Source: Flavobacteriales bacterium BRH_c54
GTDB taxonomy: Bacteria; Bacteroidota; Bacteroidia; Flavobacteriales_E; Vicingaceae
Direction of reading: 5' to 3'
Assembly: GCA_000961845.1 (NCBI GenBank)
Contig: LADZ01000002.1
Location: 1-64,000 of the forward strand
DNA: 64,000 bases
The notes under the pieces were generated by a model. That model saw only the letters and a program-made list of their open reading frames with translations, was not told where the DNA came from and made no database searches. The translations under genes and the position numbers were made by a program. The first letter of the stretch is position 1; every line of letters starts with the position of its first letter. This document shows positions 1-64,000 of the stretch, piece by piece.

Positions 1-1419
1 TACACTCACCATAGCTCCCGGCACTCCATGTCCGGTACAATCGGCAGCAGCAAATAGTATGTTATCATCTTTATGCTCTAACCAATAAAAATCTCCTGCT
101 ATAATATCTTTTGGAAGATAAAGTATAAAATTATTAGGCAAATATTCTTTTACGGTTGTATCTGATGGCAGTATTGCATTTTGAATACGTTTGGCATAAG
201 TAATGGAGTCTGTTATTTCCTTATTTTTTTCTGCTAATAATAAGTTGGATTTCTTTTTTTGTTTATAGCTTCTAAAAATAAAAAATGCCAATAAAAGCAT
301 CAAAAAAAGTCCAATTGCCATAGCAATTTTTTGTGTATTTTGTTTTTCGATTTCTGCTTCTTGCAATTTATTTATATTTTTTAAATTGTCTAACTCTAGT
401 TGACTCCGTTCATTTTTAAAGGCATTTTCCATTGCCAGCAATCTGTTATTAGAATTTTCTTTATTGATAGAATCTGTTATTAAAATATGTTTAGATTGAT
501 AAGCATGTGCTTGAGCAAAATTTCCAATAGCCAAATAACTACTCGACAAGCCTTTGTAAACATTGCTTTTTAATGTTACAGAACTGTTTTTAGAATACTT
601 ATCTAACCCTTCAGTATAATATTTAATAGCAAGGTTGTATTTTTTTTGTTGATAATAAAGCTCTCCATAAATATTGTAAACTTGAAACAAATCGTAAGGA
701 CTATTTACTTTAGTAAACTTTTCTTCTGCATCTTGAAGATATAGTAATGTTTCTGCATAATTGTTTTTAGCTAATTCACTTTGTGCTTTATATAAAAAAA
801 CGTTAGCTAATAAATGTATATTATCTTCTTTTTTTTTAACTGATTTAAAAGCTTCGTCAAGATAGTGTTCAGCACTATCTTCTTGATTTAAAGATTTATA
901 AACTTTTGATAATGATAAATCCGTTTTTACTTTAGAATCTATTCTATCTAAAGCTTTAAACTCATTGTTTGAGAGTAAAAAATATTCTTTTGCTGTTTTA
1001 AAATTTTGTAAATGTGCATGAATATTAGCTATATTGGCATAAGCACTTGCCATTCCATCTTTTAAATCATGTTCTTTATTTATTTCAATAGTAATATTAT
1101 AATACTTTAGGGCTTCATTATACATTCCTAAATCAGCATAAATAGTTCCCAATGTATTATAAGCTTTGGATAATCCTTTATTATAATTAATTGCTTTAGC
1201 TTCTTTAACAGACTGTAAAGCATAGTCAATTCCTTGTTGAAAGTCATTATAACTAATGTTCCAAGCTATAACATTAAGCGTATTTACTTTTTCTTGTTTA
1301 TCTGTAATTGATGGTAAACTATTAATTAAACTGTCAATTTGTTGCTGAGGAATTTGAGCGGATAACGAACTACTGAAAATAAAAGAAATAATTATATAGT
1401 ATAGATATTTAAGGTTCAT
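1..1419 (-). CDS. TPR-repeat SpoIIE-type serine phosphatase, partial (3' end outside window)
   Basis: The frame is open from an ATG at 1419 to the window edge (473 codons), so the C-terminus is missing. It starts with a signal peptide ending near SSSLSAQ, followed by about 330 residues of tetratricopeptide-like helices, one membrane span (around IGLFLMLLLAFFIF), a short coiled coil and the start of a SpoIIE/PP2C domain. The metal-site motifs GDFYW and AADCTGHGVPGAMVSV are visible just before the edge. The family hydrolyses phosphoserine or phosphothreonine on partner proteins, often anti-sigma antagonists. The TPR part should lie outside the inner membrane as a sensor and the phosphatase in the cytoplasm. 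It is the downstream neighbour of a close paralogue on the same strand, separated by 64 nt. The signal it senses cannot be read from the sequence. Confidence 0.9.
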   Translation of the reverse strand, partial: MNLKYLYYIIISFIFSSSLSAQIPQQQIDSLINSLPSITDKQEKVNTLNVIAWNISYNDFQQGIDYALQSVKEAKAINYNKGLSKAYNTLGTIYADLGMYNEALKYYNITIEINKEHDLKDGMASAYANIANIHAHLQNFKTAKEYFLLSNNEFKALDRIDSKVKTDLSLSKVYKSLNQEDSAEHYLDEAFKSVKKKEDNIHLLANVFLYKAQSELAKNNYAETLLYLQDAEEKFTKVNSPYDLFQVYNIYGELYYQQKKYNLAIKYYTEGLDKYSKNSSVTLKSNVYKGLSSSYLAIGNFAQAHAYQSKHILITDSINKENSNNRLLAMENAFKNERSQLELDNLKNINKLQEAEIEKQNTQKIAMAIGLFLMLLLAFFIFRSYKQKKKSNLLLAEKNKEITDSITYAKRIQNAILPSDTTVKEYLPNNFILYLPKDIIAGDFYWLEHKDDNILFAAADCTGHGVPGAMVSV

Positions 1420-1483
1420 TTTATGGGTTTTGAGGATATATACTAAGTAATGACTTTTTGATTTTCTTAAAATAAACTTTACA

Positions 1484-3526
1484 TCATATTCTAACACCAA
1501 TTACACATACATCATCCACCTGTTCTAGGTTGCCTTTCCAATCTTCAAAGTACTGTTCTAACATTGCTTTTTGCTCGTTCATAGTTTTGTCTTGAATAGA
1601 AAGCAGTAGATTTTTAAAAGGTTTGTACATTAGTTTTTTACCTTTTTTACCACCAAATTGATCAGCAAAACCATCAGTAAACATATATATAGTATCACCT
1701 TTTTGTAGTTTAATGGTATGTTGAGTAAATGGTTCCGGATTGTCGACCTTACCGATAGGTTGTTTGTTAGGTTTAATTTCTACTAGTTTTTCTTTATCAT
1801 TTGTTTTCACCATATACAGAGCGTTATTAGCTCCGGCATATTGTAATGTAGCTACCGTTTCCGATTCATTTAACTCGGAACTTGGAATTTGAAACGTTAA
1901 ACTACAAAGTGCAATGTCCATTCCATCATTCACCTCTTCTTCACTTTTTTCAAACGTTTCAATTACTAATAACCTCACTTTATCTAAAATTTCAGCGGGA
2001 TTGGTTAGTTTAAATTCTCTTACAGCTCTGTTTAATGCATTGTTACAGACTACGCTTACCATGGCTCCGGGAACTCCATGTCCGGTACAATCGGCAGCAG
2101 CTAAGAAAACAGCCTTTTCTAATGCTTCATTTGTATTTATATTAGAACTTTCCATCCAATAGAAGTCTCCACTTACCACATCTTTTGGTTTATAAAGAAT
2201 AAATCCATTTTCCAAGTTTTTACTTAAAACTTCTTTGGGTGGTAATATGGCTTGTTGTATTCTTCGAGCATAAATAATACTATCCGTTATCTCCTTGTTT
2301 TTATTATCTACAATAATTTTTTGCTGCTCTACTTCAAATTTTTGTTGCTCTATCAATTGTTTTTGTTTGTTGGAGTTTTTTAGCGACTTATAAATAATGA
2401 ATGAAATGATTATTACTGCTAAAAGTACAACTGCCAAAAACACTAAAAATAATTGTTGTCTTTTTTGTTCTGAAGCTGCTACAGCGAGCTCTTTTTCATG
2501 CTCTGCTTGTTCTATAGCTTGTTTTTTTTCAAATTCAAAATTTACTTCTTGGCGAAGAATTTCTTTTTTATTTTCTTCATTAAAAATACTGTCTTTATAT
2601 GCCATGGCTAAGCGTAAGCTTTTTAAAGCTTCTTTATCTTTTCCCATATGTTCATACAAAGTAGTTTGTTTAGAATATGCAGAGTACAAACCATTTAACG
2701 AACCTAACTGTTTAGATAAATCTAATGCTCGTTGAATATATTTTTCAGCTTTTGCATACTTACCTAAAAGAATGTATAAATTTCCTATATTCTGTGATTT
2801 TATTAGAATACCTTCTAAATCGTTTTGTTGTTCACTTATTTCTAACGCTTTAAAATAATAAGTAATGGCTTCTTCATAATTTTCTAAATTTTTATGAATT
2901 ACTCCTATATTTCCTAGATGCCTCGATTGTCCATCAATATTGTTATTTTTAGTGTCAATTTCCAACGCTTTTCCATAATATTCCAACGCTTTATCAAAAT
3001 CTTGAAGATGTTTATATACTACACCAATATTGCCGTAGTGTAATGAGGTTCTTGCTGTGTCACCTCTTTTTAAATCAATTTCTAATGCTTTATTATGGAG
3101 TTCCAATGCTTTTTCAAGGTCATTGGTATTTTTATATAATACTCCCAATCCGGCATACATTACTGCAACTCCATCTAAGTTATTTAGTTCTTCATGAATG
3201 GCTAAAGCATTATAATAGTATTCAATTGCTCCGGGGTAATCCGATTGAATAGACTTACATGTGGCTAAAGTACCGTAAGCTAAAGCTTCTCCTTTTTTCC
3301 ATTTAATTTTTTTACTAAGTTGTAGAGCTTGTTCAAAAATTTTGGTTGCAGAATCTACTTGCCCATTTCTCAGTTTTTTACCTAGTTTTATTAAAGCTTC
3401 AACTTTAGTTGTGTCTTCAGAAGCAGAACTTATATAATTTGATAAAGAATCAAGATTGGACGCCTTAGATTGAAAAGAAAAACACGCAACTAAAAGTAGT
3501 ATATACAGTATGTTACGTGTTTTCAT
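1484..3526 (-). CDS. TPR-repeat SpoIIE-type serine phosphatase
   Basis: A 680-residue protein from the ATG at 3526. A TTG five codons upstream is also in frame, but the ATG gives a clean signal peptide (MKTRNILYILLLVACFSFQS) and sits 28 nt after a leader element that has the same spacing before cmk. Five to seven TPR units (about residues 60-300) are followed by a coiled coil, a membrane span near residues 360-383, a second coiled coil ending in a DSIIYARRIQQAILPP-type linker, and a C-terminal SpoIIE phosphatase. All PP2C-like metal motifs are present: GDFYW, ADCTGHGVPGA, DGMDIALCSL, TDGFADQFGG and the terminal DDVCVIGVRI. It is probably an active membrane-bound phosphatase that relays an envelope signal to a cytoplasmic phosphoprotein. 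It is cotranscribed with or duplicated from the next gene; no kinase or anti-sigma partner is adjacent. Confidence 0.92.
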   Translation of the reverse strand: MKTRNILYILLLVACFSFQSKASNLDSLSNYISSASEDTTKVEALIKLGKKLRNGQVDSATKIFEQALQLSKKIKWKKGEALAYGTLATCKSIQSDYPGAIEYYYNALAIHEELNNLDGVAVMYAGLGVLYKNTNDLEKALELHNKALEIDLKRGDTARTSLHYGNIGVVYKHLQDFDKALEYYGKALEIDTKNNNIDGQSRHLGNIGVIHKNLENYEEAITYYFKALEISEQQNDLEGILIKSQNIGNLYILLGKYAKAEKYIQRALDLSKQLGSLNGLYSAYSKQTTLYEHMGKDKEALKSLRLAMAYKDSIFNEENKKEILRQEVNFEFEKKQAIEQAEHEKELAVAASEQKRQQLFLVFLAVVLLAVIIISFIIYKSLKNSNKQKQLIEQQKFEVEQQKIIVDNKNKEITDSIIYARRIQQAILPPKEVLSKNLENGFILYKPKDVVSGDFYWMESSNINTNEALEKAVFLAAADCTGHGVPGAMVSVVCNNALNRAVREFKLTNPAEILDKVRLLVIETFEKSEEEVNDGMDIALCSLTFQIPSSELNESETVATLQYAGANNALYMVKTNDKEKLVEIKPNKQPIGKVDNPEPFTQHTIKLQKGDTIYMFTDGFADQFGGKKGKKLMYKPFKNLLLSIQDKTMNEQKAMLEQYFEDWKGNLEQVDDVCVIGVRI

Positions 3527-3554
3527 CTGTGTGTTTTTCAATTTTTTGTTATTA

Positions 3555-3616
3555 GTCAGATGTAACTCCCAAGTAATCGTTTTTTTATAAGAACTATTTT
3601 TTCATGGTCGTTTCAT
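3555..3616 (-). repeat. Leader repeat copy 1 (MKRP micro-ORF element)
   Basis: Read on the minus strand, this block begins ATGAAACGACCATGA (encodes MKRP and a stop) and ends GGGAGTTACATCTGAC. The same two end blocks frame the element upstream of cmk at 46123-46186. In both places the final GAC lies exactly 28 nt before the ATG of the next gene. The A-rich middle differs and is 2 nt shorter here, so the second micro-ORF seen in the other copies is broken after three codons. Its function is unknown; it may be a translated leader, an RNA element or a small mobile repeat. Confidence 0.7.
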
Positions 3617-3647
3617 AAAGTAAAAATACATTTTTTATTATTTCTGC

Positions 3648-6065
3648 CTAATAAATAGCGGGGTATTTTTGTGGATTAGCCTCATTCATAACAGTATATG
3701 CTGCATCAAAAATATCTTCTATACTTGGTTTAGAGAAATAATCTCCGTCTGTTCCATAAGCCGGACGATGTGCTTTTGCAGTAAGTGTTGTTGGTTCAGC
3801 ATCTAAATGATAGTAGCCTTTTTGTTCTTCCATAATTTGTTGCAAAATAAAAGCACTTGCACCACCAGGAACATCTTCATCTACAATTAATAAACGATTT
3901 GTTTTTTTCAACGACTCTACAATAGAGTGGTTGATATCAAATGGCAATAATGTTCTTACATCTATTAATTCTGCTGAAATTTCAACTTCAGCCAATTGCT
4001 GTACTGCTTGTAATGCTAAATTGCAAGTAGAACCATAGCTTACAATAGTAATATCAGTACCTTCAGTTAAGGTTTCAGGAATTCCTAAAGGTGTTGTAAA
4101 TTCTCCTAAATTAGATGGAATATGTTCTTTAGTTCGGTAACCGTTTAATGGTTCAATAACAATTGCAGGATCATCTCCTTGAATAAGTGTATTGTAGAAA
4201 CCTGCTGCTTGCGTTAAATTTCTTGGTACACAAACATGCATTCCTCTTAGAGAATTAATAATCATACCCATTGGCGAACCTGAATGCCAAATTCCTTCTA
4301 ATCTATGTCCACGAGTTCTGATGATTAACGGAGCCTTTTGTCCGCCTTTAGTTCTATATTGTAAGGTGGCTAAATCATCGCTTAACACCTGAAGAGCATA
4401 CAATAAATAATCTAAATATTGAATTTCTGCAATAGGACGTAAGCCTCTCATTGCCATTCCAATTCCTTGTCCGATAATGGTGTTTTCTCTAATTCCGGTA
4501 TCGCTAACACGAATTTCTCCGTATTTTTCTTGCAAACCTTCTAATCCTTGGTTTACGCCTCCAATTTTTCCTGAGTCTTCACCAAAAATTAATATTTCGG
4601 GATAAGTAGCTAATAATTTATCGAAGTTCTCTCTCAATACGACTCTACCATCTTCTTTTTGGTCGGTTAGTTCTGCTTTTACCTCAGTAACTCGCATTGG
4701 TGAGCTAGGAAATTCCGAAAGCAAAGTAGAACTGTATCGGTCGTAATTCGCTTTTGCAGCATTATCTAACCAAGAAATTAAAGCATTTTTTGAAGTTATA
4801 TTTTCTAACCTCACCATTCTCAACACTTTTTTTACTGTTGAAACAATATCTTTTCTAATTGGTTCGGTATTACTTTTTAAAGCGGTTATCATAGGAGAGA
4901 TAAATGCTTTATTAGCACTTTCATCCGCTAAGCTTGTAAGCATGGCAACTACTTCATCTCTTTCTTTTTTTATTGGATTTAAGTAAGCTTCCCAAGCGGC
5001 TCTTTTTTGAGTACTTACTTCTTTCTTACCCTCTTTTTCTAGAGTATCCAACTCTTCTTTTGTAGCAATATTGTTGGATTCTATCCACTCTCTGAATTTT
5101 CTTACACAACAGTATTCTGTTTCCCAAGCCAAACGCTCTTCTGATTTATATCTTTCGTGAGAACCAGATGTTGAATGTCCTTGAGGTTGAGTTACCTCTA
5201 TCACATGCACCAACACCGGACAATGTTCTTCTCGAGCTATTTTAACTGCTTTTTCGTAAGTTTCTATCAATGCAGGATAGTCCCAAGCTTTTACTTTAAA
5301 AATTTCATAACCGTTGTTTTTGCCTTTATCGCGTTGAAATCCTTTTAAGATTTCAGAAATATTTTCTTTAGTGGTTTGGTATTTTTGTGGAACAGAAATT
5401 CCGTGTCCATCATCCCAAACCGACATTACCACAGGAATTTGTAATACACCAATAGCATTAATAGCTTCCCAAAAGGGACCTTCAGAAGTACTGGCATCAC
5501 CAATGGTTCCAAAGGCTACTTCGTTTCCTTTGTTAGAAAAATTGGTAAAAGAAGCTAATTCTTTATTGTTTCTATACACTTTAGAAGCTTGTGCTAATCC
5601 AACCAAACGTGACATCTGACCTGCTGTTGGGGAAATATCTGCAGAAGAATTTTTTATTTTAGTTAAGTCTTTCCATGTTCCGTCAGGATTTAAACTTCTT
5701 GTTCCAAAATGTCCATTCATAGAACGACCTGCTGAGCAAGGCTCTGCCTTTACATCAGTATGAGCATATAGTTGAGCAAAAAATTCTTGTATAGTTAGCT
5801 GACCAATAGCCATCATTAAAGTTTGGTCTCTATAATAACCCGAGCGAAAATCTCCATCTTTAAATTGCTTAGCCAATGCTATTTGTGGTAATTCTTTTCC
5901 ATCACCAAAAATACCGAACTTGGCTTTTCCGGTAAGCACTTCTTTCCTTCCCAAGTAAGAAGTTTCGCGGCTCATGTACGCTAATTTATAATCATTTAAA
6001 ACGGTAGCTTTAAATTCTTCTTTTGAGATTTTTGCAGCCGTTGATGTTGCGGTTTCGTTACTCAT
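3648..6065 (-). CDS. Fused E1 alpha/beta 2-oxoacid dehydrogenase (branched-chain type)
   Basis: At 805 residues this protein joins both E1 subunits, an arrangement common in Bacteroidota. The alpha half (about 1-400) carries the thiamine-diphosphate/Mg motif GDASTSEGPFWEAIN near residue 189, an unusual but recognisable form of the GDG...N signature, and the phosphorylation-loop region HGHSTSGSHERY-like segment (TQPQGHSTSGSHERYKS). The beta half (about 465-805) has ILIFGEDSGKIGG, SDTGIRENTIIGQGIGMAMRG and the C-terminal EDVPGGASAF stretch. It decarboxylates branched-chain 2-oxoacids and passes the acyl group to the E2 lipoyl domain, in the cytoplasm. No E2 or E3 gene is next to it. The precise substrate (isovaleryl-type versus pyruvate) is inferred from the family, not shown. 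Confidence 0.88.
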   Translation of the reverse strand: MSNETATSTAAKISKEEFKATVLNDYKLAYMSRETSYLGRKEVLTGKAKFGIFGDGKELPQIALAKQFKDGDFRSGYYRDQTLMMAIGQLTIQEFFAQLYAHTDVKAEPCSAGRSMNGHFGTRSLNPDGTWKDLTKIKNSSADISPTAGQMSRLVGLAQASKVYRNNKELASFTNFSNKGNEVAFGTIGDASTSEGPFWEAINAIGVLQIPVVMSVWDDGHGISVPQKYQTTKENISEILKGFQRDKGKNNGYEIFKVKAWDYPALIETYEKAVKIAREEHCPVLVHVIEVTQPQGHSTSGSHERYKSEERLAWETEYCCVRKFREWIESNNIATKEELDTLEKEGKKEVSTQKRAAWEAYLNPIKKERDEVVAMLTSLADESANKAFISPMITALKSNTEPIRKDIVSTVKKVLRMVRLENITSKNALISWLDNAAKANYDRYSSTLLSEFPSSPMRVTEVKAELTDQKEDGRVVLRENFDKLLATYPEILIFGEDSGKIGGVNQGLEGLQEKYGEIRVSDTGIRENTIIGQGIGMAMRGLRPIAEIQYLDYLLYALQVLSDDLATLQYRTKGGQKAPLIIRTRGHRLEGIWHSGSPMGMIINSLRGMHVCVPRNLTQAAGFYNTLIQGDDPAIVIEPLNGYRTKEHIPSNLGEFTTPLGIPETLTEGTDITIVSYGSTCNLALQAVQQLAEVEISAELIDVRTLLPFDINHSIVESLKKTNRLLIVDEDVPGGASAFILQQIMEEQKGYYHLDAEPTTLTAKAHRPAYGTDGDYFSKPSIEDIFDAAYTVMNEANPQKYPAIY

Positions 6066-6217
6066 ACCCTTCTTTATTAGTTATGTTTTTAATAAACTGT
6101 TGTAAGATTTGCTTAGTATCTTTTTCTTTTCAGAATTCTAAGCCGTGCGAAGTTAATAATTTATCTTTAAAAAATTATGACAAATATTAGTACCTTTATC
6201 ATGAAAAATATATTCTG

Positions 6218-7090
6218 ATGTTTTTGGAAAGATGTTTTATATTAGTAATTACGTTGTTGTGCTTTTTACCACTAAAAAGTCAAGGGACTTATGAATCAAT
6301 AATTACATTGTATTTTGAAGATAATGCAGGCAGAAAAGACACCATAACTTTTGGAATGAGCGACAGTGCAACGGTAGATATTGATACTGCTTTTAATGAA
6401 GTAGATATTTATGGTACACCTTATGACAGTCTTGATATTAGAATTATTCAACGAGATACCAATAATTATGAGTGTATTGGAAATTACCTTTATTCTACCC
6501 AAAATGACCCGCAGTTTTTTACCACCAATAGAGATTTAAAAACGGATATTCGTGACATTAATACTTTTTATTATGGCTCAATAAGCGGCACATTTGAAAT
6601 AGCTTTTCGCAATGTAATTTTTCCAATTACTATTAAAGCAGATGAGCAGAACTATGCTAATTCAATGTTTGCTGGATGGAGTGTTTTTTATGCTCTTGAT
6701 TCTAATTGCTCAGGTAATATGCATTATGATTTAAGTAATCTTGTTCTTTCACACTCTAATGATTCATTAATCATGTATGATTCAACTATCACAAATCTTA
6801 TATTTAAATTTGACCACGAAGTAGGTATCAACGAATTCAGAAAAACAACGCCAACATGGAAAATTCAACCTAATCCTGCTCAAAGTAACATTACACTTAG
6901 TGGAATAAGTATTTTTGACGGAAAAATTGAAATATTAAACCTTTTAGGAGAAATTGTTTTAAGCAAAAACGTTTTTGAAAGTAACAACCCTTCTGTTGCT
7001 GTTGAATATTTAAAAAATGGCATTTATTTTATTCGTTATTATAATAACGAAACCAAGACTTACTCTACTAATAAATTGATAAAGAATTAA
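6218..7090 (+). CDS. Secreted protein with T9SS C-terminal sorting domain
   Basis: The 290-residue product has an N-terminal signal peptide (LVITLLCFLPLKSQG) and a last ~75 residues typical of a type A T9SS sorting domain: IQPNPAQSNITLSG, a KIEILNLLGEIV strand and NGIYFIRYYN near the end. Such proteins cross the inner membrane by Sec and the outer membrane by T9SS, and the sorting domain is then removed. The middle is beta-rich and not recognised; no catalytic motif is seen. The gene stands alone between divergent and convergent neighbours, starting 153 nt from the oppositely oriented E1 gene and ending 1 nt before the end of the minus-strand M23 peptidase. ATG at 6218 is chosen because the earlier ATG at 6201 stops after five codons. 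Confidence 0.85.
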   Translation: MFLERCFILVITLLCFLPLKSQGTYESIITLYFEDNAGRKDTITFGMSDSATVDIDTAFNEVDIYGTPYDSLDIRIIQRDTNNYECIGNYLYSTQNDPQFFTTNRDLKTDIRDINTFYYGSISGTFEIAFRNVIFPITIKADEQNYANSMFAGWSVFYALDSNCSGNMHYDLSNLVLSHSNDSLIMYDSTITNLIFKFDHEVGINEFRKTTPTWKIQPNPAQSNITLSGISIFDGKIEILNLLGEIVLSKNVFESNNPSVAVEYLKNGIYFIRYYNNETKTYSTNKLIKN

Positions 7091-7091
7091 C

Positions 7092-8807
7092 TTACCTCAC
7101 AAAAGGCATTTCTAGTAAACCAATATTTCCTACATCATCTGTTACTTCTAATTTTAGTGAGTGTTCGCCACTGGGTAACTTATCAAAATCGTGATAGACC
7201 ACACCTTTCTTTGGTTCAAATTCCATTAACGCCCACTTTCCGTCTATATATAAATTATAAGTTTTTATACCGCTTAAATTATCCGAAATAGAAAAAATAA
7301 CACTGGAATTATTACTCATGTTTTTATTAGGATAAATATTTACCGGTTTTATAATAGGTGGAACCGTATCTAACATTACCGCAAAACCACCAAATGTTTT
7401 TGAAGTGGCTTCTAAATAATTATTCCTCCAAACTCCACCTTTGGAATACAGCCTGTTGTTAGCATCTATATTTACAACAACTGCTTTTTTGCGGTGTTCA
7501 TCAGAGATTCTACCTACTTTAATTCCAACAGTTATGGGTAAGTGTAATGGTGTATAATCGTTATGAATTTGATACGTTGGAGTTAAAGCACTGTGTAATT
7601 GTTTTCCTTCACCAAACTGAAACGGTAAATTTTCATATAAGGCATTTTTAGGAATGGCTACCCGAACCATTTTGTTTTCGTAATAATTACTGTCGGAGTA
7701 GCTAAAAAGAGTGTCTACAGTACCTTTAATTACCGGATTAGAAGATGTTGCTGCTTTATTTCCACTAATTGCAAATTCCAACGTAGATTTATTTTTGTAG
7801 GTGTCGGTAATTTCATACTTAATAAGGTAATTTTTTCCGTCTTCAATTAATATATTTCCATTATTTGTTCTTCTTCTGTAAATAGACAACTGATTATTGG
7901 GATCAACAAAACTTTTTTGAAAACGATTTTTTGTTTTTAAATAATATTCATAATCGATTAAAGAGTTTAACGCCCTGCTTTCATCAAAACTAAACTTATT
8001 CATTTCCGAATAGTAAATTAAGCTATCATTCACAAAAAGCTTCACTTCATACACTCCGTTTTTGTTAGAGACACCATTTAACTGATCTATTACATCTACA
8101 CCTATTCCGATAGTACCAATAGCCGAAATTGGAGTGGTTGATGCTAATCTGTAATTTCCTCCACTGCCAACAACAGATAAAATTTCTTTGGTGTTTTTTT
8201 GGTTGACAAAACTGATATTGTTTAACGGATAAACAGCCATTTTTCTGATGAGTGGAGCAATATTATCTTTTACGTCAAAACCTAGCAACAAAGGATTAAT
8301 TGGATGCTCCGACTCGGTTTCTCTAATCTCGAAATGCAAGTGAGGTCCTCCGGAACTACCGGAATTTCCCGAAAGAGCAATTACTTGTCCTTTCTTAACT
8401 TTTAACAAAGTATCGGGCGGATAATAGTCCATTTCCCAAGTTTGATTGGCGTATTGGTATTTTTTAATTTCTGTAGCAATTTTACCGCTATATTTTTGCA
8501 AGTGAGCATAAACTGATGTGTATCCGTTGGGATGATCGATGTAAATAGCATTACCATAACCGTAAGGAGAAACCTTTATTCGAGAAACATAGCCATCTGC
8601 CACAGCAATAATTTTATGTCCTTCTACTCCTTGTGTTTTAATATCTATTCCAGAATGAAAATGGTTAGAACGTAATTCTCCGAAGCTTCCTGATAAATAA
8701 AGCGGAATATCTAAAGGCGAGCGAAAATAATTAACAGGTAAGGTATCTTGTCCAAAAAAAGAGAGTGTATTTGCTAAAAGAATAATGAATACTATATTTT
8801 TTTTCAT
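7092..8807 (-). CDS. M23 family metallopeptidase (LytM-type)
   Basis: This 571-residue exported protein has a signal peptide (IIFILLANTLSFFGQ region) and an N-terminal M23 domain at about residues 35-175. The zinc ligands are visible: H51 and D55 in HSGID, and H156-L-H158 in GGPHLHFE. LytM/M23 enzymes cut peptidoglycan cross-bridges, usually next to glycine or D-amino acids, in the periplasm. The remaining ~390 residues are beta-rich, ending in an Ig-like region (FSISDNLSGIKTYNLYIDGK and SGEHSLKLEVTDDVGN), a layout frequent in Bacteroidota M23 proteins. All metal ligands are present, so the enzyme is probably active. Its promoter region contains two stacked hairpins at 8837-8882. Confidence 0.9.
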   Translation of the reverse strand: MKKNIVFIILLANTLSFFGQDTLPVNYFRSPLDIPLYLSGSFGELRSNHFHSGIDIKTQGVEGHKIIAVADGYVSRIKVSPYGYGNAIYIDHPNGYTSVYAHLQKYSGKIATEIKKYQYANQTWEMDYYPPDTLLKVKKGQVIALSGNSGSSGGPHLHFEIRETESEHPINPLLLGFDVKDNIAPLIRKMAVYPLNNISFVNQKNTKEILSVVGSGGNYRLASTTPISAIGTIGIGVDVIDQLNGVSNKNGVYEVKLFVNDSLIYYSEMNKFSFDESRALNSLIDYEYYLKTKNRFQKSFVDPNNQLSIYRRRTNNGNILIEDGKNYLIKYEITDTYKNKSTLEFAISGNKAATSSNPVIKGTVDTLFSYSDSNYYENKMVRVAIPKNALYENLPFQFGEGKQLHSALTPTYQIHNDYTPLHLPITVGIKVGRISDEHRKKAVVVNIDANNRLYSKGGVWRNNYLEATSKTFGGFAVMLDTVPPIIKPVNIYPNKNMSNNSSVIFSISDNLSGIKTYNLYIDGKWALMEFEPKKGVVYHDFDKLPSGEHSLKLEVTDDVGNIGLLEMPFVR

Positions 8808-8836
8808 CTGTTTTTTTTATTTTTTGACTCACCCCC

Positions 8837-8882
8837 AAGTTATCTTGCGATAACTTTTCCCCCTCTCTTAAAAAAGAGGGGG
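8837..8882. repeat. Two adjacent perfect hairpins upstream of the M23 gene
   Basis: AAGTTATC (8837-8844) pairs with GATAACTT (8849-8856) over a 4-nt loop. Immediately after, CCCCCTCT (8859-8866) pairs with AGAGGGGG (8875-8882). Both lie in the 308-nt gap between divergent genes, just before the M23 start at 8807, so they are not positioned as terminators of a gene. They may be a small intergenic repeat; the rest of the gap shows only AT-rich DNA and a -7-like box at 9066-9073. Confidence 0.6.
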
Positions 8883-9065
8883 TGCAGGGAAAGAGTTATT
8901 TAATTAATTTCATGTGTATTTTGAGTTTTGTTATAGCTCGTTAAAAAAGATTTAAAATTTTGAATTTGAATAAGAAATATCAATAACAATGCAAAAGTAG
9001 GTTTGATAAGACTACAAATGATGAAAAAATAGTTCGTTTATCCACAATATTTGGTGTAAAAAAAT

Positions 9066-9073
9066 TACATTTG
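9066..9073 (+). promoter_or_regulatory. -7 box of a probable promoter for the coiled-coil/zapA operon
   Basis: TACATTTG matches the Bacteroidota -7 consensus TAnnTTTG and lies 43 nt before the ATG at 9116. I do not see a convincing -33 TTTG at the usual 19-21 nt spacing, so the call is tentative. Confidence 0.4.
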
Positions 9074-9115
9074 TCGAGAATTAATTTTTTCTCATTGAGA
9101 TTAAAATGAAGAAAG

Positions 9116-9400
9116 ATGGGAGATATAAACACTCTGGTTAATAATCTAAGGAAGAAAACCGAACGATTGGTTGAGAAACATCAACACATCCAAAGTGAAA
9201 ACGAACAACTTTCTGCTAAAGTTTTAGCCTTAAAAGAAGAATTAGTTCAAAAAAGTCAGCAAATTGAAGCTCTTGAAAATAATTTAAAATTATTGAAATT
9301 AGCCAAAAGTGTTGACAAAGAAAGTACCAAAGATGTGAAGTTGAAAATTAACGAAATGGTACGGGAAATAGATAAATGTATTGCTAAAATTAGTCAATAA
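9116..9400 (+). CDS. Short coiled-coil protein, ZapB-like position upstream of zapA
   Basis: A 94-residue acidic and lysine-rich protein predicted to be almost entirely coiled coil (heptads from about residue 10 to 65), without signal peptide or membrane span. It lies 13 nt before zapA and is surely in the same operon. Small coiled-coil proteins in this position are common in Bacteroidota. By size and context it could assist ZapA at the division ring, as ZapB does in gammaproteobacteria, but sequence resemblance to ZapB itself is not demonstrable by eye because coiled coils look alike. Confidence 0.75.
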   Translation: MGDINTLVNNLRKKTERLVEKHQHIQSENEQLSAKVLALKEELVQKSQQIEALENNLKLLKLAKSVDKESTKDVKLKINEMVREIDKCIAKISQ

Positions 9401-9413
9401 TTAAACATAACTC

Positions 9414-9698
9414 ATGGAAGAGTTGTCCATAAAAATAAAAATTGCCAACAGGGTTTATCCGCTGACAATAGAGCCGAAAGAGGAAGAGGGAATAAGAAAA
9501 GCAGCAGATAAAATAAACGAGTCGATTAGTGAATACAAAAAAATGTATGCTACTAAAGATTTACAAGATTTGTTAGCAATGGTGTTGTTAGAAATAGCAA
9601 CGGACAACTTAGAAATAAAAAACAAAGGTATGCTTATTAATACCTCAGTAGAAGATGATTTAATTAAGATTGATGAACTCATCAGTCAGCAACTATAA
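9414..9698 (+). CDS. zapA: Cell division protein ZapA
   Basis: The 94-residue product fits the ZapA family (usually about 95-110 residues). It has the N-terminal globular part (IKIANRVYPLTIEPKEEEGIRKAADKINE) split here as IKIANRVYPL and EEGIRKAADKINE, and a C-terminal helix (LLAMVLLEIATDNLEIK) that forms the tetramer coiled coil. ZapA binds FtsZ and bundles its filaments at mid-cell. The gene is followed by the 6S-like RNA and rny, an order reminiscent of zapA-ssrS in Escherichia coli. No terminator separates it from the upstream coiled-coil gene. Confidence 0.88.
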   Translation: MEELSIKIKIANRVYPLTIEPKEEEGIRKAADKINESISEYKKMYATKDLQDLLAMVLLEIATDNLEIKNKGMLINTSVEDDLIKIDELISQQL

Positions 9699-9749
9699 CG
9701 TTCTTTAAATATAGAGCAATATATTATATTTATCGAGAATTTGAAATAT

Positions 9750-9885
9750 AAAAATTCCCGTGCAAATTTATTTCGTTTGATAAACTAACGTTTTACTTAA
9801 TTAAAACTAGCTCAAAAGCAGATAAAAACAGGCCCCTTGTAACTCCTTTATGGATATTCGTTTAGCGGACACGGGAAGTTTGATA
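9750..9885 (+). ncRNA. ssrS: 6S-like RNA (6S-Flavo type)
   Basis: In the 334-nt gap between zapA and rny, TTCCCGTG (9755-9762) is perfectly complementary to CACGGGAA (9870-9877), closing a structure of about 123 nt with an AT-rich interior, as expected of a 6S RNA. 6S RNA binds the RNA polymerase housekeeping holoenzyme and mimics an open promoter. Location after zapA is the same as for ssrS in many proteobacteria. The exact ends and the central bubble cannot be fixed by eye; a covariance-model search (Rfam 6S-Flavo) would decide. The remainder of the gap (to 10032) holds a T-rich stretch that may end the transcript. Confidence 0.65.
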
Positions 9886-10032
9886 ACTACTTGGCAGTTT
9901 TATTTATATATTTTTTTGGGGTTTATCCAAGCCAAATTTGTGCGGGTTTTTTTATGCCTTAAAAATTAGTAAAACAGCTTATCTTCAATATCACCCAGCG
10001 GTACATAATTAACATTATTAACTAAATAAATT

Positions 10033-11574
10033 ATGGACGTAATTAGTATTATTATTGGTATTGTAGTCGGTGCAGGAGTTGGCATCGGACTTACCATAGC
10101 CTTTCTTAAAAAAGGCATCGAATCGAAAAGCAAACAAATAATTGACGAAGCCAAAGCGGAAGCGGAAGTGCAACGTAAAGAAAAATTGATTCAAGCAAAA
10201 GAAAAGTTCTTACAACTAAAAGAAGAACACGAAAAAATCATAAACGAAAGAACTCGTAAGGTTACTAACCTTGAAAACAGTGCCAAACAAAAAAGTGATG
10301 CTGCTTCTAAGCAATTAGAAGAAGTAAAAAGAAAAGAAGCAGAAATCACTAAGATTAAAGCTAATTTATCGCATCAATTAGAAATTGTTACTGCTAAAGA
10401 GGAAGAGTTAGAAAAAAATCATCGCAAGCAAGTAGAAAGTTTGGAGAAAATTGCAGGCATTACTGCAGATGAAGCTAAATCTCAGCTGGTAGAAGCCCTT
10501 AAAGAAGAAGCAAAAACAAATGCTTTAGCACACATTAAAGACATTGTAGAAGAAGCTAAAATTAACGCCAACAAAGAAGCTCGTAAAATTGTGGTACAAA
10601 CCATACAACGAGTTGCTACAGAGCAAGCTATTGAAAACTCAGTTTCTGTATTTAATATTGATGGTGATGAAGTGAAAGGTAGAATTATTGGTAGAGAAGG
10701 AAGAAACATTAGAGCTTTAGAAGCTGCTACAGGTGTTGAAATTATTGTTGATGATACGCCTGAAGCTATTATTCTTTCTTGTTTTGATCCGGTTAGAAGA
10801 GAAATTGCTCGACTTTCATTACACCAATTGGTAACAGATGGACGTATTCACCCGGCAAGAATTGAAGAGGTAGTAAAGAAAACCCAGAAACAAATTGAAG
10901 ACGAAATTATAGAAATTGGTAAAAGAACCACTATAGATTTAGGTATTCATGGCTTACATCCTGAATTAATCAGAATGGTGGGAAGAATGAAATATCGTTC
11001 TTCTTACGGACAAAATTTATTACAACACTCGCGAGAAGTGGCTAACCTTTGTGCTACTATGGCATCTGAGTTAGGATTGAATCCGAAATTAGCCAAACGT
11101 GCAGGATTACTACATGATATAGGTAAAGTGCCAGATGAGGATCCAGAATTACCACATGCTATCTTGGGTATGAAAATAGCTGAGAAGTACAATGAAAAAC
11201 CAGACATCTGTAACGCTATTGGAGCTCACCATGATGAGATTGAAATGACTACCTTAATTTCTCCAATTGTTCAGGTTTGTGATGCTATTTCAGGAGCAAG
11301 ACCGGGAGCAAGAAGAGAAGTAATGGAATCTTATATTAAACGTATTAAAGAGTTGGAAAACATTGGCATGACTTATCCTGGTGTGGAACAAGCTTATGCG
11401 ATACAAGCTGGTAGAGAGTTAAGGGTAATTGTAGAGAGTGGAAAAGTAACCGATACACAAGCTGATACCATTTCTTTTGAATTAGCTCAAAAAATTCAAA
11501 CAGAAATGACCTATCCCGGACAAGTTAAGGTTACTGTGATTCGTGAAAAACGAGCCGTAAACTATGCTAAATAG
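10033..11574 (+). CDS. rny: Ribonuclease Y
   Basis: The 513-residue protein has the complete RNase Y plan: an N-terminal membrane anchor (residues 4-25), a long coiled coil (about 30-190), a KH RNA-binding domain with [19 protein letters not shown] near residue 218, and an HD domain with [11 protein letters not shown] and AIGAHHDE supplying metal ligands. It starts mRNA decay by endonucleolytic cuts at the inner membrane. Length matches the family (about 510-530). It is preceded by the 6S-like RNA and followed by a long imperfect hairpin and a strong terminator. Confidence 0.97.
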
Positions 11575-11575
11575 A

Positions 11576-11700
11576 GGCTGTCTGTAAAGTCCAACTTCTT
11601 CGTTATTCTTGTTTTAAAAATCAGTCATTTACCACAAGTAAACTCCTGATTTTCAAAACTTCGAAAGCCTCGAATTTAAACTTTACAGTTCATCCTCTCG
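11576..11700. repeat. Long imperfect hairpin repeat downstream of rny
   Basis: CTGTAAAGT (11582-11590) matches ACTTTACAG (11680-11688) in inverted orientation. Inside, GTTTTAAAAATCAG pairs with CTGATTTTCAAAAC with one mismatch, and TTTAC pairs with GTAAA around a CACAA loop. The whole block folds into one arm of about 107 nt, much larger than a terminator. It resembles the non-coding hairpin repeats scattered between genes in Bacteroidota; a genome search is needed to prove it is repeated. Confidence 0.6.
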
Positions 11701-11734
11701 AATTTATGGACGGGCACTAAATAAATTATACAAG

Positions 11735-11766
11735 AAAGGCTAAACCATTTGGTTTAGCCTTTTTGT
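11735..11766. terminator. Bidirectional rho-independent terminator
   Basis: AGGCTAAACCA (11737-11747) and TGGTTTAGCCT (11750-11760) form a perfect 11-bp stem, extended by two A-T pairs, followed by TTTTG on the plus strand and preceded by A residues that act as a T tract on the minus strand. It ends rny and, from the other side, the minus-strand nuclease-like gene. Confidence 0.85.
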
Positions 11767-11789
11767 TTGGATATATTACTTATTCCATT

Positions 11790-13640
11790 TCATTTTCCTA
11801 TTGCCTTTAAAACTCTATCTTCCTGAATTAAAACATCTCTCATTAATAAATTATGAGGAAATACTTTCATTTTTGATTCTTTAAATACATGTAGAACTTT
11901 AATCAATGTAGATGCAGTAATTAATGAAAGATTTAATTCATATTCTAGTCCACAATCTTTAATAAATTCATCAGAAAAATCAGGAGCGATTAACAAAGAT
12001 TTAATAACTCTATAACCTTTACTATTTCCTAAGTTAGAATAAGCTTTTAATTGTCTTGAAACCGAACTAAACTTATTGTATCCACTTTCTTTTACTGTTT
12101 TACATTCAACAAGAATTAAATCATTGTTTCCTATGTTTAATAAAATGTCAATTTTATCTTTACTTGTATTAATTGACTTTCTTAACTGTTCATCAACATT
12201 AAAACCTAAGCCAATAAAAATATTTTTGGTTAACTCTTCAAATTTAATTCCTAAATCAGCTTCTTTTATGATAATTCCATTCTCTTTTAGCTTCAAAAGG
12301 TTTCTAAATCCAATATTTTCATAATTTTCAAGATATAAATTTTCCGAATCTTTATAGGCATCTAAAATATTAAGAATAATATCACCCCTAGTTTTTATTT
12401 CTTTTGCTTTACAAAAATCTTCAAGTTGTTTTTCTGTTACTAATTCAAGTATATCTCTTGGCTTTATATTATAATCTAAAAGATAATTGCTTTTTAATAC
12501 ATTTTCTTCTTGCAGTTCAAACTCATTCCTTAATATATTATTGAGTTTGGGTAAAAACTCCCCTATTTCAACTAAAAGTTTTTCATATCCATCAACAGAA
12601 ATTCCTACTTTATCATCTTTTTCAATATCCTCAAAGTAAGTAATTAAATTTTGCACCTTTTCTTCTATAAGCGTTCCTTTAAGTGCAGGCGTTATTTTTA
12701 ATCCTTTATCACATAGAGTATTTATAGTTTTCTTTTTCTCAGTTAAATTCGTTCCTGGTTTGTATATATCTTCCATTAAAACGCCAGAAAATAAAATTCC
12801 ACCAGAAATTATTTGATGTATTTTTTCGTCTAAATCTAATTTCCAATCTAAATTATGATTTCTACATATAAGATTGATTTGAGGCTCTCTTAATAACCTT
12901 AAAACTCTTCTGAAAAATTTATCAGCAACTTCTTTTCCTCTAAGTTTTCTAAGCAACCTAACCATTTCATCAGCAACATATATTGTACTCGTTTTTTTAG
13001 AATAAAATATTACTCCAATAGTTTTTAGTTCATTGATAACTGTGTCAATATCTAATTTTTTTAGAGGAACGATTGTATAGTTAATTAACTTGAGTTCTTC
13101 TTGTGATAATGTTAATTGCTGAGATAACGTTAACAAGATACCTTGTTCATCAGTAGTTATTTTTCTTTCTTGATTATTGTTATCATCATTTGTATATGCT
13201 TTATTTAAACAAGCTCTATATATTTTATAATCACGTATTCTTTGGTCACTTAGTTCTGATTTTTCATCTTCTAGTGAAGATTTGAATACTTTGATTTTCT
13301 TATTAAGATTTGATAGCTCCTTTTCATAAAGTCTAGCAAACCAATCTTGTTTCATTATTGAGTTTCCATCTCTTGAGATAATATCAATTAAAATATCAAG
13401 TTGCGAAGTAGTTTTAACAAATTCTTCTTTAACACATTCTGAAAACTCATCCTTAAGCAAATTAAAAACTTTTGCGACATTTATATTGTCAATATTTTTT
13501 AAGTCTCTACTTGTGTCATTTAAGATAGTATCAACTGCCTTTATATTTTTTGGATTTTCGGATAATATATTATCAATTATTTTGAGGAATGAATTTTTTT
13601 CAAAAGAATTTAAATTGTCTAATATCTTTTCTAATTTCAT
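11790..13640 (-). CDS. Uncharacterised protein with SAP-like and PD-(D/E)XK nuclease domains
   Basis: A 616-residue protein with no close family that I recognise. Residues 1-390 are largely helical and charged. Residues 396-430 (LELVTEKQLEDFCKAKEIKT) resemble a SAP/HeH DNA-binding helix pair. Residues 460-580 look like a restriction-endonuclease fold: E468, D498 in DKIDILL and E512-x-K514 in LVECKT form a plausible PD-(D/E)XK catalytic set, followed by a helix with KAYSN as in Mrr-like enzymes. There is no signal peptide, membrane span, ATPase or methylase motif. It stands alone, flanked by a terminator and a CPA2 antiporter, and its codon use is more AT-rich than its neighbours, hinting at transfer. 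It could be a stand-alone nuclease in defence or DNA repair; function is not established. Confidence 0.7.
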   Translation of the reverse strand: MKLEKILDNLNSFEKNSFLKIIDNILSENPKNIKAVDTILNDTSRDLKNIDNINVAKVFNLLKDEFSECVKEEFVKTTSQLDILIDIISRDGNSIMKQDWFARLYEKELSNLNKKIKVFKSSLEDEKSELSDQRIRDYKIYRACLNKAYTNDDNNNQERKITTDEQGILLTLSQQLTLSQEELKLINYTIVPLKKLDIDTVINELKTIGVIFYSKKTSTIYVADEMVRLLRKLRGKEVADKFFRRVLRLLREPQINLICRNHNLDWKLDLDEKIHQIISGGILFSGVLMEDIYKPGTNLTEKKKTINTLCDKGLKITPALKGTLIEEKVQNLITYFEDIEKDDKVGISVDGYEKLLVEIGEFLPKLNNILRNEFELQEENVLKSNYLLDYNIKPRDILELVTEKQLEDFCKAKEIKTRGDIILNILDAYKDSENLYLENYENIGFRNLLKLKENGIIIKEADLGIKFEELTKNIFIGLGFNVDEQLRKSINTSKDKIDILLNIGNNDLILVECKTVKESGYNKFSSVSRQLKAYSNLGNSKGYRVIKSLLIAPDFSDEFIKDCGLEYELNLSLITASTLIKVLHVFKESKMKVFPHNLLMRDVLIQEDRVLKAIGK

Positions 13641-13768
13641 AATTGATAATAATTATTTAATAAGGTGAATAATTGAATTTTCGTCAACAAATATAGAACT
13701 ATTCTTTATTTTTAGAAAGATACATGAAGTTTATTCAGAACTTATTGAGGATTTAACAATGAAAACCC

Positions 13769-15784
13769 CTACCCCTCCATTTCAAAGAATTTATTCACTA
13801 ATAAAATATGGTCGGGGTCGCCTAAAAGGTAGAGGACATCATCTTGTAAAATCATGTTGTCGCTATCAATATCGGTAATATAATCTTTTCCTCGTTTTAT
13901 AGCTAAAAGGGTAACCCCATAGTCGCTTCTTAAGGCAGAAGAATTAAGCGATTTACCTACAATTTTATTTTTTCCTTGGGTAACATGTACGGTAGCAATC
14001 TCCATTTCGTCATTATGCAATTTCATCAAATCTTTTCCCGTTGAAATATCAACTGCACTAATGTCTCTCAGCATTTCATAATTTCTAGATCTTATATAAT
14101 TTACAAATTGCTTAATCTCATCATTAGGGACTAAATACTTACGCATTACTCGGGTAAAAATTTCAATAGAGGTTTCAAATTCTTCTGGAATAACTTGGTC
14201 GGCACCAGCTTTAATGTTTTCTTCAATTTCGCTAATGTAGCGTGTTCGCACAATTATATAAGCGGTACGGGTATAATTTCTAATGTTTCGTACAATTTTT
14301 TTGGTAGTTTCTGGAGAAGAAATAGCTACCACTACTACTCTTGCCTCATGTGCATGAAGATGTTTTAAAATAACATCGTTACAAGCATCACCAAAAATAA
14401 TAGGCTCATTATTATCTTTTCCTTTTTTGATGGCATGAGGGTCTAAATCTACAATTAAATAAGGAATATTAGCTCTTTTGGCGGCTTTAGCAACATTTTC
14501 GCCATTCACACCATAACCAATAATAATAAGGTGATCGTGATAATTTTCTTCTTCAATTTTACTATTGTGAGCATTGTTTTTGGTAATGTTTTTTAACCTT
14601 CTTCTTACATTTTTGGGCAATGGAGTTTTAAATAAAAAGTCAGCAATTTTATCTGAAAAATCAATAACAAAAGGTGTTGCCCCCATACTCATTATGGATA
14701 TTGCTAAAAAATGTTGATAAATAGTATTGCTCATTAACTCATACTGCATACCTGTTGCCGAAAGTAAAAAAGCAAATTCTCCTACCTGGAAAAGGCTAAG
14801 AGCGGTGAGTATAACTGTTCTAGGAGGATATTTTAGCACTAAAACGGTTATTACCAAAATAATAATTTTTAGGGCTACAACACCAAAAGCAATTAAGTGA
14901 ATAGAAACGATGTTGCTAAAGAAAAATTCTAAATCCAATAACATCCCAATAGAAACAAAGAAAAAGCTAATAAAAATTTCTCTGAAGGGAAGGATGTTAG
15001 CTGTTGCTTGGTGGCTATATTCCGATTCGGATATAATTAATCCGGCAAAAAAAGCTCCTAATGCCAAAGATAAACCCACTGCTGAAGTTAGCCAAGCGGT
15101 AGCAAAACAAAGCACTACAGTTGTTAAAATAAATAACTCTCTACTTTTAGCTTTTACCACGGATTTGAATAATAATGGAACAACATATTTTCCTAATAAA
15201 AATAAGACTATCAGTACTCCTGCAAGTTTTACCACCAACATTAGTAAGTCATGCACAGGGTCTTCTGATTGTCCTGCTAAAAGTGGCGTAACCAACATCA
15301 TCAGCACCACAATAATATCTTGAAAAATTAATATCCCCACAGCTACTCTACCATGCGGAGCGGTTATTTCACCTTTTTCTTGAAGCATTTTTAGTACAAT
15401 GGCGGTACTGCTTAATGAAAATAAGAACCCAATAAAAATGGAGGTCTGTAGAGGTAAGCCCATCCATGTGGCACAAAGTGTTGTAAGTCCTATTGTCCCT
15501 CCAACCTGCATCATACCACCCCAGAGTACCGTATTTTTAATGGAAACTAGTCCTTTTAAGGAGAACTCTATACCAATTACAAACAACAGGAAGATAATAC
15601 CTATTTCTGATAATAACTCTACTTCATGTCCGGCACTCACTAAGTTTAGTCCGTGTGGACCACTAATAATTCCGGTAATTAAAAATCCTAAAATGGGTGG
15701 GATTTTTAATCTGTTAAAAAGTAAAATGATGAGTACAGAAAGTCCTAAAATGATGACAATGTCTTTTAAAATAGGAATTTCCAT
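13769..15784 (-). CDS. CPA2-family cation:proton antiporter with TrkA N and C domains
   Basis: This 671-residue protein has 12 or so hydrophobic segments in the first ~390 residues typical of the Kef/CPA2 Na+/H+ exchanger fold (LGFLITGIISGPHGL, LGAFFAGLIISESEYS). A cytoplasmic RCK/TrkA-N domain follows (IIGYGVNGENVAKAAKRA, about 415-540, a GxGxxG nucleotide site), then a TrkA-C domain to the end. It exchanges K+ or Na+ for protons across the inner membrane, gated by nucleotide binding. Kef-like naming is by architecture only; the glutathione-binding partner KefF/KefG is not adjacent. It begins a minus-strand run, 22 nt after the PspC gene. Confidence 0.88.
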   Translation of the reverse strand: MEIPILKDIVIILGLSVLIILLFNRLKIPPILGFLITGIISGPHGLNLVSAGHEVELLSEIGIIFLLFVIGIEFSLKGLVSIKNTVLWGGMMQVGGTIGLTTLCATWMGLPLQTSIFIGFLFSLSSTAIVLKMLQEKGEITAPHGRVAVGILIFQDIIVVLMMLVTPLLAGQSEDPVHDLLMLVVKLAGVLIVLFLLGKYVVPLLFKSVVKAKSRELFILTTVVLCFATAWLTSAVGLSLALGAFFAGLIISESEYSHQATANILPFREIFISFFFVSIGMLLDLEFFFSNIVSIHLIAFGVVALKIIILVITVLVLKYPPRTVILTALSLFQVGEFAFLLSATGMQYELMSNTIYQHFLAISIMSMGATPFVIDFSDKIADFLFKTPLPKNVRRRLKNITKNNAHNSKIEEENYHDHLIIIGYGVNGENVAKAAKRANIPYLIVDLDPHAIKKGKDNNEPIIFGDACNDVILKHLHAHEARVVVVAISSPETTKKIVRNIRNYTRTAYIIVRTRYISEIEENIKAGADQVIPEEFETSIEIFTRVMRKYLVPNDEIKQFVNYIRSRNYEMLRDISAVDISTGKDLMKLHNDEMEIATVHVTQGKNKIVGKSLNSSALRSDYGVTLLAIKRGKDYITDIDSDNMILQDDVLYLLGDPDHILLVNKFFEMEG

Positions 15785-15806
15785 ATAGTTTTTTGAGTTA
15801 GGTTTT

Positions 15807-16031
15807 TTACAAGTCCCACACCGATTTTCTTTTTCTGAACTTAAAATAATCTTTATGTTCTAGAATAAAAGCCATGATAAGGTAAATAATCAGTGGAGAC
15901 CCCAAAGTTAAGAAAGAGATGTAAATAAAAAACATTCTTATTTTGGAAGTTTTTAGTTGAAGTTTCTCACCCCACCAAGCACATACTCCAAACGCTTTTT
16001 CCTCAAAATAGGCTTTAATTTTTTTTATCAT
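15807..16031 (-). CDS. PspC domain protein
   Basis: The 74-residue product fits the small PspC family: an amphipathic start (KIKAYFEEKAFGVCAWWGEKL), an aspect of the GVCAGLAEYL-type motif (here GVCAWWGEKL), and a single hydrophobic segment (FIYISFLTLGSPLIIYLIMA). PspC proteins sit in the inner membrane and sense envelope stress together with PspA/PspB in proteobacteria; in Bacteroidota their role is less clear. No pspA is near. It lies 22 nt ahead of the CPA2 antiporter and could be cotranscribed with it. Confidence 0.8.
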   Translation of the reverse strand: MIKKIKAYFEEKAFGVCAWWGEKLQLKTSKIRMFFIYISFLTLGSPLIIYLIMAFILEHKDYFKFRKRKSVWDL

Positions 16032-16090
16032 AACAATAAGCTTATTCTATGCGAAGATAATGATTTTTGGGGAGATATTTGTTTTAATTC

Positions 16091-17365
16091 TTAAATGGAA
16101 TTTAGTAGTTTATTTCCCACATAACAACTCAAACATTTTTTTGGTGTACAGTAGTTATTTTTAAGTTCTATTAGTGCTTGTGTTTTGGCGGCATTGTTGG
16201 ACTTAATTCCTAAAGCTTTCCAGTTGGTAATGATGGAGTTGGCTTCAGCAGGTGTTTGTTTCAACAATTGTAAGGCTAAATGGATGTGTTTTTCTTGTTG
16301 ATGTTGTTTTCCATAAACAAACAAAAATGGTGCTACCACATTAATTATCAAATTATTCAACAGGGTTTTGCCTACTTTTTTAGGATTGGATTTAGCTTCA
16401 ACACCAAATTGATAGTGAGTTAACCAATATGCTGATGCCTCGGTTTTAAATAATTGTTGAATAGATTTTACCTCTTTTAACTCTAGGATTTTTGAGAATA
16501 ATCTGGGATGGCTTTTCAACAACATTGCCAACTGACTAATACGAATAGTTGGGAAATTAGATGGTCGTAATTTGGAAAATTTCCATGTAACTTTATCGAT
16601 GGCTTGCAGTTGAAACTTAGCTTGTAGAAAAGCATATTCTTTTTTCAATCGCTGAAAATATTCATCTGTAATATTTTCGTTTAGAAACCCTGCTTGTCCA
16701 TATAATAAGGCTTCAACACTTATTTGTTGCGGATGTTTTTCAATAATTTTTAATGGGGTATTTTGAGCCAACTGCTCAAAGGGTATCGCATTAACATTTA
16801 ATCCGAAATATTTAAAAATGAAATGATAAAAGGTTTCGTCTAAATTGTTTTTATTCTGTTTTAAGTGATTAGTTATAAGAATTGTTTTTCTTTCTAAACG
16901 TTCTAAAAGCAACCTCTCCAACCAATTATTAAATTCAAATGTTGTAATTTTATTTAGTTGATTTCCACAAGGAATTTTATTTTTAGAATAAATAAGTTGA
17001 TGGTAATGATGCAGCAAGTCTAAATCGATATTTTCTTTTAACTCTAATGTGGGAATAAGGTTGTTATTGGTGTTTTTTATTTCAACATTGTCTTCATAGA
17101 CTACGTGCAAAATTACATTGTTGTAGGCTTTATCTTTTTGATGCTGGTGGGTATTCCAGTCGGAAGATTTTAAGTGAATTTCTACATTCCCTGCCCAAGT
17201 GGTATTCCCAATTTTAAGTTGAGCATTAAAAAAATCCGGTCCGGAATCTTGATTGTGAACACCAACCTTTACTATTTGGATAGTTTCCCCATTAGTGGTA
17301 ACTAAATGATGTGTTTTAAAGCGTTTAAACTTCCATATATAATGTAGAAAATCTTCTTTAAACAT
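16091..17365 (-). CDS. DUF2851 family protein
   Basis: At 424 residues it matches the DUF2851 family, widespread in Bacteroidota and almost always near this length. Recognisable features are the N-terminal FLHYIWKFKRF, the segment VHNQDSGPDFFNAQLKIG, the WAGNVEIHLKSSDW motif, and a C-terminal cysteine group (YCTPKKCLSCYVGNKLL) that could bind metal or DNA. The SGPDFFNA / GNVEIH region suggests a nuclease-like core with acidic residues, but no activity is known. It is soluble and cytoplasmic by sequence. It lies 46 nt downstream of lnt on the same strand. Confidence 0.85.
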   Translation of the reverse strand: MFKEDFLHYIWKFKRFKTHHLVTTNGETIQIVKVGVHNQDSGPDFFNAQLKIGNTTWAGNVEIHLKSSDWNTHQHQKDKAYNNVILHVVYEDNVEIKNTNNNLIPTLELKENIDLDLLHHYHQLIYSKNKIPCGNQLNKITTFEFNNWLERLLLERLERKTILITNHLKQNKNNLDETFYHFIFKYFGLNVNAIPFEQLAQNTPLKIIEKHPQQISVEALLYGQAGFLNENITDEYFQRLKKEYAFLQAKFQLQAIDKVTWKFSKLRPSNFPTIRISQLAMLLKSHPRLFSKILELKEVKSIQQLFKTEASAYWLTHYQFGVEAKSNPKKVGKTLLNNLIINVVAPFLFVYGKQHQQEKHIHLALQLLKQTPAEANSIITNWKALGIKSNNAAKTQALIELKNNYCTPKKCLSCYVGNKLLNSI

Positions 17366-17411
17366 AACTTAGTAAATAAAGTTAGCAGCTAATACAATAG
17401 TAATTAGCTAT

Positions 17412-19034
17412 CTAAAAATTAAAATTACTTTTATTTTTTATTTTGGCTCCCCAACTCCATACCAATAACAATACTGAAAGAGCTGCCAACACTCTTCCTA
17501 TCCAATCTCCCGAACGGACATAAAAAGTTTCTGCAGTATTTAAGTTAATATCTCCTTTAATAACACCTTTTTGCCACCAACCAATTGGTTGTAGTACATC
17601 GCCACGCTGATTAATAAAACATGAAATTCCTGTATTAGCACTTCTAGCAATACTTCTACGAGTTTCTATGGCTCTTAATCTACCATAAGCCAAGTGTTGT
17701 TTATAGCCTGGGCTATCATCCCACCAACCATCATTAGTAATAATGAAAGCAGCATGTGCACCTTTTTGTACGTAAGTGCCAAAATATTCTCCGTAAATAG
17801 ATTCATAACAGATTACCGGAGCGATGTTTATTTTATCATTTATTAGATTAAAAGCTTCTTTTTCGGAACCTAAACTGCCTAACGTTCCTCCTAAATTAAT
17901 AGCAAATTTTTCTAAGGGACTAAATACTTTAGGGTAAGGTAATTTTTCTACGCCTAAAACAAGTTTAGACTTATGATAAATCTGCATTGGAGCTTCGTTT
18001 TTCATTTGTAAAGCAGTATTATAAGCATCATACCAACCACCTGTTTGTCTGTCGGGACGGGCAGTTGGTGTTGGTTTTTTCGGGGAAGCTTTATACTCTC
18101 TGTAAGTTGATGCTCCAATAATTAAAGTGATGTGAGGATTGTTTTTTAGCCAATTTTGCAACATTCGGTAAGCATTGCTTTCTTCAGGCTTGGTTTCTAC
18201 GAAACCTCTTGGTATAGCCGTTTCTGGAGCTACAATATAAGTTGTGTTTTGAGTAATTTTTGATTGAGCCAATTGTAAAATATTAGCAATTTGTTCATCT
18301 TCAGTCATTCTACCAAATTTGTCTTTATAAGGATCTATATTTGGCTGAACCACCACTACTTCAATAGGGTTTTCGGTTTCTATATAATTACTGTAAGTGT
18401 TATAAGAATAAATCATTGGAGCCAATAACAACACTAACATTACTATGACCATTTTTATATTGTTCAAAAAACTTTCTTTTCTTATCACATAAGCCTGATA
18501 AAAATGATAAACAACAATATTCATTAATAGAATCCATAGCGAACCACCCATCACACCAGTATATTCATACCATTGTATCCATTTGGGATTGTTGGCAAAA
18601 ACATTGCCCAAGGTATTCCAAGGGTGAGAAAACTCCCAATTGTAATGTACCCATTCAAAACCTATCCAAAAAGCTACTAAAGCAATATAACCTCTTTTGT
18701 TTCCCAAGTGTTTTTTAGCGGAATGAAACCACATAAAAATAATAGTCATAAATAGAGAATAAAGTACTTCGGCCATTACCATCCCTGCTTCTGAAGAATA
18801 CCAAATCCACCAAGTGGTGTAGGTATTAAAGATTAAAAATGTAAGGTAGGTATATAGAAATAGATGCCACCTAGAATATTTTTCGGGTTGAGATGCAATA
18901 ATTTCTTCCAACAATAAAAGCGGAACAAAAGCAATAAAAATTAAAATGGATAGACTTCCTGTTTCAGGCCAAGCTATACCCATTAATAAACCACTTAATA
19001 CAGCAAGTCCTAAAAGTTTAAATTTATGCATCAT
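17412..19034 (-). CDS. lnt: Apolipoprotein N-acyltransferase
   Basis: Lnt transfers an acyl chain from phospholipid to the amino group of the lipoprotein N-terminal cysteine, at the periplasmic face of the inner membrane. The ~220-residue N-terminal part has seven or eight membrane spans, followed by a nitrilase domain with the catalytic triad Glu (VAPETAIPRG), Lys (YHKSKLVLG) and Cys (PVICYESIYGEYF), near residues 271, 357 and 409. ATG at 19034 (or the next codon) places the first membrane span at the N-terminus as in the family; an upstream ATG at 19073 would add 13 atypical residues. The gene heads a minus-strand group with DUF2851. The many lipoproteins in the window are possible substrates. 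Confidence 0.9.
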   Translation of the reverse strand: MMHKFKLLGLAVLSGLLMGIAWPETGSLSILIFIAFVPLLLLEEIIASQPEKYSRWHLFLYTYLTFLIFNTYTTWWIWYSSEAGMVMAEVLYSLFMTIIFMWFHSAKKHLGNKRGYIALVAFWIGFEWVHYNWEFSHPWNTLGNVFANNPKWIQWYEYTGVMGGSLWILLMNIVVYHFYQAYVIRKESFLNNIKMVIVMLVLLLAPMIYSYNTYSNYIETENPIEVVVVQPNIDPYKDKFGRMTEDEQIANILQLAQSKITQNTTYIVAPETAIPRGFVETKPEESNAYRMLQNWLKNNPHITLIIGASTYREYKASPKKPTPTARPDRQTGGWYDAYNTALQMKNEAPMQIYHKSKLVLGVEKLPYPKVFSPLEKFAINLGGTLGSLGSEKEAFNLINDKINIAPVICYESIYGEYFGTYVQKGAHAAFIITNDGWWDDSPGYKQHLAYGRLRAIETRRSIARSANTGISCFINQRGDVLQPIGWWQKGVIKGDINLNTAETFYVRSGDWIGRVLAALSVLLLVWSWGAKIKNKSNFNF

Positions 19035-19271
19035 CAAAATAATTTTATGATGTAAAAATACATAACTATACATTTAAAGAAGATTTTTATCCGTGTTTCC
19101 ATTAATTTTTTTGGAATTATTAAAAATTTACTACTTTGCAAATTTGTAATATATGTAGCTTGTGCTTTTATTTTGTAGAATAGGTAATTAGGATTAAATG
19201 CTTCTAATTAATAATGATAATATAGCTTTAATGTTATAAACAAAATTGCTTATGTTTATAAAAAAATTATA

Positions 19272-20360
19272 ATGATGAAACATTTTCTATTAAAAATAGC
19301 TTTTTTATTTATGTTGTTTCAGTACAGTAATGTGCTTCTAGCCCAACATAATCATGATCACTCTCATGCATACGAACATGAAGAAGACCTATCAAATAAA
19401 GTAGAGCATTTGTCTTTTAAAGATACTTTTTTAGGTAGTGAAGAAAACTATCAAGTATGTTATCCAAAAGATCATAGAAATTTTTTTTACATGATTTTTC
19501 TATTAATTTTATTAGTAGCTATTTTGGCTATTTTTACTTTTATAAACGTTAGAAAAAATAACAAACTATTAGCTATACAAAATAAAATTATCGAAGAAAA
19601 AAACAAGGACTTAGTGGATAGTATAAAATATTCCTTACAAATACAAAGATCGATACTTCCAAAAGCAACTACGGTAAATAATTCCTTTGAAAATATTTTT
19701 ATTTTTTATTGTCCAAAAGATATAGTTAGTGGAGATTTTTATTGGGTTTTTTCTGATGAGCGTTATGCTTATGTTGCTGTTGTTGATTGTACCGGACATG
19801 GTGTGCCGGGTGCATTTTTATCTTTAATTGGAAATAATGCCATAAATAAAGCGATAAAAGAAGATGGAGAAACAGACCCGGGAGCCATTTTAGATAGAAT
19901 GAATTATTATGTAAAAGAAACATTGAATCAACAAAGTGAAGGCGAGTTAAAAGATGGAATGGAGGTGTCTTTATGTAAATTTGATAAAATAGATAACACA
20001 CTGTATTTTGCAGGAGCTAATTTAAGTATGGTTTATTTTAAAGAAGGAGAGTTAAACATAGTAAAAGGAAGTAAATGTACAGTTGGTTCAGTACAACCCC
20101 ATGTTAAAGGAGCACCAACAACTCATACAATACAACTCAGTAAAGGCGATAGTTTTTATCTTTATACAGATGGAATTATTGACCAATTTGGTGGGGAAAG
20201 TTCCAAAAAATTCAAAATTACCGGATTGAAAAATTTATTAACTTCTATACATCGAAAAGATATTGCTAGTCAGCAAAAAGAAGTTATTCATGCATTTGAA
20301 ACTTGGAAAAAAAATCAAGAACAGTTAGATGATGTTTGCATCATAGGCGTTAAAATATGA
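19272..20360 (+). CDS. SpoIIE-type phosphatase with histidine-rich extracytoplasmic segment
   Basis: A 362-residue protein with a signal peptide, then a short extracytoplasmic stretch rich in histidine (HNHDHSHAYEHEED, about residues 26-39), one membrane span (FLLILLVAILAIFTFI), a coiled-coil linker and a SpoIIE phosphatase domain (about 125-362). The catalytic motifs GDFYW, VDCTGHGVPGA, DGMEVSLCKF, TDGIIDQFGG and DDVCIIGVKI are intact. Unlike its three paralogues in the window it has no TPR array; the His/Asp segment could bind a transition metal, but that is inference from composition. It lies 133 nt before a TPR-SpoIIE gene on the same strand. ATGs at 19272 and 19275 are adjacent and equivalent. 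Confidence 0.9.
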   Translation: MMKHFLLKIAFLFMLFQYSNVLLAQHNHDHSHAYEHEEDLSNKVEHLSFKDTFLGSEENYQVCYPKDHRNFFYMIFLLILLVAILAIFTFINVRKNNKLLAIQNKIIEEKNKDLVDSIKYSLQIQRSILPKATTVNNSFENIFIFYCPKDIVSGDFYWVFSDERYAYVAVVDCTGHGVPGAFLSLIGNNAINKAIKEDGETDPGAILDRMNYYVKETLNQQSEGELKDGMEVSLCKFDKIDNTLYFAGANLSMVYFKEGELNIVKGSKCTVGSVQPHVKGAPTTHTIQLSKGDSFYLYTDGIIDQFGGESSKKFKITGLKNLLTSIHRKDIASQQKEVIHAFETWKKNQEQLDDVCIIGVKI

Positions 20361-20493
20361 TGTGAAGTTTATTTCACACTTGTTGAGGTTAATTAGAGTT
20401 CGTGCATATAACGAATGAAAATATACGCTATTTGACGTATCGTTTTTCAGAATAATCTTATCTAATTTGGTTGAAAATTTAAATAATTAAATT

Positions 20494-22650
20494 ATGCACT
20501 TACCAAGATACTTTTTACTGATAGGTTTTTTGTTTTTCAATATAGTTTTATTAAAAGCTCAAACAACAGAAGAGCTATATAAAGAATTGGAAGAGGTTTT
20601 AGCTATTAAAAGTGAACAAGAAAAACTTACTTCATTAGAAAATTTTACAAAATCTATTCTTTTCAAAAATGTGGAAGTTGGTTATAAAGCAGCTAAAAAC
20701 CTTGTAATCTTAGCTAAAAATCAAAACGATAATAAAGTATTAATGAATGCTTATAATTGGACAGGCCTTGGTTATTATTATTTAGGAGAATTAGATACGG
20801 CATTTCTTTATTATGATTCATTACTTACACTTGCTGAAAAACAAAATGACCATCTTATGGCATTAAAAGCACGTGGAAATAGAGGAATGGTTTATGAAAA
20901 GAAAGGTGATTTTGTTAAAGCTTTTGAAGAATATGTCTATGCTAATAAACAAGCAGAACTATTAAACGACACTTCATTTATTGCAAGTTCAAATGGTAAT
21001 TTAGGAAATGTTTCTATCAGGCTTGGTAAATATAAAGAAGCTTTAGAATATTTAAATAATGCACTAAAATATTTTAAATATAATGGAAATAAAATAGGAG
21101 AAGCGAATCAATATAACTCTTTATCAATGGTGTATGAGTCAATTAATGATTCAGTTAATCATGAAAAATACTTATTATTAGCTGCTGAAATTTATAATCA
21201 AATAGGAGCTAAAGTTCAATATTCAACAGTTTTAATAAACCTTTCTGCATTAGAAGAAAAAAGAGGAAATAATAAAAAAGCGTTAGTGCTGGCAGAGAAA
21301 TCATTAGAAATAAAGCGTGAATATAATGATCAAATAGGAATTCTTCCATTATTGATTAATATGTCTATACTTTATAATAAAGAAAAAAATTACGATGCTT
21401 CTTTTCGTGCTTTAGATGAGGTATTGTCTATTGCCAAAAAAGAAGGTGACTTATTTCATCAGGCAGAAGCCATGATAAAAAAAGCAGGATTATATAGACG
21501 AACTGGAAAAGTTGAACAAGCCTATGATTTGTTATTAGATTATATAGACTTGAGAGAGGAAATTTTAGGAGAAAAAACTCAAAAAGCTGTGGCTGAATTC
21601 CAAGAAAAATATGAGGCTGAAAAAAAACAATTAGAAATTGATAAACTTATAAAAGAGAAACAAGTTAGTACACTAATTATTGAAAAACAAGAGACCAATA
21701 AAAAGATCTTAATAGGAATAATTTTAGGTGGTTTATTGGTGTTATTTATTTTAGTTTATGCATTTATTCAAAAAAGAAAAAACAATATTGAACTTGAAGC
21801 AAGAAACAAAGAAATAAATCTCCAAAAACATATTGTTGAAGAAAAAAATAAAGAAATAACGGATAGTATTATTTATGCTAAAAGAATACAGGCAGCAATA
21901 TTACCTCCTCAAAAAATAGTAAAACAATATTTACAAGAAAGTTTTATTCTATATAAACCTAAAGATATAGTTGCCGGAGATTTTTATTGGATGGAAAATA
22001 CAGGAGATAGGGTATTGTTTGCGGCTGCCGACTGTACCGGACATGGAGTTCCGGGAGCTATGGTAAGTGTGGTTTGTAATAATGGATTAAATCGTTCGGT
22101 AAGAGAACATGGATTAACAGACCCGGGAAAGATTTTAGACAAAACCAGAGAAATAGTTATTCAAGAATTTGAAAAAAGTGATGAAGATGTGAAAGATGGA
22201 ATGGATATCGCTTTATGTAGTTTAAAGTTCAATGTTCCAAGTTCCGAGTTAAGCCAACCTGAAACAAAAAATATTAAATCTCAAACAGTAGCAACGTTAC
22301 AGTATGCAGGAGCTAATAATCCGTTGTGGATTGTAAGAAATGAGGAAATAATTGAGATTAAAGCCAACAAACAACCAATAGGTAAGTATGATAACTTAGA
22401 GCCTTATATTACACACACTCTAGAATTACAAAAAGATGATACTATTTACATTTTTTCTGATGGTTTTGTAGATCAATTTGGAGGAGAAAATGGTAAGAAA
22501 TTAAAAGCTGCTAACTTTAAAAAATTATTACTTTCTATACAAGATGAAAACATGACCAAACAAAAAGAGCTGTTAGATGATGCTTTTGAGCAATGGAAAG
22601 GAGAGTTAGAACAACTGGATGATGTTTGTGTAATTGGTGTTAGGGTATGA
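20494..22650 (+). CDS. TPR-repeat SpoIIE-type serine phosphatase
   Basis: The 718-residue product has a signal peptide (FLFFNIVLLKAQ), about eight TPR-like repeats (residues 60-370), a coiled coil, a membrane span (IGIILGGLLVLFILVYAF, about 405-425), the conserved linker DSIIYAKRIQAAILPP, and a complete SpoIIE phosphatase with GDFYW, AADCTGHGVPGA, DGMDIALCSL, SDGFVDQFGG and DDVCVIGVRV. It is very close to the protein encoded at 1484-3526 in the phosphatase half, while the TPR half has diverged, as expected if the sensor part changes ligand. The intergenic DNA before it contains a short imperfect hairpin but no clear terminator, so cotranscription with the preceding phosphatase is possible. 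Confidence 0.92.
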   Translation: MHLPRYFLLIGFLFFNIVLLKAQTTEELYKELEEVLAIKSEQEKLTSLENFTKSILFKNVEVGYKAAKNLVILAKNQNDNKVLMNAYNWTGLGYYYLGELDTAFLYYDSLLTLAEKQNDHLMALKARGNRGMVYEKKGDFVKAFEEYVYANKQAELLNDTSFIASSNGNLGNVSIRLGKYKEALEYLNNALKYFKYNGNKIGEANQYNSLSMVYESINDSVNHEKYLLLAAEIYNQIGAKVQYSTVLINLSALEEKRGNNKKALVLAEKSLEIKREYNDQIGILPLLINMSILYNKEKNYDASFRALDEVLSIAKKEGDLFHQAEAMIKKAGLYRRTGKVEQAYDLLLDYIDLREEILGEKTQKAVAEFQEKYEAEKKQLEIDKLIKEKQVSTLIIEKQETNKKILIGIILGGLLVLFILVYAFIQKRKNNIELEARNKEINLQKHIVEEKNKEITDSIIYAKRIQAAILPPQKIVKQYLQESFILYKPKDIVAGDFYWMENTGDRVLFAAADCTGHGVPGAMVSVVCNNGLNRSVREHGLTDPGKILDKTREIVIQEFEKSDEDVKDGMDIALCSLKFNVPSSELSQPETKNIKSQTVATLQYAGANNPLWIVRNEEIIEIKANKQPIGKYDNLEPYITHTLELQKDDTIYIFSDGFVDQFGGENGKKLKAANFKKLLLSIQDENMTKQKELLDDAFEQWKGELEQLDDVCVIGVRV

Positions 22651-22760
22651 TATTGTTTGTCCCACATTTTATTGAAGATGGTATTATTTTGTTGTTAATG
22701 AAAGTAATAGATTTTATGTGAGTTATTGCGAAAAAAATTATAAATAAATTTGAATTATTG

Positions 22761-22793
22761 TTTGTTTTAATAATTATTATTTACATATATTTG
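22761..22793 (+). promoter_or_regulatory. Promoter of tRNA-Val
   Basis: TTTG at 22761-22764 and TATATTTG at 22786-22793 match the Bacteroidota -33 (TTTG) and -7 (TAnnTTTG) elements with a 21-nt spacer. The tRNA starts 24 nt after the -7 box. Confidence 0.65.
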
Positions 22794-22816
22794 CATCCGC
22801 TTTTAAAAAGCAGTTG

Positions 22817-22891
22817 GGGAGATTAGCTCAGTTGGTTCAGAGCATCTCGTTTACACCGAGAGGGTCGGGGGTTCGAATCCCTCATCTCCCA
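22817..22891 (+). tRNA. tRNA-Val (anticodon UAC)
   Basis: A full cloverleaf is visible. The acceptor stem GGGAGAT (22817-22823) pairs with ATCTCCC (22884-22890), with T8 and A9 before the D stem GCTC. The anticodon arm has CTCG/CGAG around a TTTACAC loop giving anticodon TAC, and the T arm carries GGTTCGAATCC. The CCA end is not encoded, so it must be added after transcription. A terminator follows within 12 nt. Confidence 0.95.
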
Positions 22892-22896
22892 CAACC

Positions 22897-22929
22897 AAAA
22901 AAGCCGAACACTTAGTGTTCGGCTTTTTT
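22897..22929 (+). terminator. Rho-independent terminator after tRNA-Val
   Basis: GCCGAACAC (22903-22911) and GTGTTCGGC (22915-22923) form a perfect stem with a TTA loop, flanked by six A before and six T after, so it can also work for the minus-strand genes that end nearby. Confidence 0.92.
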
Positions 22930-22963
22930 ATTTTAATACATTGAGGCTTTGTATGTAATTTAT

Positions 22964-23149
22964 TTAATGAATTAGTTTGGTAAGTAATAAATAGCCGAGC
23001 ATTAATGCCATAATAGCAATTAGTACCCAATAAGTCCCTTTAAATAAAGTTTTATTCCTTTTTCTATCTTTTAAAAACTGAAAGGTTAGTATCACTAAAA
23101 ATGAGACGATAAAAATTAGTGCGAATATTTTTTGGCCTTGAGAAAACAT
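22964..23149 (-). CDS. Small two-span membrane protein
   Basis: A 61-residue protein with two hydrophobic segments (FALIFIVSFLVILTFQFL and WVLIAIMALMLGYLLL) separated by a basic loop with KDRKRNK, so both ends should face the same side of the inner membrane. I recognise the pattern as a conserved Bacteroidota hypothetical, but no function is known. It starts 8 nt after the end of the Smr-domain gene and is probably the last gene of the minus-strand group 23847-22964. Confidence 0.7.
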   Translation of the reverse strand: MFSQGQKIFALIFIVSFLVILTFQFLKDRKRNKTLFKGTYWVLIAIMALMLGYLLLTKLIH

Positions 23150-23157
23150 ATTTTTTA

Positions 23158-23412
23158 TTAAAATTTAAAATGGACAAATATTCTTCCGAAGTTTTTAGCA
23201 TCTTTCTCTAATCGGTGGTACTGATTTTTTATGGAAGGTAGTTGTAAAAATCGGATGACTTTTTTCTTCAATTGTCCTGAACCTTTTCCCGGAATAATTT
23301 CTACTAACTTAATTTTTTTGTCAACAGCTTCTTTTATTATTTCTTCAAGAGCGTTGTCAATTTGTTGTCCTTTGTTGTATATATCGTGTAAATCAAGTTT
23401 GAGTTTACTCAT
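23158..23412 (-). CDS. Smr-domain protein
   Basis: This 84-residue stand-alone Smr domain has the diagnostic DLH motif (LDLHDIYN, residues 6-13) and the glycine loop GKGSGQLKKKV (about 42-52). Smr domains, as at the C-terminus of MutS2, are nucleases acting on DNA junctions or RNA at stalled ribosomes. It is cytoplasmic. The TGxGxxxG-type loop here reads PGKGSGQLK, slightly shortened. It sits between an exported protein gene (12 nt upstream) and the small membrane protein gene. Confidence 0.85.
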   Translation of the reverse strand: MSKLKLDLHDIYNKGQQIDNALEEIIKEAVDKKIKLVEIIPGKGSGQLKKKVIRFLQLPSIKNQYHRLEKDAKNFGRIFVHFKF

Positions 23413-23424
23413 TTATTAAAGTAC

Positions 23425-23847
23425 TTATTCGGCAGATGAAGATGTTACCACCCAATCTTTGTCTTTTTTCTGCATAGTAACTTCAATTTTTAGAGGGTTT
23501 GTCTTTCTAAAGGATGCTTTAATTAGTACGCTATCTCCTTCAAAATGCATTACTTCAAAGGTAAAATAACTATCTAAACTTCCTTTATAAATGTTTTTAA
23601 AAGTTTCAATTTCTTCAAAAGTCATTACTTTAACTCTTTTATTAAATTTAAAAACAATAAGGTTGTTAGGGATTTTTTCATCATTAATGATAAGGATTGG
23701 GGTTTGTCCAGACATCTCATCACCATTATAATGTTTTTTTAAAACTTCTAAATCAAGTGTCTTTTGAATTACCAAATTGATGTCTCTTGCACTTTGGGCA
23801 AACATGATTGCCGGAAGTAAGAATAATATGAGGAGTAGCTTTTTCAT
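23425..23847 (-). CDS. Exported protein of unknown function
   Basis: The 140-residue product begins with a clear signal peptide (MKKLLLILFLLPAIMFAQ) and has no lipobox. The mature part is a mixed alpha/beta domain of about 120 residues with no motif I recognise; alternating strands such as DSYFTFEVMHFEGDSVLIKA suggest a small beta sheet. It is probably periplasmic. It heads a minus-strand group with the Smr protein and a small membrane protein. Confidence 0.7.
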   Translation of the reverse strand: MKKLLLILFLLPAIMFAQSARDINLVIQKTLDLEVLKKHYNGDEMSGQTPILIINDEKIPNNLIVFKFNKRVKVMTFEEIETFKNIYKGSLDSYFTFEVMHFEGDSVLIKASFRKTNPLKIEVTMQKKDKDWVVTSSSAE

Positions 23848-23960
23848 TATTATATTGGTGCTAAAATATTGTTAGTTATTAAATTCCAATGAATTTTTAA
23901 TAATCGAACAAATATAATAAGTTTAGTCAAATAGTTACGAAAAAAATGAAACTTTTGTTT

Positions 23961-24533
23961 TCATATATTTCTAACATGTTGTTTTAACTCAGGATAAAAT
24001 TGTTCAAAATCTGTTTTTAATTCACTTTTGAATTCTAATAACAAATGATGTGCCACTTGCATATCGTTTTCAAAAGTTGTTCTTCGCGATAAACCCGTTA
24101 AAGTCCTTTGTATTCCTTCTATTGAGGCGTAATTGTAAAGCCAATCGTTCTTGCTCATATGATGAAATATAAAATTGGTTTTTGGGGTTAATAAGTCAAT
24201 ATTTTTATTTAAAATGGAATAAGTTTTTAAGCTAAATTCTTTCAATTCAAAAGGTGAATAATAATTAAAATTGCTTGCTAAAAAATAATCGTAAAAAACA
24301 TCTATAACAACAGGCGTATATTTTCTCTGAAATTTTCTGATTAAATTTTTACTATTTTCTACTATGGGATGATTGTCGGTAAACGTATCAATTTCCCTAT
24401 GCATTAAAATACCTTGTTGAATAGCTTCAGGATATTTTTTATATTGATTTCCTTTCACATCATCAGCAATAAAATTTCCAACAATTAATGCTTCATTTTG
24501 CTTTGAAAGTAGAAAATGTGCCAAATAATTCAT
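23961..24533 (-). CDS. acpH: Acyl carrier protein phosphodiesterase (AcpH, DUF479)
   Basis: At 190 residues it has the family length and signature: MNYLAHFLLS at the start, GNFIADDVKG (residues 19-28) and GILMHREIDTFTDNHP (about 41-56), which supply the metal-binding Asp and His residues of an HD-like fold. AcpH removes the 4-phosphopantetheine group from holo-ACP. It is cytoplasmic and single, between an exported-protein gene and the divergent M61 peptidase gene. The family in Bacteroidota has not all been tested, so the substrate is from homology. Confidence 0.82.
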   Translation of the reverse strand: MNYLAHFLLSKQNEALIVGNFIADDVKGNQYKKYPEAIQQGILMHREIDTFTDNHPIVENSKNLIRKFQRKYTPVVIDVFYDYFLASNFNYYSPFELKEFSLKTYSILNKNIDLLTPKTNFIFHHMSKNDWLYNYASIEGIQRTLTGLSRRTTFENDMQVAHHLLLEFKSELKTDFEQFYPELKQHVRNI

Positions 24534-24642
24534 TGATTTTTTCCTTTAATCTATAAAAATTACCATTAGTGTAATTTATCTTCGTTATTAACTCCATACT
24601 CTCTATTTTTGTTTCATTATTTAACTTATAAACTAAAAAAAC

Positions 24643-26475
24643 ATGAAATTTTTAATACCTATAGCGTTATTTTCAATATTTATAAGCAGTGTATTTGGTC
24701 AAGATAAATATTCGTTTTATATGGATTTGAACAAAATTAGTAACGATTTAATAGAAATTACTCTGGAAACTCCGTCAATTAAAGAGAGCAAAATAATTTA
24801 TAACATGCCTAAAATTGTTCCAGGTACGTATCAAATTTATGATTTCGGACAATATGTGATGGATTTTCAGGCTTTTGATGCAAATGGAAAAAGTCTTTAT
24901 GTAAATAGGTTGGATGATAACAGATGGGAAATTCATGATGCTGATAGGATGAAAAAAATAGCTTATTGGGTGGAAGATACTTGGGATGCAGATGTAGATG
25001 AATTGGTTTTTGAACCCGGAGGAACTAACATTGAAGAAAAAGAAAATGTGGTATTGAATAACCATGGCTTTTTTGGTTATTTCGATAACATGAAAAACTT
25101 AATTTATGAGTTAAACATTACCAGACCTACTGATTTTTTCGGATCTACAGGGTTAACTAATATAACTACTACAGGCAATACAGATAAGTTTACTATCGAT
25201 AATTATATGGATTTGGTGGATTCACCAATTATGTATAATCAGCCGGATACAGTAACCTTTAAAATTGCAGAAACATCTATTTTAGTTTCTGTTTATTCTA
25301 AAAATAAGGTGGCTCCGGCAGAAGTTTTAGCCAAAGATATTAAAGGAATTTTAGAGGCTCAAAAAGAATATTTAGGTGGAAAATTACCTGTAGATAAATA
25401 TGCTTTCATTATTTATCTTTATGAAGGAGTAAGTGGCTCTGGAGGAAGTGGAGCCTTGGAGCATTCTTATTCTTCATTTTATTATTTGCCAGAAATGGAT
25501 CCTACAAGATTATCAGGTTTTTTGGTAGATGTAGCCGCGCATGAATTTTTTCATATAGTTACTCCTCTAAATATTCACTCAGAAGAAATTGGCAATTTTG
25601 ATTACATTAACCCTAAAATGTCAAAACATTTATGGTTGTACGAAGGAGTTACAGAATATTTTGCTAATCATGTTCAGGTTTATCAAAACATGATAACTCC
25701 CGAAGCTTATTTTGATGTGTTAATGGATAAAATGGCTACGGCAGAAAGTTTTAAAGATGATTTACCGTTTACAAAAATGAGCTTAGGTGCATTAGATGCA
25801 CATCAAGACCAATACATGAATGTGTATAACAAAGGAGCATTAATAGGTTTGTGTTTAGATGTTTTAATAAGAGAACAAACCAGTGGGAAAAAGGGCTTGA
25901 AAGATTTAATGTTAATGCTTTCGGAGGAATACGGAAAAGAAGTTTCATTTAAAGATGATGAGCTTTTTGATAAAATTGCGCAATTAATCTCTCCCGAATT
26001 ACGTGCTTTCTTTGCTAATTATGTAGAAGGTTCCAAACCATTACCTTTTGAAGAAGTGTTGGCTAAAGTAGGTGTTGATTTTAAAACAGATGTTACTATT
26101 AAAGAAGTTGGTTTTGGTGGTGCAACTATTGGGTTTAATATGGAGACACAACGACTTTTTGTTATGGACGTTGCAGATTTAAATAAGTTTGGTAAAAAAT
26201 TAAAGATTAAAATTAATGATGAAATTTTAGCTATTAATGGTAAAGAACTTACCTTAGATAATTTGGAAGATGTAATTATTGACTACCAAACGAATACTGA
26301 AGATGGTGAAAAAGTAGAAATTTTAGTAGAAAGAAAAGTGAAGGATAAAATAATTCCGGTTTTACTAAAAGCTAAAGCAATACAAACTGAAGCAACACAA
26401 GATTATTATATAGCTATTAATCCAAATGCTACCCAACAACAAGTACAGTTGAGAAAAACTTGGTTAGGACAATAA
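24643..26475 (+). CDS. M61 family metallopeptidase with PDZ domain
   Basis: A 610-residue exported enzyme with signal peptide IALFSIFISSVFGQ. The zinc site is complete: H300-E301-x-x-H304 in AAHEFFHIV and a downstream E334 in LWLYEGVTEYF, the M61 (glycyl aminopeptidase-like) pattern. A glycine-rich segment GSGGSGALEHS just before is typical. The C-terminal ~120 residues form a PDZ domain (KIKINDEILAINGKEL), which binds substrate tails. It should act in the periplasm on peptides with N-terminal glycine or alanine. A TATTTTTG box lies in the upstream gap but no -33 partner is visible. A terminator follows at 26485. Confidence 0.9.
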   Translation: MKFLIPIALFSIFISSVFGQDKYSFYMDLNKISNDLIEITLETPSIKESKIIYNMPKIVPGTYQIYDFGQYVMDFQAFDANGKSLYVNRLDDNRWEIHDADRMKKIAYWVEDTWDADVDELVFEPGGTNIEEKENVVLNNHGFFGYFDNMKNLIYELNITRPTDFFGSTGLTNITTTGNTDKFTIDNYMDLVDSPIMYNQPDTVTFKIAETSILVSVYSKNKVAPAEVLAKDIKGILEAQKEYLGGKLPVDKYAFIIYLYEGVSGSGGSGALEHSYSSFYYLPEMDPTRLSGFLVDVAAHEFFHIVTPLNIHSEEIGNFDYINPKMSKHLWLYEGVTEYFANHVQVYQNMITPEAYFDVLMDKMATAESFKDDLPFTKMSLGALDAHQDQYMNVYNKGALIGLCLDVLIREQTSGKKGLKDLMLMLSEEYGKEVSFKDDELFDKIAQLISPELRAFFANYVEGSKPLPFEEVLAKVGVDFKTDVTIKEVGFGGATIGFNMETQRLFVMDVADLNKFGKKLKIKINDEILAINGKELTLDNLEDVIIDYQTNTEDGEKVEILVERKVKDKIIPVLLKAKAIQTEATQDYYIAINPNATQQQVQLRKTWLGQ

Positions 26476-26484
26476 AAAACGATG

Positions 26485-26520
26485 AGTAAGTGAAATAATT
26501 TAGCTATTTCGCTTACTTTT
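26485..26520 (+). terminator. Terminator after the M61 gene
   Basis: AGTAAGTGAAATA (26485-26497) pairs with TATTTCGCTTACT (26505-26517) over 13 positions with one G-U pair, followed by TTT. It lies 10 nt after the M61 stop and 22 nt before the next start. Confidence 0.8.
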
Positions 26521-26541
26521 ATTGTCTAAATTAAAATTAAG

Positions 26542-27579
26542 TTGAGTTATTCCAGAACTAAAATATATTGGCTACTCCAGCTTTTTGGATGGGCTACCTA
26601 TGTGAGTGTTGTTGGGTATTTCAATTTTCTTTCTAATAATGATTTGTCTGCTTCTTTTTGGTTGAGTTTAGGTTCTATTTTCCTGATTACACTCTTAATA
26701 TCGCATTTGTTTAGGTGCATCATTATTATTAGAAATTTAATGGGTTTACCCGTAACGCAGCTCATTATACCTATTTTTTTTGGATCTTTACTACAAGCAC
26801 TTGTTACTTACTTTTTAAAGCTGATTGTTATAGAAAAATTAATTGAAGGTAGAGCATTTTCTCTATCTTTAAATAGTTTAATAACAGGAGTTTTAAGTTG
26901 GTTTTTCATTTATTTGTTATGGTCGCTTGTTTATTTTCTGTTTCACTATGTAACCAATTATAAAAAGGAAGAAATTAAAAATTTAAAATGGCAAGCAGCT
27001 AAAAATGAAATTGAGCTGAACAGATTAATTTCTCAGTTAAATCCACATTTTGTTTTTAATTCGATGAATAGTATCAGAGCTTTAATTGATGAAAATCCTC
27101 TATTAGCAAAAAAAGCGGTAACAGAATTATCAAATGTGCTTAGAAACTCTTTGTTGATGGGAAAAAAGACCCTAGTTCCATTTTCTGAAGAGCTTAAAAT
27201 GGTAGAAGATTATTTGAGTTTGGAAAAAATGCGTTTTGAAGAAAAGCTGACTATTAAATTAGCAATAAATGAAAACACCAAAAACTTTTTGGTGCCACCA
27301 TTAATGATACAAACCTTAGTTGAGAATGCTATAAAACACGGTACTTCTAAACTTCCAAAAGGTGGGACGGTAGAAATAACAGCTTCAGTAGAAGCTGATA
27401 AGCTAAAAGTAATTATTTACAATAGTGGGCATTATGATGAGCAGGCTAGTTCAGAAACAGGTTTTGGATTAGCAAATACCAAACAACGCTTAGATTTACT
27501 TTATGGAAAAGAGGCTCTCTTTTCTATAAAAAATGAAGAAGAAAGAGTAAAAACGATGGTTCTTATTCCGAGTAAGTAG
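26542..27579 (+). CDS. LytS-type sensor histidine kinase (His_kinase, PF06580 type)
   Basis: The 345-residue protein has four membrane spans in the first ~140 residues, then the family motif LNPHFVFNSMNSIRALI with the phospho-accepting H169, and a C-terminal ATP-binding region with PLMIQTLVENAIKHG (N box) and GFGLANTKQRL (G box). It starts at TTG 26542: an in-frame stop lies four codons upstream and the first ATG is 66 codons inside, which would remove a membrane span. These kinases normally pair with a LytTR response regulator encoded directly downstream. Here the next gene is a minus-strand OmpA protein, so the partner is elsewhere or lost. Confidence 0.9.
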   Translation: MSYSRTKIYWLLQLFGWATYVSVVGYFNFLSNNDLSASFWLSLGSIFLITLLISHLFRCIIIIRNLMGLPVTQLIIPIFFGSLLQALVTYFLKLIVIEKLIEGRAFSLSLNSLITGVLSWFFIYLLWSLVYFLFHYVTNYKKEEIKNLKWQAAKNEIELNRLISQLNPHFVFNSMNSIRALIDENPLLAKKAVTELSNVLRNSLLMGKKTLVPFSEELKMVEDYLSLEKMRFEEKLTIKLAINENTKNFLVPPLMIQTLVENAIKHGTSKLPKGGTVEITASVEADKLKVIIYNSGHYDEQASSETGFGLANTKQRLDLLYGKEALFSIKNEEERVKTMVLIPSK

Positions 27580-27603
27580 AAACCTTTAATGGTGTTAAAC
27601 TAA

Positions 27604-29604
27604 TTAATTCTCCAAAATCTTAAATTCCGAACGCCTGTTTTGCTGATGAGCAGCTTCTTTTTCTTGCTCAGTAGCCATTTTGTTTATTACCTCTTCTTTT
27701 ACTAATGGTTGAGATTCTCCATAACCTTTAGCAATTAACCGAGAGCGGTCAATTCCTTTAGAGGTTAAATAATCTACGCACGATTGAGCTCTTTCTTGAG
27801 ATAATTTTAGATTATATGCATCACCACCCCTCGAATCAGTATGGGCAGCCAATTCTACTTTCATCTTAGCATTTTTGTTAAGCAACTCAACTACTTTGTC
27901 TAATTCGTTATATGATGAAGACCTTAAACTAGCTTTGTTATAGTCATAAAAAATATTCATTAAGACTACTTTTTTACCTTTTTCAATTTTATCCAAACCA
28001 ATGTTCTTTTCAATCTCTTGAAAAGCAGCAGTATCAGGAATATTGATGTTTTCAGAATAGAACAAGTATCCTTCTTTTTTTACACTAATTCCGTAATCAT
28101 GTCCGGCAGGAAGAGAAACCATGTATTTCCCCGTTGCACTGTTTGATTCGTAAGAAGATACCATTTCATTTTTATCATTATCAAAAATTTCTATTAAAGC
28201 ACTTAATGGTTTTTTTGTTTTGTTGTCAAAAACAATTCCTTTTAACAAAGTAAGTTTGGGGCGACTATTATTTTTAATTTCATCAAGAAAAACTATTTTA
28301 TAAATGTCTCTTTTACCTTCACCACCTGTTTTTCCAGAAGTATAATACCCATGTTCGCCATTTGCGGTTAGTACAAAAGCAACATCATCACCGGCTGAAT
28401 TTATAGGGTGTCCTAAATTTTGAGGGGTAGTCCATTTTTCTTTTTCTAAGGTACTTTTAAAAATATCATATCCGCCCATAGAATTGTTTCCATTAGAGCT
28501 GAAATAAAGCGTTCTTCCATCAGGATGAAGAAAAATAGCATCTTCATCAAATTCGGTATTTATTGGGCTGCCTAAGTTTATAGCATCACCCCAGTTACCT
28601 TCCTTGTCTTGTGAGCATCTGTAAATGTCTTTTCCACCTTTTCCTCCGGGTCTATCGCTAACAAAGAAAATAGTTTTTCCTGTATAATCGTAACTTGCTG
28701 ATGTTTCTTGGTATTTAGATGTGATAGGTTTTGGCAGTTCAGTAGGCTCAGTCCATTTAGTACCTTTTTTCTCCGTAACATAAATATTCCCTATACCTTT
28801 TTGATTGTCTCTGTAAATAAAAAGTTTCTGTCCATCGATAGATAGCCCAACAGTAGCGTCATGGAATTCACTATTTACGGGTTTACCTAAATTAGTTGCT
28901 GTTTGCCAATTTCCATCATCACTTTTAGAGCTATAGTAAATATCTTCATAAAAATCATCAATCTGATTGTCTCGTCCGCCACCTTCTGTATCATTTCTTC
29001 TTGAAGTAAAAAATATTTCAGATTCATCAGCAGTAATAACCGGAACATATTCTTGATTTGATGAATTAATAGATTTTCCAACATTTATAATTTCTACATT
29101 TATAGGTGTTTTGATGAGTTTTTTGGCGTAAGTACATTCTTTAATTTTTTTATCGACATTGCTTAAAGCATCAGGTTTGGTATTAGATCCTTTTGTTTTT
29201 GCACTACGATAGAGTTTTATAGCTTCATCAAATTCATTTTCGCTATGTTTTATTTGAGCATTTAAATAAATAAAATAGCCATCTGGTTGAGCATCTAATT
29301 TAAAAACACTTTCTAATAGTTGTTTGGCTTTATGAATATTGTCCGTTTGAAAATAACAATCAGCAATTTTTCCATTTAATTCAGCATTATTTGGATTGAA
29401 ATTTTGGGCTTTTTTAAAAGGTTCGATGGCTTTTGAAAACACACCATTAAAATAAGCCATATTGCCTTCGTTTAAGTCTGTTAAAGCTTGTTTGAAGCCA
29501 TCTTTGTTATTGCTGAAATTCTTTTTGTCGAAATCAACATTTTGAGCCAATACTGACAAAAAAGTAATCATTGATAATAAGGTAGTTAAGAGTGTCTTTT
29601 TCAT
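27604..29604 (-). CDS. OmpA-family protein with TPR, PD40 propeller and CRD (PorE-like architecture)
   Basis: A 666-residue exported protein (signal peptide ending SVLAQ). Domains in order: TPR-like helices (about 30-150), PD40/WD40-like beta-propeller strands (about 185-430, with repeated FFTSRR, LFIYRD, IFFVSDRPGGKGGKDIY and LYFSSNGNNSMGGYDIF blades), a carboxypeptidase-regulatory-like domain (about 455-540), and a C-terminal OmpA domain with AAHTDSRGGDAYNLKLS that binds peptidoglycan. The order TPR-propeller-CRD-OmpA is that of the T9SS component PorE. PorE of Porphyromonas is a lipoprotein, and no lipobox is seen here; many Bacteroidota have several proteins of this layout beside PorP/SprF, which is not adjacent. 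The PorE name is therefore only suggested. Confidence 0.85.
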   Translation of the reverse strand: MKKTLLTTLLSMITFLSVLAQNVDFDKKNFSNNKDGFKQALTDLNEGNMAYFNGVFSKAIEPFKKAQNFNPNNAELNGKIADCYFQTDNIHKAKQLLESVFKLDAQPDGYFIYLNAQIKHSENEFDEAIKLYRSAKTKGSNTKPDALSNVDKKIKECTYAKKLIKTPINVEIINVGKSINSSNQEYVPVITADESEIFFTSRRNDTEGGGRDNQIDDFYEDIYYSSKSDDGNWQTATNLGKPVNSEFHDATVGLSIDGQKLFIYRDNQKGIGNIYVTEKKGTKWTEPTELPKPITSKYQETSASYDYTGKTIFFVSDRPGGKGGKDIYRCSQDKEGNWGDAINLGSPINTEFDEDAIFLHPDGRTLYFSSNGNNSMGGYDIFKSTLEKEKWTTPQNLGHPINSAGDDVAFVLTANGEHGYYTSGKTGGEGKRDIYKIVFLDEIKNNSRPKLTLLKGIVFDNKTKKPLSALIEIFDNDKNEMVSSYESNSATGKYMVSLPAGHDYGISVKKEGYLFYSENINIPDTAAFQEIEKNIGLDKIEKGKKVVLMNIFYDYNKASLRSSSYNELDKVVELLNKNAKMKVELAAHTDSRGGDAYNLKLSQERAQSCVDYLTSKGIDRSRLIAKGYGESQPLVKEEVINKMATEQEKEAAHQQNRRSEFKILEN

Positions 29605-29942
29605 TTTGTAACTTAGTTTGTATAATAATTGGCTAAAATATAAAAAAATAGAGCAAAGTGAAATATAAAAATATTTTTATTTTAGTAGTCTATTTTTATA
29701 GTTGATGATTAAAAAACATTATTAAATGGGTGTTTAAGTTGGTTTGAGAGGTGTTTTATATTAACACTCTAACATTAATAGTAAGTAGTTGAAGAAAAAG
29801 TTTTAAGTTTGTAGTTGCTACTCCTGTTTCTTTTAATTTACAGATAGTTACGGAGTAGTAAGTAGTAATTTAATCACCTAATAAATATGCTTTTTTATTT
29901 ATAAAGGATGTTTGTTACCTTTACACTTTTAAATATAAACAG
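29605..29942. other. 338-nt gene-free gap between divergent genes
   Basis: This gap separates the minus-strand OmpA gene from the plus-strand lipoprotein gene and must hold both promoters. The only structure seen is CTACTCC (29818-29824) with GGAGTAG (29852-29858), an inverted repeat with a 27-nt loop, within a stretch containing several GTAG/GTAGTAA words. No ORF with coding character or RNA family is apparent, and no clear -33/-7 pair was found. Confidence 0.5.
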
Positions 29943-30440
29943 ATGAAAAAATTAGTGTATTCTCCAATAATAGTGTTGTTATTGTTTGTTGTGTCGTGTC
30001 AGTCGAATAAAAAATCGGATAGTTATTACGAGCAGATGAATAAAAAAGCTACAGCAGAGGAGTTGTTGCAACGAATTAATTTACCTATTGATAAAGTTGC
30101 TAAAAAAGAAAAGAAAAAGAATTTAATAGAGCAAGATGAAGATTTGTTGGTTTATAAATACGAATTAAGTGAATCAGACTTTTATGAATTGACTTATGTG
30201 TTTGACGAATTGGGTTGTTTTGAAGTAGGGTTAGATTTCCAAGTGAATAACAAGGAACAGTTTGGTATATTAAAAGAGGCATACACTAAACAGTTTAATG
30301 AGTCGAAAGATTTTAGGCTGGAAAATGATATTAATGGGTTAGCCAGATGGTTAAAAAATGATGAAAGTATTACCGTAGAATTAGATTATGCACTGCAAGA
30401 AGATGGCATTTTAGCATTAACCATTTTTGCAAATGAATAA
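29943..30440 (+). CDS. Lipoprotein of unknown function
   Basis: The 165-residue product has a lipoprotein signal (LLLFVVSCQS, cysteine at residue 19), so it should be lipidated and membrane-anchored. The mature part is acidic, with a lysine-rich patch (KVAKKEKKKN) and a C-terminal alpha/beta region (LSESDFYELTYVFDELGCFEVGLDFQ). No family is recognised. It lies upstream of the ribosomal protein operon but is separated from it by a promoter, so it is probably a single-gene unit. Confidence 0.75.
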   Translation: MKKLVYSPIIVLLLFVVSCQSNKKSDSYYEQMNKKATAEELLQRINLPIDKVAKKEKKKNLIEQDEDLLVYKYELSESDFYELTYVFDELGCFEVGLDFQVNNKEQFGILKEAYTKQFNESKDFRLENDINGLARWLKNDESITVELDYALQEDGILALTIFANE

Positions 30441-30454
30441 ATTTTCTTTAAGCA

Positions 30455-30485
30455 TTTGAAAATAAAGAAAATTTGTTTACTTTTG
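30455..30485 (+). promoter_or_regulatory. Promoter of rpsF-rpsR-rplI
   Basis: TTTG at 30455-30458 and TACTTTTG at 30478-30485, separated by 19 nt, match the Bacteroidota -33/-7 consensus well. Transcription should begin around 30491, giving a leader of about 50 nt before rpsF. Confidence 0.75.
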
Positions 30486-30540
30486 CCGTCCTTTTTTTAA
30501 GAGGAATAACAATTATTTATAAACAAAAAACATTAAAAAA

Positions 30541-30897
30541 ATGACTAAACGTTATGAAACTGTTTTCATTTTAACTCCCGTTTTATCTGTAGATCAGGTA
30601 AAGGAAACAGTAATAAACTTTAAAAAGTTTTTAAAAGATTCAGGTGCTAAGTTGATGCACGAAGAAGACTGGGGATTAAGAAAATTAGCTTACCCAATTC
30701 AAAAAAAATCAACAGGTTTTTACCATTTGTTTGAGTATGAAATAGAAGGAGAGGCTATTGCAAATATTGAAGTAGCTTTGAAGAGAGACGAAAAAGTAAT
30801 GCGTTTTCTAACAGTAGCTTTAGATAAGCACGCTATTGCTTTCGTGGAATCAAGAAAAAACAGAAGTAAAAAAGCTGAACCAACAACAGCTGAATAA
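30541..30897 (+). CDS. rpsF: 30S ribosomal protein S6
   Basis: The 118-residue protein matches S6 (KRYETVFILTPVLS at the start; DWGLRKLAYPIQKKSTGFY in the middle; KRDEKVMRFLTVAL near the end). S6 pairs with S18 on the 30S platform. It is the first gene of the operon S6-S18-L9, 22 nt before rpsR, the usual bacterial order without priB or ssb. Confidence 0.97.
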   Translation: MTKRYETVFILTPVLSVDQVKETVINFKKFLKDSGAKLMHEEDWGLRKLAYPIQKKSTGFYHLFEYEIEGEAIANIEVALKRDEKVMRFLTVALDKHAIAFVESRKNRSKKAEPTTAE

Positions 30898-30919
30898 TTA
30901 ACTTTTAAAACAAAACATC

Positions 30920-31189
30920 ATGTCAGAAAATTCATCAGAAATTAGATATTTAACTCCTCCAAACATTGAGTTAACCAAAGAAAAATATTGTAGATTTAAA
31001 AAACATAAAATCAAATACATTGACTATAAAGACGAAAAGTTTTTATTGCAATTTGTAAATGAGCAGGGAAAATTGCTTCCTAGAAGAATTACTGGAACTT
31101 CTTTAAAATATCAAAGAAAAGTTTCTCAAGCAGTAAAAAGAGCGAGACATTTAGCGTTAATGCCTTATGTAGCTGATATGCTTAAATAA
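30920..31189 (+). CDS. rpsR: 30S ribosomal protein S18
   Basis: The 89-residue protein has the S18 core: [15 protein letters not shown], then [20 protein letters not shown] and [12 protein letters not shown], which bind 16S rRNA and S6. Length fits the family in Bacteroidota (about 85-100, with a short N-terminal extension). The gene is second in the S6-S18-L9 operon. Confidence 0.97.
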
Positions 31190-31226
31190 TTCAAACTAAG
31201 TTTAAACCTACAAACACTTTAGAAAA

Positions 31227-31673
31227 ATGAAAATCATATTAAACGAAAATATAGAAAACTTAGGATTTAAGAATGATGTTGTTACTGTGAAAAACGGTTA
31301 TGGCAGAAACTTCCTTATCCCTCAAGGAATGGCTAAAATAGCTACTCCATCTGCTTTAAAAGTTTTAGCAGAAAACCTGAAACAACAAGCAGTTAAAAAC
31401 CAAAAAATTAAAGAAGAAGCAGAGAAAGCAGCAGACAAATTATCAAAAACTGTTTTGAAAATTGGTGCTAAAGCTGGAGAAAACGGAAAGATTTTTGGTT
31501 CTATCAATACGATACAAATTGCTGAAGCAGCAGAGAAAGCAGGCATTGTATTAGATAAAAAATTAATTAAATTGAAAGGCGATGCAATTAAAAACTTAGG
31601 AGCTTACGAAGCGGAAGTTAAATTGCATAAAGAAGTAGATGCAATAATTAAATTTGAAGTAGTTGAAGAATAA
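31227..31673 (+). CDS. rplI: 50S ribosomal protein L9
   Basis: At 148 residues it has the two L9 domains: an N-terminal rRNA-binding part (MKIILNENIENLGFKNDVV, then GYGRNFLIPQGMA) joined by the characteristic long lysine/alanine-rich helix to a C-terminal domain (GKIFGSINTIQIAEA). It is the last gene of the operon; the next promoter begins inside its 3' end. Confidence 0.97.
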   Translation: MKIILNENIENLGFKNDVVTVKNGYGRNFLIPQGMAKIATPSALKVLAENLKQQAVKNQKIKEEAEKAADKLSKTVLKIGAKAGENGKIFGSINTIQIAEAAEKAGIVLDKKLIKLKGDAIKNLGAYEAEVKLHKEVDAIIKFEVVEE

Positions 31674-31692
31674 AAATTAATTACTATATTTG
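31662..31692 (+). promoter_or_regulatory. Promoter of rimP-nusA-infB
   Basis: GTTG at 31662-31665 and TATATTTG at 31685-31692, with a 19-nt spacer, fit the -33/-7 consensus (the -7 box perfectly). Transcription would begin near 31699, so the hairpin at 31717-31740 would lie in the leader. Confidence 0.65.
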
Positions 31693-31716
31693 TAGCGAAA
31701 TAAATAAGAATTGATA

Positions 31717-31747
31717 AAGAGGGGACAGGCGTCCCCTCTTTTATTTA
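31717..31747 (+). terminator. Terminator-like hairpin in front of rimP (rplI terminator or operon attenuator)
   Basis: AAGAGGGGAC and GTCCCCTCTT form a perfect 10-bp stem with an AGGC loop, followed by TTATTTAT. It ends the rpsF-rpsR-rplI transcript. Because a good promoter lies upstream of it, transcripts from that promoter must read through it to reach rimP, 14 nt downstream, which allows attenuation. Confidence 0.8.
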
Positions 31748-31754
31748 TCTAAAA

Positions 31755-32216
31755 ATGATAACAGAAGAACAAATATTATCCTTGGTTACGCCAACACTTG
31801 AAGAAAAAAATGCCTTTATAGTAATGTTGGATATTAGACCCGGAAATAATATTTTATTGGAGGTAGATAGTTTAGAGGGTGTTAAAATTAGTGATTGTGT
31901 TGATATTAGTAGAGCAATAGAGCACAATTTAGATAGAGAAACAGAAGATTTCGAATTGCAAGTTTCTTCGCCGGGGTTAGACAAGCCTCTTAGAGTGAAA
32001 CAGCAATATGATAAAAATATTGGAAGAGAACTGAAAATTACTACTAATGATGATGAGCAGCTAAAAGGTAAGCTTATAGAAGTAACAGATGAGTACATTA
32101 CTATTGAAAAAGAAGTAAAAGAAAAAGTAGGGAAGAAAAAGAAAATTTCAATACAAAAAGAGCAAATAAATTTTAATAATATAAAAGAAACTAAAATAAT
32201 AATTTCATTTAAATAA
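31755..32216 (+). CDS. rimP: Ribosome maturation factor RimP
   Basis: The 153-residue protein matches RimP in length and in the motifs DIRPGNNILLEVDS, DCVDISRAIEHNLDR and FELQVSSPGLDKPL, followed by a C-terminal SH3-like beta domain. RimP helps assemble the 30S subunit. It is the first gene of rimP-nusA-infB, 12 nt before nusA, the common bacterial order. Confidence 0.95.
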   Translation: MITEEQILSLVTPTLEEKNAFIVMLDIRPGNNILLEVDSLEGVKISDCVDISRAIEHNLDRETEDFELQVSSPGLDKPLRVKQQYDKNIGRELKITTNDDEQLKGKLIEVTDEYITIEKEVKEKVGKKKKISIQKEQINFNNIKETKIIISFK

Positions 32217-32228
32217 AAACAACCAACC

Positions 32229-33467
32229 ATGGAAAGCGTAAACCTAATTGATTCATTTGAAGAGTTTAAAGAGTTTAAAGACATTGATAGAGTAACTCTA
32301 ATGAATATACTAGAAAATGTTTTTAGAAGCACTATTAAAAAGAAATATGGTGATGACGATAACTTTGACTTTATTGTGAATGTTGATAAAGGAGATTTGG
32401 AAATTTGGAGAAACAGAGAGATTGTTCACGATGGTGAAGTAGAAGACGAAAATAAAGAAATTGCATACTCTGACGCTATTAAGATTGAACCTGATTTTGA
32501 AATTGGTGAAGAAGTTTCTGAAGAAGTTAAAATTGAAGACTTTGGAAGAAGGTTGGTATTATCGCTTAGACAAAATTTAATGTCTAAGTTAATGGAATTA
32601 GAAAAAGATAACATATACAAACAATATAAAGATAGAGTAGGAGAACTAATTACAGGTGAGGTTTACCAAATTTGGAAAAGAGAAATTTTAATTTTAGATG
32701 ATCAAGACAATGAACTTATTTTGCCAAAGTCTGAGCAAATTCCTAGCGATAGATTTAAAAAAGGAGATAGCGTGAGAGCAGTTGTAGTTCGTGTAGATAT
32801 GAAAAACAACAAACCTGCAATTATTCTCTCAAGAACTTCTCCATTATTTTTAGAAAGGCTATTTGAATTAGAAGTTCCTGAAATTTTTGACGGATTAATT
32901 ACCATTAAAAATATAGTTAGAGAACCGGGAGAAAGAGCAAAAGTAGCCGTAGAATCTTATGATGATAGAATTGATCCAGTAGGAGCTTGTGTAGGGATGA
33001 AAGGAGCAAGAATTCATGGAATTGTTAGAGAATTAAGAAATGAAAATATTGATGTAATTAATTATACTAATAACATTGAATTATACATTCAAAGAGCATT
33101 AAGTCCGGCAAAAACAACTTCTATTAAACTAGATAGAGAAACTAAAAAAGCTGAAGTGTTTTTAAAACCAGATCAAATATCTTTAGCTATTGGTAAAGGA
33201 GGTCATAACATTAAATTAGCCGGAAAATTAGTAGGTTTTGAAATAGATGTTTATAGAGATATTGATGATGATTCTGATGATGTTGCATTAGATGAATTTG
33301 CTGATGAAATAGAAGGATGGGTGTTGGAAGAACTTAAATCTATTGGATGCGATACTGCAAGAAGCGTATTAGATTTATCAGTTGAAGAATTAGTTAAAAG
33401 AACAGATTTAGAAATAGAAACTGTAGAAGACGTTATGAGTATATTGAAAGAAGAGTTTGAAGATTAA
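32229..33467 (+). CDS. nusA: Transcription termination/antitermination factor NusA
   Basis: At 412 residues this is the short NusA form: N-terminal polymerase-binding domain (LMNILENVFRSTIKKKYG), S1 domain (about 130-200, GELITGEVYQIWKR), and two KH domains (VGACVGMKGARIHGIVREL and ISLAIGKGGHNIKLAG), with one helix-hairpin-helix-like end (CDTARSVLDLSVEELVK). It binds RNA polymerase and RNA hairpins and affects pausing and termination, so it could regulate the hairpin in its own leader, as inferred elsewhere here. Confidence 0.97.
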   Translation: MESVNLIDSFEEFKEFKDIDRVTLMNILENVFRSTIKKKYGDDDNFDFIVNVDKGDLEIWRNREIVHDGEVEDENKEIAYSDAIKIEPDFEIGEEVSEEVKIEDFGRRLVLSLRQNLMSKLMELEKDNIYKQYKDRVGELITGEVYQIWKREILILDDQDNELILPKSEQIPSDRFKKGDSVRAVVVRVDMKNNKPAIILSRTSPLFLERLFELEVPEIFDGLITIKNIVREPGERAKVAVESYDDRIDPVGACVGMKGARIHGIVRELRNENIDVINYTNNIELYIQRALSPAKTTSIKLDRETKKAEVFLKPDQISLAIGKGGHNIKLAGKLVGFEIDVYRDIDDDSDDVALDEFADEIEGWVLEELKSIGCDTARSVLDLSVEELVKRTDLEIETVEDVMSILKEEFED

Positions 33468-33560
33468 TTTTTTAAATTCCTCAGTATTTCATATATTAGT
33501 AGCACATTAAAATTATCGATTAAAATATAATCAATAATATTGTAAAAAAAGGATAAAAGT

Positions 33561-36242
33561 ATGTCTAACGGATCACAAGTAAAACGATTAAGTAAAGTAG
33601 CAAAAGAATTTAACATTGGTATTCATACCATTGTTGAATTTTTAGAATCTAAAAATATTAAGATTGAAAGCAATCCTAATACAAAATTAGATGAAGGCGT
33701 TTATGCTGTTTTACTTGATGAATTTCAGCAAGATAAGAACACTAAAGAAGAATCCAAAAAGATAACAATAGGATCTGAAAAAGAAACAATTTCTATAAAA
33801 CCAATTGAAAAAAAGGTTGAAGCAGAAGAAAAGGTTGAGGAAAAATCAGAAGAACCTGTTGTTAAAGAAGAATCTGCTCAGGAAGAAGAAACAAAAGGAC
33901 CTAAAATTATATCTAAAATAGATTTAGATAGTATTAACTCTAAAACCAGACCTGATAAAAAAGCAAAAACTGCTGAAAAACAGGAAGAAAAGAAGGAGGA
34001 GCCTAAAAAAGAAGAAACTCCAAAAGCAGAAACTAAGGAGGAAAAGAAGAAAGAAGAACAACCTAAAAAAGAAGGTCCTCAAAGTATCGAAACGGTTTAT
34101 GAAAAACTAAATGATATTAAGGTTCTGAGAACTATAGACCTTCCCGTTGAGAAAAAGTTTGAAAAAAGAAAACCGATAGCATCATCTAATAAAGAAAAAA
34201 ATGTTGTTGATGATGATAAGTCAGGAAATAAATCTAAAAGAAAGAGACTTAGTAAAAAAGTTGATTTATCAGACGCTCCAAAAAAATTCGCTAAAAAAGG
34301 ACAACAAAAAGGTGAAAGAGTAGAGAAAAAACAAGAATTAACAGAAAAACAAATTCAAGATCAGGTAAAAGAAACACTAGCTCGTTTAACAGGAGGGGGA
34401 AAAAGTAAATCTGTAAAACACAGAAAAGACAAAAGATTAGCGGCAAGTGAAGAAGCTCAGAAAAATGTTGAAAGAGAAGAAAAAGAAAAATCAATAATAA
34501 AAATCACTGAGTTTGTTACAGCAAATGAGCTGTCAAAATTAATGAATGTAAATGTTAATGAAGTAATTGGAGCATGTATGAGCTTAGGCTTGTTTGTTTC
34601 TATTAATCAACGTTTAGATGCAGAAACCATTTCTATTATTGCAGAAGAGTTTGGTTATTCTGTTCAATTTATTTCTGCTTCAGAAAACTTAGATTTTGAA
34701 CAAGAAGAGGAAGATGATCCTAAAGATTTATTAGATAGAGCACCAATAGTTACAGTGATGGGGCACGTAGATCATGGTAAAACATCTTTATTGGATTATG
34801 TTAGAAAAGCGAATGTAATTGCCGGTGAAGCCGGAGGAATTACGCAACATATTGGAGCTTATTCGGTAACATTAGACAATGGTAAAAGAATAGCATTTTT
34901 AGATACTCCTGGTCACGAGGCATTTACCGCTATGCGTGCTCGTGGAGCTCAGGTAACAGATATTGCTATAATTGTAATTGCTGCAGATGATAATATAATG
35001 CCGCAAACAAAAGAGGCAATTAATCATGCTCAAGCTGCCGGAGTGCCTATTGTTTTTGCTTTCAATAAAATTGATAAAGAAGGAGCAAATGTTGATAGAT
35101 TAAGAGAAGAACTTTCTGCTATGAATATTTTAGTAGAAGAATGGGGAGGAAAATATCAAACACAAGAGATATCAGCAAAATTTGGTACCAATGTAGAAGA
35201 ATTATTGGAAAAAGTATTGCTAGAAGCAGAAATGTTAGAATTAAAAGCAAATCCGAATAAAAAAGGTAGAGGAACAGTTATAGAATCTGAATTGGATAAA
35301 GGGAAAGGTTATGTTTCTACTTTGCTAGTTCAATCTGGGACAATGAAAGTTGGAGATGTGTTATTAGCTGGGTGTTATAGTGGAAAAGTTAAGGCCATGT
35401 TTAATGAGCGTGGTACAAAAATTACAGAAGCAGGCCCATCAACTCCTGTATCCTTATTAGGATTAAACGGAGCTCCAAGTGCGGGTGATAAGTTTTATGT
35501 AATGGAAGATGAGAGAGAGGCTAGAAATATTGCTGAAAGAAGACTTCAGTTAGTAAGAGAGCAAGGAGCTAGAACCAATAAACACATTACTTTAGATGAG
35601 ATAGGAAGAAGGTTGGCTATTGGAGACTTTAAAGAGCTTAATGTAATTATTAAAGGTGATGTGGATGGTTCTATTGAAGCATTATCTGATTCATTACAAA
35701 AATTATCTACCGACCAAATTGAAGTAAATATTATACATAAATCTGTAGGACAAATTTCTGAGTCGGATGTAATGTTGGCAGCGGCTTCTGATGCAATTAT
35801 TATTGGTTTCCAAGTAAGACCGTCTGTAAATGCTAGAAAACTTGCTGAACAAGAACAAATAGATGTTAGGTTGTATTCGATTATTTATGATGCTATTGAA
35901 GAAATTAAAGATGCAATGGAAGGTATGTTAGCTCCTAAATTTGAGGAGAAAATTACAGGAACAGTTGAAATTAGAGAAATATTTAAAATCTCTAAAGTGG
36001 GAACAATTGCAGGGTGTATGGTTCAAGAAGGAAAAATTTATAGAACAAGCGATATTAGAGTTATTAGAGATGGAATTGTAGTTTATACAGGAAAATTAGG
36101 ATCGCTTAAACGATTTAAAGATGATGTTAAAGAAGTTGCCAAAGGGTATGAATGTGGATTGAACATTGATAAGTTTAATGATATAAAAGAAGGGGACATT
36201 GTTGAAGCTTATGAACAAGTTGAGGTAAAACAAAAAATATAG
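33561..36242 (+). CDS. infB: Translation initiation factor IF-2
   Basis: The 893-residue protein begins with an IF2_N helix bundle ([20 protein letters not shown]), then a long lysine/glutamate-rich linker (about 60-330), a second IF2_N-like segment ([15 protein letters not shown]), and the GTPase domain with G1 GHVDHGKTS (near residue 400), G3 DTPGHEAF and G4 NKID. The C-terminal domains bind fMet-tRNA. It delivers initiator tRNA to the 30S subunit. Start ATG follows AAGGATAAAAGT, a plausible purine-rich ribosome site. A terminator ends the operon. Confidence 0.97.
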
Positions 36243-36262
36243 TTCCTCAAAAAGAAAAATAT

Positions 36263-36298
36263 AATCCTGACTGGTTTTTTACTAGTCAGGATTTTTTT
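36263..36298 (+). terminator. Terminator of the rimP-nusA-infB operon
   Basis: AATCCTGACT (36263-36272) pairs with AGTCAGGATT (36284-36293), extended inward by a G-T and a G-C pair, followed by TTTTT. It lies 20 nt after the infB stop. Confidence 0.88.
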
Positions 36299-36333
36299 AT
36301 CCCTATTTTTACAACTTTACTGATTAAAGTCAA

Positions 36334-37128
36334 ATGAAAATACAACAATACCAAGGAAAAAAATTTTGTAAAAATGAAGCCATAATGGTTGGAGATAATT
36401 TGACAATTGAGGAAGGCTTACAGATTTATATCAATAAGAAAACTTTTTCTATTACTATGCGAACTCCTGGAGACGATGAAGATTTGGTTAGAGGGTTGTT
36501 ATATGCCGAAGATATTTATAGAGGAAAACAAGTGCTTCCAGTCATTCTTGAAAAAGATGAAAAAAATGCTGTTTCTAAAGCTTTTGTTGAGATAGATGAA
36601 AATCAATTGGGCAATGGTTATAAAAATAGTAGGAATTTATTATCGGTAAGTTCCTGTGGAATTTGTGGGCGACAAGAACTACTAGAACTTTCCAGTGGTG
36701 AAAAAATTGAAAAACAAGAGCAAATTATTGCTATAAGAGATCTTTATACCATGTTTGACATTATGAAAAAAGGTCAACCTACATTTCATCAATCGGGAGG
36801 TTCTCATGCAGCAGCAGCATTTGCTAAAGATAGTACTTTACTCTCGTTAAAAGAAGACGTTGGCAGACACAATGCGGTAGATAAAGTTATTGGAAACCTT
36901 GTAGCCACGAATCAACTAAGACAGTCAAAATGTATGGTGGTAAGTGGAAGAATTTCTTATGAAATTGTTGCCAAAGCTTATGCAGCTAAAATTCCGGTAC
37001 TGGGAGCAGTTTCGGCTCCATCAAGTTTAGCAGTTGATTTTGCTAAAGAATTAGGAATAACGCTTCTTGGCTTTTGCAGAGAAAATAAAGCAACATGTTA
37101 CGCTCATCCACAAAGAATAAAAGAATAG
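36334..37128 (+). CDS. fdhD: Formate dehydrogenase accessory sulfurtransferase FdhD
   Basis: The 264-residue protein has the FdhD signature: VSSCGICGR (CxxC near residue 107, sulfur transfer), GGSHAAAAF, KEDVGRHNAVDKVIG and VVSGRISYEIVAKA. FdhD passes sulfur from IscS to the molybdenum cofactor of formate dehydrogenase. No formate dehydrogenase or cofactor synthesis gene is in the window, so the client enzyme is elsewhere. It is alone between the infB terminator and rnpA. Confidence 0.93.
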   Translation: MKIQQYQGKKFCKNEAIMVGDNLTIEEGLQIYINKKTFSITMRTPGDDEDLVRGLLYAEDIYRGKQVLPVILEKDEKNAVSKAFVEIDENQLGNGYKNSRNLLSVSSCGICGRQELLELSSGEKIEKQEQIIAIRDLYTMFDIMKKGQPTFHQSGGSHAAAAFAKDSTLLSLKEDVGRHNAVDKVIGNLVATNQLRQSKCMVVSGRISYEIVAKAYAAKIPVLGAVSAPSSLAVDFAKELGITLLGFCRENKATCYAHPQRIKE

Positions 37129-37165
37129 AATTGTTTTTCTCTTCGTATTTTTGCTCAAAATATCT

Positions 37166-37561
37166 TTGACATTGACCAAGCCAATATCATATAAATTTTC
37201 CAAAAAAGAAAAACTGAAAAGCCAAAAAGAAATAGAATTGCTTTTTAAACAAGGAAAATCTATTAATCAGTTTCCTATAAGGTTAATTTATAAGGTCAAA
37301 ACCGGAAAAAATAATGTTCCTATTAATTTTGGGGTTAGCGTTCCTAAGAAAAAAATTAAGCTAGCGGTTAATCGTAATTTAATTAAAAGAAGGGTTAGAG
37401 AAGCTTACAGATTAAATAATCATGATTTAAAAATTAAGCTGCTTGAAAATCAGAAAGAAATTAATATGATGATAATTTATAGTTCGGAACAAATTTTGTC
37501 ATACAAAGAGATAGAAGAAAAAATAAAAGTAATTTTATCACGTTTAAGAGATGCCTTGTGA
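37166..37561 (+). CDS. rnpA: Ribonuclease P protein component
   Basis: RnpA assists the RNase P RNA in maturing tRNA 5' ends. The family core is plain: [39 protein letters not shown] and the RNR-type helix [13 protein letters not shown]. There is no ATG in the upstream frame; candidate starts are TTG at 37151, 37166 and 37172. I give 37166 because alignment to typical family N-termini begins close to there, and a TATTTTTG -7-like box (37146-37153) overlaps the first candidate. It overlaps yidD by 4 nt (GTGA). The expected partner rpmH is not adjacent. Confidence 0.88.
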
Positions 37562-37779
37562 AGTGGATGTTAAGTAAAATAGTTGTTTTGCTAATAAGAG
37601 TTTACCAACTAAGTATTTCTCCATTTTTAGGAGCAAACTGTAGGTACTCACCCACTTGTTCGCAATACAGTCTCGAGGCAATTGAAAAGTATGGTCCTTT
37701 TAAGGGAACTTGGTTGGCAATAAAAAGAATTTCATCTTGCCACCCTTGGGGAGGACATGGACACGATCCTGTACCTTAA
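37558..37779 (+). CDS. yidD: Membrane protein insertion efficiency factor YidD
   Basis: This 73-residue protein has the YidD signature: [33 protein letters not shown] and a C-terminal [12 protein letters not shown]. YidD is a small peripheral inner-membrane protein helping YidC insertion. The start is GTG at 37558, overlapping the rnpA stop as GTGA, which suggests translational coupling; an ATG three codons in is the alternative. rnpA-yidD is a conserved pair, although yidC is not nearby. Confidence 0.94.
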
Positions 37780-37804
37780 ATAAATAAAGATTAAAGAAAC
37801 AAAT

Positions 37805-39469
37805 ATGACACAAAAATTTAAAAAATACATTTTAATAGTAAGCATAACATTAGCAAGTGTCTTCTCGGTTGGTTTTGTAGATAGCTATTTTGAAGTTTCT
37901 AAAAATCTCGACATTTTTGCAACACTTTTTCGTGAATTAAATATTTACTATGTTGATGATACCGATCCGGGAGAGTTGATGAAAACCGGAATTGATGCTA
38001 TGTTAGAATCGTTAGATCCTTACACTAACTATATTCCTGAATCTAATATTGAAGATTACAAGTTAATGACTACAGGGCAGTATGGTGGAATAGGAGCATT
38101 AATTCAACAGCATGGTGAGCATGTAGTTATTTCTGAACCTTATGAAGGATTTGGAGCTCATAAAGCGGGTTTGTGGGCAGGAGATAGATTGTTAAAAATT
38201 GACGGAAAAGATGTTACTGATAAATCAACTTCAGAAATTAGAGATTTACTTTTAGGACAACCGGGAACTACCTTAAATATTACAGTTGAAAGACCAGGAA
38301 CGGAAGATCCAATTGAGAAAAAAGTGGTTAGAGAAGAAGTTAAAATTGACGATGTGCCCTATTACAAAATGTATTCAAATGATATAGGCTACATTAAGCT
38401 AAACGGATTTACTGAGTCTGCCGGTGCTGAAGTAAAAGCAGCTTTTACAAAATTAAAAGAGCAAAGTGCTAAGTCTTTAATTTTAGATTTAAGAGGAAAT
38501 GGTGGAGGATTAATGAAAGAAGCCATAGATATTGTAAATTATTTTGTTCCTAAAGGTTCTGAAGTAGTTAGCACTAAAGGAAAAATTAGCGATTGGGATA
38601 AAGTATATAAAGCTACAGCAATGCCTATTGACACAGAAATTCCTATTGTAGTGTTGATAGATGAAATGTCCGCATCTGCTTCAGAAATTGTATCGGGAGC
38701 ATTGCAAGACCATGATAGAGCTGTTATTATTGGAAATCGTTCGTTCGGAAAAGGATTGGTGCAACAAGTAAGACCATTGAGTTATAACTCAAAATTAAAA
38801 GTTACCGTTGCTAAATATTATACACCAAGTGGAAGATGTATTCAAAAATTAGATTATTCGCATAAAGATGAGGATGGAAAAGTAAATGCAATTCCGGATT
38901 CTTTAATAAGAGAGTTTAAAACTTTAAAAACGTATAGACCTGTTTTTGACGGAATGGGAATTGAACCCGATATTAAAGTAGAGAAAAAAGAAATTAGCGA
39001 TATTGCTACTAGTTTGTATCTAAAAAATCATTTGTTTGATTATGCAACAGATTTTAGGTTAAAAAACAATGCAATTCCTGCTGTAGATGCGTTTACTATT
39101 TCTGATGAGGAGTATGAAAAGTTTGTTAAGTTTCTTGATGGTAAGGACTACGACTATACTACAGATAGTGAAGCTTTACTAGAGAAACTAGAAAAAGCTG
39201 CTAAAGCAGATAAATATTTTAAAAGTTTAGAAAGTGAATACAATGCTTTACTAAATAAATTAAAACATAATAAAGAAGAAGATTTGTATACTTTTAAGGA
39301 AGAAATAAAATATATTTTGGAAACAGAAATTGCTACAAGATATTACTATCAGAAAGGAAAAATGGAAGCATCTTTAAAAACAGATCCTGTTATGGAAAAA
39401 GCTATTGAAGTACTTTCTGATAAACAAAAATATGAAGCTGTTTTTGCAGGCAATACCAAGCAAGATTAA
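37805..39469 (+). CDS. S41 family C-terminal processing peptidase
   Basis: The 554-residue protein has an N-terminal membrane segment or uncleaved signal (ILIVSITLASVFSVGFV), a PDZ domain (about 90-175; AGLWAGDRLLKIDGKDV) and the S41A peptidase core: LILDLRGNGGGL, the catalytic Ser in DEMSASASEIVSG (near 289) and the Lys in RSFGKGLVQ (near 314). Ctp enzymes cut periplasmic proteins at C-terminal tails. The C-terminal ~130 residues, helical and charged, are usual in Bacteroidota members. It lies 25 nt after yidD and 29 nt before the O-antigen ligase gene. Confidence 0.93.
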   Translation: MTQKFKKYILIVSITLASVFSVGFVDSYFEVSKNLDIFATLFRELNIYYVDDTDPGELMKTGIDAMLESLDPYTNYIPESNIEDYKLMTTGQYGGIGALIQQHGEHVVISEPYEGFGAHKAGLWAGDRLLKIDGKDVTDKSTSEIRDLLLGQPGTTLNITVERPGTEDPIEKKVVREEVKIDDVPYYKMYSNDIGYIKLNGFTESAGAEVKAAFTKLKEQSAKSLILDLRGNGGGLMKEAIDIVNYFVPKGSEVVSTKGKISDWDKVYKATAMPIDTEIPIVVLIDEMSASASEIVSGALQDHDRAVIIGNRSFGKGLVQQVRPLSYNSKLKVTVAKYYTPSGRCIQKLDYSHKDEDGKVNAIPDSLIREFKTLKTYRPVFDGMGIEPDIKVEKKEISDIATSLYLKNHLFDYATDFRLKNNAIPAVDAFTISDEEYEKFVKFLDGKDYDYTTDSEALLEKLEKAAKADKYFKSLESEYNALLNKLKHNKEEDLYTFKEEIKYILETEIATRYYYQKGKMEASLKTDPVMEKAIEVLSDKQKYEAVFAGNTKQD

Positions 39470-39498
39470 CTTTTGTTTAATTTAAATTCTTTGCTAAA

Positions 39499-41067
39499 AT
39501 GAGTTTTGTTTCCACTTATTCAAGAAACATGTATTTGTTTTTTTTGATGTTTATTGCAGTGGGACTCTCATTGTCTAAACCTCTTATAACTTTAGGAGAG
39601 CTTTGTATAGGGTTTTTATGGTTATTAGAAGGAAATCACCTAGAAAAAATAAAGCGCTTTTTTAAAAATAGAACGGCACTTATATTAAGTTCTGTGTATC
39701 TGCTTACTCTTTTAGGACTTTTAAATACTACTAATTTTGATTTTGCGGTTGATGATATCAGAAGAAAGTTCCCGCTTTTTGTGTTACCTTTTTTAATAGT
39801 TAGCTTTAAACCATTAACCAATAAAGAATTTCGTTTAATTTTTTCGGTGTATGTTGGAGGTGTAATAACAGCGTCTCTATGGAGCGTTTTTGTAATGTTA
39901 GGAGGACTTAATGAAGCAATTATTGATAAGAGAGATTTATCAAGGTTTACCTCGCATATAAGATTTGGTTTGGAAGTATCGTTAGCCATTTTTGGAGCAT
40001 TTTATTATACAATAAAAACAACAGATAAAAAGCAAAAAATCAGATGGATATTAAGTTTTGGTTGGTTGGTAGCTTTTCTGTTTTTACTTAACTTAATAAC
40101 AGGTATTGCTGTTACAGCTATTACTATTATTTTATTGGTTTTTTATTACGGAATAAGATATAATAAAATCATTGTAAAATTATCGGCAGTAACAGTAGTT
40201 ATTGTAATTTCAGTTTCATTAGTACTTTATATAAAAAGTTGTTATCAAGAATATTTGTCTTTTAATGATGTTGAAGTGCTGCCTATTCAAGAATATTCAC
40301 CTAAGGGTGAAAAACTTTTTCATGACACTATAAGTTCTAATAGTTTTCGAATGGAAAATGGAAATTATATTTATAGAAATATTGCCAACCAAGAAATAGA
40401 ACAAGCTTGGAACCAAAGAAGTAAAATAAATTTTAATGGGTTTGATAATAAAGGACAACAAATTAGATTTACCATATTAAGGTTTATTACTTCTCAGGGT
40501 AAATTAAAAACCGAAGAAGCTATTAATGAATTAACACCTGAAGAAATAAAAGCCATAGAAAACGGAGTTTCAAATTTTAGGTATCTTGATATGAATGGGA
40601 TAGAGCTGAGGTTGCATAAAATATTTTGGGAAATAGAAATGTACAATAAGTATAATGTTGCCGATGGTCATTCTGTAATGCTCAGGTGGGTGTATTGGCA
40701 TACTGCTATCAACATTGTTAAAGATAATATGTTTGTTGGTGTTGGAACAGGAGATGTTCAGGATGCTTTCAATAAAAAACATGAAGAAAGAGATATTATT
40801 TCTGAAAAATATTGGAGAAGAGCACATAATCAGTACTTAACTTATTTTGTGAGTTTTGGTATTTTAGGAGGAATTTATTTTTTAATCTTTTTATTTTATC
40901 CCATCGTTGTTTTAAAACAATATAGAGATTATCTTTATCTCTGTTTTATTTCCATTTCAATGCTTTCCATGCTTACCGAAGATACCTTAGAAACGCAAGT
41001 AGGAATTACTTTTTTTGCATATTTTAACACACTTTTAATTTTCAAAAAAAGAAAAAGTAGCTTTTAA
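39499..41067 (+). CDS. O-antigen ligase-like membrane protein (WzyC family)
   Basis: A 522-residue protein with about ten membrane spans and one large periplasmic loop (residues ~245-405), the layout of O-antigen ligase/polymerase. The WzyC core is visible in the loop end: MLRWVYWHTAINIVKDNMFV, GVGTGD and RAHNQYLTYFVSFGILG, where Arg and His residues are the functionally important ones in the family. It may attach or polymerise surface glycans. No glycosyltransferase cluster surrounds it, so the substrate is unknown. Confidence 0.87.
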   Translation: MSFVSTYSRNMYLFFLMFIAVGLSLSKPLITLGELCIGFLWLLEGNHLEKIKRFFKNRTALILSSVYLLTLLGLLNTTNFDFAVDDIRRKFPLFVLPFLIVSFKPLTNKEFRLIFSVYVGGVITASLWSVFVMLGGLNEAIIDKRDLSRFTSHIRFGLEVSLAIFGAFYYTIKTTDKKQKIRWILSFGWLVAFLFLLNLITGIAVTAITIILLVFYYGIRYNKIIVKLSAVTVVIVISVSLVLYIKSCYQEYLSFNDVEVLPIQEYSPKGEKLFHDTISSNSFRMENGNYIYRNIANQEIEQAWNQRSKINFNGFDNKGQQIRFTILRFITSQGKLKTEEAINELTPEEIKAIENGVSNFRYLDMNGIELRLHKIFWEIEMYNKYNVADGHSVMLRWVYWHTAINIVKDNMFVGVGTGDVQDAFNKKHEERDIISEKYWRRAHNQYLTYFVSFGILGGIYFLIFLFYPIVVLKQYRDYLYLCFISISMLSMLTEDTLETQVGITFFAYFNTLLIFKKRKSSF

Positions 41068-41084
41068 TATGTAATTTCGTCAAC

Positions 41085-41372
41085 GTGAAAGGTGGTCATA
41101 AAATAATAGCTGTATTCTTTTTGCTAGTTTTAGTAAGTACCTTTTCATTTTCATATTTTTCTGTACCTACTTATCAATTTGTTGAAATTGCTGAAGAAGA
41201 AAATAGACATAGCGGTGGTTCTACTGTAACCTTTACTATGCAAGAATATATTACAGAAGATTCAGATTTCAGATGTTTTTTCCAATCAACAAAGTTAGAA
41301 CACCAAGTGGAATTTTCTTTGCTATTTCCTCCATATAAGGAAATTGTTGCTCCCCCACCCGAATTAGTATAA
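41085..41372 (+). CDS. Small exported protein upstream of sulP
   Basis: The 95-residue product starts at GTG 41085, preceded by no nearby ATG in frame, and has a good signal peptide (IIAVFFLLVLVSTFSFSYF). The mature ~65 residues are acidic and end in a proline-rich EIVAPPPELV. No family is recognised. It lies 17 nt after the ligase gene and 139 nt before sulP, with an AT-rich hairpin between. It might belong to either operon. Real coding is supported by the signal peptide and position but not by a known domain. Confidence 0.55.
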   Translation: MKGGHKIIAVFFLLVLVSTFSFSYFSVPTYQFVEIAEEENRHSGGSTVTFTMQEYITEDSDFRCFFQSTKLEHQVEFSLLFPPYKEIVAPPPELV

Positions 41373-41383
41373 ATTATTGAATT

Positions 41384-41412
41384 AACGCTATAGTAATTTA
41401 TAGTGTTCCTTT
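41384..41412 (+). terminator. Possible weak terminator before sulP
   Basis: AACGCTATA (41384-41392) pairs with TATAGTGTT (41399-41407) with one G-T pair, followed by CCTTTTATT. The stem is AT-rich, so termination would be weak. Confidence 0.4.
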
Positions 41413-41511
41413 TATTATCGTTGAAAAAATAGTTTTTCAAGATTAATTTTATCAATAATTCAAACTTAATTAATTGATTGTTAATTAATTGTTTGTTCAA
41501 TAATTTATATT

Positions 41512-43080
41512 ATGACACCAAAAAAATTAAATATGTTTGCTAATCTTAAGTCAGATTTTCCTGCCGGGTTAGTAGTTTTTCTTGTAGCCCTTCCTTTATG
41601 TTTGGGTATTGCCTTAGCTTCAACGGGTCGCTCCGATTTATTGTTTTCCGGGATCATTGCCGGAGTAGTGGGAGGTATTGTAGTAGGAGCTTTAAGCAAC
41701 TCTCAATTAGGAGTTTCCGGACCTGCAGCTGGTTTAGTAGTAATTGTATTAGGAGCAATTGATACCTTAGGTACTTTTGAAGCTTTTTTATTAGCAGTAG
41801 TACTTTCAGGTGTGTTGCAACTTTTAGCAGGTTTTATGAAGGCCGGTATCATTGGTTATTTCTTTCCATCATCTGTAATAAAGGGAATGTTAACGGCTAT
41901 AGGGATAATTCTTATTCTTAAAGAAATTCCTCATGCTTTAGGTTATGATGAAGATTTTATGGGTGATTTTGATTTTGCTCAAAAAGATGGTCATAATACT
42001 GTTACTGAAATTTATTATGCCTTTAAGTATAGCAGTATGGGAGCAATAATCATTAGTATTATTTCTTTGGGAATGCTAATTCTTTTTGAAACTAACTTTA
42101 TGAAAAAAATTGGGTTATTTAAATTTTTGCCGGGAGCATTATTTGTAGTGTTAACAGGTATTTTACTTAATGCACTATTTTTAAATCTGGCTCCAGAGTT
42201 AGTTTTAAGTGGAAAACACTTGGTTGAATTACCAGTAGCCTCTTCTCCACAAGAGTTCTTGAGTTTTTTTAAGTTTCCAGATTTTTCTGCATTTAGTAAT
42301 CCGCATGTCTATGTTGTTGCTGTAACTTTAGCCATAGTAGCAAGTTTAGAAACACTACTTTGTTTGGAAGCTACAGATAAATTAGATCCATACAAAAGAA
42401 GAACATCAACCAACCAAGAATTAAGAGCTCAAGGAATAGGAAATATGGTTTCCGGTATGATTGGCGGGTTGCCAATTACACAAGTAATTGTTAGAAGTAC
42501 AGCAAATATTACATCTGGTGGGAAAACTAAAATGTCAGCCATATTTCATGGTGTAATTTTATTGTCATCGGCAATTATTATCCCTGTTTTTTTAAATCTA
42601 ATTCCATTAGCATCTTTAGCAGCAATATTATTATTGGTAGGGTATAAACTTGCTAAACCATCAATATTCAGAGATATGTTTAAATTAGGACATGAACAGT
42701 TTATTCCTTTTGTAGTAACTGTCATAGCTATTGTAGGAACAGATTTGTTAAAAGGTATTGGAATAGGAATGGTGGTAGCCGTATTTTATATTTTAAGAAA
42801 GAATTATAAAAATGCCTTAAATTGTAAAAAAGAAGTAGTTGATGGTAAAACTAGATACACTTTAACACTTTCAGAAGAAGTAACATTTTTAAATAAAGCA
42901 AGTGTCGCAAAAGAATTAGCTAAAATACCTGAAGATTCAACTTTAGTAATTGATGCATCAAAATCTTATACAGTTGCTTATGATGTTTTAGAGAATATAC
43001 AAGAGTTTGTAAATCATACTTCTAAATTAAAAAATATTCAGGTAGAAACAAAAGGTATAGATGGCGTTGCTTTTAAATAA
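41512..43080 (+). CDS. SulP family inorganic anion transporter
   Basis: The 522-residue protein has the SulP membrane core, with the N-terminal signature FPAGLVVFLVALPLCLGIAL and the LGVSGPAAGLVVIV motif, about 12-14 spans, and a short C-terminal STAS-like region (about 445-522, DSTLVIDASKSYTVAYDVLE). SulP proteins carry sulfate, bicarbonate or other anions, often with sodium. The next gene is a beta-carbonic anhydrase 39 nt downstream, an arrangement that points to bicarbonate uptake rather than sulfate. Confidence 0.92.
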   Translation: MTPKKLNMFANLKSDFPAGLVVFLVALPLCLGIALASTGRSDLLFSGIIAGVVGGIVVGALSNSQLGVSGPAAGLVVIVLGAIDTLGTFEAFLLAVVLSGVLQLLAGFMKAGIIGYFFPSSVIKGMLTAIGIILILKEIPHALGYDEDFMGDFDFAQKDGHNTVTEIYYAFKYSSMGAIIISIISLGMLILFETNFMKKIGLFKFLPGALFVVLTGILLNALFLNLAPELVLSGKHLVELPVASSPQEFLSFFKFPDFSAFSNPHVYVVAVTLAIVASLETLLCLEATDKLDPYKRRTSTNQELRAQGIGNMVSGMIGGLPITQVIVRSTANITSGGKTKMSAIFHGVILLSSAIIIPVFLNLIPLASLAAILLLVGYKLAKPSIFRDMFKLGHEQFIPFVVTVIAIVGTDLLKGIGIGMVVAVFYILRKNYKNALNCKKEVVDGKTRYTLTLSEEVTFLNKASVAKELAKIPEDSTLVIDASKSYTVAYDVLENIQEFVNHTSKLKNIQVETKGIDGVAFK

Positions 43081-43119
43081 AACTAATTAATTTTATAACG
43101 ATTAAAAAAAATATACAAA

Positions 43120-43758
43120 ATGGAAAATAAATTTTATAAACAACTTTTAGATAACAATAAAGAGTGGGTTCAATCAAAATTGGATTTAGATCCGGATTTT
43201 TTTAATAAATTAGCTAACGGGCAACAACCACCAGTATTGTGGATAGGTTGTGCAGACAGTAGAGTTCCTGCAAACGAAATTATTGGAGCTCAACCGGGAG
43301 AAGTTTTCGTGCATAGAAACATTGCCAACATGGTTATTCATTCAGATATGAATATGTTAAGTGTACTTGATTATGCGGTTAATGCACTAAAAGTAAGGCA
43401 TGTAATTGTTTGTGGACATTATGGTTGTGGTGGAGTTGCTGCTGCAATGGGAAATCAGCATATTGGTCTAATTGATAATTGGATTAGACATATCAAAGAT
43501 GTTTATCGTTTTCATGCTGAAGAGTTGGATGCTATCACTGATGAAAAACAACGTTTTGACAGATATGTTGAATTAAATGTTGTAGAACAAGTGTTCGACT
43601 TAGCAAAAACTTCTATAGTTCAAAATGCTTGGAATAATAAACAAACTTTACACATACATGGTTGGGTTTATGGAATTGACAACGGATTAATAAAAGATTT
43701 AGGAGTTAATTTCACTAACAATGATGAGTTAGACAATGTTTATCAGCTAAAGTTTTAA
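43120..43758 (+). CDS. can: Beta-class carbonic anhydrase
   Basis: At 212 residues it has the full beta-CA zinc site: C and D-R in WIGCADSRVPANE (near residue 43) and H and C in IVCGHYGCGGV (near 98-101). It interconverts CO2 and bicarbonate in the cytoplasm. Being 39 nt after the SulP gene, it is surely cotranscribed and would trap or release the imported bicarbonate. An AT-only palindrome (ATTAAAAATT/AATTTTTAAT around 43805-43830) follows and might end the transcript. Confidence 0.95.
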   Translation: MENKFYKQLLDNNKEWVQSKLDLDPDFFNKLANGQQPPVLWIGCADSRVPANEIIGAQPGEVFVHRNIANMVIHSDMNMLSVLDYAVNALKVRHVIVCGHYGCGGVAAAMGNQHIGLIDNWIRHIKDVYRFHAEELDAITDEKQRFDRYVELNVVEQVFDLAKTSIVQNAWNNKQTLHIHGWVYGIDNGLIKDLGVNFTNNDELDNVYQLKF

Positions 43759-43880
43759 AAAAAACTAGTTGTAAAGTTTGGGTATAGACTTATTTATGAA
43801 CACTAATTAAAAATTAAATTTTTAATTTTTGAAGGTTGTATTTTTTTATTTTATATTTGTTCTTTATTAGACTTTTATAT

Positions 43881-44432
43881 ATGAAAAATACAACCTTTAT
43901 ATTTTTAGCCATATTTTCAACTTTCTTGTTTGTTGCGTGTGGTGATGACAATAATGCAACAGATGAAACTCAAGAAGTAGTTCAATTAAAAGGTCATGAA
44001 GAATTGGATTTAAATCAGTGGGGTTTCCCAATGGCAATTATGGTTCCGGATGCTGAAAATCATGGTGAACCGCAAGTAGTTTTAACCAATAGAGGCGCGT
44101 TAGAAATAGTAGTTGGCAATTCATTCGGAATAGAAATTATGTACGGAGAAGGAGATATTGCATTGCTAAAGATGGATTTAGAAGAAGATTTAGTCTTTGT
44201 TTCAGAAATTATTTCCGAAGAAGAAAACTTATTGATTTATAAGCAAGATATTCCTGAATCAGGGGTTAAAACGCAACATCATTTTTTCTATAAAGCAACT
44301 ATTAATAATGATATTTATGAAATTAGAGATTTGCAAAGTGAGCAATTCGGAGAAAAAATGATTCAGGACATGATTAAAGCTGTAAAAACACTAAGATACG
44401 TACCTGCCGCTTCAACAGCAAAAGATGTTTAA
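43881..44432 (+). CDS. Lipoprotein of unknown function
   Basis: The 183-residue product from the ATG at 43881 has a lipoprotein signal peptide (FLFVACGDDN, Cys at residue 20). An in-frame TTG 15 codons upstream is not needed. The mature protein is acidic and alpha/beta (LDLNQWGFPMAIMVPDAEN, then a strand-rich middle), and ends with basic and alanine-rich residues. I do not recognise the family. It overlaps the next lipoprotein gene by 8 nt, so the two are coupled. Confidence 0.8.
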   Translation: MKNTTFIFLAIFSTFLFVACGDDNNATDETQEVVQLKGHEELDLNQWGFPMAIMVPDAENHGEPQVVLTNRGALEIVVGNSFGIEIMYGEGDIALLKMDLEEDLVFVSEIISEEENLLIYKQDIPESGVKTQHHFFYKATINNDIYEIRDLQSEQFGEKMIQDMIKAVKTLRYVPAASTAKDV

Positions 44433-44775
44433 TAAATTCATTTTTATACTTTCCATTTTATTATTTTTATCATGTAGTTCTTCTCAAAATGAACTACCGG
44501 AGGGAATTCTTACCCACGAAGAATTAGTACCTGTCCTTACAGATATTGAAATTGCTCAAGGCTATCTTAAAATTAAATCTTCAATAGATGATTCTTTGTT
44601 TAGAAGTAAAGCATTTCAAGAAAATCATTACATATATATTTTTAAAAAACATAACATTACTGAAGAGCAATTTAATAACAACATTGCTTATTATTCTATG
44701 TATCCCGAAGAAATGGAAAAAATCTATAATGATGTAATCATTGCTATTTCTCAAGAACAAGCTAATCATCATTAA
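44425..44775 (+). CDS. DUF4296 lipoprotein
   Basis: A 116-residue lipoprotein (LLFLSCSSSQ, Cys at 17) with the DUF4296 pattern: LTHEELVPVLTDIEIAQGYL followed by FKKHNITEEQFNNNIAYYS. DUF4296 proteins are common in Bacteroidota and of unknown role. It overlaps the upstream lipoprotein gene by 8 nt and lies 86 nt before the PorQ-like gene. Confidence 0.85.
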   Translation: MFNKFIFILSILLFLSCSSSQNELPEGILTHEELVPVLTDIEIAQGYLKIKSSIDDSLFRSKAFQENHYIYIFKKHNITEEQFNNNIAYYSMYPEEMEKIYNDVIIAISQEQANHH

Positions 44776-44861
44776 TCTAAGTTTTTTACAATCTAACAGC
44801 AATACAATAATTTATTGATAAAAGCGTAATTTAGCCATCCATTGCTAATATTAATCGGTTG

Positions 44862-45986
44862 ATGAAATTTTTTATTACACTCATTTTTATTATCCTTACT
44901 TTTTGTGAGTCAATAGCACAAGTAGGAGGAGAGAGTGCTTTTAGCTTTCTTAATATTCCTGTATCTGCCAGAACGGGAGCATTGGGAGGGAATGCTATCG
45001 CTATAAAAGATGAGGATCCCAATTTTGCTTTAGATAATCCTTCATTACTTTCGGCAGAAATGAGTAGTGCTCTTTCATTTACGTATTTAAATTACTTTGC
45101 GGATGTTAATTTAGGGCATTTTTCTTATACCCATGATTTTAAAAAGTACGGAACATTTTCCGGAGGTGTGAAATATATCAATTACGGAAATTTTTTAGAA
45201 ACAGACGAAGGAGGAAATGAGTTGGGTTCTTTTTCAGCTTCAGATTATGCTTTTATTTTAGGTTGGGGGAAAAACATAGACACATCTTTTTCTGTTGGAG
45301 CAAACCTAAAACCAATTTATTCCAAATTTTATCAATATAGCTCTTTTGCTATGGCAATGGATTTATCTGCAACGTATCATAATGCAAAAAAACAATTAAC
45401 TACAGCTTTATTAATTAAAAACATTGGACGACAATTTTCTACTTATATTGAAGAAAGAGAAATAGAACCCTTGCCTTTTGAAGTACAATTGGGAATTTCT
45501 AAAAAATTGGCTCATACGCCTATTCGTTTTAATGTTGATTTTATTCATTTAAATAATTGGAATTTAGCTTATAATGATTCTTCTTCGGTAACTAATAGAG
45601 ATAATACGTTAGATGATGAAGCCAGAAAAGAATTAAATAAAACAGGAATGGTAAGTGAATTTTTCAGGCATGTTGTTGTTGGGACAGAGTTTGTGCTTTC
45701 CCCAAGTTTTATGTTGAGATTTGGCTATAATTTTCAACGAAGAGCTGAATTGGCTTTTGATAACAAAGGCGGATTAATTGGATTTAGTTGGGGATTAGGA
45801 TTTAGAATCAAAAAAATTCATGTAAGTTACGGAGGAGCAAGCTATCACTTAGCAGGAACTTCTAACCATTTTACCATTACCACTACCATTTCGGATTATT
45901 ATAAAAAGAGTCAGGTGGTGATTCCAGAAGAAAAAGCTTCAAAAAAATCCCGAAAAAGAAAAAAAGACAAACAAAACGAAGAATGA
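44862..45986 (+). CDS. porQ: PorQ-like type IX secretion outer-membrane protein
   Basis: The 374-residue product (ATG at 44862; the preceding TTG is superfluous) has a signal peptide ending CESIAQ, then the PorQ/PorV-like opening GESAFSFLNIPVSARTGALGG and repeated beta-strands ending in aromatic residues, as in a 14-strand FadL-type barrel. In T9SS, PorQ with PorZ, PorU and PorV forms the attachment complex that fixes sorted proteins to the surface. The lysine-rich C-terminal tail (SKKSRKRKKDKQ) is unusual for a barrel and probably lies in the periplasm. Its stop codon overlaps the start of a leader-repeat copy. Confidence 0.8.
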   Translation: MKFFITLIFIILTFCESIAQVGGESAFSFLNIPVSARTGALGGNAIAIKDEDPNFALDNPSLLSAEMSSALSFTYLNYFADVNLGHFSYTHDFKKYGTFSGGVKYINYGNFLETDEGGNELGSFSASDYAFILGWGKNIDTSFSVGANLKPIYSKFYQYSSFAMAMDLSATYHNAKKQLTTALLIKNIGRQFSTYIEEREIEPLPFEVQLGISKKLAHTPIRFNVDFIHLNNWNLAYNDSSSVTNRDNTLDDEARKELNKTGMVSEFFRHVVVGTEFVLSPSFMLRFGYNFQRRAELAFDNKGGLIGFSWGLGFRIKKIHVSYGGASYHLAGTSNHFTITTTISDYYKKSQVVIPEEKASKKSRKRKKDKQNEE

Positions 45987-46050
45987 AACGACCATGAGTA
46001 AAAAATTCTCACACAAAAGTATGATTATAAAGGGAAACGCAAGTTCGTGA
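45983..46050 (+). repeat. Leader repeat copy 2 with two overlapping micro-ORFs
   Basis: This copy begins ATGAAACGACCATGA (MKRP, then stop) and continues with a second micro-ORF at 45994-46050 (18 codons, starting MSKKFSHKSMII) whose ATG overlaps the first stop as ATGA. Its middle matches copy 3 for 13 codons without indels; after ATTATA it diverges and lacks the GGGAGTTACATCTGAC end block. The first ATG also overlaps the porQ stop. Copies 2 and 3 lie 140 nt apart. Confidence 0.65.
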
Positions 46051-46122
46051 ATACAATTTTAAAAAAATAATAAGGAATGAACAATTCCATGTGTCCGATA
46101 AAAAATAAATAAATATAAACAC

Positions 46123-46202
46123 ATGAAACGACCATGATAAAAAAAATCTCGCACAAGAAAATGATTATATGGGAGTTACATCTGACCGATTTAATAAAAT
46201 AA
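46123..46202 (+). repeat. Leader repeat copy 3 upstream of cmk
   Basis: It begins with the same MKRP micro-ORF (46123-46137). A second one, 22 codons from 46134 to 46202 (MIKKISHKKMII and on), overlaps it by ATGA. The end block GGGAGTTACATCTGAC (46171-46186) is the same as in copy 1, and GAC is 28 nt before the cmk ATG, as it is before the phosphatase ATG at 3526. The fixed spacing favours a role in the leader of the following gene. Confidence 0.7.
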
Positions 46203-46214
46203 AAATATCAACAG

Positions 46215-46904
46215 ATGAAAAAAATTATTATAGCCATTGATGGTTACTCTTCCTGTGGAAAAAGTACATTGGCAAAACAATTGGCTAAAGCACTAAACTA
46301 TATTTATATTGATACGGGAGCAATGTATAGAGCCGTTGCTTTATATGCTCTTCGAAAAGGATATATTGGAGAAGGTTTTTTTGACGAACAAAAATTAATT
46401 GATGATTTGGACAACATTGATGTTTCTTTTTCATTTAATGCAGAAAAAAACAGCTCAGAAACTTGTCTTAATAATGAAAATGTAGAAAAACAAATTAGAG
46501 GCATTGAAGTCTCTAGTTTAGTAAGCAGAATAGCCAAAGTAAAACAGGTACGAACTAAAATGGTAGAATTGCAAAGAAAAATGGGACAGAATAAAGGTTT
46601 GGTAATGGATGGTAGAGATATTGGTTCTGTAGTTTTTCCTGATGCAGAACTGAAAATTTTTATGACAGCCGATTTTGAAGTTAGAGCTCAAAGAAGGTAT
46701 GACGAGTTAAAAGCCAAAGGAGATGATATCTCTTATGATGAGGTGCTGAAAAATATTGTTTCTCGTGATGGCGATGATACCAGCAGAACAGAAAACCCAC
46801 TTATTCAAGCTGAAAATGCTGTTGTGTTAGACAATACACATATCAATCAAGAAGAGCAATTTCAGAATGCGTTGAAATTGGCTCAGCAAAAAATTTCAGC
46901 ATAA
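46215..46904 (+). CDS. cmk: Cytidylate kinase
   Basis: At 229 residues it matches Cmk: P-loop GYSSCGKSTLA (about 9-17), IDTGAMYRAVALYA, GLVMDGRDIGSVVFPDAE and RRYDELKAKG near the LID. It phosphorylates CMP and dCMP. The start ATG is at 46215, after the leader repeat. In many Flavobacteriales cmk stands near porQ, so the pairing here is expected. Confidence 0.95.
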   Translation: MKKIIIAIDGYSSCGKSTLAKQLAKALNYIYIDTGAMYRAVALYALRKGYIGEGFFDEQKLIDDLDNIDVSFSFNAEKNSSETCLNNENVEKQIRGIEVSSLVSRIAKVKQVRTKMVELQRKMGQNKGLVMDGRDIGSVVFPDAELKIFMTADFEVRAQRRYDELKAKGDDISYDEVLKNIVSRDGDDTSRTENPLIQAENAVVLDNTHINQEEQFQNALKLAQQKISA

Positions 46905-47039
46905 AAAAATAATTATTTTTCTTTATAATGTATAGAGAAACAATTCTTTAGTACAAGAACTAAAGAACCAAATAAAAATCATGATTCAATACAATAAAAA
47001 ATAGTAAATTTATGCCTACAAAAAAAAAGGATTTTTTAA

Positions 47040-48110
47040 ATGATGGATGCAGTAAGTAATATTAAGATAGAGAAAACCAAAACATCTAAGATTCATTCGG
47101 TTGATTTCAATAATATACAATTTGGAAAACAATTTTCTGACCACATGTTTGTGGCAGAATATAAAAATGGCGAGTGGCAAGACTTAAGAATTGAGCCTTA
47201 TGCTCCAATTTCATTAAGCCCTGCTTGTGCAGCAATTCATTATGGTCAGGCAGTTTTTGAAGGGATGAAAGCCTATAAAAATGACCATGGAAAAGTATTG
47301 TTATTTAGACCAAAAGAAAATGCAAAAAGAATAAATGTTTCTGCCAAAAGACTTTGTATGCCTGAAGTTCCTGAAGAACTTTTTATGGATGCTATCCATC
47401 AATTAGTGCAGTTAGATTCAGACTGGGTTCCTCAAAATGAAGGTTGCTCTTTATACATAAGACCTTTTATTTTTGCTAGCGAAGAACTGTTAGGAGTAAG
47501 ACCGGCAGAAGAATATAAATTTATGATTATTACATCTCCGGTAAGTTCATATTACACAGGCCCGGTAGATGTTAAAATTGAATCGAATTTTTCTAGAGCA
47601 GCCGAAGGTGGTGTTGGGTTTGCTAAAGCTGCAGGAAATTATGCCGCAGCACTTTATCCGGCTAAATTAGGTCAGGAAAAAGGCTATAAGCAATTGATTT
47701 GGACAGATGCAAAAACGCATGAATATATAGAAGAATCAGGAACAATGAATGTAATGTTTTTGATTGATAATAAATTAATTACACCTTCTATAGCATTAAA
47801 TACTACTTTGTCAGGAATTACTCGTGATAGTGTAATAAAATTAGCTAAAGAGTTAGGATTAGAAGTAGAAGAAAGAAGAGTAACTGTAAAAGAAGTTGTT
47901 GAGGCAGCAAGAAATAACAAACTGCAAGACGCTTTTGGGACAGGAACTGCTGCTACAATTGCACAAATTGCTTCTATAACTTTTGAAGACGAACGTTTTG
48001 AGTTGCCTCCAATTGAAAACAGAACGGTTTCTAATAAAATTGCAAGATCAATTGAAGATATTAAAAGAGGTAGAGTAGCAGATCAATTTGATTGGATTTA
48101 TAATATCTAA
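47040..48110 (+). CDS. ilvE: Branched-chain amino acid aminotransferase
   Basis: This 356-residue protein matches the longer (type II) BCAT: HYGQAVFEGMKAYKNDHG, SLYIRPFIFASEELLGVRP, the PLP lysine in GFAKAAGNYAAALYPAK, and the late ESGTMNVMF and LSGITRDSVIKLA motifs. It catalyses the last step of Leu, Ile and Val synthesis and the first of their breakdown, supplying 2-oxoacids to the E1 dehydrogenase family seen at 3648-6065. ATG at 47040 or 47043 is equally possible. It is monocistronic and convergent with the next gene. Confidence 0.94.
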   Translation: MMDAVSNIKIEKTKTSKIHSVDFNNIQFGKQFSDHMFVAEYKNGEWQDLRIEPYAPISLSPACAAIHYGQAVFEGMKAYKNDHGKVLLFRPKENAKRINVSAKRLCMPEVPEELFMDAIHQLVQLDSDWVPQNEGCSLYIRPFIFASEELLGVRPAEEYKFMIITSPVSSYYTGPVDVKIESNFSRAAEGGVGFAKAAGNYAAALYPAKLGQEKGYKQLIWTDAKTHEYIEESGTMNVMFLIDNKLITPSIALNTTLSGITRDSVIKLAKELGLEVEERRVTVKEVVEAARNNKLQDAFGTGTAATIAQIASITFEDERFELPPIENRTVSNKIARSIEDIKRGRVADQFDWIYNI

Positions 48111-48118
48111 ACCAAGAA

Positions 48119-48589
48119 TTAATGCTGAGAAATTAAATTGTTTAATGTAGTAACCATGGTTACTACAGCTGATGATGGTCCGGTTATTTCACCTTTAAAT
48201 TCTATAGCATTATTGTGGACGCTGCTTAAGTTTACAAAATAAGCATGAGCATGTTTCTCTTTAGTTTTAGTTTGTTTTATTTTCCCAATCATTTTGTTGT
48301 TGTAATACACAATAAGTTCTTGTTTTCCAGATTCAAAAGGAATGGTGTTGACTTTTTTACCTCTTTCAAAAATAGCTAATTCCTTGCAATCAGCATCTTG
48401 GTTTTCGCATGTCCATTTTATGTACAATTTTTCTTTATCAATGGAATCATCAAATTTTAATTTGAATGTATTACCATAAGCATGGTAATGAACAAAAGAC
48501 AAAGGATTCTTTTCGTTGTTTAAACTGGGGTGAAGCAAAAGTACCACAAAAGAGAAAAAATAAAGTAATATGTTTTTTAATTGTTCCAT
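48119..48589 (-). CDS. Membrane-anchored or exported protein of unknown function
   Basis: A 156-residue protein with an N-terminal hydrophobic segment (NILLYFFSFVVLLLHPSLN), best read as a signal anchor or signal peptide, and a beta-rich body of about 125 residues with a Cys pair (WTCENQDADC). No family is recognised. It lies 48 nt downstream of the anti-sigma/barrel gene and may belong to the same sigma-factor operon. Confidence 0.65.
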   Translation of the reverse strand: MEQLKNILLYFFSFVVLLLHPSLNNEKNPLSFVHYHAYGNTFKLKFDDSIDKEKLYIKWTCENQDADCKELAIFERGKKVNTIPFESGKQELIVYYNNKMIGKIKQTKTKEKHAHAYFVNLSSVHNNAIEFKGEITGPSSAVVTMVTTLNNLISQH

Positions 48590-48637
48590 AAGTTGCTTGT
48601 AGAACGTTTATGTACTAAAAATGGTTGGTAGAAGAAG

Positions 48638-50029
48638 TTAATGTTTTTTTAAGAAAATATATTTTATACCTAAATTAAATTCTAGAGTAGAATTATAGGC
48701 AAAAGAAAAATGATTTTCAGTATTAGCAATATTTTTAGCTCCTTGGTAATATCTAATTCCCGGAGTAATAATTAATTCTTTGGTTAAGTATCTGTCTTGT
48801 TCTAAGCCTAATAAAATACCATAGTCAAGGTTGGTATAAGCTTCGTTTTTGTAAGTTACTCCGTTAATTACTGAAGTAGCACTAGAAAGATATCCTAAAT
48901 ACAATCCACCAATAATATTTGTGGAATATTTTTTATCGTCAAAAGTAGATTTGTTATACATTCTTTTAGCTAATATACTAACGTTAGTATAGGCTAAGCT
49001 TAGATTTTCTGTATAGCTACTTTCGTCTGATGCATATTGTTTTCTATAGCCATTGCTAGAGTAAAAATTTACATTGGTTTCTAAGTTCATTTTGTCTGAA
49101 AGAATAATACCAGCAGTAGCTCCAAAACTACTTCCATGGTCTAATAAGGTATTTTGAGAAAGACTATTAAATTCACTATTATTTTTCAGTTGTGCAATCA
49201 TACTTTGTTTCTTAAACCCAACATTTAAACCCATATAAATTCGTTTAGCATAAATTCCAAAAGCAAAATGAGACGAAAATCTTTTATTGTTGAAGATGAT
49301 TTTGTTGTTCTCTTTTTTAATTAAAAATTCTTTTGGTTGGAGAATGTGTTCTTTAAGTTCATGATTAGATTTTTTTAATTGAATTTCTTTATCATTATTA
49401 AGCTGTTGATTAACTTCTTTTGAGGCAATATATGCCTGTTTTTTAGCTGTTGATGTAACAGTTTTTTCGGTAGCAATAAGTTTGTTAATTTGTTTTGAAG
49501 GATTAGAAACAATGTGCTGATTTACTTCTTCTTTTTCAGTTGTTGATGAGTTTAATACATTTTTTGAAGCTAAAACACTTGCTGTAGGAGTTTGTGTTGT
49601 TACTTGCTCAACAGTAGTTGCAACAGTAGTTGGAGTACTTACTTTTTCATTGTTTTGATGAGTATCTTGATTAAAATATTCATTAATACTTAATCCAACT
49701 CCCATAAAAAATAAAGCTAGAGCAGTAGATTTAAAAGCAAAATTTCTCCACCAAATAAATCGTTCGTAACGGGTTAAGGTAGTTGATAAACGTTCCCAAA
49801 CAGTTGTAGTATCTAATTTTTCTGAAAGTTTTTCCCAAACTGCTTTGTCTGGATTTGTCTTTATATGTTCCACTTCATCCCTCACGAAATCATCAAAAGC
49901 TTCATCAGATAATTCACTCGGGTTATCCATTGAAGAAGAAAGTTTATCCCACGAGCCTTTTTCCGGCTCAACGCTAAAGTTTTCCAGTTCGTTTTTATAC
50001 CAATCTTCTATGTTTTTTTTGTTTTTCAA
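48638..50029 (-). CDS. Probable membrane anti-sigma-like protein with C-terminal beta-barrel
   Basis: The 463-residue product has an acidic N-terminal cytoplasmic part with two related ~35-residue segments (SVEPEKGSWDKLSSSMD and KTNPDKAVWEKLSEKLD), one membrane span (FKSTALALFFMGVGLSINEYF, about 112-132), a low-complexity linker (135-235) and a C-terminal strand-rich domain (about 240-463) resembling an outer-membrane PorT-like barrel. Directly downstream of an ECF sigma gene (17 nt), this layout suggests an anti-sigma factor linked to an envelope sensor domain. The start is TTG; no ATG occurs in the first 45 codons. The anti-sigma role is inference from position and repeat pattern. Confidence 0.7.
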   Translation of the reverse strand: MKNKKNIEDWYKNELENFSVEPEKGSWDKLSSSMDNPSELSDEAFDDFVRDEVEHIKTNPDKAVWEKLSEKLDTTTVWERLSTTLTRYERFIWWRNFAFKSTALALFFMGVGLSINEYFNQDTHQNNEKVSTPTTVATTVEQVTTQTPTASVLASKNVLNSSTTEKEEVNQHIVSNPSKQINKLIATEKTVTSTAKKQAYIASKEVNQQLNNDKEIQLKKSNHELKEHILQPKEFLIKKENNKIIFNNKRFSSHFAFGIYAKRIYMGLNVGFKKQSMIAQLKNNSEFNSLSQNTLLDHGSSFGATAGIILSDKMNLETNVNFYSSNGYRKQYASDESSYTENLSLAYTNVSILAKRMYNKSTFDDKKYSTNIIGGLYLGYLSSATSVINGVTYKNEAYTNLDYGILLGLEQDRYLTKELIITPGIRYYQGAKNIANTENHFSFAYNSTLEFNLGIKYIFLKKH

Positions 50030-50046
50030 GGGATATATTAAAAAAG

Positions 50047-50577
50047 TTAACGTTCGTAATATTTAGTCACCAATTCTCTTAAAACATTTTTTGCTTTAGA
50101 TAATTGAGATTTTGAAGTTCCTTCGCTTATAGAAAGCATTTTAGCTATCTCATTGTGTTTATATCCTTCTATTGTATATAAATTAAAAATGGTTCTGGCA
50201 CCTGTAGGTAACATATTAATCAGCATAGATAAATCTGCCGTTTTTGAGATTTCTGCGGCATTGTTGTAGCTTCCTACAAGGTAAACTGCCTCCTGAAAAT
50301 CCATTGGGGAAATGCGGTTAGTTTTTCTAAAATGATCTATGGCTGTATTTACAATAATTCTTCTTATCCAACCTTGTAGACTCCAAGAAGTATCGTATTG
50401 GTGAAATTTTTTAAATACTTTAAAAAAGCCATCATGCAAAATATCTTGAGCCAAATCTCTGTCTTTGGTATAGGTTAAACAAACGCCCAGCATTTTAGCA
50501 GCATATAAATTATATAATGCTTCTTGATGCTTTCTGCTGTTTTCGTAACAACCTTCTATTATTTCATTTAGTTCCAA
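50047..50577 (-). CDS. ECF RNA polymerase sigma factor
   Basis: At 176 residues it has sigma region 2 (KDRDLAQDILHDGFFKVFKK, then LQGWIRRIIVNTAIDHFRK) and region 4 (LPTGARTIFNLYTIEGYKHN, with the EIAKMLSISEGTSKSQLSKA helix-turn-helix). ECF factors redirect RNA polymerase on an envelope or stress signal. The start is TTG at 50577 with an in-frame stop three codons upstream and no ATG option near. It forms an operon with the anti-sigma-like gene downstream. Confidence 0.93.
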   Translation of the reverse strand: MELNEIIEGCYENSRKHQEALYNLYAAKMLGVCLTYTKDRDLAQDILHDGFFKVFKKFHQYDTSWSLQGWIRRIIVNTAIDHFRKTNRISPMDFQEAVYLVGSYNNAAEISKTADLSMLINMLPTGARTIFNLYTIEGYKHNEIAKMLSISEGTSKSQLSKAKNVLRELVTKYYER

Positions 50578-50655
50578 AGTAAATTATTGCTTGGTATTAT
50601 AACAATTAATCAGACGATTAACTATAGCAAATGGTTGTTTTAAGTTTTACAGATT

Positions 50656-52194
50656 TTATCCTGCCCAACCCTCTCTATCTAAACTTCTGTATTGAATTGC
50701 CTCTGCAAGGTGTTCACTTTTTATGTTTTCAGATGCCTCTAAGTCGGCAATGGTTCGGGCAACTTTTAAAATTCTATCGTATGCTCGGGCGGATAGCCCT
50801 AATTTATCCATTGCATTTTTAAGCAAATCTTTGCCAATGTTATCAATTTCGCAAATTTGTTTAATGGTTTTGCTGGATATTTGGGCATTAGCATAAACGC
50901 TTTCTTTGTCTTTATAGCGTTCAGACTGGATTTCCCTTGCTTTAATTACTCTATTTCTGATAACTTCACTCGATTCACCAATGGCAGTAGTGCTAAGTTC
51001 ACTAAAACTTACCGGTGTAACTTCCACATGCAAATCAATTCTGTCTAATAAGGGACCGGAAATTTTGCTGAGGTATTTTTGAACCACACCAGGAGAGCAA
51101 ACACAATCTTTTTCAGGATGGTTGTAATAACCACAAGGGCAAGGATTCATTGAGGCTACTAACATAAAACTTGCAGGATAATCTACTGTGAATTTAGCTC
51201 TAGAAATAGATACTTTTCTGTCTTCAATTGGCTGACGAAGCACTTCTAAAACCGTTCGTTTAAATTCGGGTAATTCATCTAAAAATAATACGCCATTGTG
51301 AGCCAAAGAAATTTCTCCCGGCTGAGGGAAACCACCGCCACCAACTAAAGCTACATCAGAAATAGTATGGTGTGGAGAACGAAATGGTCTTACGCTTATT
51401 AAAGAAGTTTCTTTAGATAATTTTCCTCCAACGGAATGGATTTTAGTGGTTTCTAATGCTTCCATTAAAGAAAGTGGAGGAAGTATGGTTGGTAAACGTT
51501 TTGCCAACATGGTTTTTCCTGCTCCGGGTGGACCAATTAAAATAACATTATGCCCTCCCGCAGCAGCAATTTCTAAAGCTCGTTTAATATTTTCTTGCCC
51601 CTTTACATCTTCAAAATCGAAATCTACCTTGGTAAGGTTCTGATAAAATTCTTTTCGGGTGTCCACTATAGTTGGTTCCAGTTGTGTCTCTCCATTAAAA
51701 AAATTGATTACTTCACTAATGTTACTTACTCCAAAAACATCAATATCATCAACAATAGCTGCTTCTCGAGCATTTTCGTTGGGTAAAATAAAGCCTTTAA
51801 AACCTTCTTTTCGTGCCTGAATAGCAATAGGCAACGCGCCTTTTATAGGTTGCAAACTTCCGTCAAGCGAAAGCTCTCCCATTATTACATAATTACTTAC
51901 TTCTTCATTGGCTATTTGTCCGGATGCAGCCAAAATTCCCATAGCAATGGTTAAATCGTAAGCAGAACCTTCCTTACGAATATCGGCAGGAGCCATGTTA
52001 ACTACTATTTTTTTTCCGGGCATTCTGTAGCCAACATTTTTTAATGCGGCTTCAATACGTTGTTGACTTTCTTTTACGGCATTATCGGGTAAGCCTACCA
52101 TGAAAAATTTCATGCCTCTATCAACATTTACTTCTACCGTAATAGTAAGAGCATCAACACCAACAACTGCACTTCCGTAAGTTTTTACCAACAT
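50656..52194 (-). CDS. comM: YifB family Mg-chelatase-like AAA ATPase (ComM)
   Basis: The 512-residue protein has the N-terminal Lon-protease-like/ChlI fold ([32 protein letters not shown]), a AAA+ module with Walker [16 protein letters not shown] (near 220), [10 protein letters not shown] as Walker B, and a C-terminal Mg_chelatase_C region ending REGWAG. ComM/YifB is a hexameric helicase promoting branch migration during natural transformation. It lies 2 nt from gmhA on the same strand. Confidence 0.94.
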
Positions 52195-52196
52195 TT

Positions 52197-52772
52197 TTAA
52201 ATTATTTTTTCTTCAATATAATGGATTAATGAATGAATGATTTTAATGTGTATTTCTTGAATCCTATCGGCATAACCATTGTGAGGAACTCTTATTTCTA
52301 CATCACATAAATTAGCTAATTTACCGCCATCTTTTCCTGTAAGTCCGATAACAAAAACACCTTTACTTTTAGCAACTTCTGCTGCTCTTAAAATATTTTT
52401 AGAGTTTCCACTAGTACTAATGGCTAATAAAACATCACCTTTTTTAGCAACTCCTGAGATAAAACGTGCAAAAATTTCATCATAACCGTAATCGTTTCCT
52501 ACACAACTTAAATACCCCGAATCGGAAATAGCGATGGCAGGTAAAGCCATTCTTTCTTCTCTGAACTTACCTGTTAATTCTTCAGCAAAATGGATGGCAT
52601 CGCACATGGAGCCACCATTTCCACATGAAAAAGCAGTGCCTCCGTTTTTAAAAACTTGCACCAACAAATCGCCTGCTTGAGCAATTTTTTCTAAATTTTT
52701 CTCCTCATTTATAAAATGGTCTAAAAGTTGTTTTGCCTCTATAAAATTATTTTTGATTAGTTTTATGCTCAT
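52197..52772 (-). CDS. gmhA: Sedoheptulose-7-phosphate isomerase (GmhA-like SIS protein)
   Basis: The 191-residue single SIS domain protein matches GmhA in length and motifs: [35 protein letters not shown] and [10 protein letters not shown], with Glu and His side chains ([20 protein letters not shown]) as catalytic candidates. GmhA makes D-glycero-D-manno-heptose-7-phosphate for LPS. No other heptose gene lies nearby. It is the first gene of a two-gene unit with comM. Confidence 0.88.
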
Positions 52773-52869
52773 TTTGTTCGATTTGTCAAATTTGTTACAA
52801 AAATATAACTTTTAAATTTAGATAATAAATAAAGTATTTTTACTTTTATACCGATAAAAAATTTATATT

Positions 52870-53316
52870 ATGAAAAAAATTTTACTCAGTTTATCCTTAC
52901 TATTTATAACAGGAGCTTTTTATGCTCAAGATACAGAAGAAGACCAAGTAACTTGTTACCAAAAATATGCCACAGTTTTTGAGACGAGAGGCGCTTATGA
53001 AGTTGAAGATGGCGTTTATGATGATGTTATCATTAGTTTTAGAAAAGGAAGTATGGCAGAATGCTATTACGGAAAAGTGCTGGTTAAAAACCAACTAATA
53101 AATGTAAATGAAATGTATTTAAAGTTTGAAGACAATACTTTCGAGAAAATTAGTAGAAAATTCAGGTATCCCGATCAGGAAATTAATATTACCAATGGCA
53201 TGAGCAGAACCATGATTACGGTTGATGATGAATTGATAACCATTTTGTTTGTAAAGAAAATTAAACCTAAGAAAAAATCGTATGTGAAGGCTCCGGACCC
53301 TGACTTCGATTTTTAA
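52870..53316 (+). CDS. Exported protein of unknown function
   Basis: The 148-residue product has a signal peptide (LLSLSLLFITGAFYAQ) and a strand-rich mature part with two cysteines (VTCYQKY and ECYYGK) that may form a disulfide, then a basic tail (KKIKPKKKSYVKA). No family is recognised. It is divergent from gmhA and followed by a good terminator, so it is a single-gene unit. Confidence 0.72.
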   Translation: MKKILLSLSLLFITGAFYAQDTEEDQVTCYQKYATVFETRGAYEVEDGVYDDVIISFRKGSMAECYYGKVLVKNQLINVNEMYLKFEDNTFEKISRKFRYPDQEINITNGMSRTMITVDDELITILFVKKIKPKKKSYVKAPDPDFDF

Positions 53317-53324
53317 GAAAATAT

Positions 53325-53352
53325 AAAATCCCCAACTTGGGGATTTTTTTAT
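53325..53352 (+). terminator. Terminator at 53.3 kb
   Basis: AAATCCCC (53326-53333) and GGGGATTT (53339-53346) form an 8-bp stem with loop AACTT, followed by TTTT. It lies 9 nt after the stop of the 148-residue exported protein. Confidence 0.85.
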
Positions 53353-53409
53353 GGGTTTTATTTGCTTATTAAAGTTGTAACTGTTTCTCCTTATCTTTCT
53401 CCGCATCTA

Positions 53410-53489
53410 TTTCAAGCATTTGCTTGGAATAATACCTTAAATTTTGAATTAATGATTTAGGTTAAGCTGTTCCAAGCAAATGCTTGAAA
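53410..53489. repeat. 20-bp perfect inverted repeat with 40-nt spacer
   Basis: The arms are at 53410-53429 and 53470-53489 and are perfectly complementary. Each arm contains a near-palindrome (CAAGCA-TT-TGCTTG). Outside the arms CTCCG..CAT and ATG..CGGAG extend the symmetry imperfectly. It has no gene and lies between the terminator at 53.3 kb and the accessory patch. It looks like a small hairpin repeat. Confidence 0.75.
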
Positions 53490-53554
53490 CAGAGCATTAG
53501 TCATGCTCGGAGGAGAAGGGGGGCAATATGACAGATTGTTGGGTGTTGTTTTTG

Positions 53555-54232
53555 TTACGTAATTTCTTCAACACCAACAAGCTTTTTAGATTTTTCAAGA
53601 TAGTTAAAGATTACATTTTTAACATCTCCATTTGGGTAAGTAAAATTTACATAAAGGCTTATCATATTTGTGTTTAGAGAATTTTCGTTGTCAATGTAAT
53701 AGCCGTAATTTATATAATCAGTATTGTTTATACATAAATCACTATTTATTAAAGCATCAACGATTAATTCTTTGTCTTTTGAACTGACAACTGAATTGTC
53801 GATCTTCTGTTCAACTAATTTTCTGTCTTTATTACAAATGAATTGCAGAAGTTCTTGATTAGTCTTATAAATGTCTACTATTTTAAATAATTCAGTATAG
53901 GGAAAACGAAAGGTATGTTTTATTGAGTCTGACGAAAGAAAGTTTACAATACAAGTGCCGTCATGAAATAAGATCTTTTTTGATTTATTTGTTATGTTAA
54001 ATACTGTTACTGCTACCGAACTAGAGTATAATTGACAAACTTCAAAATCTTTAAGGTTACTTTCTGAAATATCTATAACTAAATCTTTTCCTTCATCATA
54101 AACCTCAATGTCTTTTGAATTTGTAAATTCCAGAAGTTCAGAAATTTCTTCTTTTTCTAAATAATTATTACAGGCAACTAATGTTACGAAACTGAGAAAA
54201 ATAATAATTACATAGTTGTTTTTTGATTTCAC
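53555..54232 (-). CDS. Lipoprotein of unknown function in accessory patch
   Basis: A 225-residue protein with start GTG and a lipoprotein signal peptide (LSFVTLVACNNYL, Cys at 21). The mature part is mixed alpha/beta with no known motif; the C-terminal half has strands such as MISLYVNFTYPNGDVKNVIF. It follows an attC-like site (54253-54321) by 20 nt, and an ACCCAAC core-like word lies 11 nt after its stop. Codon use is AT-rich like the surroundings. Family and function unknown. Confidence 0.65.
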   Translation of the reverse strand: MKSKNNYVIIIFLSFVTLVACNNYLEKEEISELLEFTNSKDIEVYDEGKDLVIDISESNLKDFEVCQLYSSSVAVTVFNITNKSKKILFHDGTCIVNFLSSDSIKHTFRFPYTELFKIVDIYKTNQELLQFICNKDRKLVEQKIDNSVVSSKDKELIVDALINSDLCINNTDYINYGYYIDNENSLNTNMISLYVNFTYPNGDVKNVIFNYLEKSKKLVGVEEIT

Positions 54233-54252
54233 TTAATATGTTTTTTAATTAT

Positions 54253-54321
54253 ACCCAACGTTCCGGCTAAAAAGCGTTGCTGACCCATAGGGTAGCTATT
54301 ATTTTTTAGCCATTGTTGTGT
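54253..54321 (-). other. attC-like inverted-repeat site between two accessory genes
   Basis: On the minus strand the outer cores are ACACAAC (54321-54315) and GTTGGGT (54259-54253). The latter fits the R' core GTTRRRY; the former has one mismatch to RYYYAAC. Inside, GGCTAAAAA (minus, 54311-54303) pairs perfectly with TTTTTAGCC (minus, 54273-54265), with unequal 3- and 5-nt spacers between core and inner stem, as in integron attC sites. The site is 69 nt long and overlaps the last codons of the upstream gene. No integrase is in the window. Confidence 0.5.
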
Positions 54322-55474
54322 GTAGTATTTTTAATATTTCTAATTCCTTAATTTCATTTTCATCTAACTTCTCATTATGCTCCATAAAATAGGACTCACC
54401 ATATAATTCAATAAAGGAGATAAAGGATTCATCATAAGTTTGATTAAATGCGTTTTTGCTTGATTCAAAATTCTTGAAATCCTCACTACTCCATGACCAA
54501 TTATCTCTAGTTGATTTTGTGCTAGAGAAATACATATGTAAGCCACCAATGCAGTAAATCTTTGAAACCTTTTTTGAAAATCCACAAAGTACTACAGCTA
54601 CTAAATCATGTTGGGAAAGCAGATGTTTTTGTTTTAAAATATTGTCAATATGCTCTTTATCAATGAATTGATTTTTTACAACATCAGAGGTGTATGATTC
54701 TTTCGCTTCTTCCTGAATTAGAGAATTATAATGATTGAGATACATCTCAGTTTTTTTATAACATTCGATATGTTCTGTCCCTATATACTGCTCAATGAAA
54801 TCGTCATTGTACCCTTTTGTCATGGTGTCTTCAGTCCTTGAATACATATCCTCATCCATTAGTAAAATAGGGAAGGGATCAATTGTTAACCTGAAAACGG
54901 CAACCGCTCCGATACATTTTTTCATGAAGCTTTCAAACTCTGCTATAAAATTGCTTTGGTCTTTTTTTCTGTTTAGAGGATGATTCTTTGATATGTAGAA
55001 TGTATTAAACCCTTGCTTATGAACGTACTTATTTAGCTTCTTTTTTACGGTATTTAAATCCTCAAAGTATTCAGACATTTGTTCCTTTATATCCGAGAAT
55101 ACAGTCTGATTAGCATCAAGGAACTTTATCATCTGACCATACATTGGAAAATGACCTTGATCTTTCCATTTTCTTAATTCTTTGCTTCTCGTTTCCTCAT
55201 CATTGTCAATCAAATATGTCATTGTAGTTGATACTTCAAGAGACTGCCTTAAGGAATAGTATGCACAATCAAAGTATCCCTGTTCAAATAGAGTTATAGC
55301 ATTTATCAGAAGTTGATTTGATTCTAATATGAAAGTATTCGCTAATTGAGCATCTAATCGTCCTGTCCAACTATGTTCAATATTTAAAAGGTCTAGGTAG
55401 TACCTTTCCTTATTCTCAATTTTGAGAGGAATTAGATTATTTGATTCTTTATGTTCAATGAAGTCAAAGCTCAT
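54299..55474 (-). CDS. Accessory protein of unknown function with HEPN-like helical region
   Basis: The 391-residue soluble protein has no signal or membrane span. Residues ~45-90 (LINAITLFEQGYFDCAYYSL) and ~125-155 (VKKKLNKYVHKQGF) look like the paired helices of HEPN or DUF5677-type proteins, with NKYVH near where the RxxxxxH motif would be; the exact HEPN signature is not met. The C-terminal half has no visible motif. Its last codons overlap the attC-like site, and a 26-bp palindrome begins 21 nt before its start. A role in phage defence is possible by resemblance only. Confidence 0.6.
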   Translation of the reverse strand: MSFDFIEHKESNNLIPLKIENKERYYLDLLNIEHSWTGRLDAQLANTFILESNQLLINAITLFEQGYFDCAYYSLRQSLEVSTTMTYLIDNDEETRSKELRKWKDQGHFPMYGQMIKFLDANQTVFSDIKEQMSEYFEDLNTVKKKLNKYVHKQGFNTFYISKNHPLNRKKDQSNFIAEFESFMKKCIGAVAVFRLTIDPFPILLMDEDMYSRTEDTMTKGYNDDFIEQYIGTEHIECYKKTEMYLNHYNSLIQEEAKESYTSDVVKNQFIDKEHIDNILKQKHLLSQHDLVAVVLCGFSKKVSKIYCIGGLHMYFSSTKSTRDNWSWSSEDFKNFESSKNAFNQTYDESFISFIELYGESYFMEHNEKLDENEIKELEILKILHTTMAKK

Positions 55475-55495
55475 TACTTATTATATACAACAACT

Positions 55496-55521
55496 GGATA
55501 AACGTACCGGTACGTTTATCC
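55496..55521. repeat. Perfect 26-bp palindrome in front of the accessory gene
   Basis: The two 13-nt halves starting GGATAAACGTACC are perfect reverse complements. Flanking ATACA (55485-55489) and TGTAT (55526-55530) add a second shell of symmetry with unequal spacers. Between it and the gene is GTTG-rich DNA on the minus strand. It may be another cassette-boundary or operator-like site. Confidence 0.75.
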
Positions 55522-55532
55522 GCACTGTATCT

Positions 55533-55709
55533 TTATCCCAAATGTAGTAATTCAATCGGACTTTTTATAGTTCTCATATTATTAATTGCTGCTTGTAGAT
55601 GTTTTCTTCCCAAACTTCTTCTTGTTCGTGCTAGTTTATTGTAGCATAACTCACTTCGTTTAATATAAATTGCTAAATCAAGAGTTAAAAACTCGCGATA
55701 GCTGAAGGG
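55533..55709 (-). pseudogene. C-terminal gene remnant, family unknown
   Basis: An open frame of 58 codons ends at TAA 55533 and has an in-frame TAG at its 5' side, no start ATG before the last 15 codons, and a strongly protein-like composition: YREFLTLDLAIYIKRSEL, then CYNKLARTRRSLGRKHLQAA and SPIELLHLG. Composition is rich in basic and helical residues, as in the C-terminus of a DNA-binding protein. It is probably the decayed end of a lost gene. Confidence 0.45.
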
Positions 55710-55795
55710 CTATTAATATTACAATAAAGAGTGTATTATTGTATTAGCTATTTATTACTTTTGCAGTCAATTATAAAATTCAGAAAAATTAGTTC

Positions 55796-57169
55796 ATGCA
55801 ATATTACAATAACATACTAGAAACCATAGGAAACACGCCATTGGTTAAATTAAATAAAATTTGTAAAGATGTTGATGCGTTGGTATTGGCAAAAGTAGAA
55901 ACTACCAATCCGGGAAACTCTGTAAAAGACAGAATGGCTTTGCAAATGATTGAAGATGCTGAAGCTGATGGCAGACTAAAACCGGGAGGAACTATTATTG
56001 AAGGAACATCCGGAAATACAGGAATGGGCTTGGCGTTGGTTGCCATTATAAAAGGATATAAGTTAATTTGTGTGTTGAGCGACAAACAAAGTAAAGAAAA
56101 GATGGATATTTTAAGAGCTGTTGGAGCAGAAGTACATGTTTGTCCAACCAATGTGTCTCCTGAGGATCCTCGTTCGTATTATTCTGTTTCTAAACGATTA
56201 GCTACTGAAATTCCTAACTCTTGGTATGTAAATCAGTATGATAATCCATCGAATACTAAAGCACATTACTTAACTACGGGACCGGAAATTTGGGAACAAA
56301 CAGAAGGAAAAATCACTCATTTTGTGGTAGGAGTAGGTACAGGAGGAACAGTTTCGGGAGTTGGTAAATATTTAAAAGAGAAAAATCCTAACATTAAAAT
56401 TTGGGGAATAGATACTTACGGCTCTGTTTTTAAGAAATACCACGAAACAGGAATTTTTGATGAAAATGAGATTTATCCTTACATCACCGAAGGAATTGGG
56501 GAAGATATTTTACCTAAAAATGTTGATTTTAGCGTAATTGATAAATTTGAAAAAGTAACCGATAAAGATGCAGCAGTTTATCAACGAAAATTAGCTAAAG
56601 AAGAAGGAATTTTTGTTGGAAATTCAGCAGGAAGTGCTATTAAAGGGGTGTTGCAACTAAAAGATGAATTGAAAAAAGATGACGTGGTAGTAGTTTTATT
56701 TCATGATCATGGAAGTCGTTATGTTGGTAAAATGTTTAATGATGATTGGATGAGAGACAGAGGCTTTTTGGAGGAAGAAAAATCTAATGCGTTAGATTTA
56801 ATTTCAGACCATAAAGGCAAACATTTAGTAACCGTAACTACTGACACACCTGTTTCTCAAGTAATTATTTTAATGAACCAATATGCTATTTCTCAAGTTC
56901 CAGTTGTTGAAGATGGTAAGTTTGTAGGTTCATTAACCGATAACCAGTTGTTTGCAAAATTATTAGACAATCCGGAATTGAAACAATTGCCAGTAAAAAA
57001 TATTATGGGAGAGCCATTTCCGATGGTGGATGAAAATACTGATGTAATAAGTGTCTCAAAACATTTTCAGCAGGGAGCAAAAGCGGTTATTGTGAGTTAT
57101 GATAAGGATAAATACCATATTATTACTCAACAAGATATGATAAAAGCTATTGATTCTTGTAGTAAATAG
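55796..57169 (+). CDS. cbs: Cystathionine beta-synthase
   Basis: At 457 residues it has the PLP fold type II domain with the lysine K44 in NPGNSVKDRMAL, EGTSGNTGMGLAL, GVGTGGTVSGVGKYL, and a C-terminal CBS-domain pair (about 335-455) that regulates such enzymes, with an AISQVPVVEDGKFVGSLT segment. It joins homocysteine and serine to cystathionine, or acts as a cysteine synthase-like enzyme. It faces the metH gene convergently, so both use homocysteine. Confidence 0.9.
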   Translation: MQYYNNILETIGNTPLVKLNKICKDVDALVLAKVETTNPGNSVKDRMALQMIEDAEADGRLKPGGTIIEGTSGNTGMGLALVAIIKGYKLICVLSDKQSKEKMDILRAVGAEVHVCPTNVSPEDPRSYYSVSKRLATEIPNSWYVNQYDNPSNTKAHYLTTGPEIWEQTEGKITHFVVGVGTGGTVSGVGKYLKEKNPNIKIWGIDTYGSVFKKYHETGIFDENEIYPYITEGIGEDILPKNVDFSVIDKFEKVTDKDAAVYQRKLAKEEGIFVGNSAGSAIKGVLQLKDELKKDDVVVVLFHDHGSRYVGKMFNDDWMRDRGFLEEEKSNALDLISDHKGKHLVTVTTDTPVSQVIILMNQYAISQVPVVEDGKFVGSLTDNQLFAKLLDNPELKQLPVKNIMGEPFPMVDENTDVISVSKHFQQGAKAVIVSYDKDKYHIITQQDMIKAIDSCSK

Positions 57170-57247
57170 TTGTTTAGGTGTGCAGAGATATTAAGGCATA
57201 AGGTTAGAAATATTTCTAACCTCAGACTTTAAATCTTGACTTCTTTT

Positions 57248-59974
57248 TTAATAACTCAATACCGACCCCAACCAACGTTCAGCAATATCGAAGTCTAATT
57301 GATTTGCTTTAGCATAAGCCTCTACTTGGTCTTTGTCTATTTTTCCTACACCAAAATATTTACTTTCCGGATGGGAAAAATACATTCCGCTTACTGCTGC
57401 AGTTGGGTACATGGCTAAACTTTCGGTTAACTCAATTCCTGTTTTATTGGTAGCATCTAACAATTGGAATAAATCTGTTTTTAAAGTATGATTCGGACAA
57501 GCAGGATAGCCCGGTGCCGGACGAATACCCACATATTTTTCTTTAATTAATGCATTGTTATCTAATACTTCATTAGCGGCATAGCCCCAATATTCTTTAC
57601 GTACTTTTAAGTGCATTAATTCTGCAAAAGCTTCTGCCAATCTATCTGCTAATGCTTTTAACATGATAGCGTGATAATCATCATGATCGGCTTCAAAACG
57701 AGTAATGTGTTTTTCTATACCAATACCTGCAGTTACAGCAAACCCTCCAATATAATCTTTTATTCCGCTTTCTTTTGGAGCAATAAAATCTGCTAAACTC
57801 ATGTTAGGAACGCCAGTCGCTTTTTTAGATTGTTGTCTTAACTGATATAACTGCCCAATTGGGTTATTTTCTTCATACACTTTAATAATATCATCATTTT
57901 CTGTGTTGGCTTCCCAAATACCAATCACCGCTTTTGCTTCCAACCATTTTTCAGCTATAATTTGTTCTAGCATTTGTTGAGCATCGGTAAAAAGTTTTTT
58001 TGCTTCATTTCCAACAATTTCATCTTCTAAAATTTGAGGATACTTTCCTGCTAATTCCCATGTTCGGAAAAAAGGTGTCCAGTCGATGTATTCGGAAATT
58101 TCTTTTAAATCGTATTCTGAAAAAGTCTTTGTGCCAATAAAATTGGGCTTTTGTGGGGGATGAGCTTCCCAATCAATTTGGTATTTATTTTTTCGGGCTT
58201 CGGCCAAACTAATCGTTTCTTTAGTTTGCTGACGTTTACTGTAAGTTTCTCTTAATCGTTCATATTCTTCCTTCACATTTTGAATAAAAGCATTTTTCTT
58301 TTCTCCCAATAAATTTTCTACCACAGTTACCGAACGAGAAGCATCTAATACATAAACTGCTTGTCCGCTAGTGTAATGTTGATCTATTTTTACCGCAGTA
58401 TGTACTTTAGAAGTAGTAGCTCCACCAATTAATAACGGAATGCTCATACCTTCTTTTTCCATTTCTTTGGCTACATACACCATTTCGTCTAAAGATGGCG
58501 TTATCAGCCCAGAAAGTCCAATAATATCTACTTTTTCGTCTTTGGCTATTTGGATAATTTTTTCTAAGGGAGTCATTACACCTAAATCAATTACCTCATA
58601 ATTATTACACGCCAAAACTACTCCAACAATGTTTTTTCCAATATCATGTACATCACCTTTTACAGTTGCAAGTAATATCTTTCCTACTGCATTACTATCA
58701 GATAGACTTGGATTCAATAGTTTTTCTTCTTCAATAAATGGGAGGAGGTAAGCTACCGCTTTTTTCATTACTCTGGCAGACTTTACCACTTGAGGTAAAA
58801 ACATTTTTCCTGAGCCAAACAGATCTCCTACTACATTCATACCGTTCATTAAATGTTGTTCAATTACATTTATTGGTTTATCCACTATTTGACGAGCTTT
58901 TTCCACATCTTGCTCAATAAAATCGGCATTTCCTTTTACCAAAGCATGTGTAATTCTTTCTTGTAATGGTTGACTTCTCCATTCGTCATCTTTTTTCTTT
59001 TCTTTGGTGGAACCCACTACAGATTCAGCGAAATCTAATAATCGTTCAGTAGCATCGTCTCTTCTATCGAGCAATACATCTTCTACACGTTCTAATAAAT
59101 CTTTAGGGATATCATCATAAACACCAAGCATAGATGGGTTTACAATTCCCATATCCATTCCTTCGTTTATGGCATGATATAAAAATGCTGAGTGCATGGC
59201 TTCTCTAACGGGATTATTTCCTCTAAATGAAAATGAAACATTGCTAACACCTCCACTAACATGAGCTCCTGGAAGATTTTCTCTAATCCAACGGGTAGCT
59301 CTAAAAAAATCCAACGCATTTTTTCTATGTTCTTCCATCCCTGTTGCTACAGGAAAGATATTTGGATCGAAAATAATATCTTGAGGAGGAAAACCTACTT
59401 TATCCACCAAAATACGATATGATTTTTCGCAAATTTCGATTCTTCTTTCATAAGAATCTGCTTGACCAACTTCATCAAAAGCCATTACAATTACTGCTGC
59501 ACCATAGTTTAAAATTTTGGTAGCTTGTTCAATAAATTGTTGTTCGCCTTCTTTTAAACTGATTGAGTTTACCACACTTTTCCCTTGAACATTTTGTAAT
59601 CCAGCTTCAATAATTTCCCATTTGGAAGAATCTATCATAATAGGGACTCTAGAGATATCAGGCTCAGCAGCAATTAATTTTAAGAATTTCACCATTGCTT
59701 CTTTTCCATCTATTAACCCATCATCCATGTTGATGTCGATAATTTGAGCTCCATTTTCTACTTGTTCACGAGCAACAGAGAGGGCTTCGTCAAATTTGTT
59801 TTCATTAATTAAACGCAAAAACATTTTCGATCCTGCCACATTGGTCCGCTCGCCAATATTTACAAAATTGGTTTCAGGTGTTACAATCAAAGGTTCTAAT
59901 CCGCTCAATGTTAAATGAGGAAGATGTTCCCATTTATGTTTGTATTTTCCTTTATAATCAGGGTGTAAACTCAT
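57248..59974 (-). CDS. metH: Methionine synthase, C-terminal polypeptide (pterin-, cobalamin- and reactivation domains)
   Basis: The 908-residue protein lacks the homocysteine domain, which is encoded as a separate gene 16 nt upstream. Domains: methyltetrahydrofolate (pterin) domain (about 20-300, [14 protein letters not shown] and IDINMDDG), cap (340-425), cobalamin-binding with the ligand His in [12 protein letters not shown] (near 441) and [11 protein letters not shown], then the SAM-binding reactivation domain (about 610-905, [12 protein letters not shown]). It transfers methyl from methyl-THF through B12 to homocysteine. It is under control of the SAM-I riboswitch upstream of the first gene. 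Confidence 0.95.
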
Positions 59975-59990
59975 GGTTTAGTACAATTTT

Positions 59991-60974
59991 TTAGTTTTTT
60001 GGATATTTCTTCACTAGTTCAGCAATAGCTTTTATATGTTCTGGAGTTGTTCCGCAACAACCACCAACAATATCCACTAAGCCTTCATCTAAGAAAACTT
60101 TAATTTGAGCAGCCATTTGTTCGGGACTTTCATCATATTCGCCCATTTCGTTAGGTAAACCTGCATTAGGGTGTGCTGAAACATAAAAATTAGATTTATT
60201 ACGTAACACTTGCAAATAGGGGCGAAGGGCTGCTGCTCCTAAGGCACAGTTTAACCCTATGCTTAACGGTTTGGAGTGTTGAACAGAAATTAAAAAGGCT
60301 TCAGTAGTTTGTCCTGAAAGTGTACGTCCACTGGCATCGGTTATGGTACCGGAAATCATTACAGGTAAATTGGTGTTTAGTTCTTGTTGAATTTCGTTGA
60401 TTGCCAATAATGCTGCTTTAGCATTTAATGTGTCAGTAATGGTTTCAACCAATAATAAGTCAGCGCCCCCTTCAATTAATCCTTTAGCTTGTTCTTTAAA
60501 AGCAATTCGTAACTCGTCAAAAGAAATGTTTCTAAAACCGGGATCGTTTACGTCAGGAGACATAGAAGCCAATTTAGTAGTTGGGCCAATAGAACCTGCT
60601 ACAAAACGAGGTTTTTCAGGTGTTTTTTTTGTGAATTCCTCAGCAACTTCTTTGGCAATTTTGGCACAAGCGTAATTAATATCATAAACTGCACCTTGCA
60701 ACTGGTAGTCTTCTTGGGCGATAGAAGTGCTTCCGAAAGAGTTGGTTTCTATAATGTCGGCTCCTGCTGCTAAGTATTTACTATGAATAGCTTTAATTAC
60801 CTCAGGTTTGGTAATAGAAAGGATATCATTATTTCCTTTTAGCGGACAAGAGTGATTTTTAAATCGTTCGCCTCTAAAATCTTCTTCGGTAAGTTTGTAT
60901 TGCTGAATCATAGTGCCCATTGCACCATCCAATACTAATATTCTTTTTTTGAGTTCGTCTCTAATATTTGCCAT
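59991..60974 (-). CDS. metH: Methionine synthase, homocysteine S-methyltransferase polypeptide
   Basis: This 327-residue protein corresponds to the N-terminal barrel of MetH, with [10 protein letters not shown] at the start, [23 protein letters not shown] (first zinc Cys) and [11 protein letters not shown] (the Cys pair) near residue 310. The zinc site activates homocysteine. ATG at 60974 is preferred over an in-frame TTG at 60989. Splitting MetH into two genes is known in Bacteroidota. It is the first gene after the SAM-I riboswitch. Confidence 0.94.
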
Positions 60975-60984
60975 ATTTAATAAA

Positions 60985-61021
60985 AACAAAAAACCCTTCT
61001 GTTTGGATAAGCAGAAGGGTT
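60985..61021 (-). terminator. SAM-I riboswitch expression platform (terminator)
   Basis: On the minus strand AACCCTTCTG (61021-61012) pairs with CAGAAGGGTT (61001-60992), followed by a T-rich tract. The loop carries CTTATC, complementary to GATAAG of the riboswitch P1 3' strand (61044-61039), so the ligand-free RNA could prevent terminator formation. Confidence 0.85.
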
Positions 61022-61038
61022 TCTTTTATATTTTTCTA

Positions 61039-61160
61039 CTTATCTTTTCCCGATTTATCGGGATAGGATTTAGCACCGATTTTCCAATCTCGCTTATGCA
61101 AGACTTATAGTTGGTTGCCAAGGTTTCACAGGGCCTATTCCCTCCACCTTTCTTGATAAA
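61039..61160 (-). promoter_or_regulatory. SAM-I riboswitch
   Basis: On the minus strand the core AAGAAAGGTGGAGGG, GGCCCTGTGAAACCTTGGCAACC and the later GGTGCTAAATCC follow the SAM-I (S-box) order, with TTATC near the 5' end pairing with GATAA at the 3' end to close P1, and a CCCGATTTATCGGG P4-like hairpin. SAM binding stabilises this fold and lets the terminator form, turning off the metH genes. Coordinates are approximate by a few bases. Confidence 0.93.
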
Positions 61161-61235
61161 CACGGAATCCGTGCAGACAATTTTATTTCTAAAGAACGTA
61201 AGTACAAAAATAAGTAAGATTTTAATGCCTTACAA
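61161..61235 (-). promoter_or_regulatory. Promoter and leading hairpin of the SAM-regulated metH operon
   Basis: On the minus strand ATTG (61236-61233) and TATTTTTG (61212-61205), separated by 20 nt, fit the -33/-7 consensus; the start point should be near 61198. Between it and the riboswitch lies CACGGATTCCGTG (61173-61161), a tight 6-bp hairpin with a one-base centre. Confidence 0.6.
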
Positions 61236-61257
61236 TTTTTTGTTAAAAATCAGTTGC

Positions 61258-61728
61258 TTATTTCGCTTTATCCACTACAATACCTACTTCCATTGCGAAA
61301 TGTAATGGATCTTTAGGCATATTATGTTCGATAATATAGGTGTAAGTCCCACTTTCTTCAAACTTTTTTGATGGCTCAACTAAGTGTTCACTATCCCAAA
61401 TATCGTAACCCGCTTCTCCAATATATTCGCCATTTTCATTTCTAATAGTTAATTCATAGTTATTGGTGGTTTCCTTTCCACTTGGTGAAATTTCTTTTAT
61501 AACAATATTGGCTGTTTTATATTGATAGCCGTTAGCATATCTAAAGGAGATTTTAAAATCGTAATTGATGGAATTATCTTCAATCAATACTTTAAATTCT
61601 CGGCTGTCTTTTTTTAGCCATTCTAAGTCTGGTGAAAGTTCTTTATGTTCAACAAAAACTCTACCTTCAGGCTGGCAACTAGTTATAAATAAAAAAACAA
61701 TTAAGGTAACAGAAAGTAAATATTTCAT
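61258..61728 (-). CDS. gldH: GldH-like lipoprotein
   Basis: The 156-residue lipoprotein (FLFITSCQPEG, Cys at 18) has the C-terminal architecture of gliding motility GldH: a YELTIRNENGEYIGEAGYD-type segment, KKFEESGTYTYIIEHNM and VGIVVDK at the end. GldH is a lipoprotein required for gliding and for T9SS function in Flavobacterium. Resemblance is by pattern (Asn-Gly-x-x-x-Gly, aromatic-x-Phe, M-R-like end with P), not by high identity, so the name needs checking. It lies 97 nt from the riboswitch promoter, on the same strand as cysQ. Confidence 0.6.
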   Translation of the reverse strand: MKYLLSVTLIVFLFITSCQPEGRVFVEHKELSPDLEWLKKDSREFKVLIEDNSINYDFKISFRYANGYQYKTANIVIKEISPSGKETTNNYELTIRNENGEYIGEAGYDIWDSEHLVEPSKKFEESGTYTYIIEHNMPKDPLHFAMEVGIVVDKAK

Positions 61729-61750
61729 AGGAATAAAGTTTTAGAAGTGA

Positions 61751-62545
61751 TTAATTTAATTGAGCTAAAAACCAGTTGTTTAACAGGTTTTCTTTATTGT
61801 ATTTCATTTTTTCTTGGGTAGTTTGATCTATTACAATACCTCCTGCGGCATTAATAATAGCGTTTCCTGCAGCGGTGTCCCATTCCATGGTTGGAGCAAA
61901 TCTTGGATAACAATCGGCAGCATTTTCGGCTACCATACACAATTTTAGTGAACTACCTTTTGATAGTAAACTGATACTATTGTGTTCAGTTTCTTTTTCT
62001 TCAATAAAGGTTTTGGTTTCATCACTCATGTGTGAGCGACTGGCTACTACTACAAAATCAGTTCTTTCTGTTTTAAGCGGTAATTCGTTAGCAGTAGTTA
62101 TCAAATCTGCAAGTGTGTTAGCAGCAGTAGTAATGTTATTTATTTTATATGCTTTTTCATCAGAAAAATACAGTTCTCTAGTTACCGGAACATAAATCAC
62201 ACCCATAGTAGAAAGTTGATTTTCAATTAATGCAATGTTTACGGTAAATTCTCCATTTTTATTAATAAACTCTTTGGTACCATCTAAAGGATCTACCATC
62301 CAAAATTGATTCCAGGCTTTTCTTTCTTCGTAAGGGATGGATTTACCTTCCTCACTAAGAATAGGTAAATTGGTACTTTCTAATTTGTTTACAATTGCAG
62401 CATGTGCTCTTTTGTCTGCTTCGGTAAGTGGTGATTTATCTGCTTTGTTTTCCACTTGAAAGTCGGTAGAATAAACCGTTAAAATTTCTTTTCCTGCATC
62501 AATAGCAGCATTTATTGCTGTTAAAAGTAATTCATTTCTATTCAT
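61751..62545 (-). CDS. cysQ: 3'(2'),5'-bisphosphate nucleotidase CysQ
   Basis: The 264-residue protein is an inositol monophosphatase-fold enzyme with DPLDGTKEFINKNGEFTVN (metal-binding DPxDGT), ILSEEG and a late WDTAAGNAIINAAGG. CysQ hydrolyses PAP, a by-product of sulfate assimilation, to AMP. It is the second gene of the minus-strand group, 22 nt upstream of the GldH-like gene. Confidence 0.92.
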   Translation of the reverse strand: MNRNELLLTAINAAIDAGKEILTVYSTDFQVENKADKSPLTEADKRAHAAIVNKLESTNLPILSEEGKSIPYEERKAWNQFWMVDPLDGTKEFINKNGEFTVNIALIENQLSTMGVIYVPVTRELYFSDEKAYKINNITTAANTLADLITTANELPLKTERTDFVVVASRSHMSDETKTFIEEKETEHNSISLLSKGSSLKLCMVAENAADCYPRFAPTMEWDTAAGNAIINAAGGIVIDQTTQEKMKYNKENLLNNWFLAQLN

Positions 62546-62553
62546 AATCTTTA

Positions 62554-63426
62554 TTAATAACCACTACCTGAAGCTCCAATTATTTCAATAGGATGCCAAG
62601 TGGTTTTCATTTCTAAAAAGTCTTCAATTAAATAAGGTGTTTGGTGCGATTTGTTGTACAAATCGTTTTCTTCTCTTATGGTTATCCTTTTAAGGTTGTT
62701 TACTGCATTTTTTTGAATGGAGCTTATTTCTTTTTTGTCATTTCCATAATACAACAACCCTTTTATATCCATGTGTGTAGCAAGATGTTCTGATAATTCA
62801 CTTCTTTTCCCCGTAAGGATATTTACTACACCACTGGGAACATCAGATGTATTTAGTACTTCGGCAAATGTAATGGCACATAGCGGCAAACTTTCTGAAG
62901 CTAAAACCACCACGGTATTTCCTCCAACTATAACCGGAATAATTGCAGAAACTAATCCTAGTAACCCTGACTTTTCAGGAGCTAAAATGGCAACTGTACC
63001 AACAGCTTCGGGAACGGTAAAGTTAAAGTGTTGTGTGGCAACAGGATTTACCGAACTGAAAACAGGTGTAAATTTATCGCACCATCCGGCATAATAAATA
63101 ATTCTATCTATAGCAGTTACAACTTCTTTTTCGGCTTCTTTCGCTTTGTATCCTTGTTTCGTTAATTCATCAATAAACTGAGCTTTTCTGCCTTCTAAAA
63201 TTTCTGCTATGCGGTAAATAACTTGGCTTTTGTTAAAAGCTGTAGCACTTTGCCATTTGGAAGTAGCATTACCAGCTGCAACAACTGCATTTCTAACATC
63301 TTTTCTGGAAGATAAACAGATGTTTCCGCATTTATTTTCGGGCACGTAATACCTTCCTGATTCTGTTCTTGGGAATTTCCCGTCTATAAATATTTTATAG
63401 GTTTTTAGCACTTCTATTCTTGTCAT
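62554..63426 (-). CDS. Aldehyde dehydrogenase-like protein lacking catalytic domain
   Basis: The 290-residue protein matches the NAD-binding half of aldehyde dehydrogenases (IFIDGKFPRTESGRYY, VPEAVGTVAILAPEKSG, PSGVVNILTGKRSELSEHLA). After residue ~240 the family continues with the ELGGK region and the catalytic Cys domain of about 200 residues. Here only a short unrelated tail with the C-terminal-like WHPIEIIGASGSGY remains. It lacks the catalytic Cys and Glu, so it cannot be an ordinary dehydrogenase. Such short versions beside a full ALDH are found in some bacteria; no full copy is in the window. It could be a regulator, an inactive subunit or a decayed gene. It lies 8 nt from cysQ. Confidence 0.75.
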   Translation of the reverse strand: MTRIEVLKTYKIFIDGKFPRTESGRYYVPENKCGNICLSSRKDVRNAVVAAGNATSKWQSATAFNKSQVIYRIAEILEGRKAQFIDELTKQGYKAKEAEKEVVTAIDRIIYYAGWCDKFTPVFSSVNPVATQHFNFTVPEAVGTVAILAPEKSGLLGLVSAIIPVIVGGNTVVVLASESLPLCAITFAEVLNTSDVPSGVVNILTGKRSELSEHLATHMDIKGLLYYGNDKKEISSIQKNAVNNLKRITIREENDLYNKSHQTPYLIEDFLEMKTTWHPIEIIGASGSGY

Positions 63427-63499
63427 TTTTATAAAAATTCAATTGACTTTAATAGCGGTAAAGGTATTAAAAACATAAGAATTAAAAAATGAAAGCATA

Positions 63500-63536
63500 A
63501 AAAAAGTGCTATGAAGAAAATCAAAGCACTTTTTAG
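63500..63536 (-). terminator. Terminator of lysS
   Basis: On the minus strand AAAAAGTGCT (63534-63525) pairs with AGCACTTTTT (63510-63501) with a 14-nt loop, followed by further T. It lies 24 nt after the lysS stop. The mirror-image A tract would also allow weak termination on the plus strand. Confidence 0.8.
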
Positions 63537-63559
63537 GTTTTTTATAGGAGGGGATCTAA

Positions 63560-64000
<441 letters not shown>

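Follow-up and report, generated by a model that had tools for sequence, protein, structure and literature searches.

A roughly 90-bp non-autonomous element that inserts immediately before ATGAAA, guided by a hairpin and acting on single-stranded DNA, is probably the source of the repeated leader found upstream of cmk in the window (the whole 64,000-nt stretch of DNA analysed here). Whereas most mobile repeats of bacteria either stay clear of genes or disrupt them, this element appears to target the start codon, leaving the protein intact and replacing the 5′ leader. Genomes carry tens of copies, and the genes behind them include core ones such as cmk, purA, lepA, nadA and nadD. Should translation respond to the pairing of the start codon, the element would cause heritable changes of expression across Bacteroidota that are invisible to gene annotation, and pairs of empty and occupied sites make it directly testable.

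Copies in the window and their empty sites in congeners

A preliminary description of this DNA reported two elements, at 46123-46186 and on the minus strand at 3616-3555, that have both ends in common and precede unrelated genes, cmk and a TPR-SpoIIE phosphatase gene, and we found the places, the ends and the gene assignments to be correct (Table 1). It missed the tandem copy upstream, the pairing between CATCTG and CAGATG, in which the start codon lies, and the copies elsewhere in the genome. The window contains ATGAAACGACC three times, at 3616-3606 (-), 45983 (+) and 46123 (+), where 0.59 occurrences would be expected by chance even with one mismatch, and GGGAGTTACATCTGAC occurs twice, both times exactly. 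Elsewhere in the window, at 61037-61162 (-), lies a SAM riboswitch (RF00162, E 6.3e-17).

Table 1. Element copies, their paired strands and the neighbouring genes in the window.
Feature	Position	Strand	Remarks
Putative mobile element, copy of 92 nt	46123..46214	+	Abuts the cmk ATG; begins ATGAAACGACC, ends CAG directly before ATGAAA
P1 hairpin, 5′ strand, AAC-GA-CC	46127..46133	+	Partner 46171-46177; covaries with the AACGAGCC/GGCGAGTT and AACATCC/GGATGT types
P1 hairpin, 3′ strand, GG-GA-GTT	46171..46177	+	Inside the 16-nt end of the preliminary description
P3, 5′ strand, CATCTG, candidate guide	46179..46184	+	Partner 46212-46217
P3, 3′ strand, CAG of the element end plus ATG of the cmk start codon	46212..46217	+	Predicted RNA pairing probability 0.97-0.99
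Second tandem copy, degraded	45983..46122	+	Upstream of the cmk copy; missed in the preliminary description
Putative mobile element, copy of 90 nt	3527..3616	-	Abuts the TPR-SpoIIE gene; G004 has a matching copy (L175)
TPR-SpoIIE phosphatase gene	1484..3526	-	PF07228, TPR families
cmk, (d)CMP kinase	46215..46904	+	TIGR00017, E 5.5e-65
porQ, type IX secretion system	44862..45986	+	NF033711; gene before cmk; in the window no element occupies the ATGAAA target at its start

The strongest evidence for mobility comes from comparing the same sites between the genome of the window (G000) and its congeners. At cmk in G002, GCGAAGA runs directly into ATGAAAAAAATT (longer flanks GACAAACAAAGCGAAGA and ATGAAAAAAATTATT) and the porQ stop overlaps the cmk start (ATGA), whereas in G000 and G004 two tandem units lie between these flanks, exactly at the junction, reading GAAGA, then ATGAAACGACC through to AACAG, then ATGAAAAAAATT. 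The site is also empty in G001, G003 and G005, so that four congeners read straight to ATGAAA and lack the copy that abuts cmk in the window. Insertion split the ATGA-type overlap of porQ and cmk and left cmk downstream of a hairpin of its own, with the porQ stop codon supplied by the initial ATGA of the upstream copy. At porQ the occupancy is reversed, with an empty site in G000 (CGGTTG followed directly by ATGAAATTT at 44862) and occupied sites in G002 and G004 (CGGTTG, ATGAAACGAG through to AACAG, then ATGAAGTTT); taken alone, porQ could equally reflect precise loss in the lineage of the window or gain elsewhere. Because the occupied and empty junctions are seamless at both genes, insertion falls precisely beside a fixed short target, immediately 5′ of ATGAAA and with no other change, where the ATGAAA common to both ends could mask up to 6 nt of duplication. 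The element itself begins with ATGAAA and thus offers a fresh target, which explains tandem arrays such as the three-unit array with a period of about 91 nt on contig C104 of G003. We therefore consider it very likely that the element is mobile and has ATGAAA as its target.

The copy before the SpoIIE gene is common to G000 and G004, and in G002 the upstream region differs; unlike at cmk and porQ, some other copies, at mlaD, nadD and purA, are kept between congeners. The TPR-SpoIIE-like genes themselves form very large families, with at least 40 matches in single genomes of about 3 Mb (G002, G008, G017 and G021). Separately, the upstream tandem copy contains an extra insert of about 49 nt (about 46036-46084, AACGCAAGTTCGTGAATAC to GGAATGAACAA) that is not in G004 and whose GTTC..GAAC ends point to a small insertion of another kind.

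Covarying pairings P1 and P3

Pattern searches of the whole 2.9-Mb assembly for the two ends gave 25 and 22 places, of which the best were paired, and alignment of 23 copies yielded a common plan and a covariance model. The 5′ part of the plan reads ATGA-AAC-GA-CC-ATGA, followed by an apical part with CTCACACArGrrAATGATTAT and then GG-GA-GTT; the 3′ part consists of A or C, CATNTGAC, an A-rich stretch, CAN′ and the ATGAA of the gene, the element thus starting with ATGAAA and ending with CAN′ directly 5′ of ATGAAA. In the subterminal hairpin P1, AAC pairs with GTT and CC with GG around tandem G.A. P1 covaries, in that a second type is AACGAGCC/GGCGAGTT and A-T pairs take the place of the G.A in G159 and G254, both complete genomes (AACATCC/GGATGT), a change from GA to AU in RNA terms. 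In P3, CATNTG at the hairpin foot pairs with CAN′ATG, whose ATG is the downstream gene’s own start codon. The N:N′ pair occurs in all four Watson-Crick forms and is Watson-Crick in 27 of 28 parsed copies of the own genome (8.7 when shuffled; a further 28 hits were left out of this parsing for format reasons or as weak hits), in 45/47 copies of congeners (19.9 shuffled) and in 67/79 of named Bacteroidota (25.4 shuffled). This covariation supports CATNTG as a candidate guide, and the putative second pairing, of the same CAT with the 5′ ATG end, is nearly invariant. Over the whole structure the covariation score was 0.228 in 88 sequences outside model building, compared with 0.079 for shuffled and at most 0.055 for slid alignments, the first value being biased upward as the alignment was fitted to the model.

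This structure also accounts for two features that had first drawn attention. The 28 nt between element end and ATG hold for cmk (46215) and the SpoIIE gene (3526), but they are the remainder of the P3 hairpin, and the distance from CATNTG to ATG is not fixed, being mostly 24-31 nt across copies. The two conserved ends are likewise real, but they are parts of the covarying P1/P3 structure. Minimal copies (L142, L140 and L145) consist of P1 and P3 alone, and the apical part is therefore dispensable. Another proposal, that a translated MKRP micro-ORF or a promoter block is conserved here, has scarcely any probability left. Nine exact copies of ATGAAACGACCATGA are present in the own genome, but MKRP starts with ACG, ATA or GTG in variants, the common AACGAGCC type has no stop, start and stop are lost in many copies, and a scan for sigma-70-type promoters, which does not cover those of Bacteroidota, gave no signal in the sense direction.

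Some copies carry in their P3 loop a member of a second small insertion family of about 50 nt, ACGAGCTATAGCGAG(AG)TTCATGAGTACATTA to ATGAACGAA, as at L112 (G000), L144 (G002) and L180 (G004); at one gene G004 has this insertion but G000 and G002 lack it (L057, L128).

Distribution and choice of target

The preliminary description had proposed to search the genome and its relatives for the two ends, adding that a random mobile repeat would be indicated by many copies without constant orientation or distance to genes. The covariance model found 54 places in the own genome, corresponding to about 50 copies, nearly all in one orientation and ending at a start codon, and 10-32 copies in each of five congeners. 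Copies are thus numerous, yet both orientation and distance are maintained, since insertion is aimed at the start codon. Across four congeneric genomes, the own genome included, copy numbers were 54, 27, 32 and 28, and the subfamilies were genome-specific. The model also detected the element in 24 of 60 relatives and in at least 28 of 296 Bacteroidota genomes, a lower bound with 13 candidates scored per genome. A strict pattern applied to one genome per species gave at least 117 contig stretches, nearly all from Bacteroidota, with Marinilabiliaceae, Prevotellaceae, Porphyromonas, Paludibacter, Dysgonamonadaceae and Flavobacteriales among the matches listed. Blastn against plasmids and phages gave no element match, and on viral contigs eight of nine pattern matches were chance occurrences inside one coding sequence; the ninth (L491) is a genuine minimal copy on a phage contig, ahead of a small phage gene (MKNFIAKGKVITVIAAAAILAGDLVKIGGGG). 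Neither own nor distant copies matched Rfam at the gathering threshold or at E ≤ 5, and a literature search that covered few subscription journals yielded no paper on the element or on any start-codon-targeting repeat of Bacteroidota.

The full copies number about 190. In 157 of them the element runs up to the start of an ORF of 60 codons or more; another 20 closely precede a same-strand gene with ATGAAA in its 5′ UTR (mnmG, panB and others), and 6 face an opposite gene; such wrong-way copies include L227, L236 and L212. Element-free intergenic ATGAAA sequences at the same loci divide into 71 at a start, 58 same-strand and 39 opposite, so that the ratio of start to opposite is 157:6 with the element and 71:39 without it (p=3e-12), the size of the preference being approximate as simple ORF calls were used. 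This comparison favours a preference for real start codons beyond the ATGAAA sequence itself, which would not be expected of a simple DNA target and is due either to selection removing other insertions or to a mechanism that prefers translated starts, and it leaves room for a translation-linked role.

Such a role is central to an alternative in which the repeat is a cis-regulatory RNA leader that spread, with P3 hiding the start codon and copies being kept for translational regulation; release would come from a factor or from an alternative pairing of the element’s 5′ AUG-A-AAC with GUU-A-CAU. The cis-acting leader of the preliminary description survives to the extent that the element lies in the 5′ UTR in sense orientation with a conserved structure that includes the start codon. 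The strong preference for real start codons fits this alternative, as do the predicted probability of P3 in RNA (0.84-1.0), the conserved ACACAGGRRAUGAUUA stretch in the P1 loop, and the orthologous copies of G000 and G004, which differ by 1.6% compared with 3.8% in the flank just upstream and about 13% at fourfold sites. Between G000 and G002, however, conservation is not raised (10.8% vs 8.3%), for the extended AUG/CAU pairing the predicted probability is low (0.00-0.16), and the lack of an Rfam family also speaks against it. Furthermore, the element is mobile and tandem, its presence at cmk and porQ varies among sister species, and the downstream genes are unrelated, their functions having nothing in common. 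On balance we consider a regulatory leader of this kind unlikely.

Mobility through RNA, with a transcript inserted or copied at the AUGAAA of mRNAs by reverse transcription or retrohoming, would account for both the sense orientation and the start-codon preference. The structure is also RNA-like (tandem G.A, GU pairs), and no DNA transposase tracks with the element. The wrong-way copies suit DNA targeting better, and we regard an RNA route as improbable. A broader reading, which we hold to be doubtful, would combine these aspects: a phylum-wide element that finds start codons through a built-in guide, served by a non-Y1 enzyme or linked to RNA, would equip genes with a portable leader concealing the start codon, and its mobility would rewire the translation of core genes.

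Candidate mechanism and relation to known repeats

Insertion of the element recalls that of IS200/IS605 transposons, where, as also at REP ends, base pairing by a guide immediately 5′ of the hairpin foot determines the cleavage sites (PMC6006769). Like IS608, ISDra2 and their non-autonomous derivatives, the element has a subterminal hairpin and a guide at its foot that could pair with left and right cleavage sites, and it inserts next to a short target of fixed sequence without duplicating anything else. Unlike them, it would use one hairpin for both ends and TTTCAT/ATGAAA as target, its guide-junction pairing comprises 6 bp, and no TnpA gene lies inside or tracks with it. With REPs (RAYT/TnpA-REP; GTAG and CGTC families) it has in common that it is small, multicopy, hairpin-based, non-autonomous and sometimes tandem, but REPs lie mostly between or after genes, whereas the element sits at start codons in one orientation; it has no GTAG/GGAG tag of the GTAG type, its foot being ATGAAAC / GTTMCAT in the main types, and the genome’s Y1 genes go with another repeat. 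The Flavo-1 RNA motif of Rfam is also widespread, in Flavobacteriaceae, with many copies and a function that is unknown (PMC9723704), but the element matches no Rfam model, and Flavo-1 hits are reported without preferred orientation.

By analogy with these systems, we favour a hairpin-guided mechanism acting on a single strand and give it about an even chance; insertion behaviour and pairing are observed, and the strand and the class of enzyme that would be involved are inferred. On the complementary strand the order would be TTTCAT, the left junction, NTG, a linker of 20-odd nt, the CAN′ATG guide, the hairpin and TTTCAT at the right junction. The guide’s ATG would have two partners, CAT at the left junction (P3) and CAT at the right end (an extension of P1). 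A trans-acting enzyme would make its cut after TTTCAT at either end, and the element would be pasted behind a TTTCAT of single-stranded DNA, so that the gene would stay intact behind a new 5′ leader that holds its start codon in the P3 pairing. Single-strand Y1 elements are marked by a bias to the lagging-strand template and by a single-stranded circular intermediate; in G254, 15 copies are co-directional and 15 head-on with respect to a fork direction taken from sampled GC skew.

Our search for a matching enzyme centred on Y1 transposases (PF01797). Y1 genes do not track with the element: model hits near or flanking them were at chance level, and PF01797 was not found in the element-bearing genomes G242 (10 copies) and G258 (8 copies), both about 100% complete, nor in G020. 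A long, autonomous version was not found either, every full 3′ end in G003 belonging to a short complete copy. Because no cognate Y1 transposase was found, we do not file the element under IS200/IS605 or REPs despite its similar working. Recombination alone, by gene conversion or template switching at common ATGAAA sequences with no dedicated enzyme, could use the ATGAAA at both ends as microhomology, and CGTC REPs also have no known transposase (PMC3733652). Nevertheless, that tens of insertions are precise and keep the covarying guide pairing intact implies repeated selection on the end structure, and we judge recombination alone to be highly improbable.

Individual Y1 genes were rejected as partners for separate reasons. 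The IS200-like gene at L238 is preceded by the element since its start is another ATGAAA target. At L407 (contig C32 of G250), two tandem copies face a Y1 gene of the YILNQEEHH kind from about 100 nt behind it, at an ATGAAT that is not a gene start, and this proximity lies within the chance expectation. The RAYT-like Y1 genes have a different repeat of their own (TTTGTAGCTACAAGCTACAAAC) in G000, G002 and G004. These genes, located on C69 of G000, C33 of G002, C2 of G004 and C148 of G003, are 182 aa long, have their own ends (TTTGTAGCTRCAAGCTACAAAC) and lie at differing places (L333, L335, L336 and L337).
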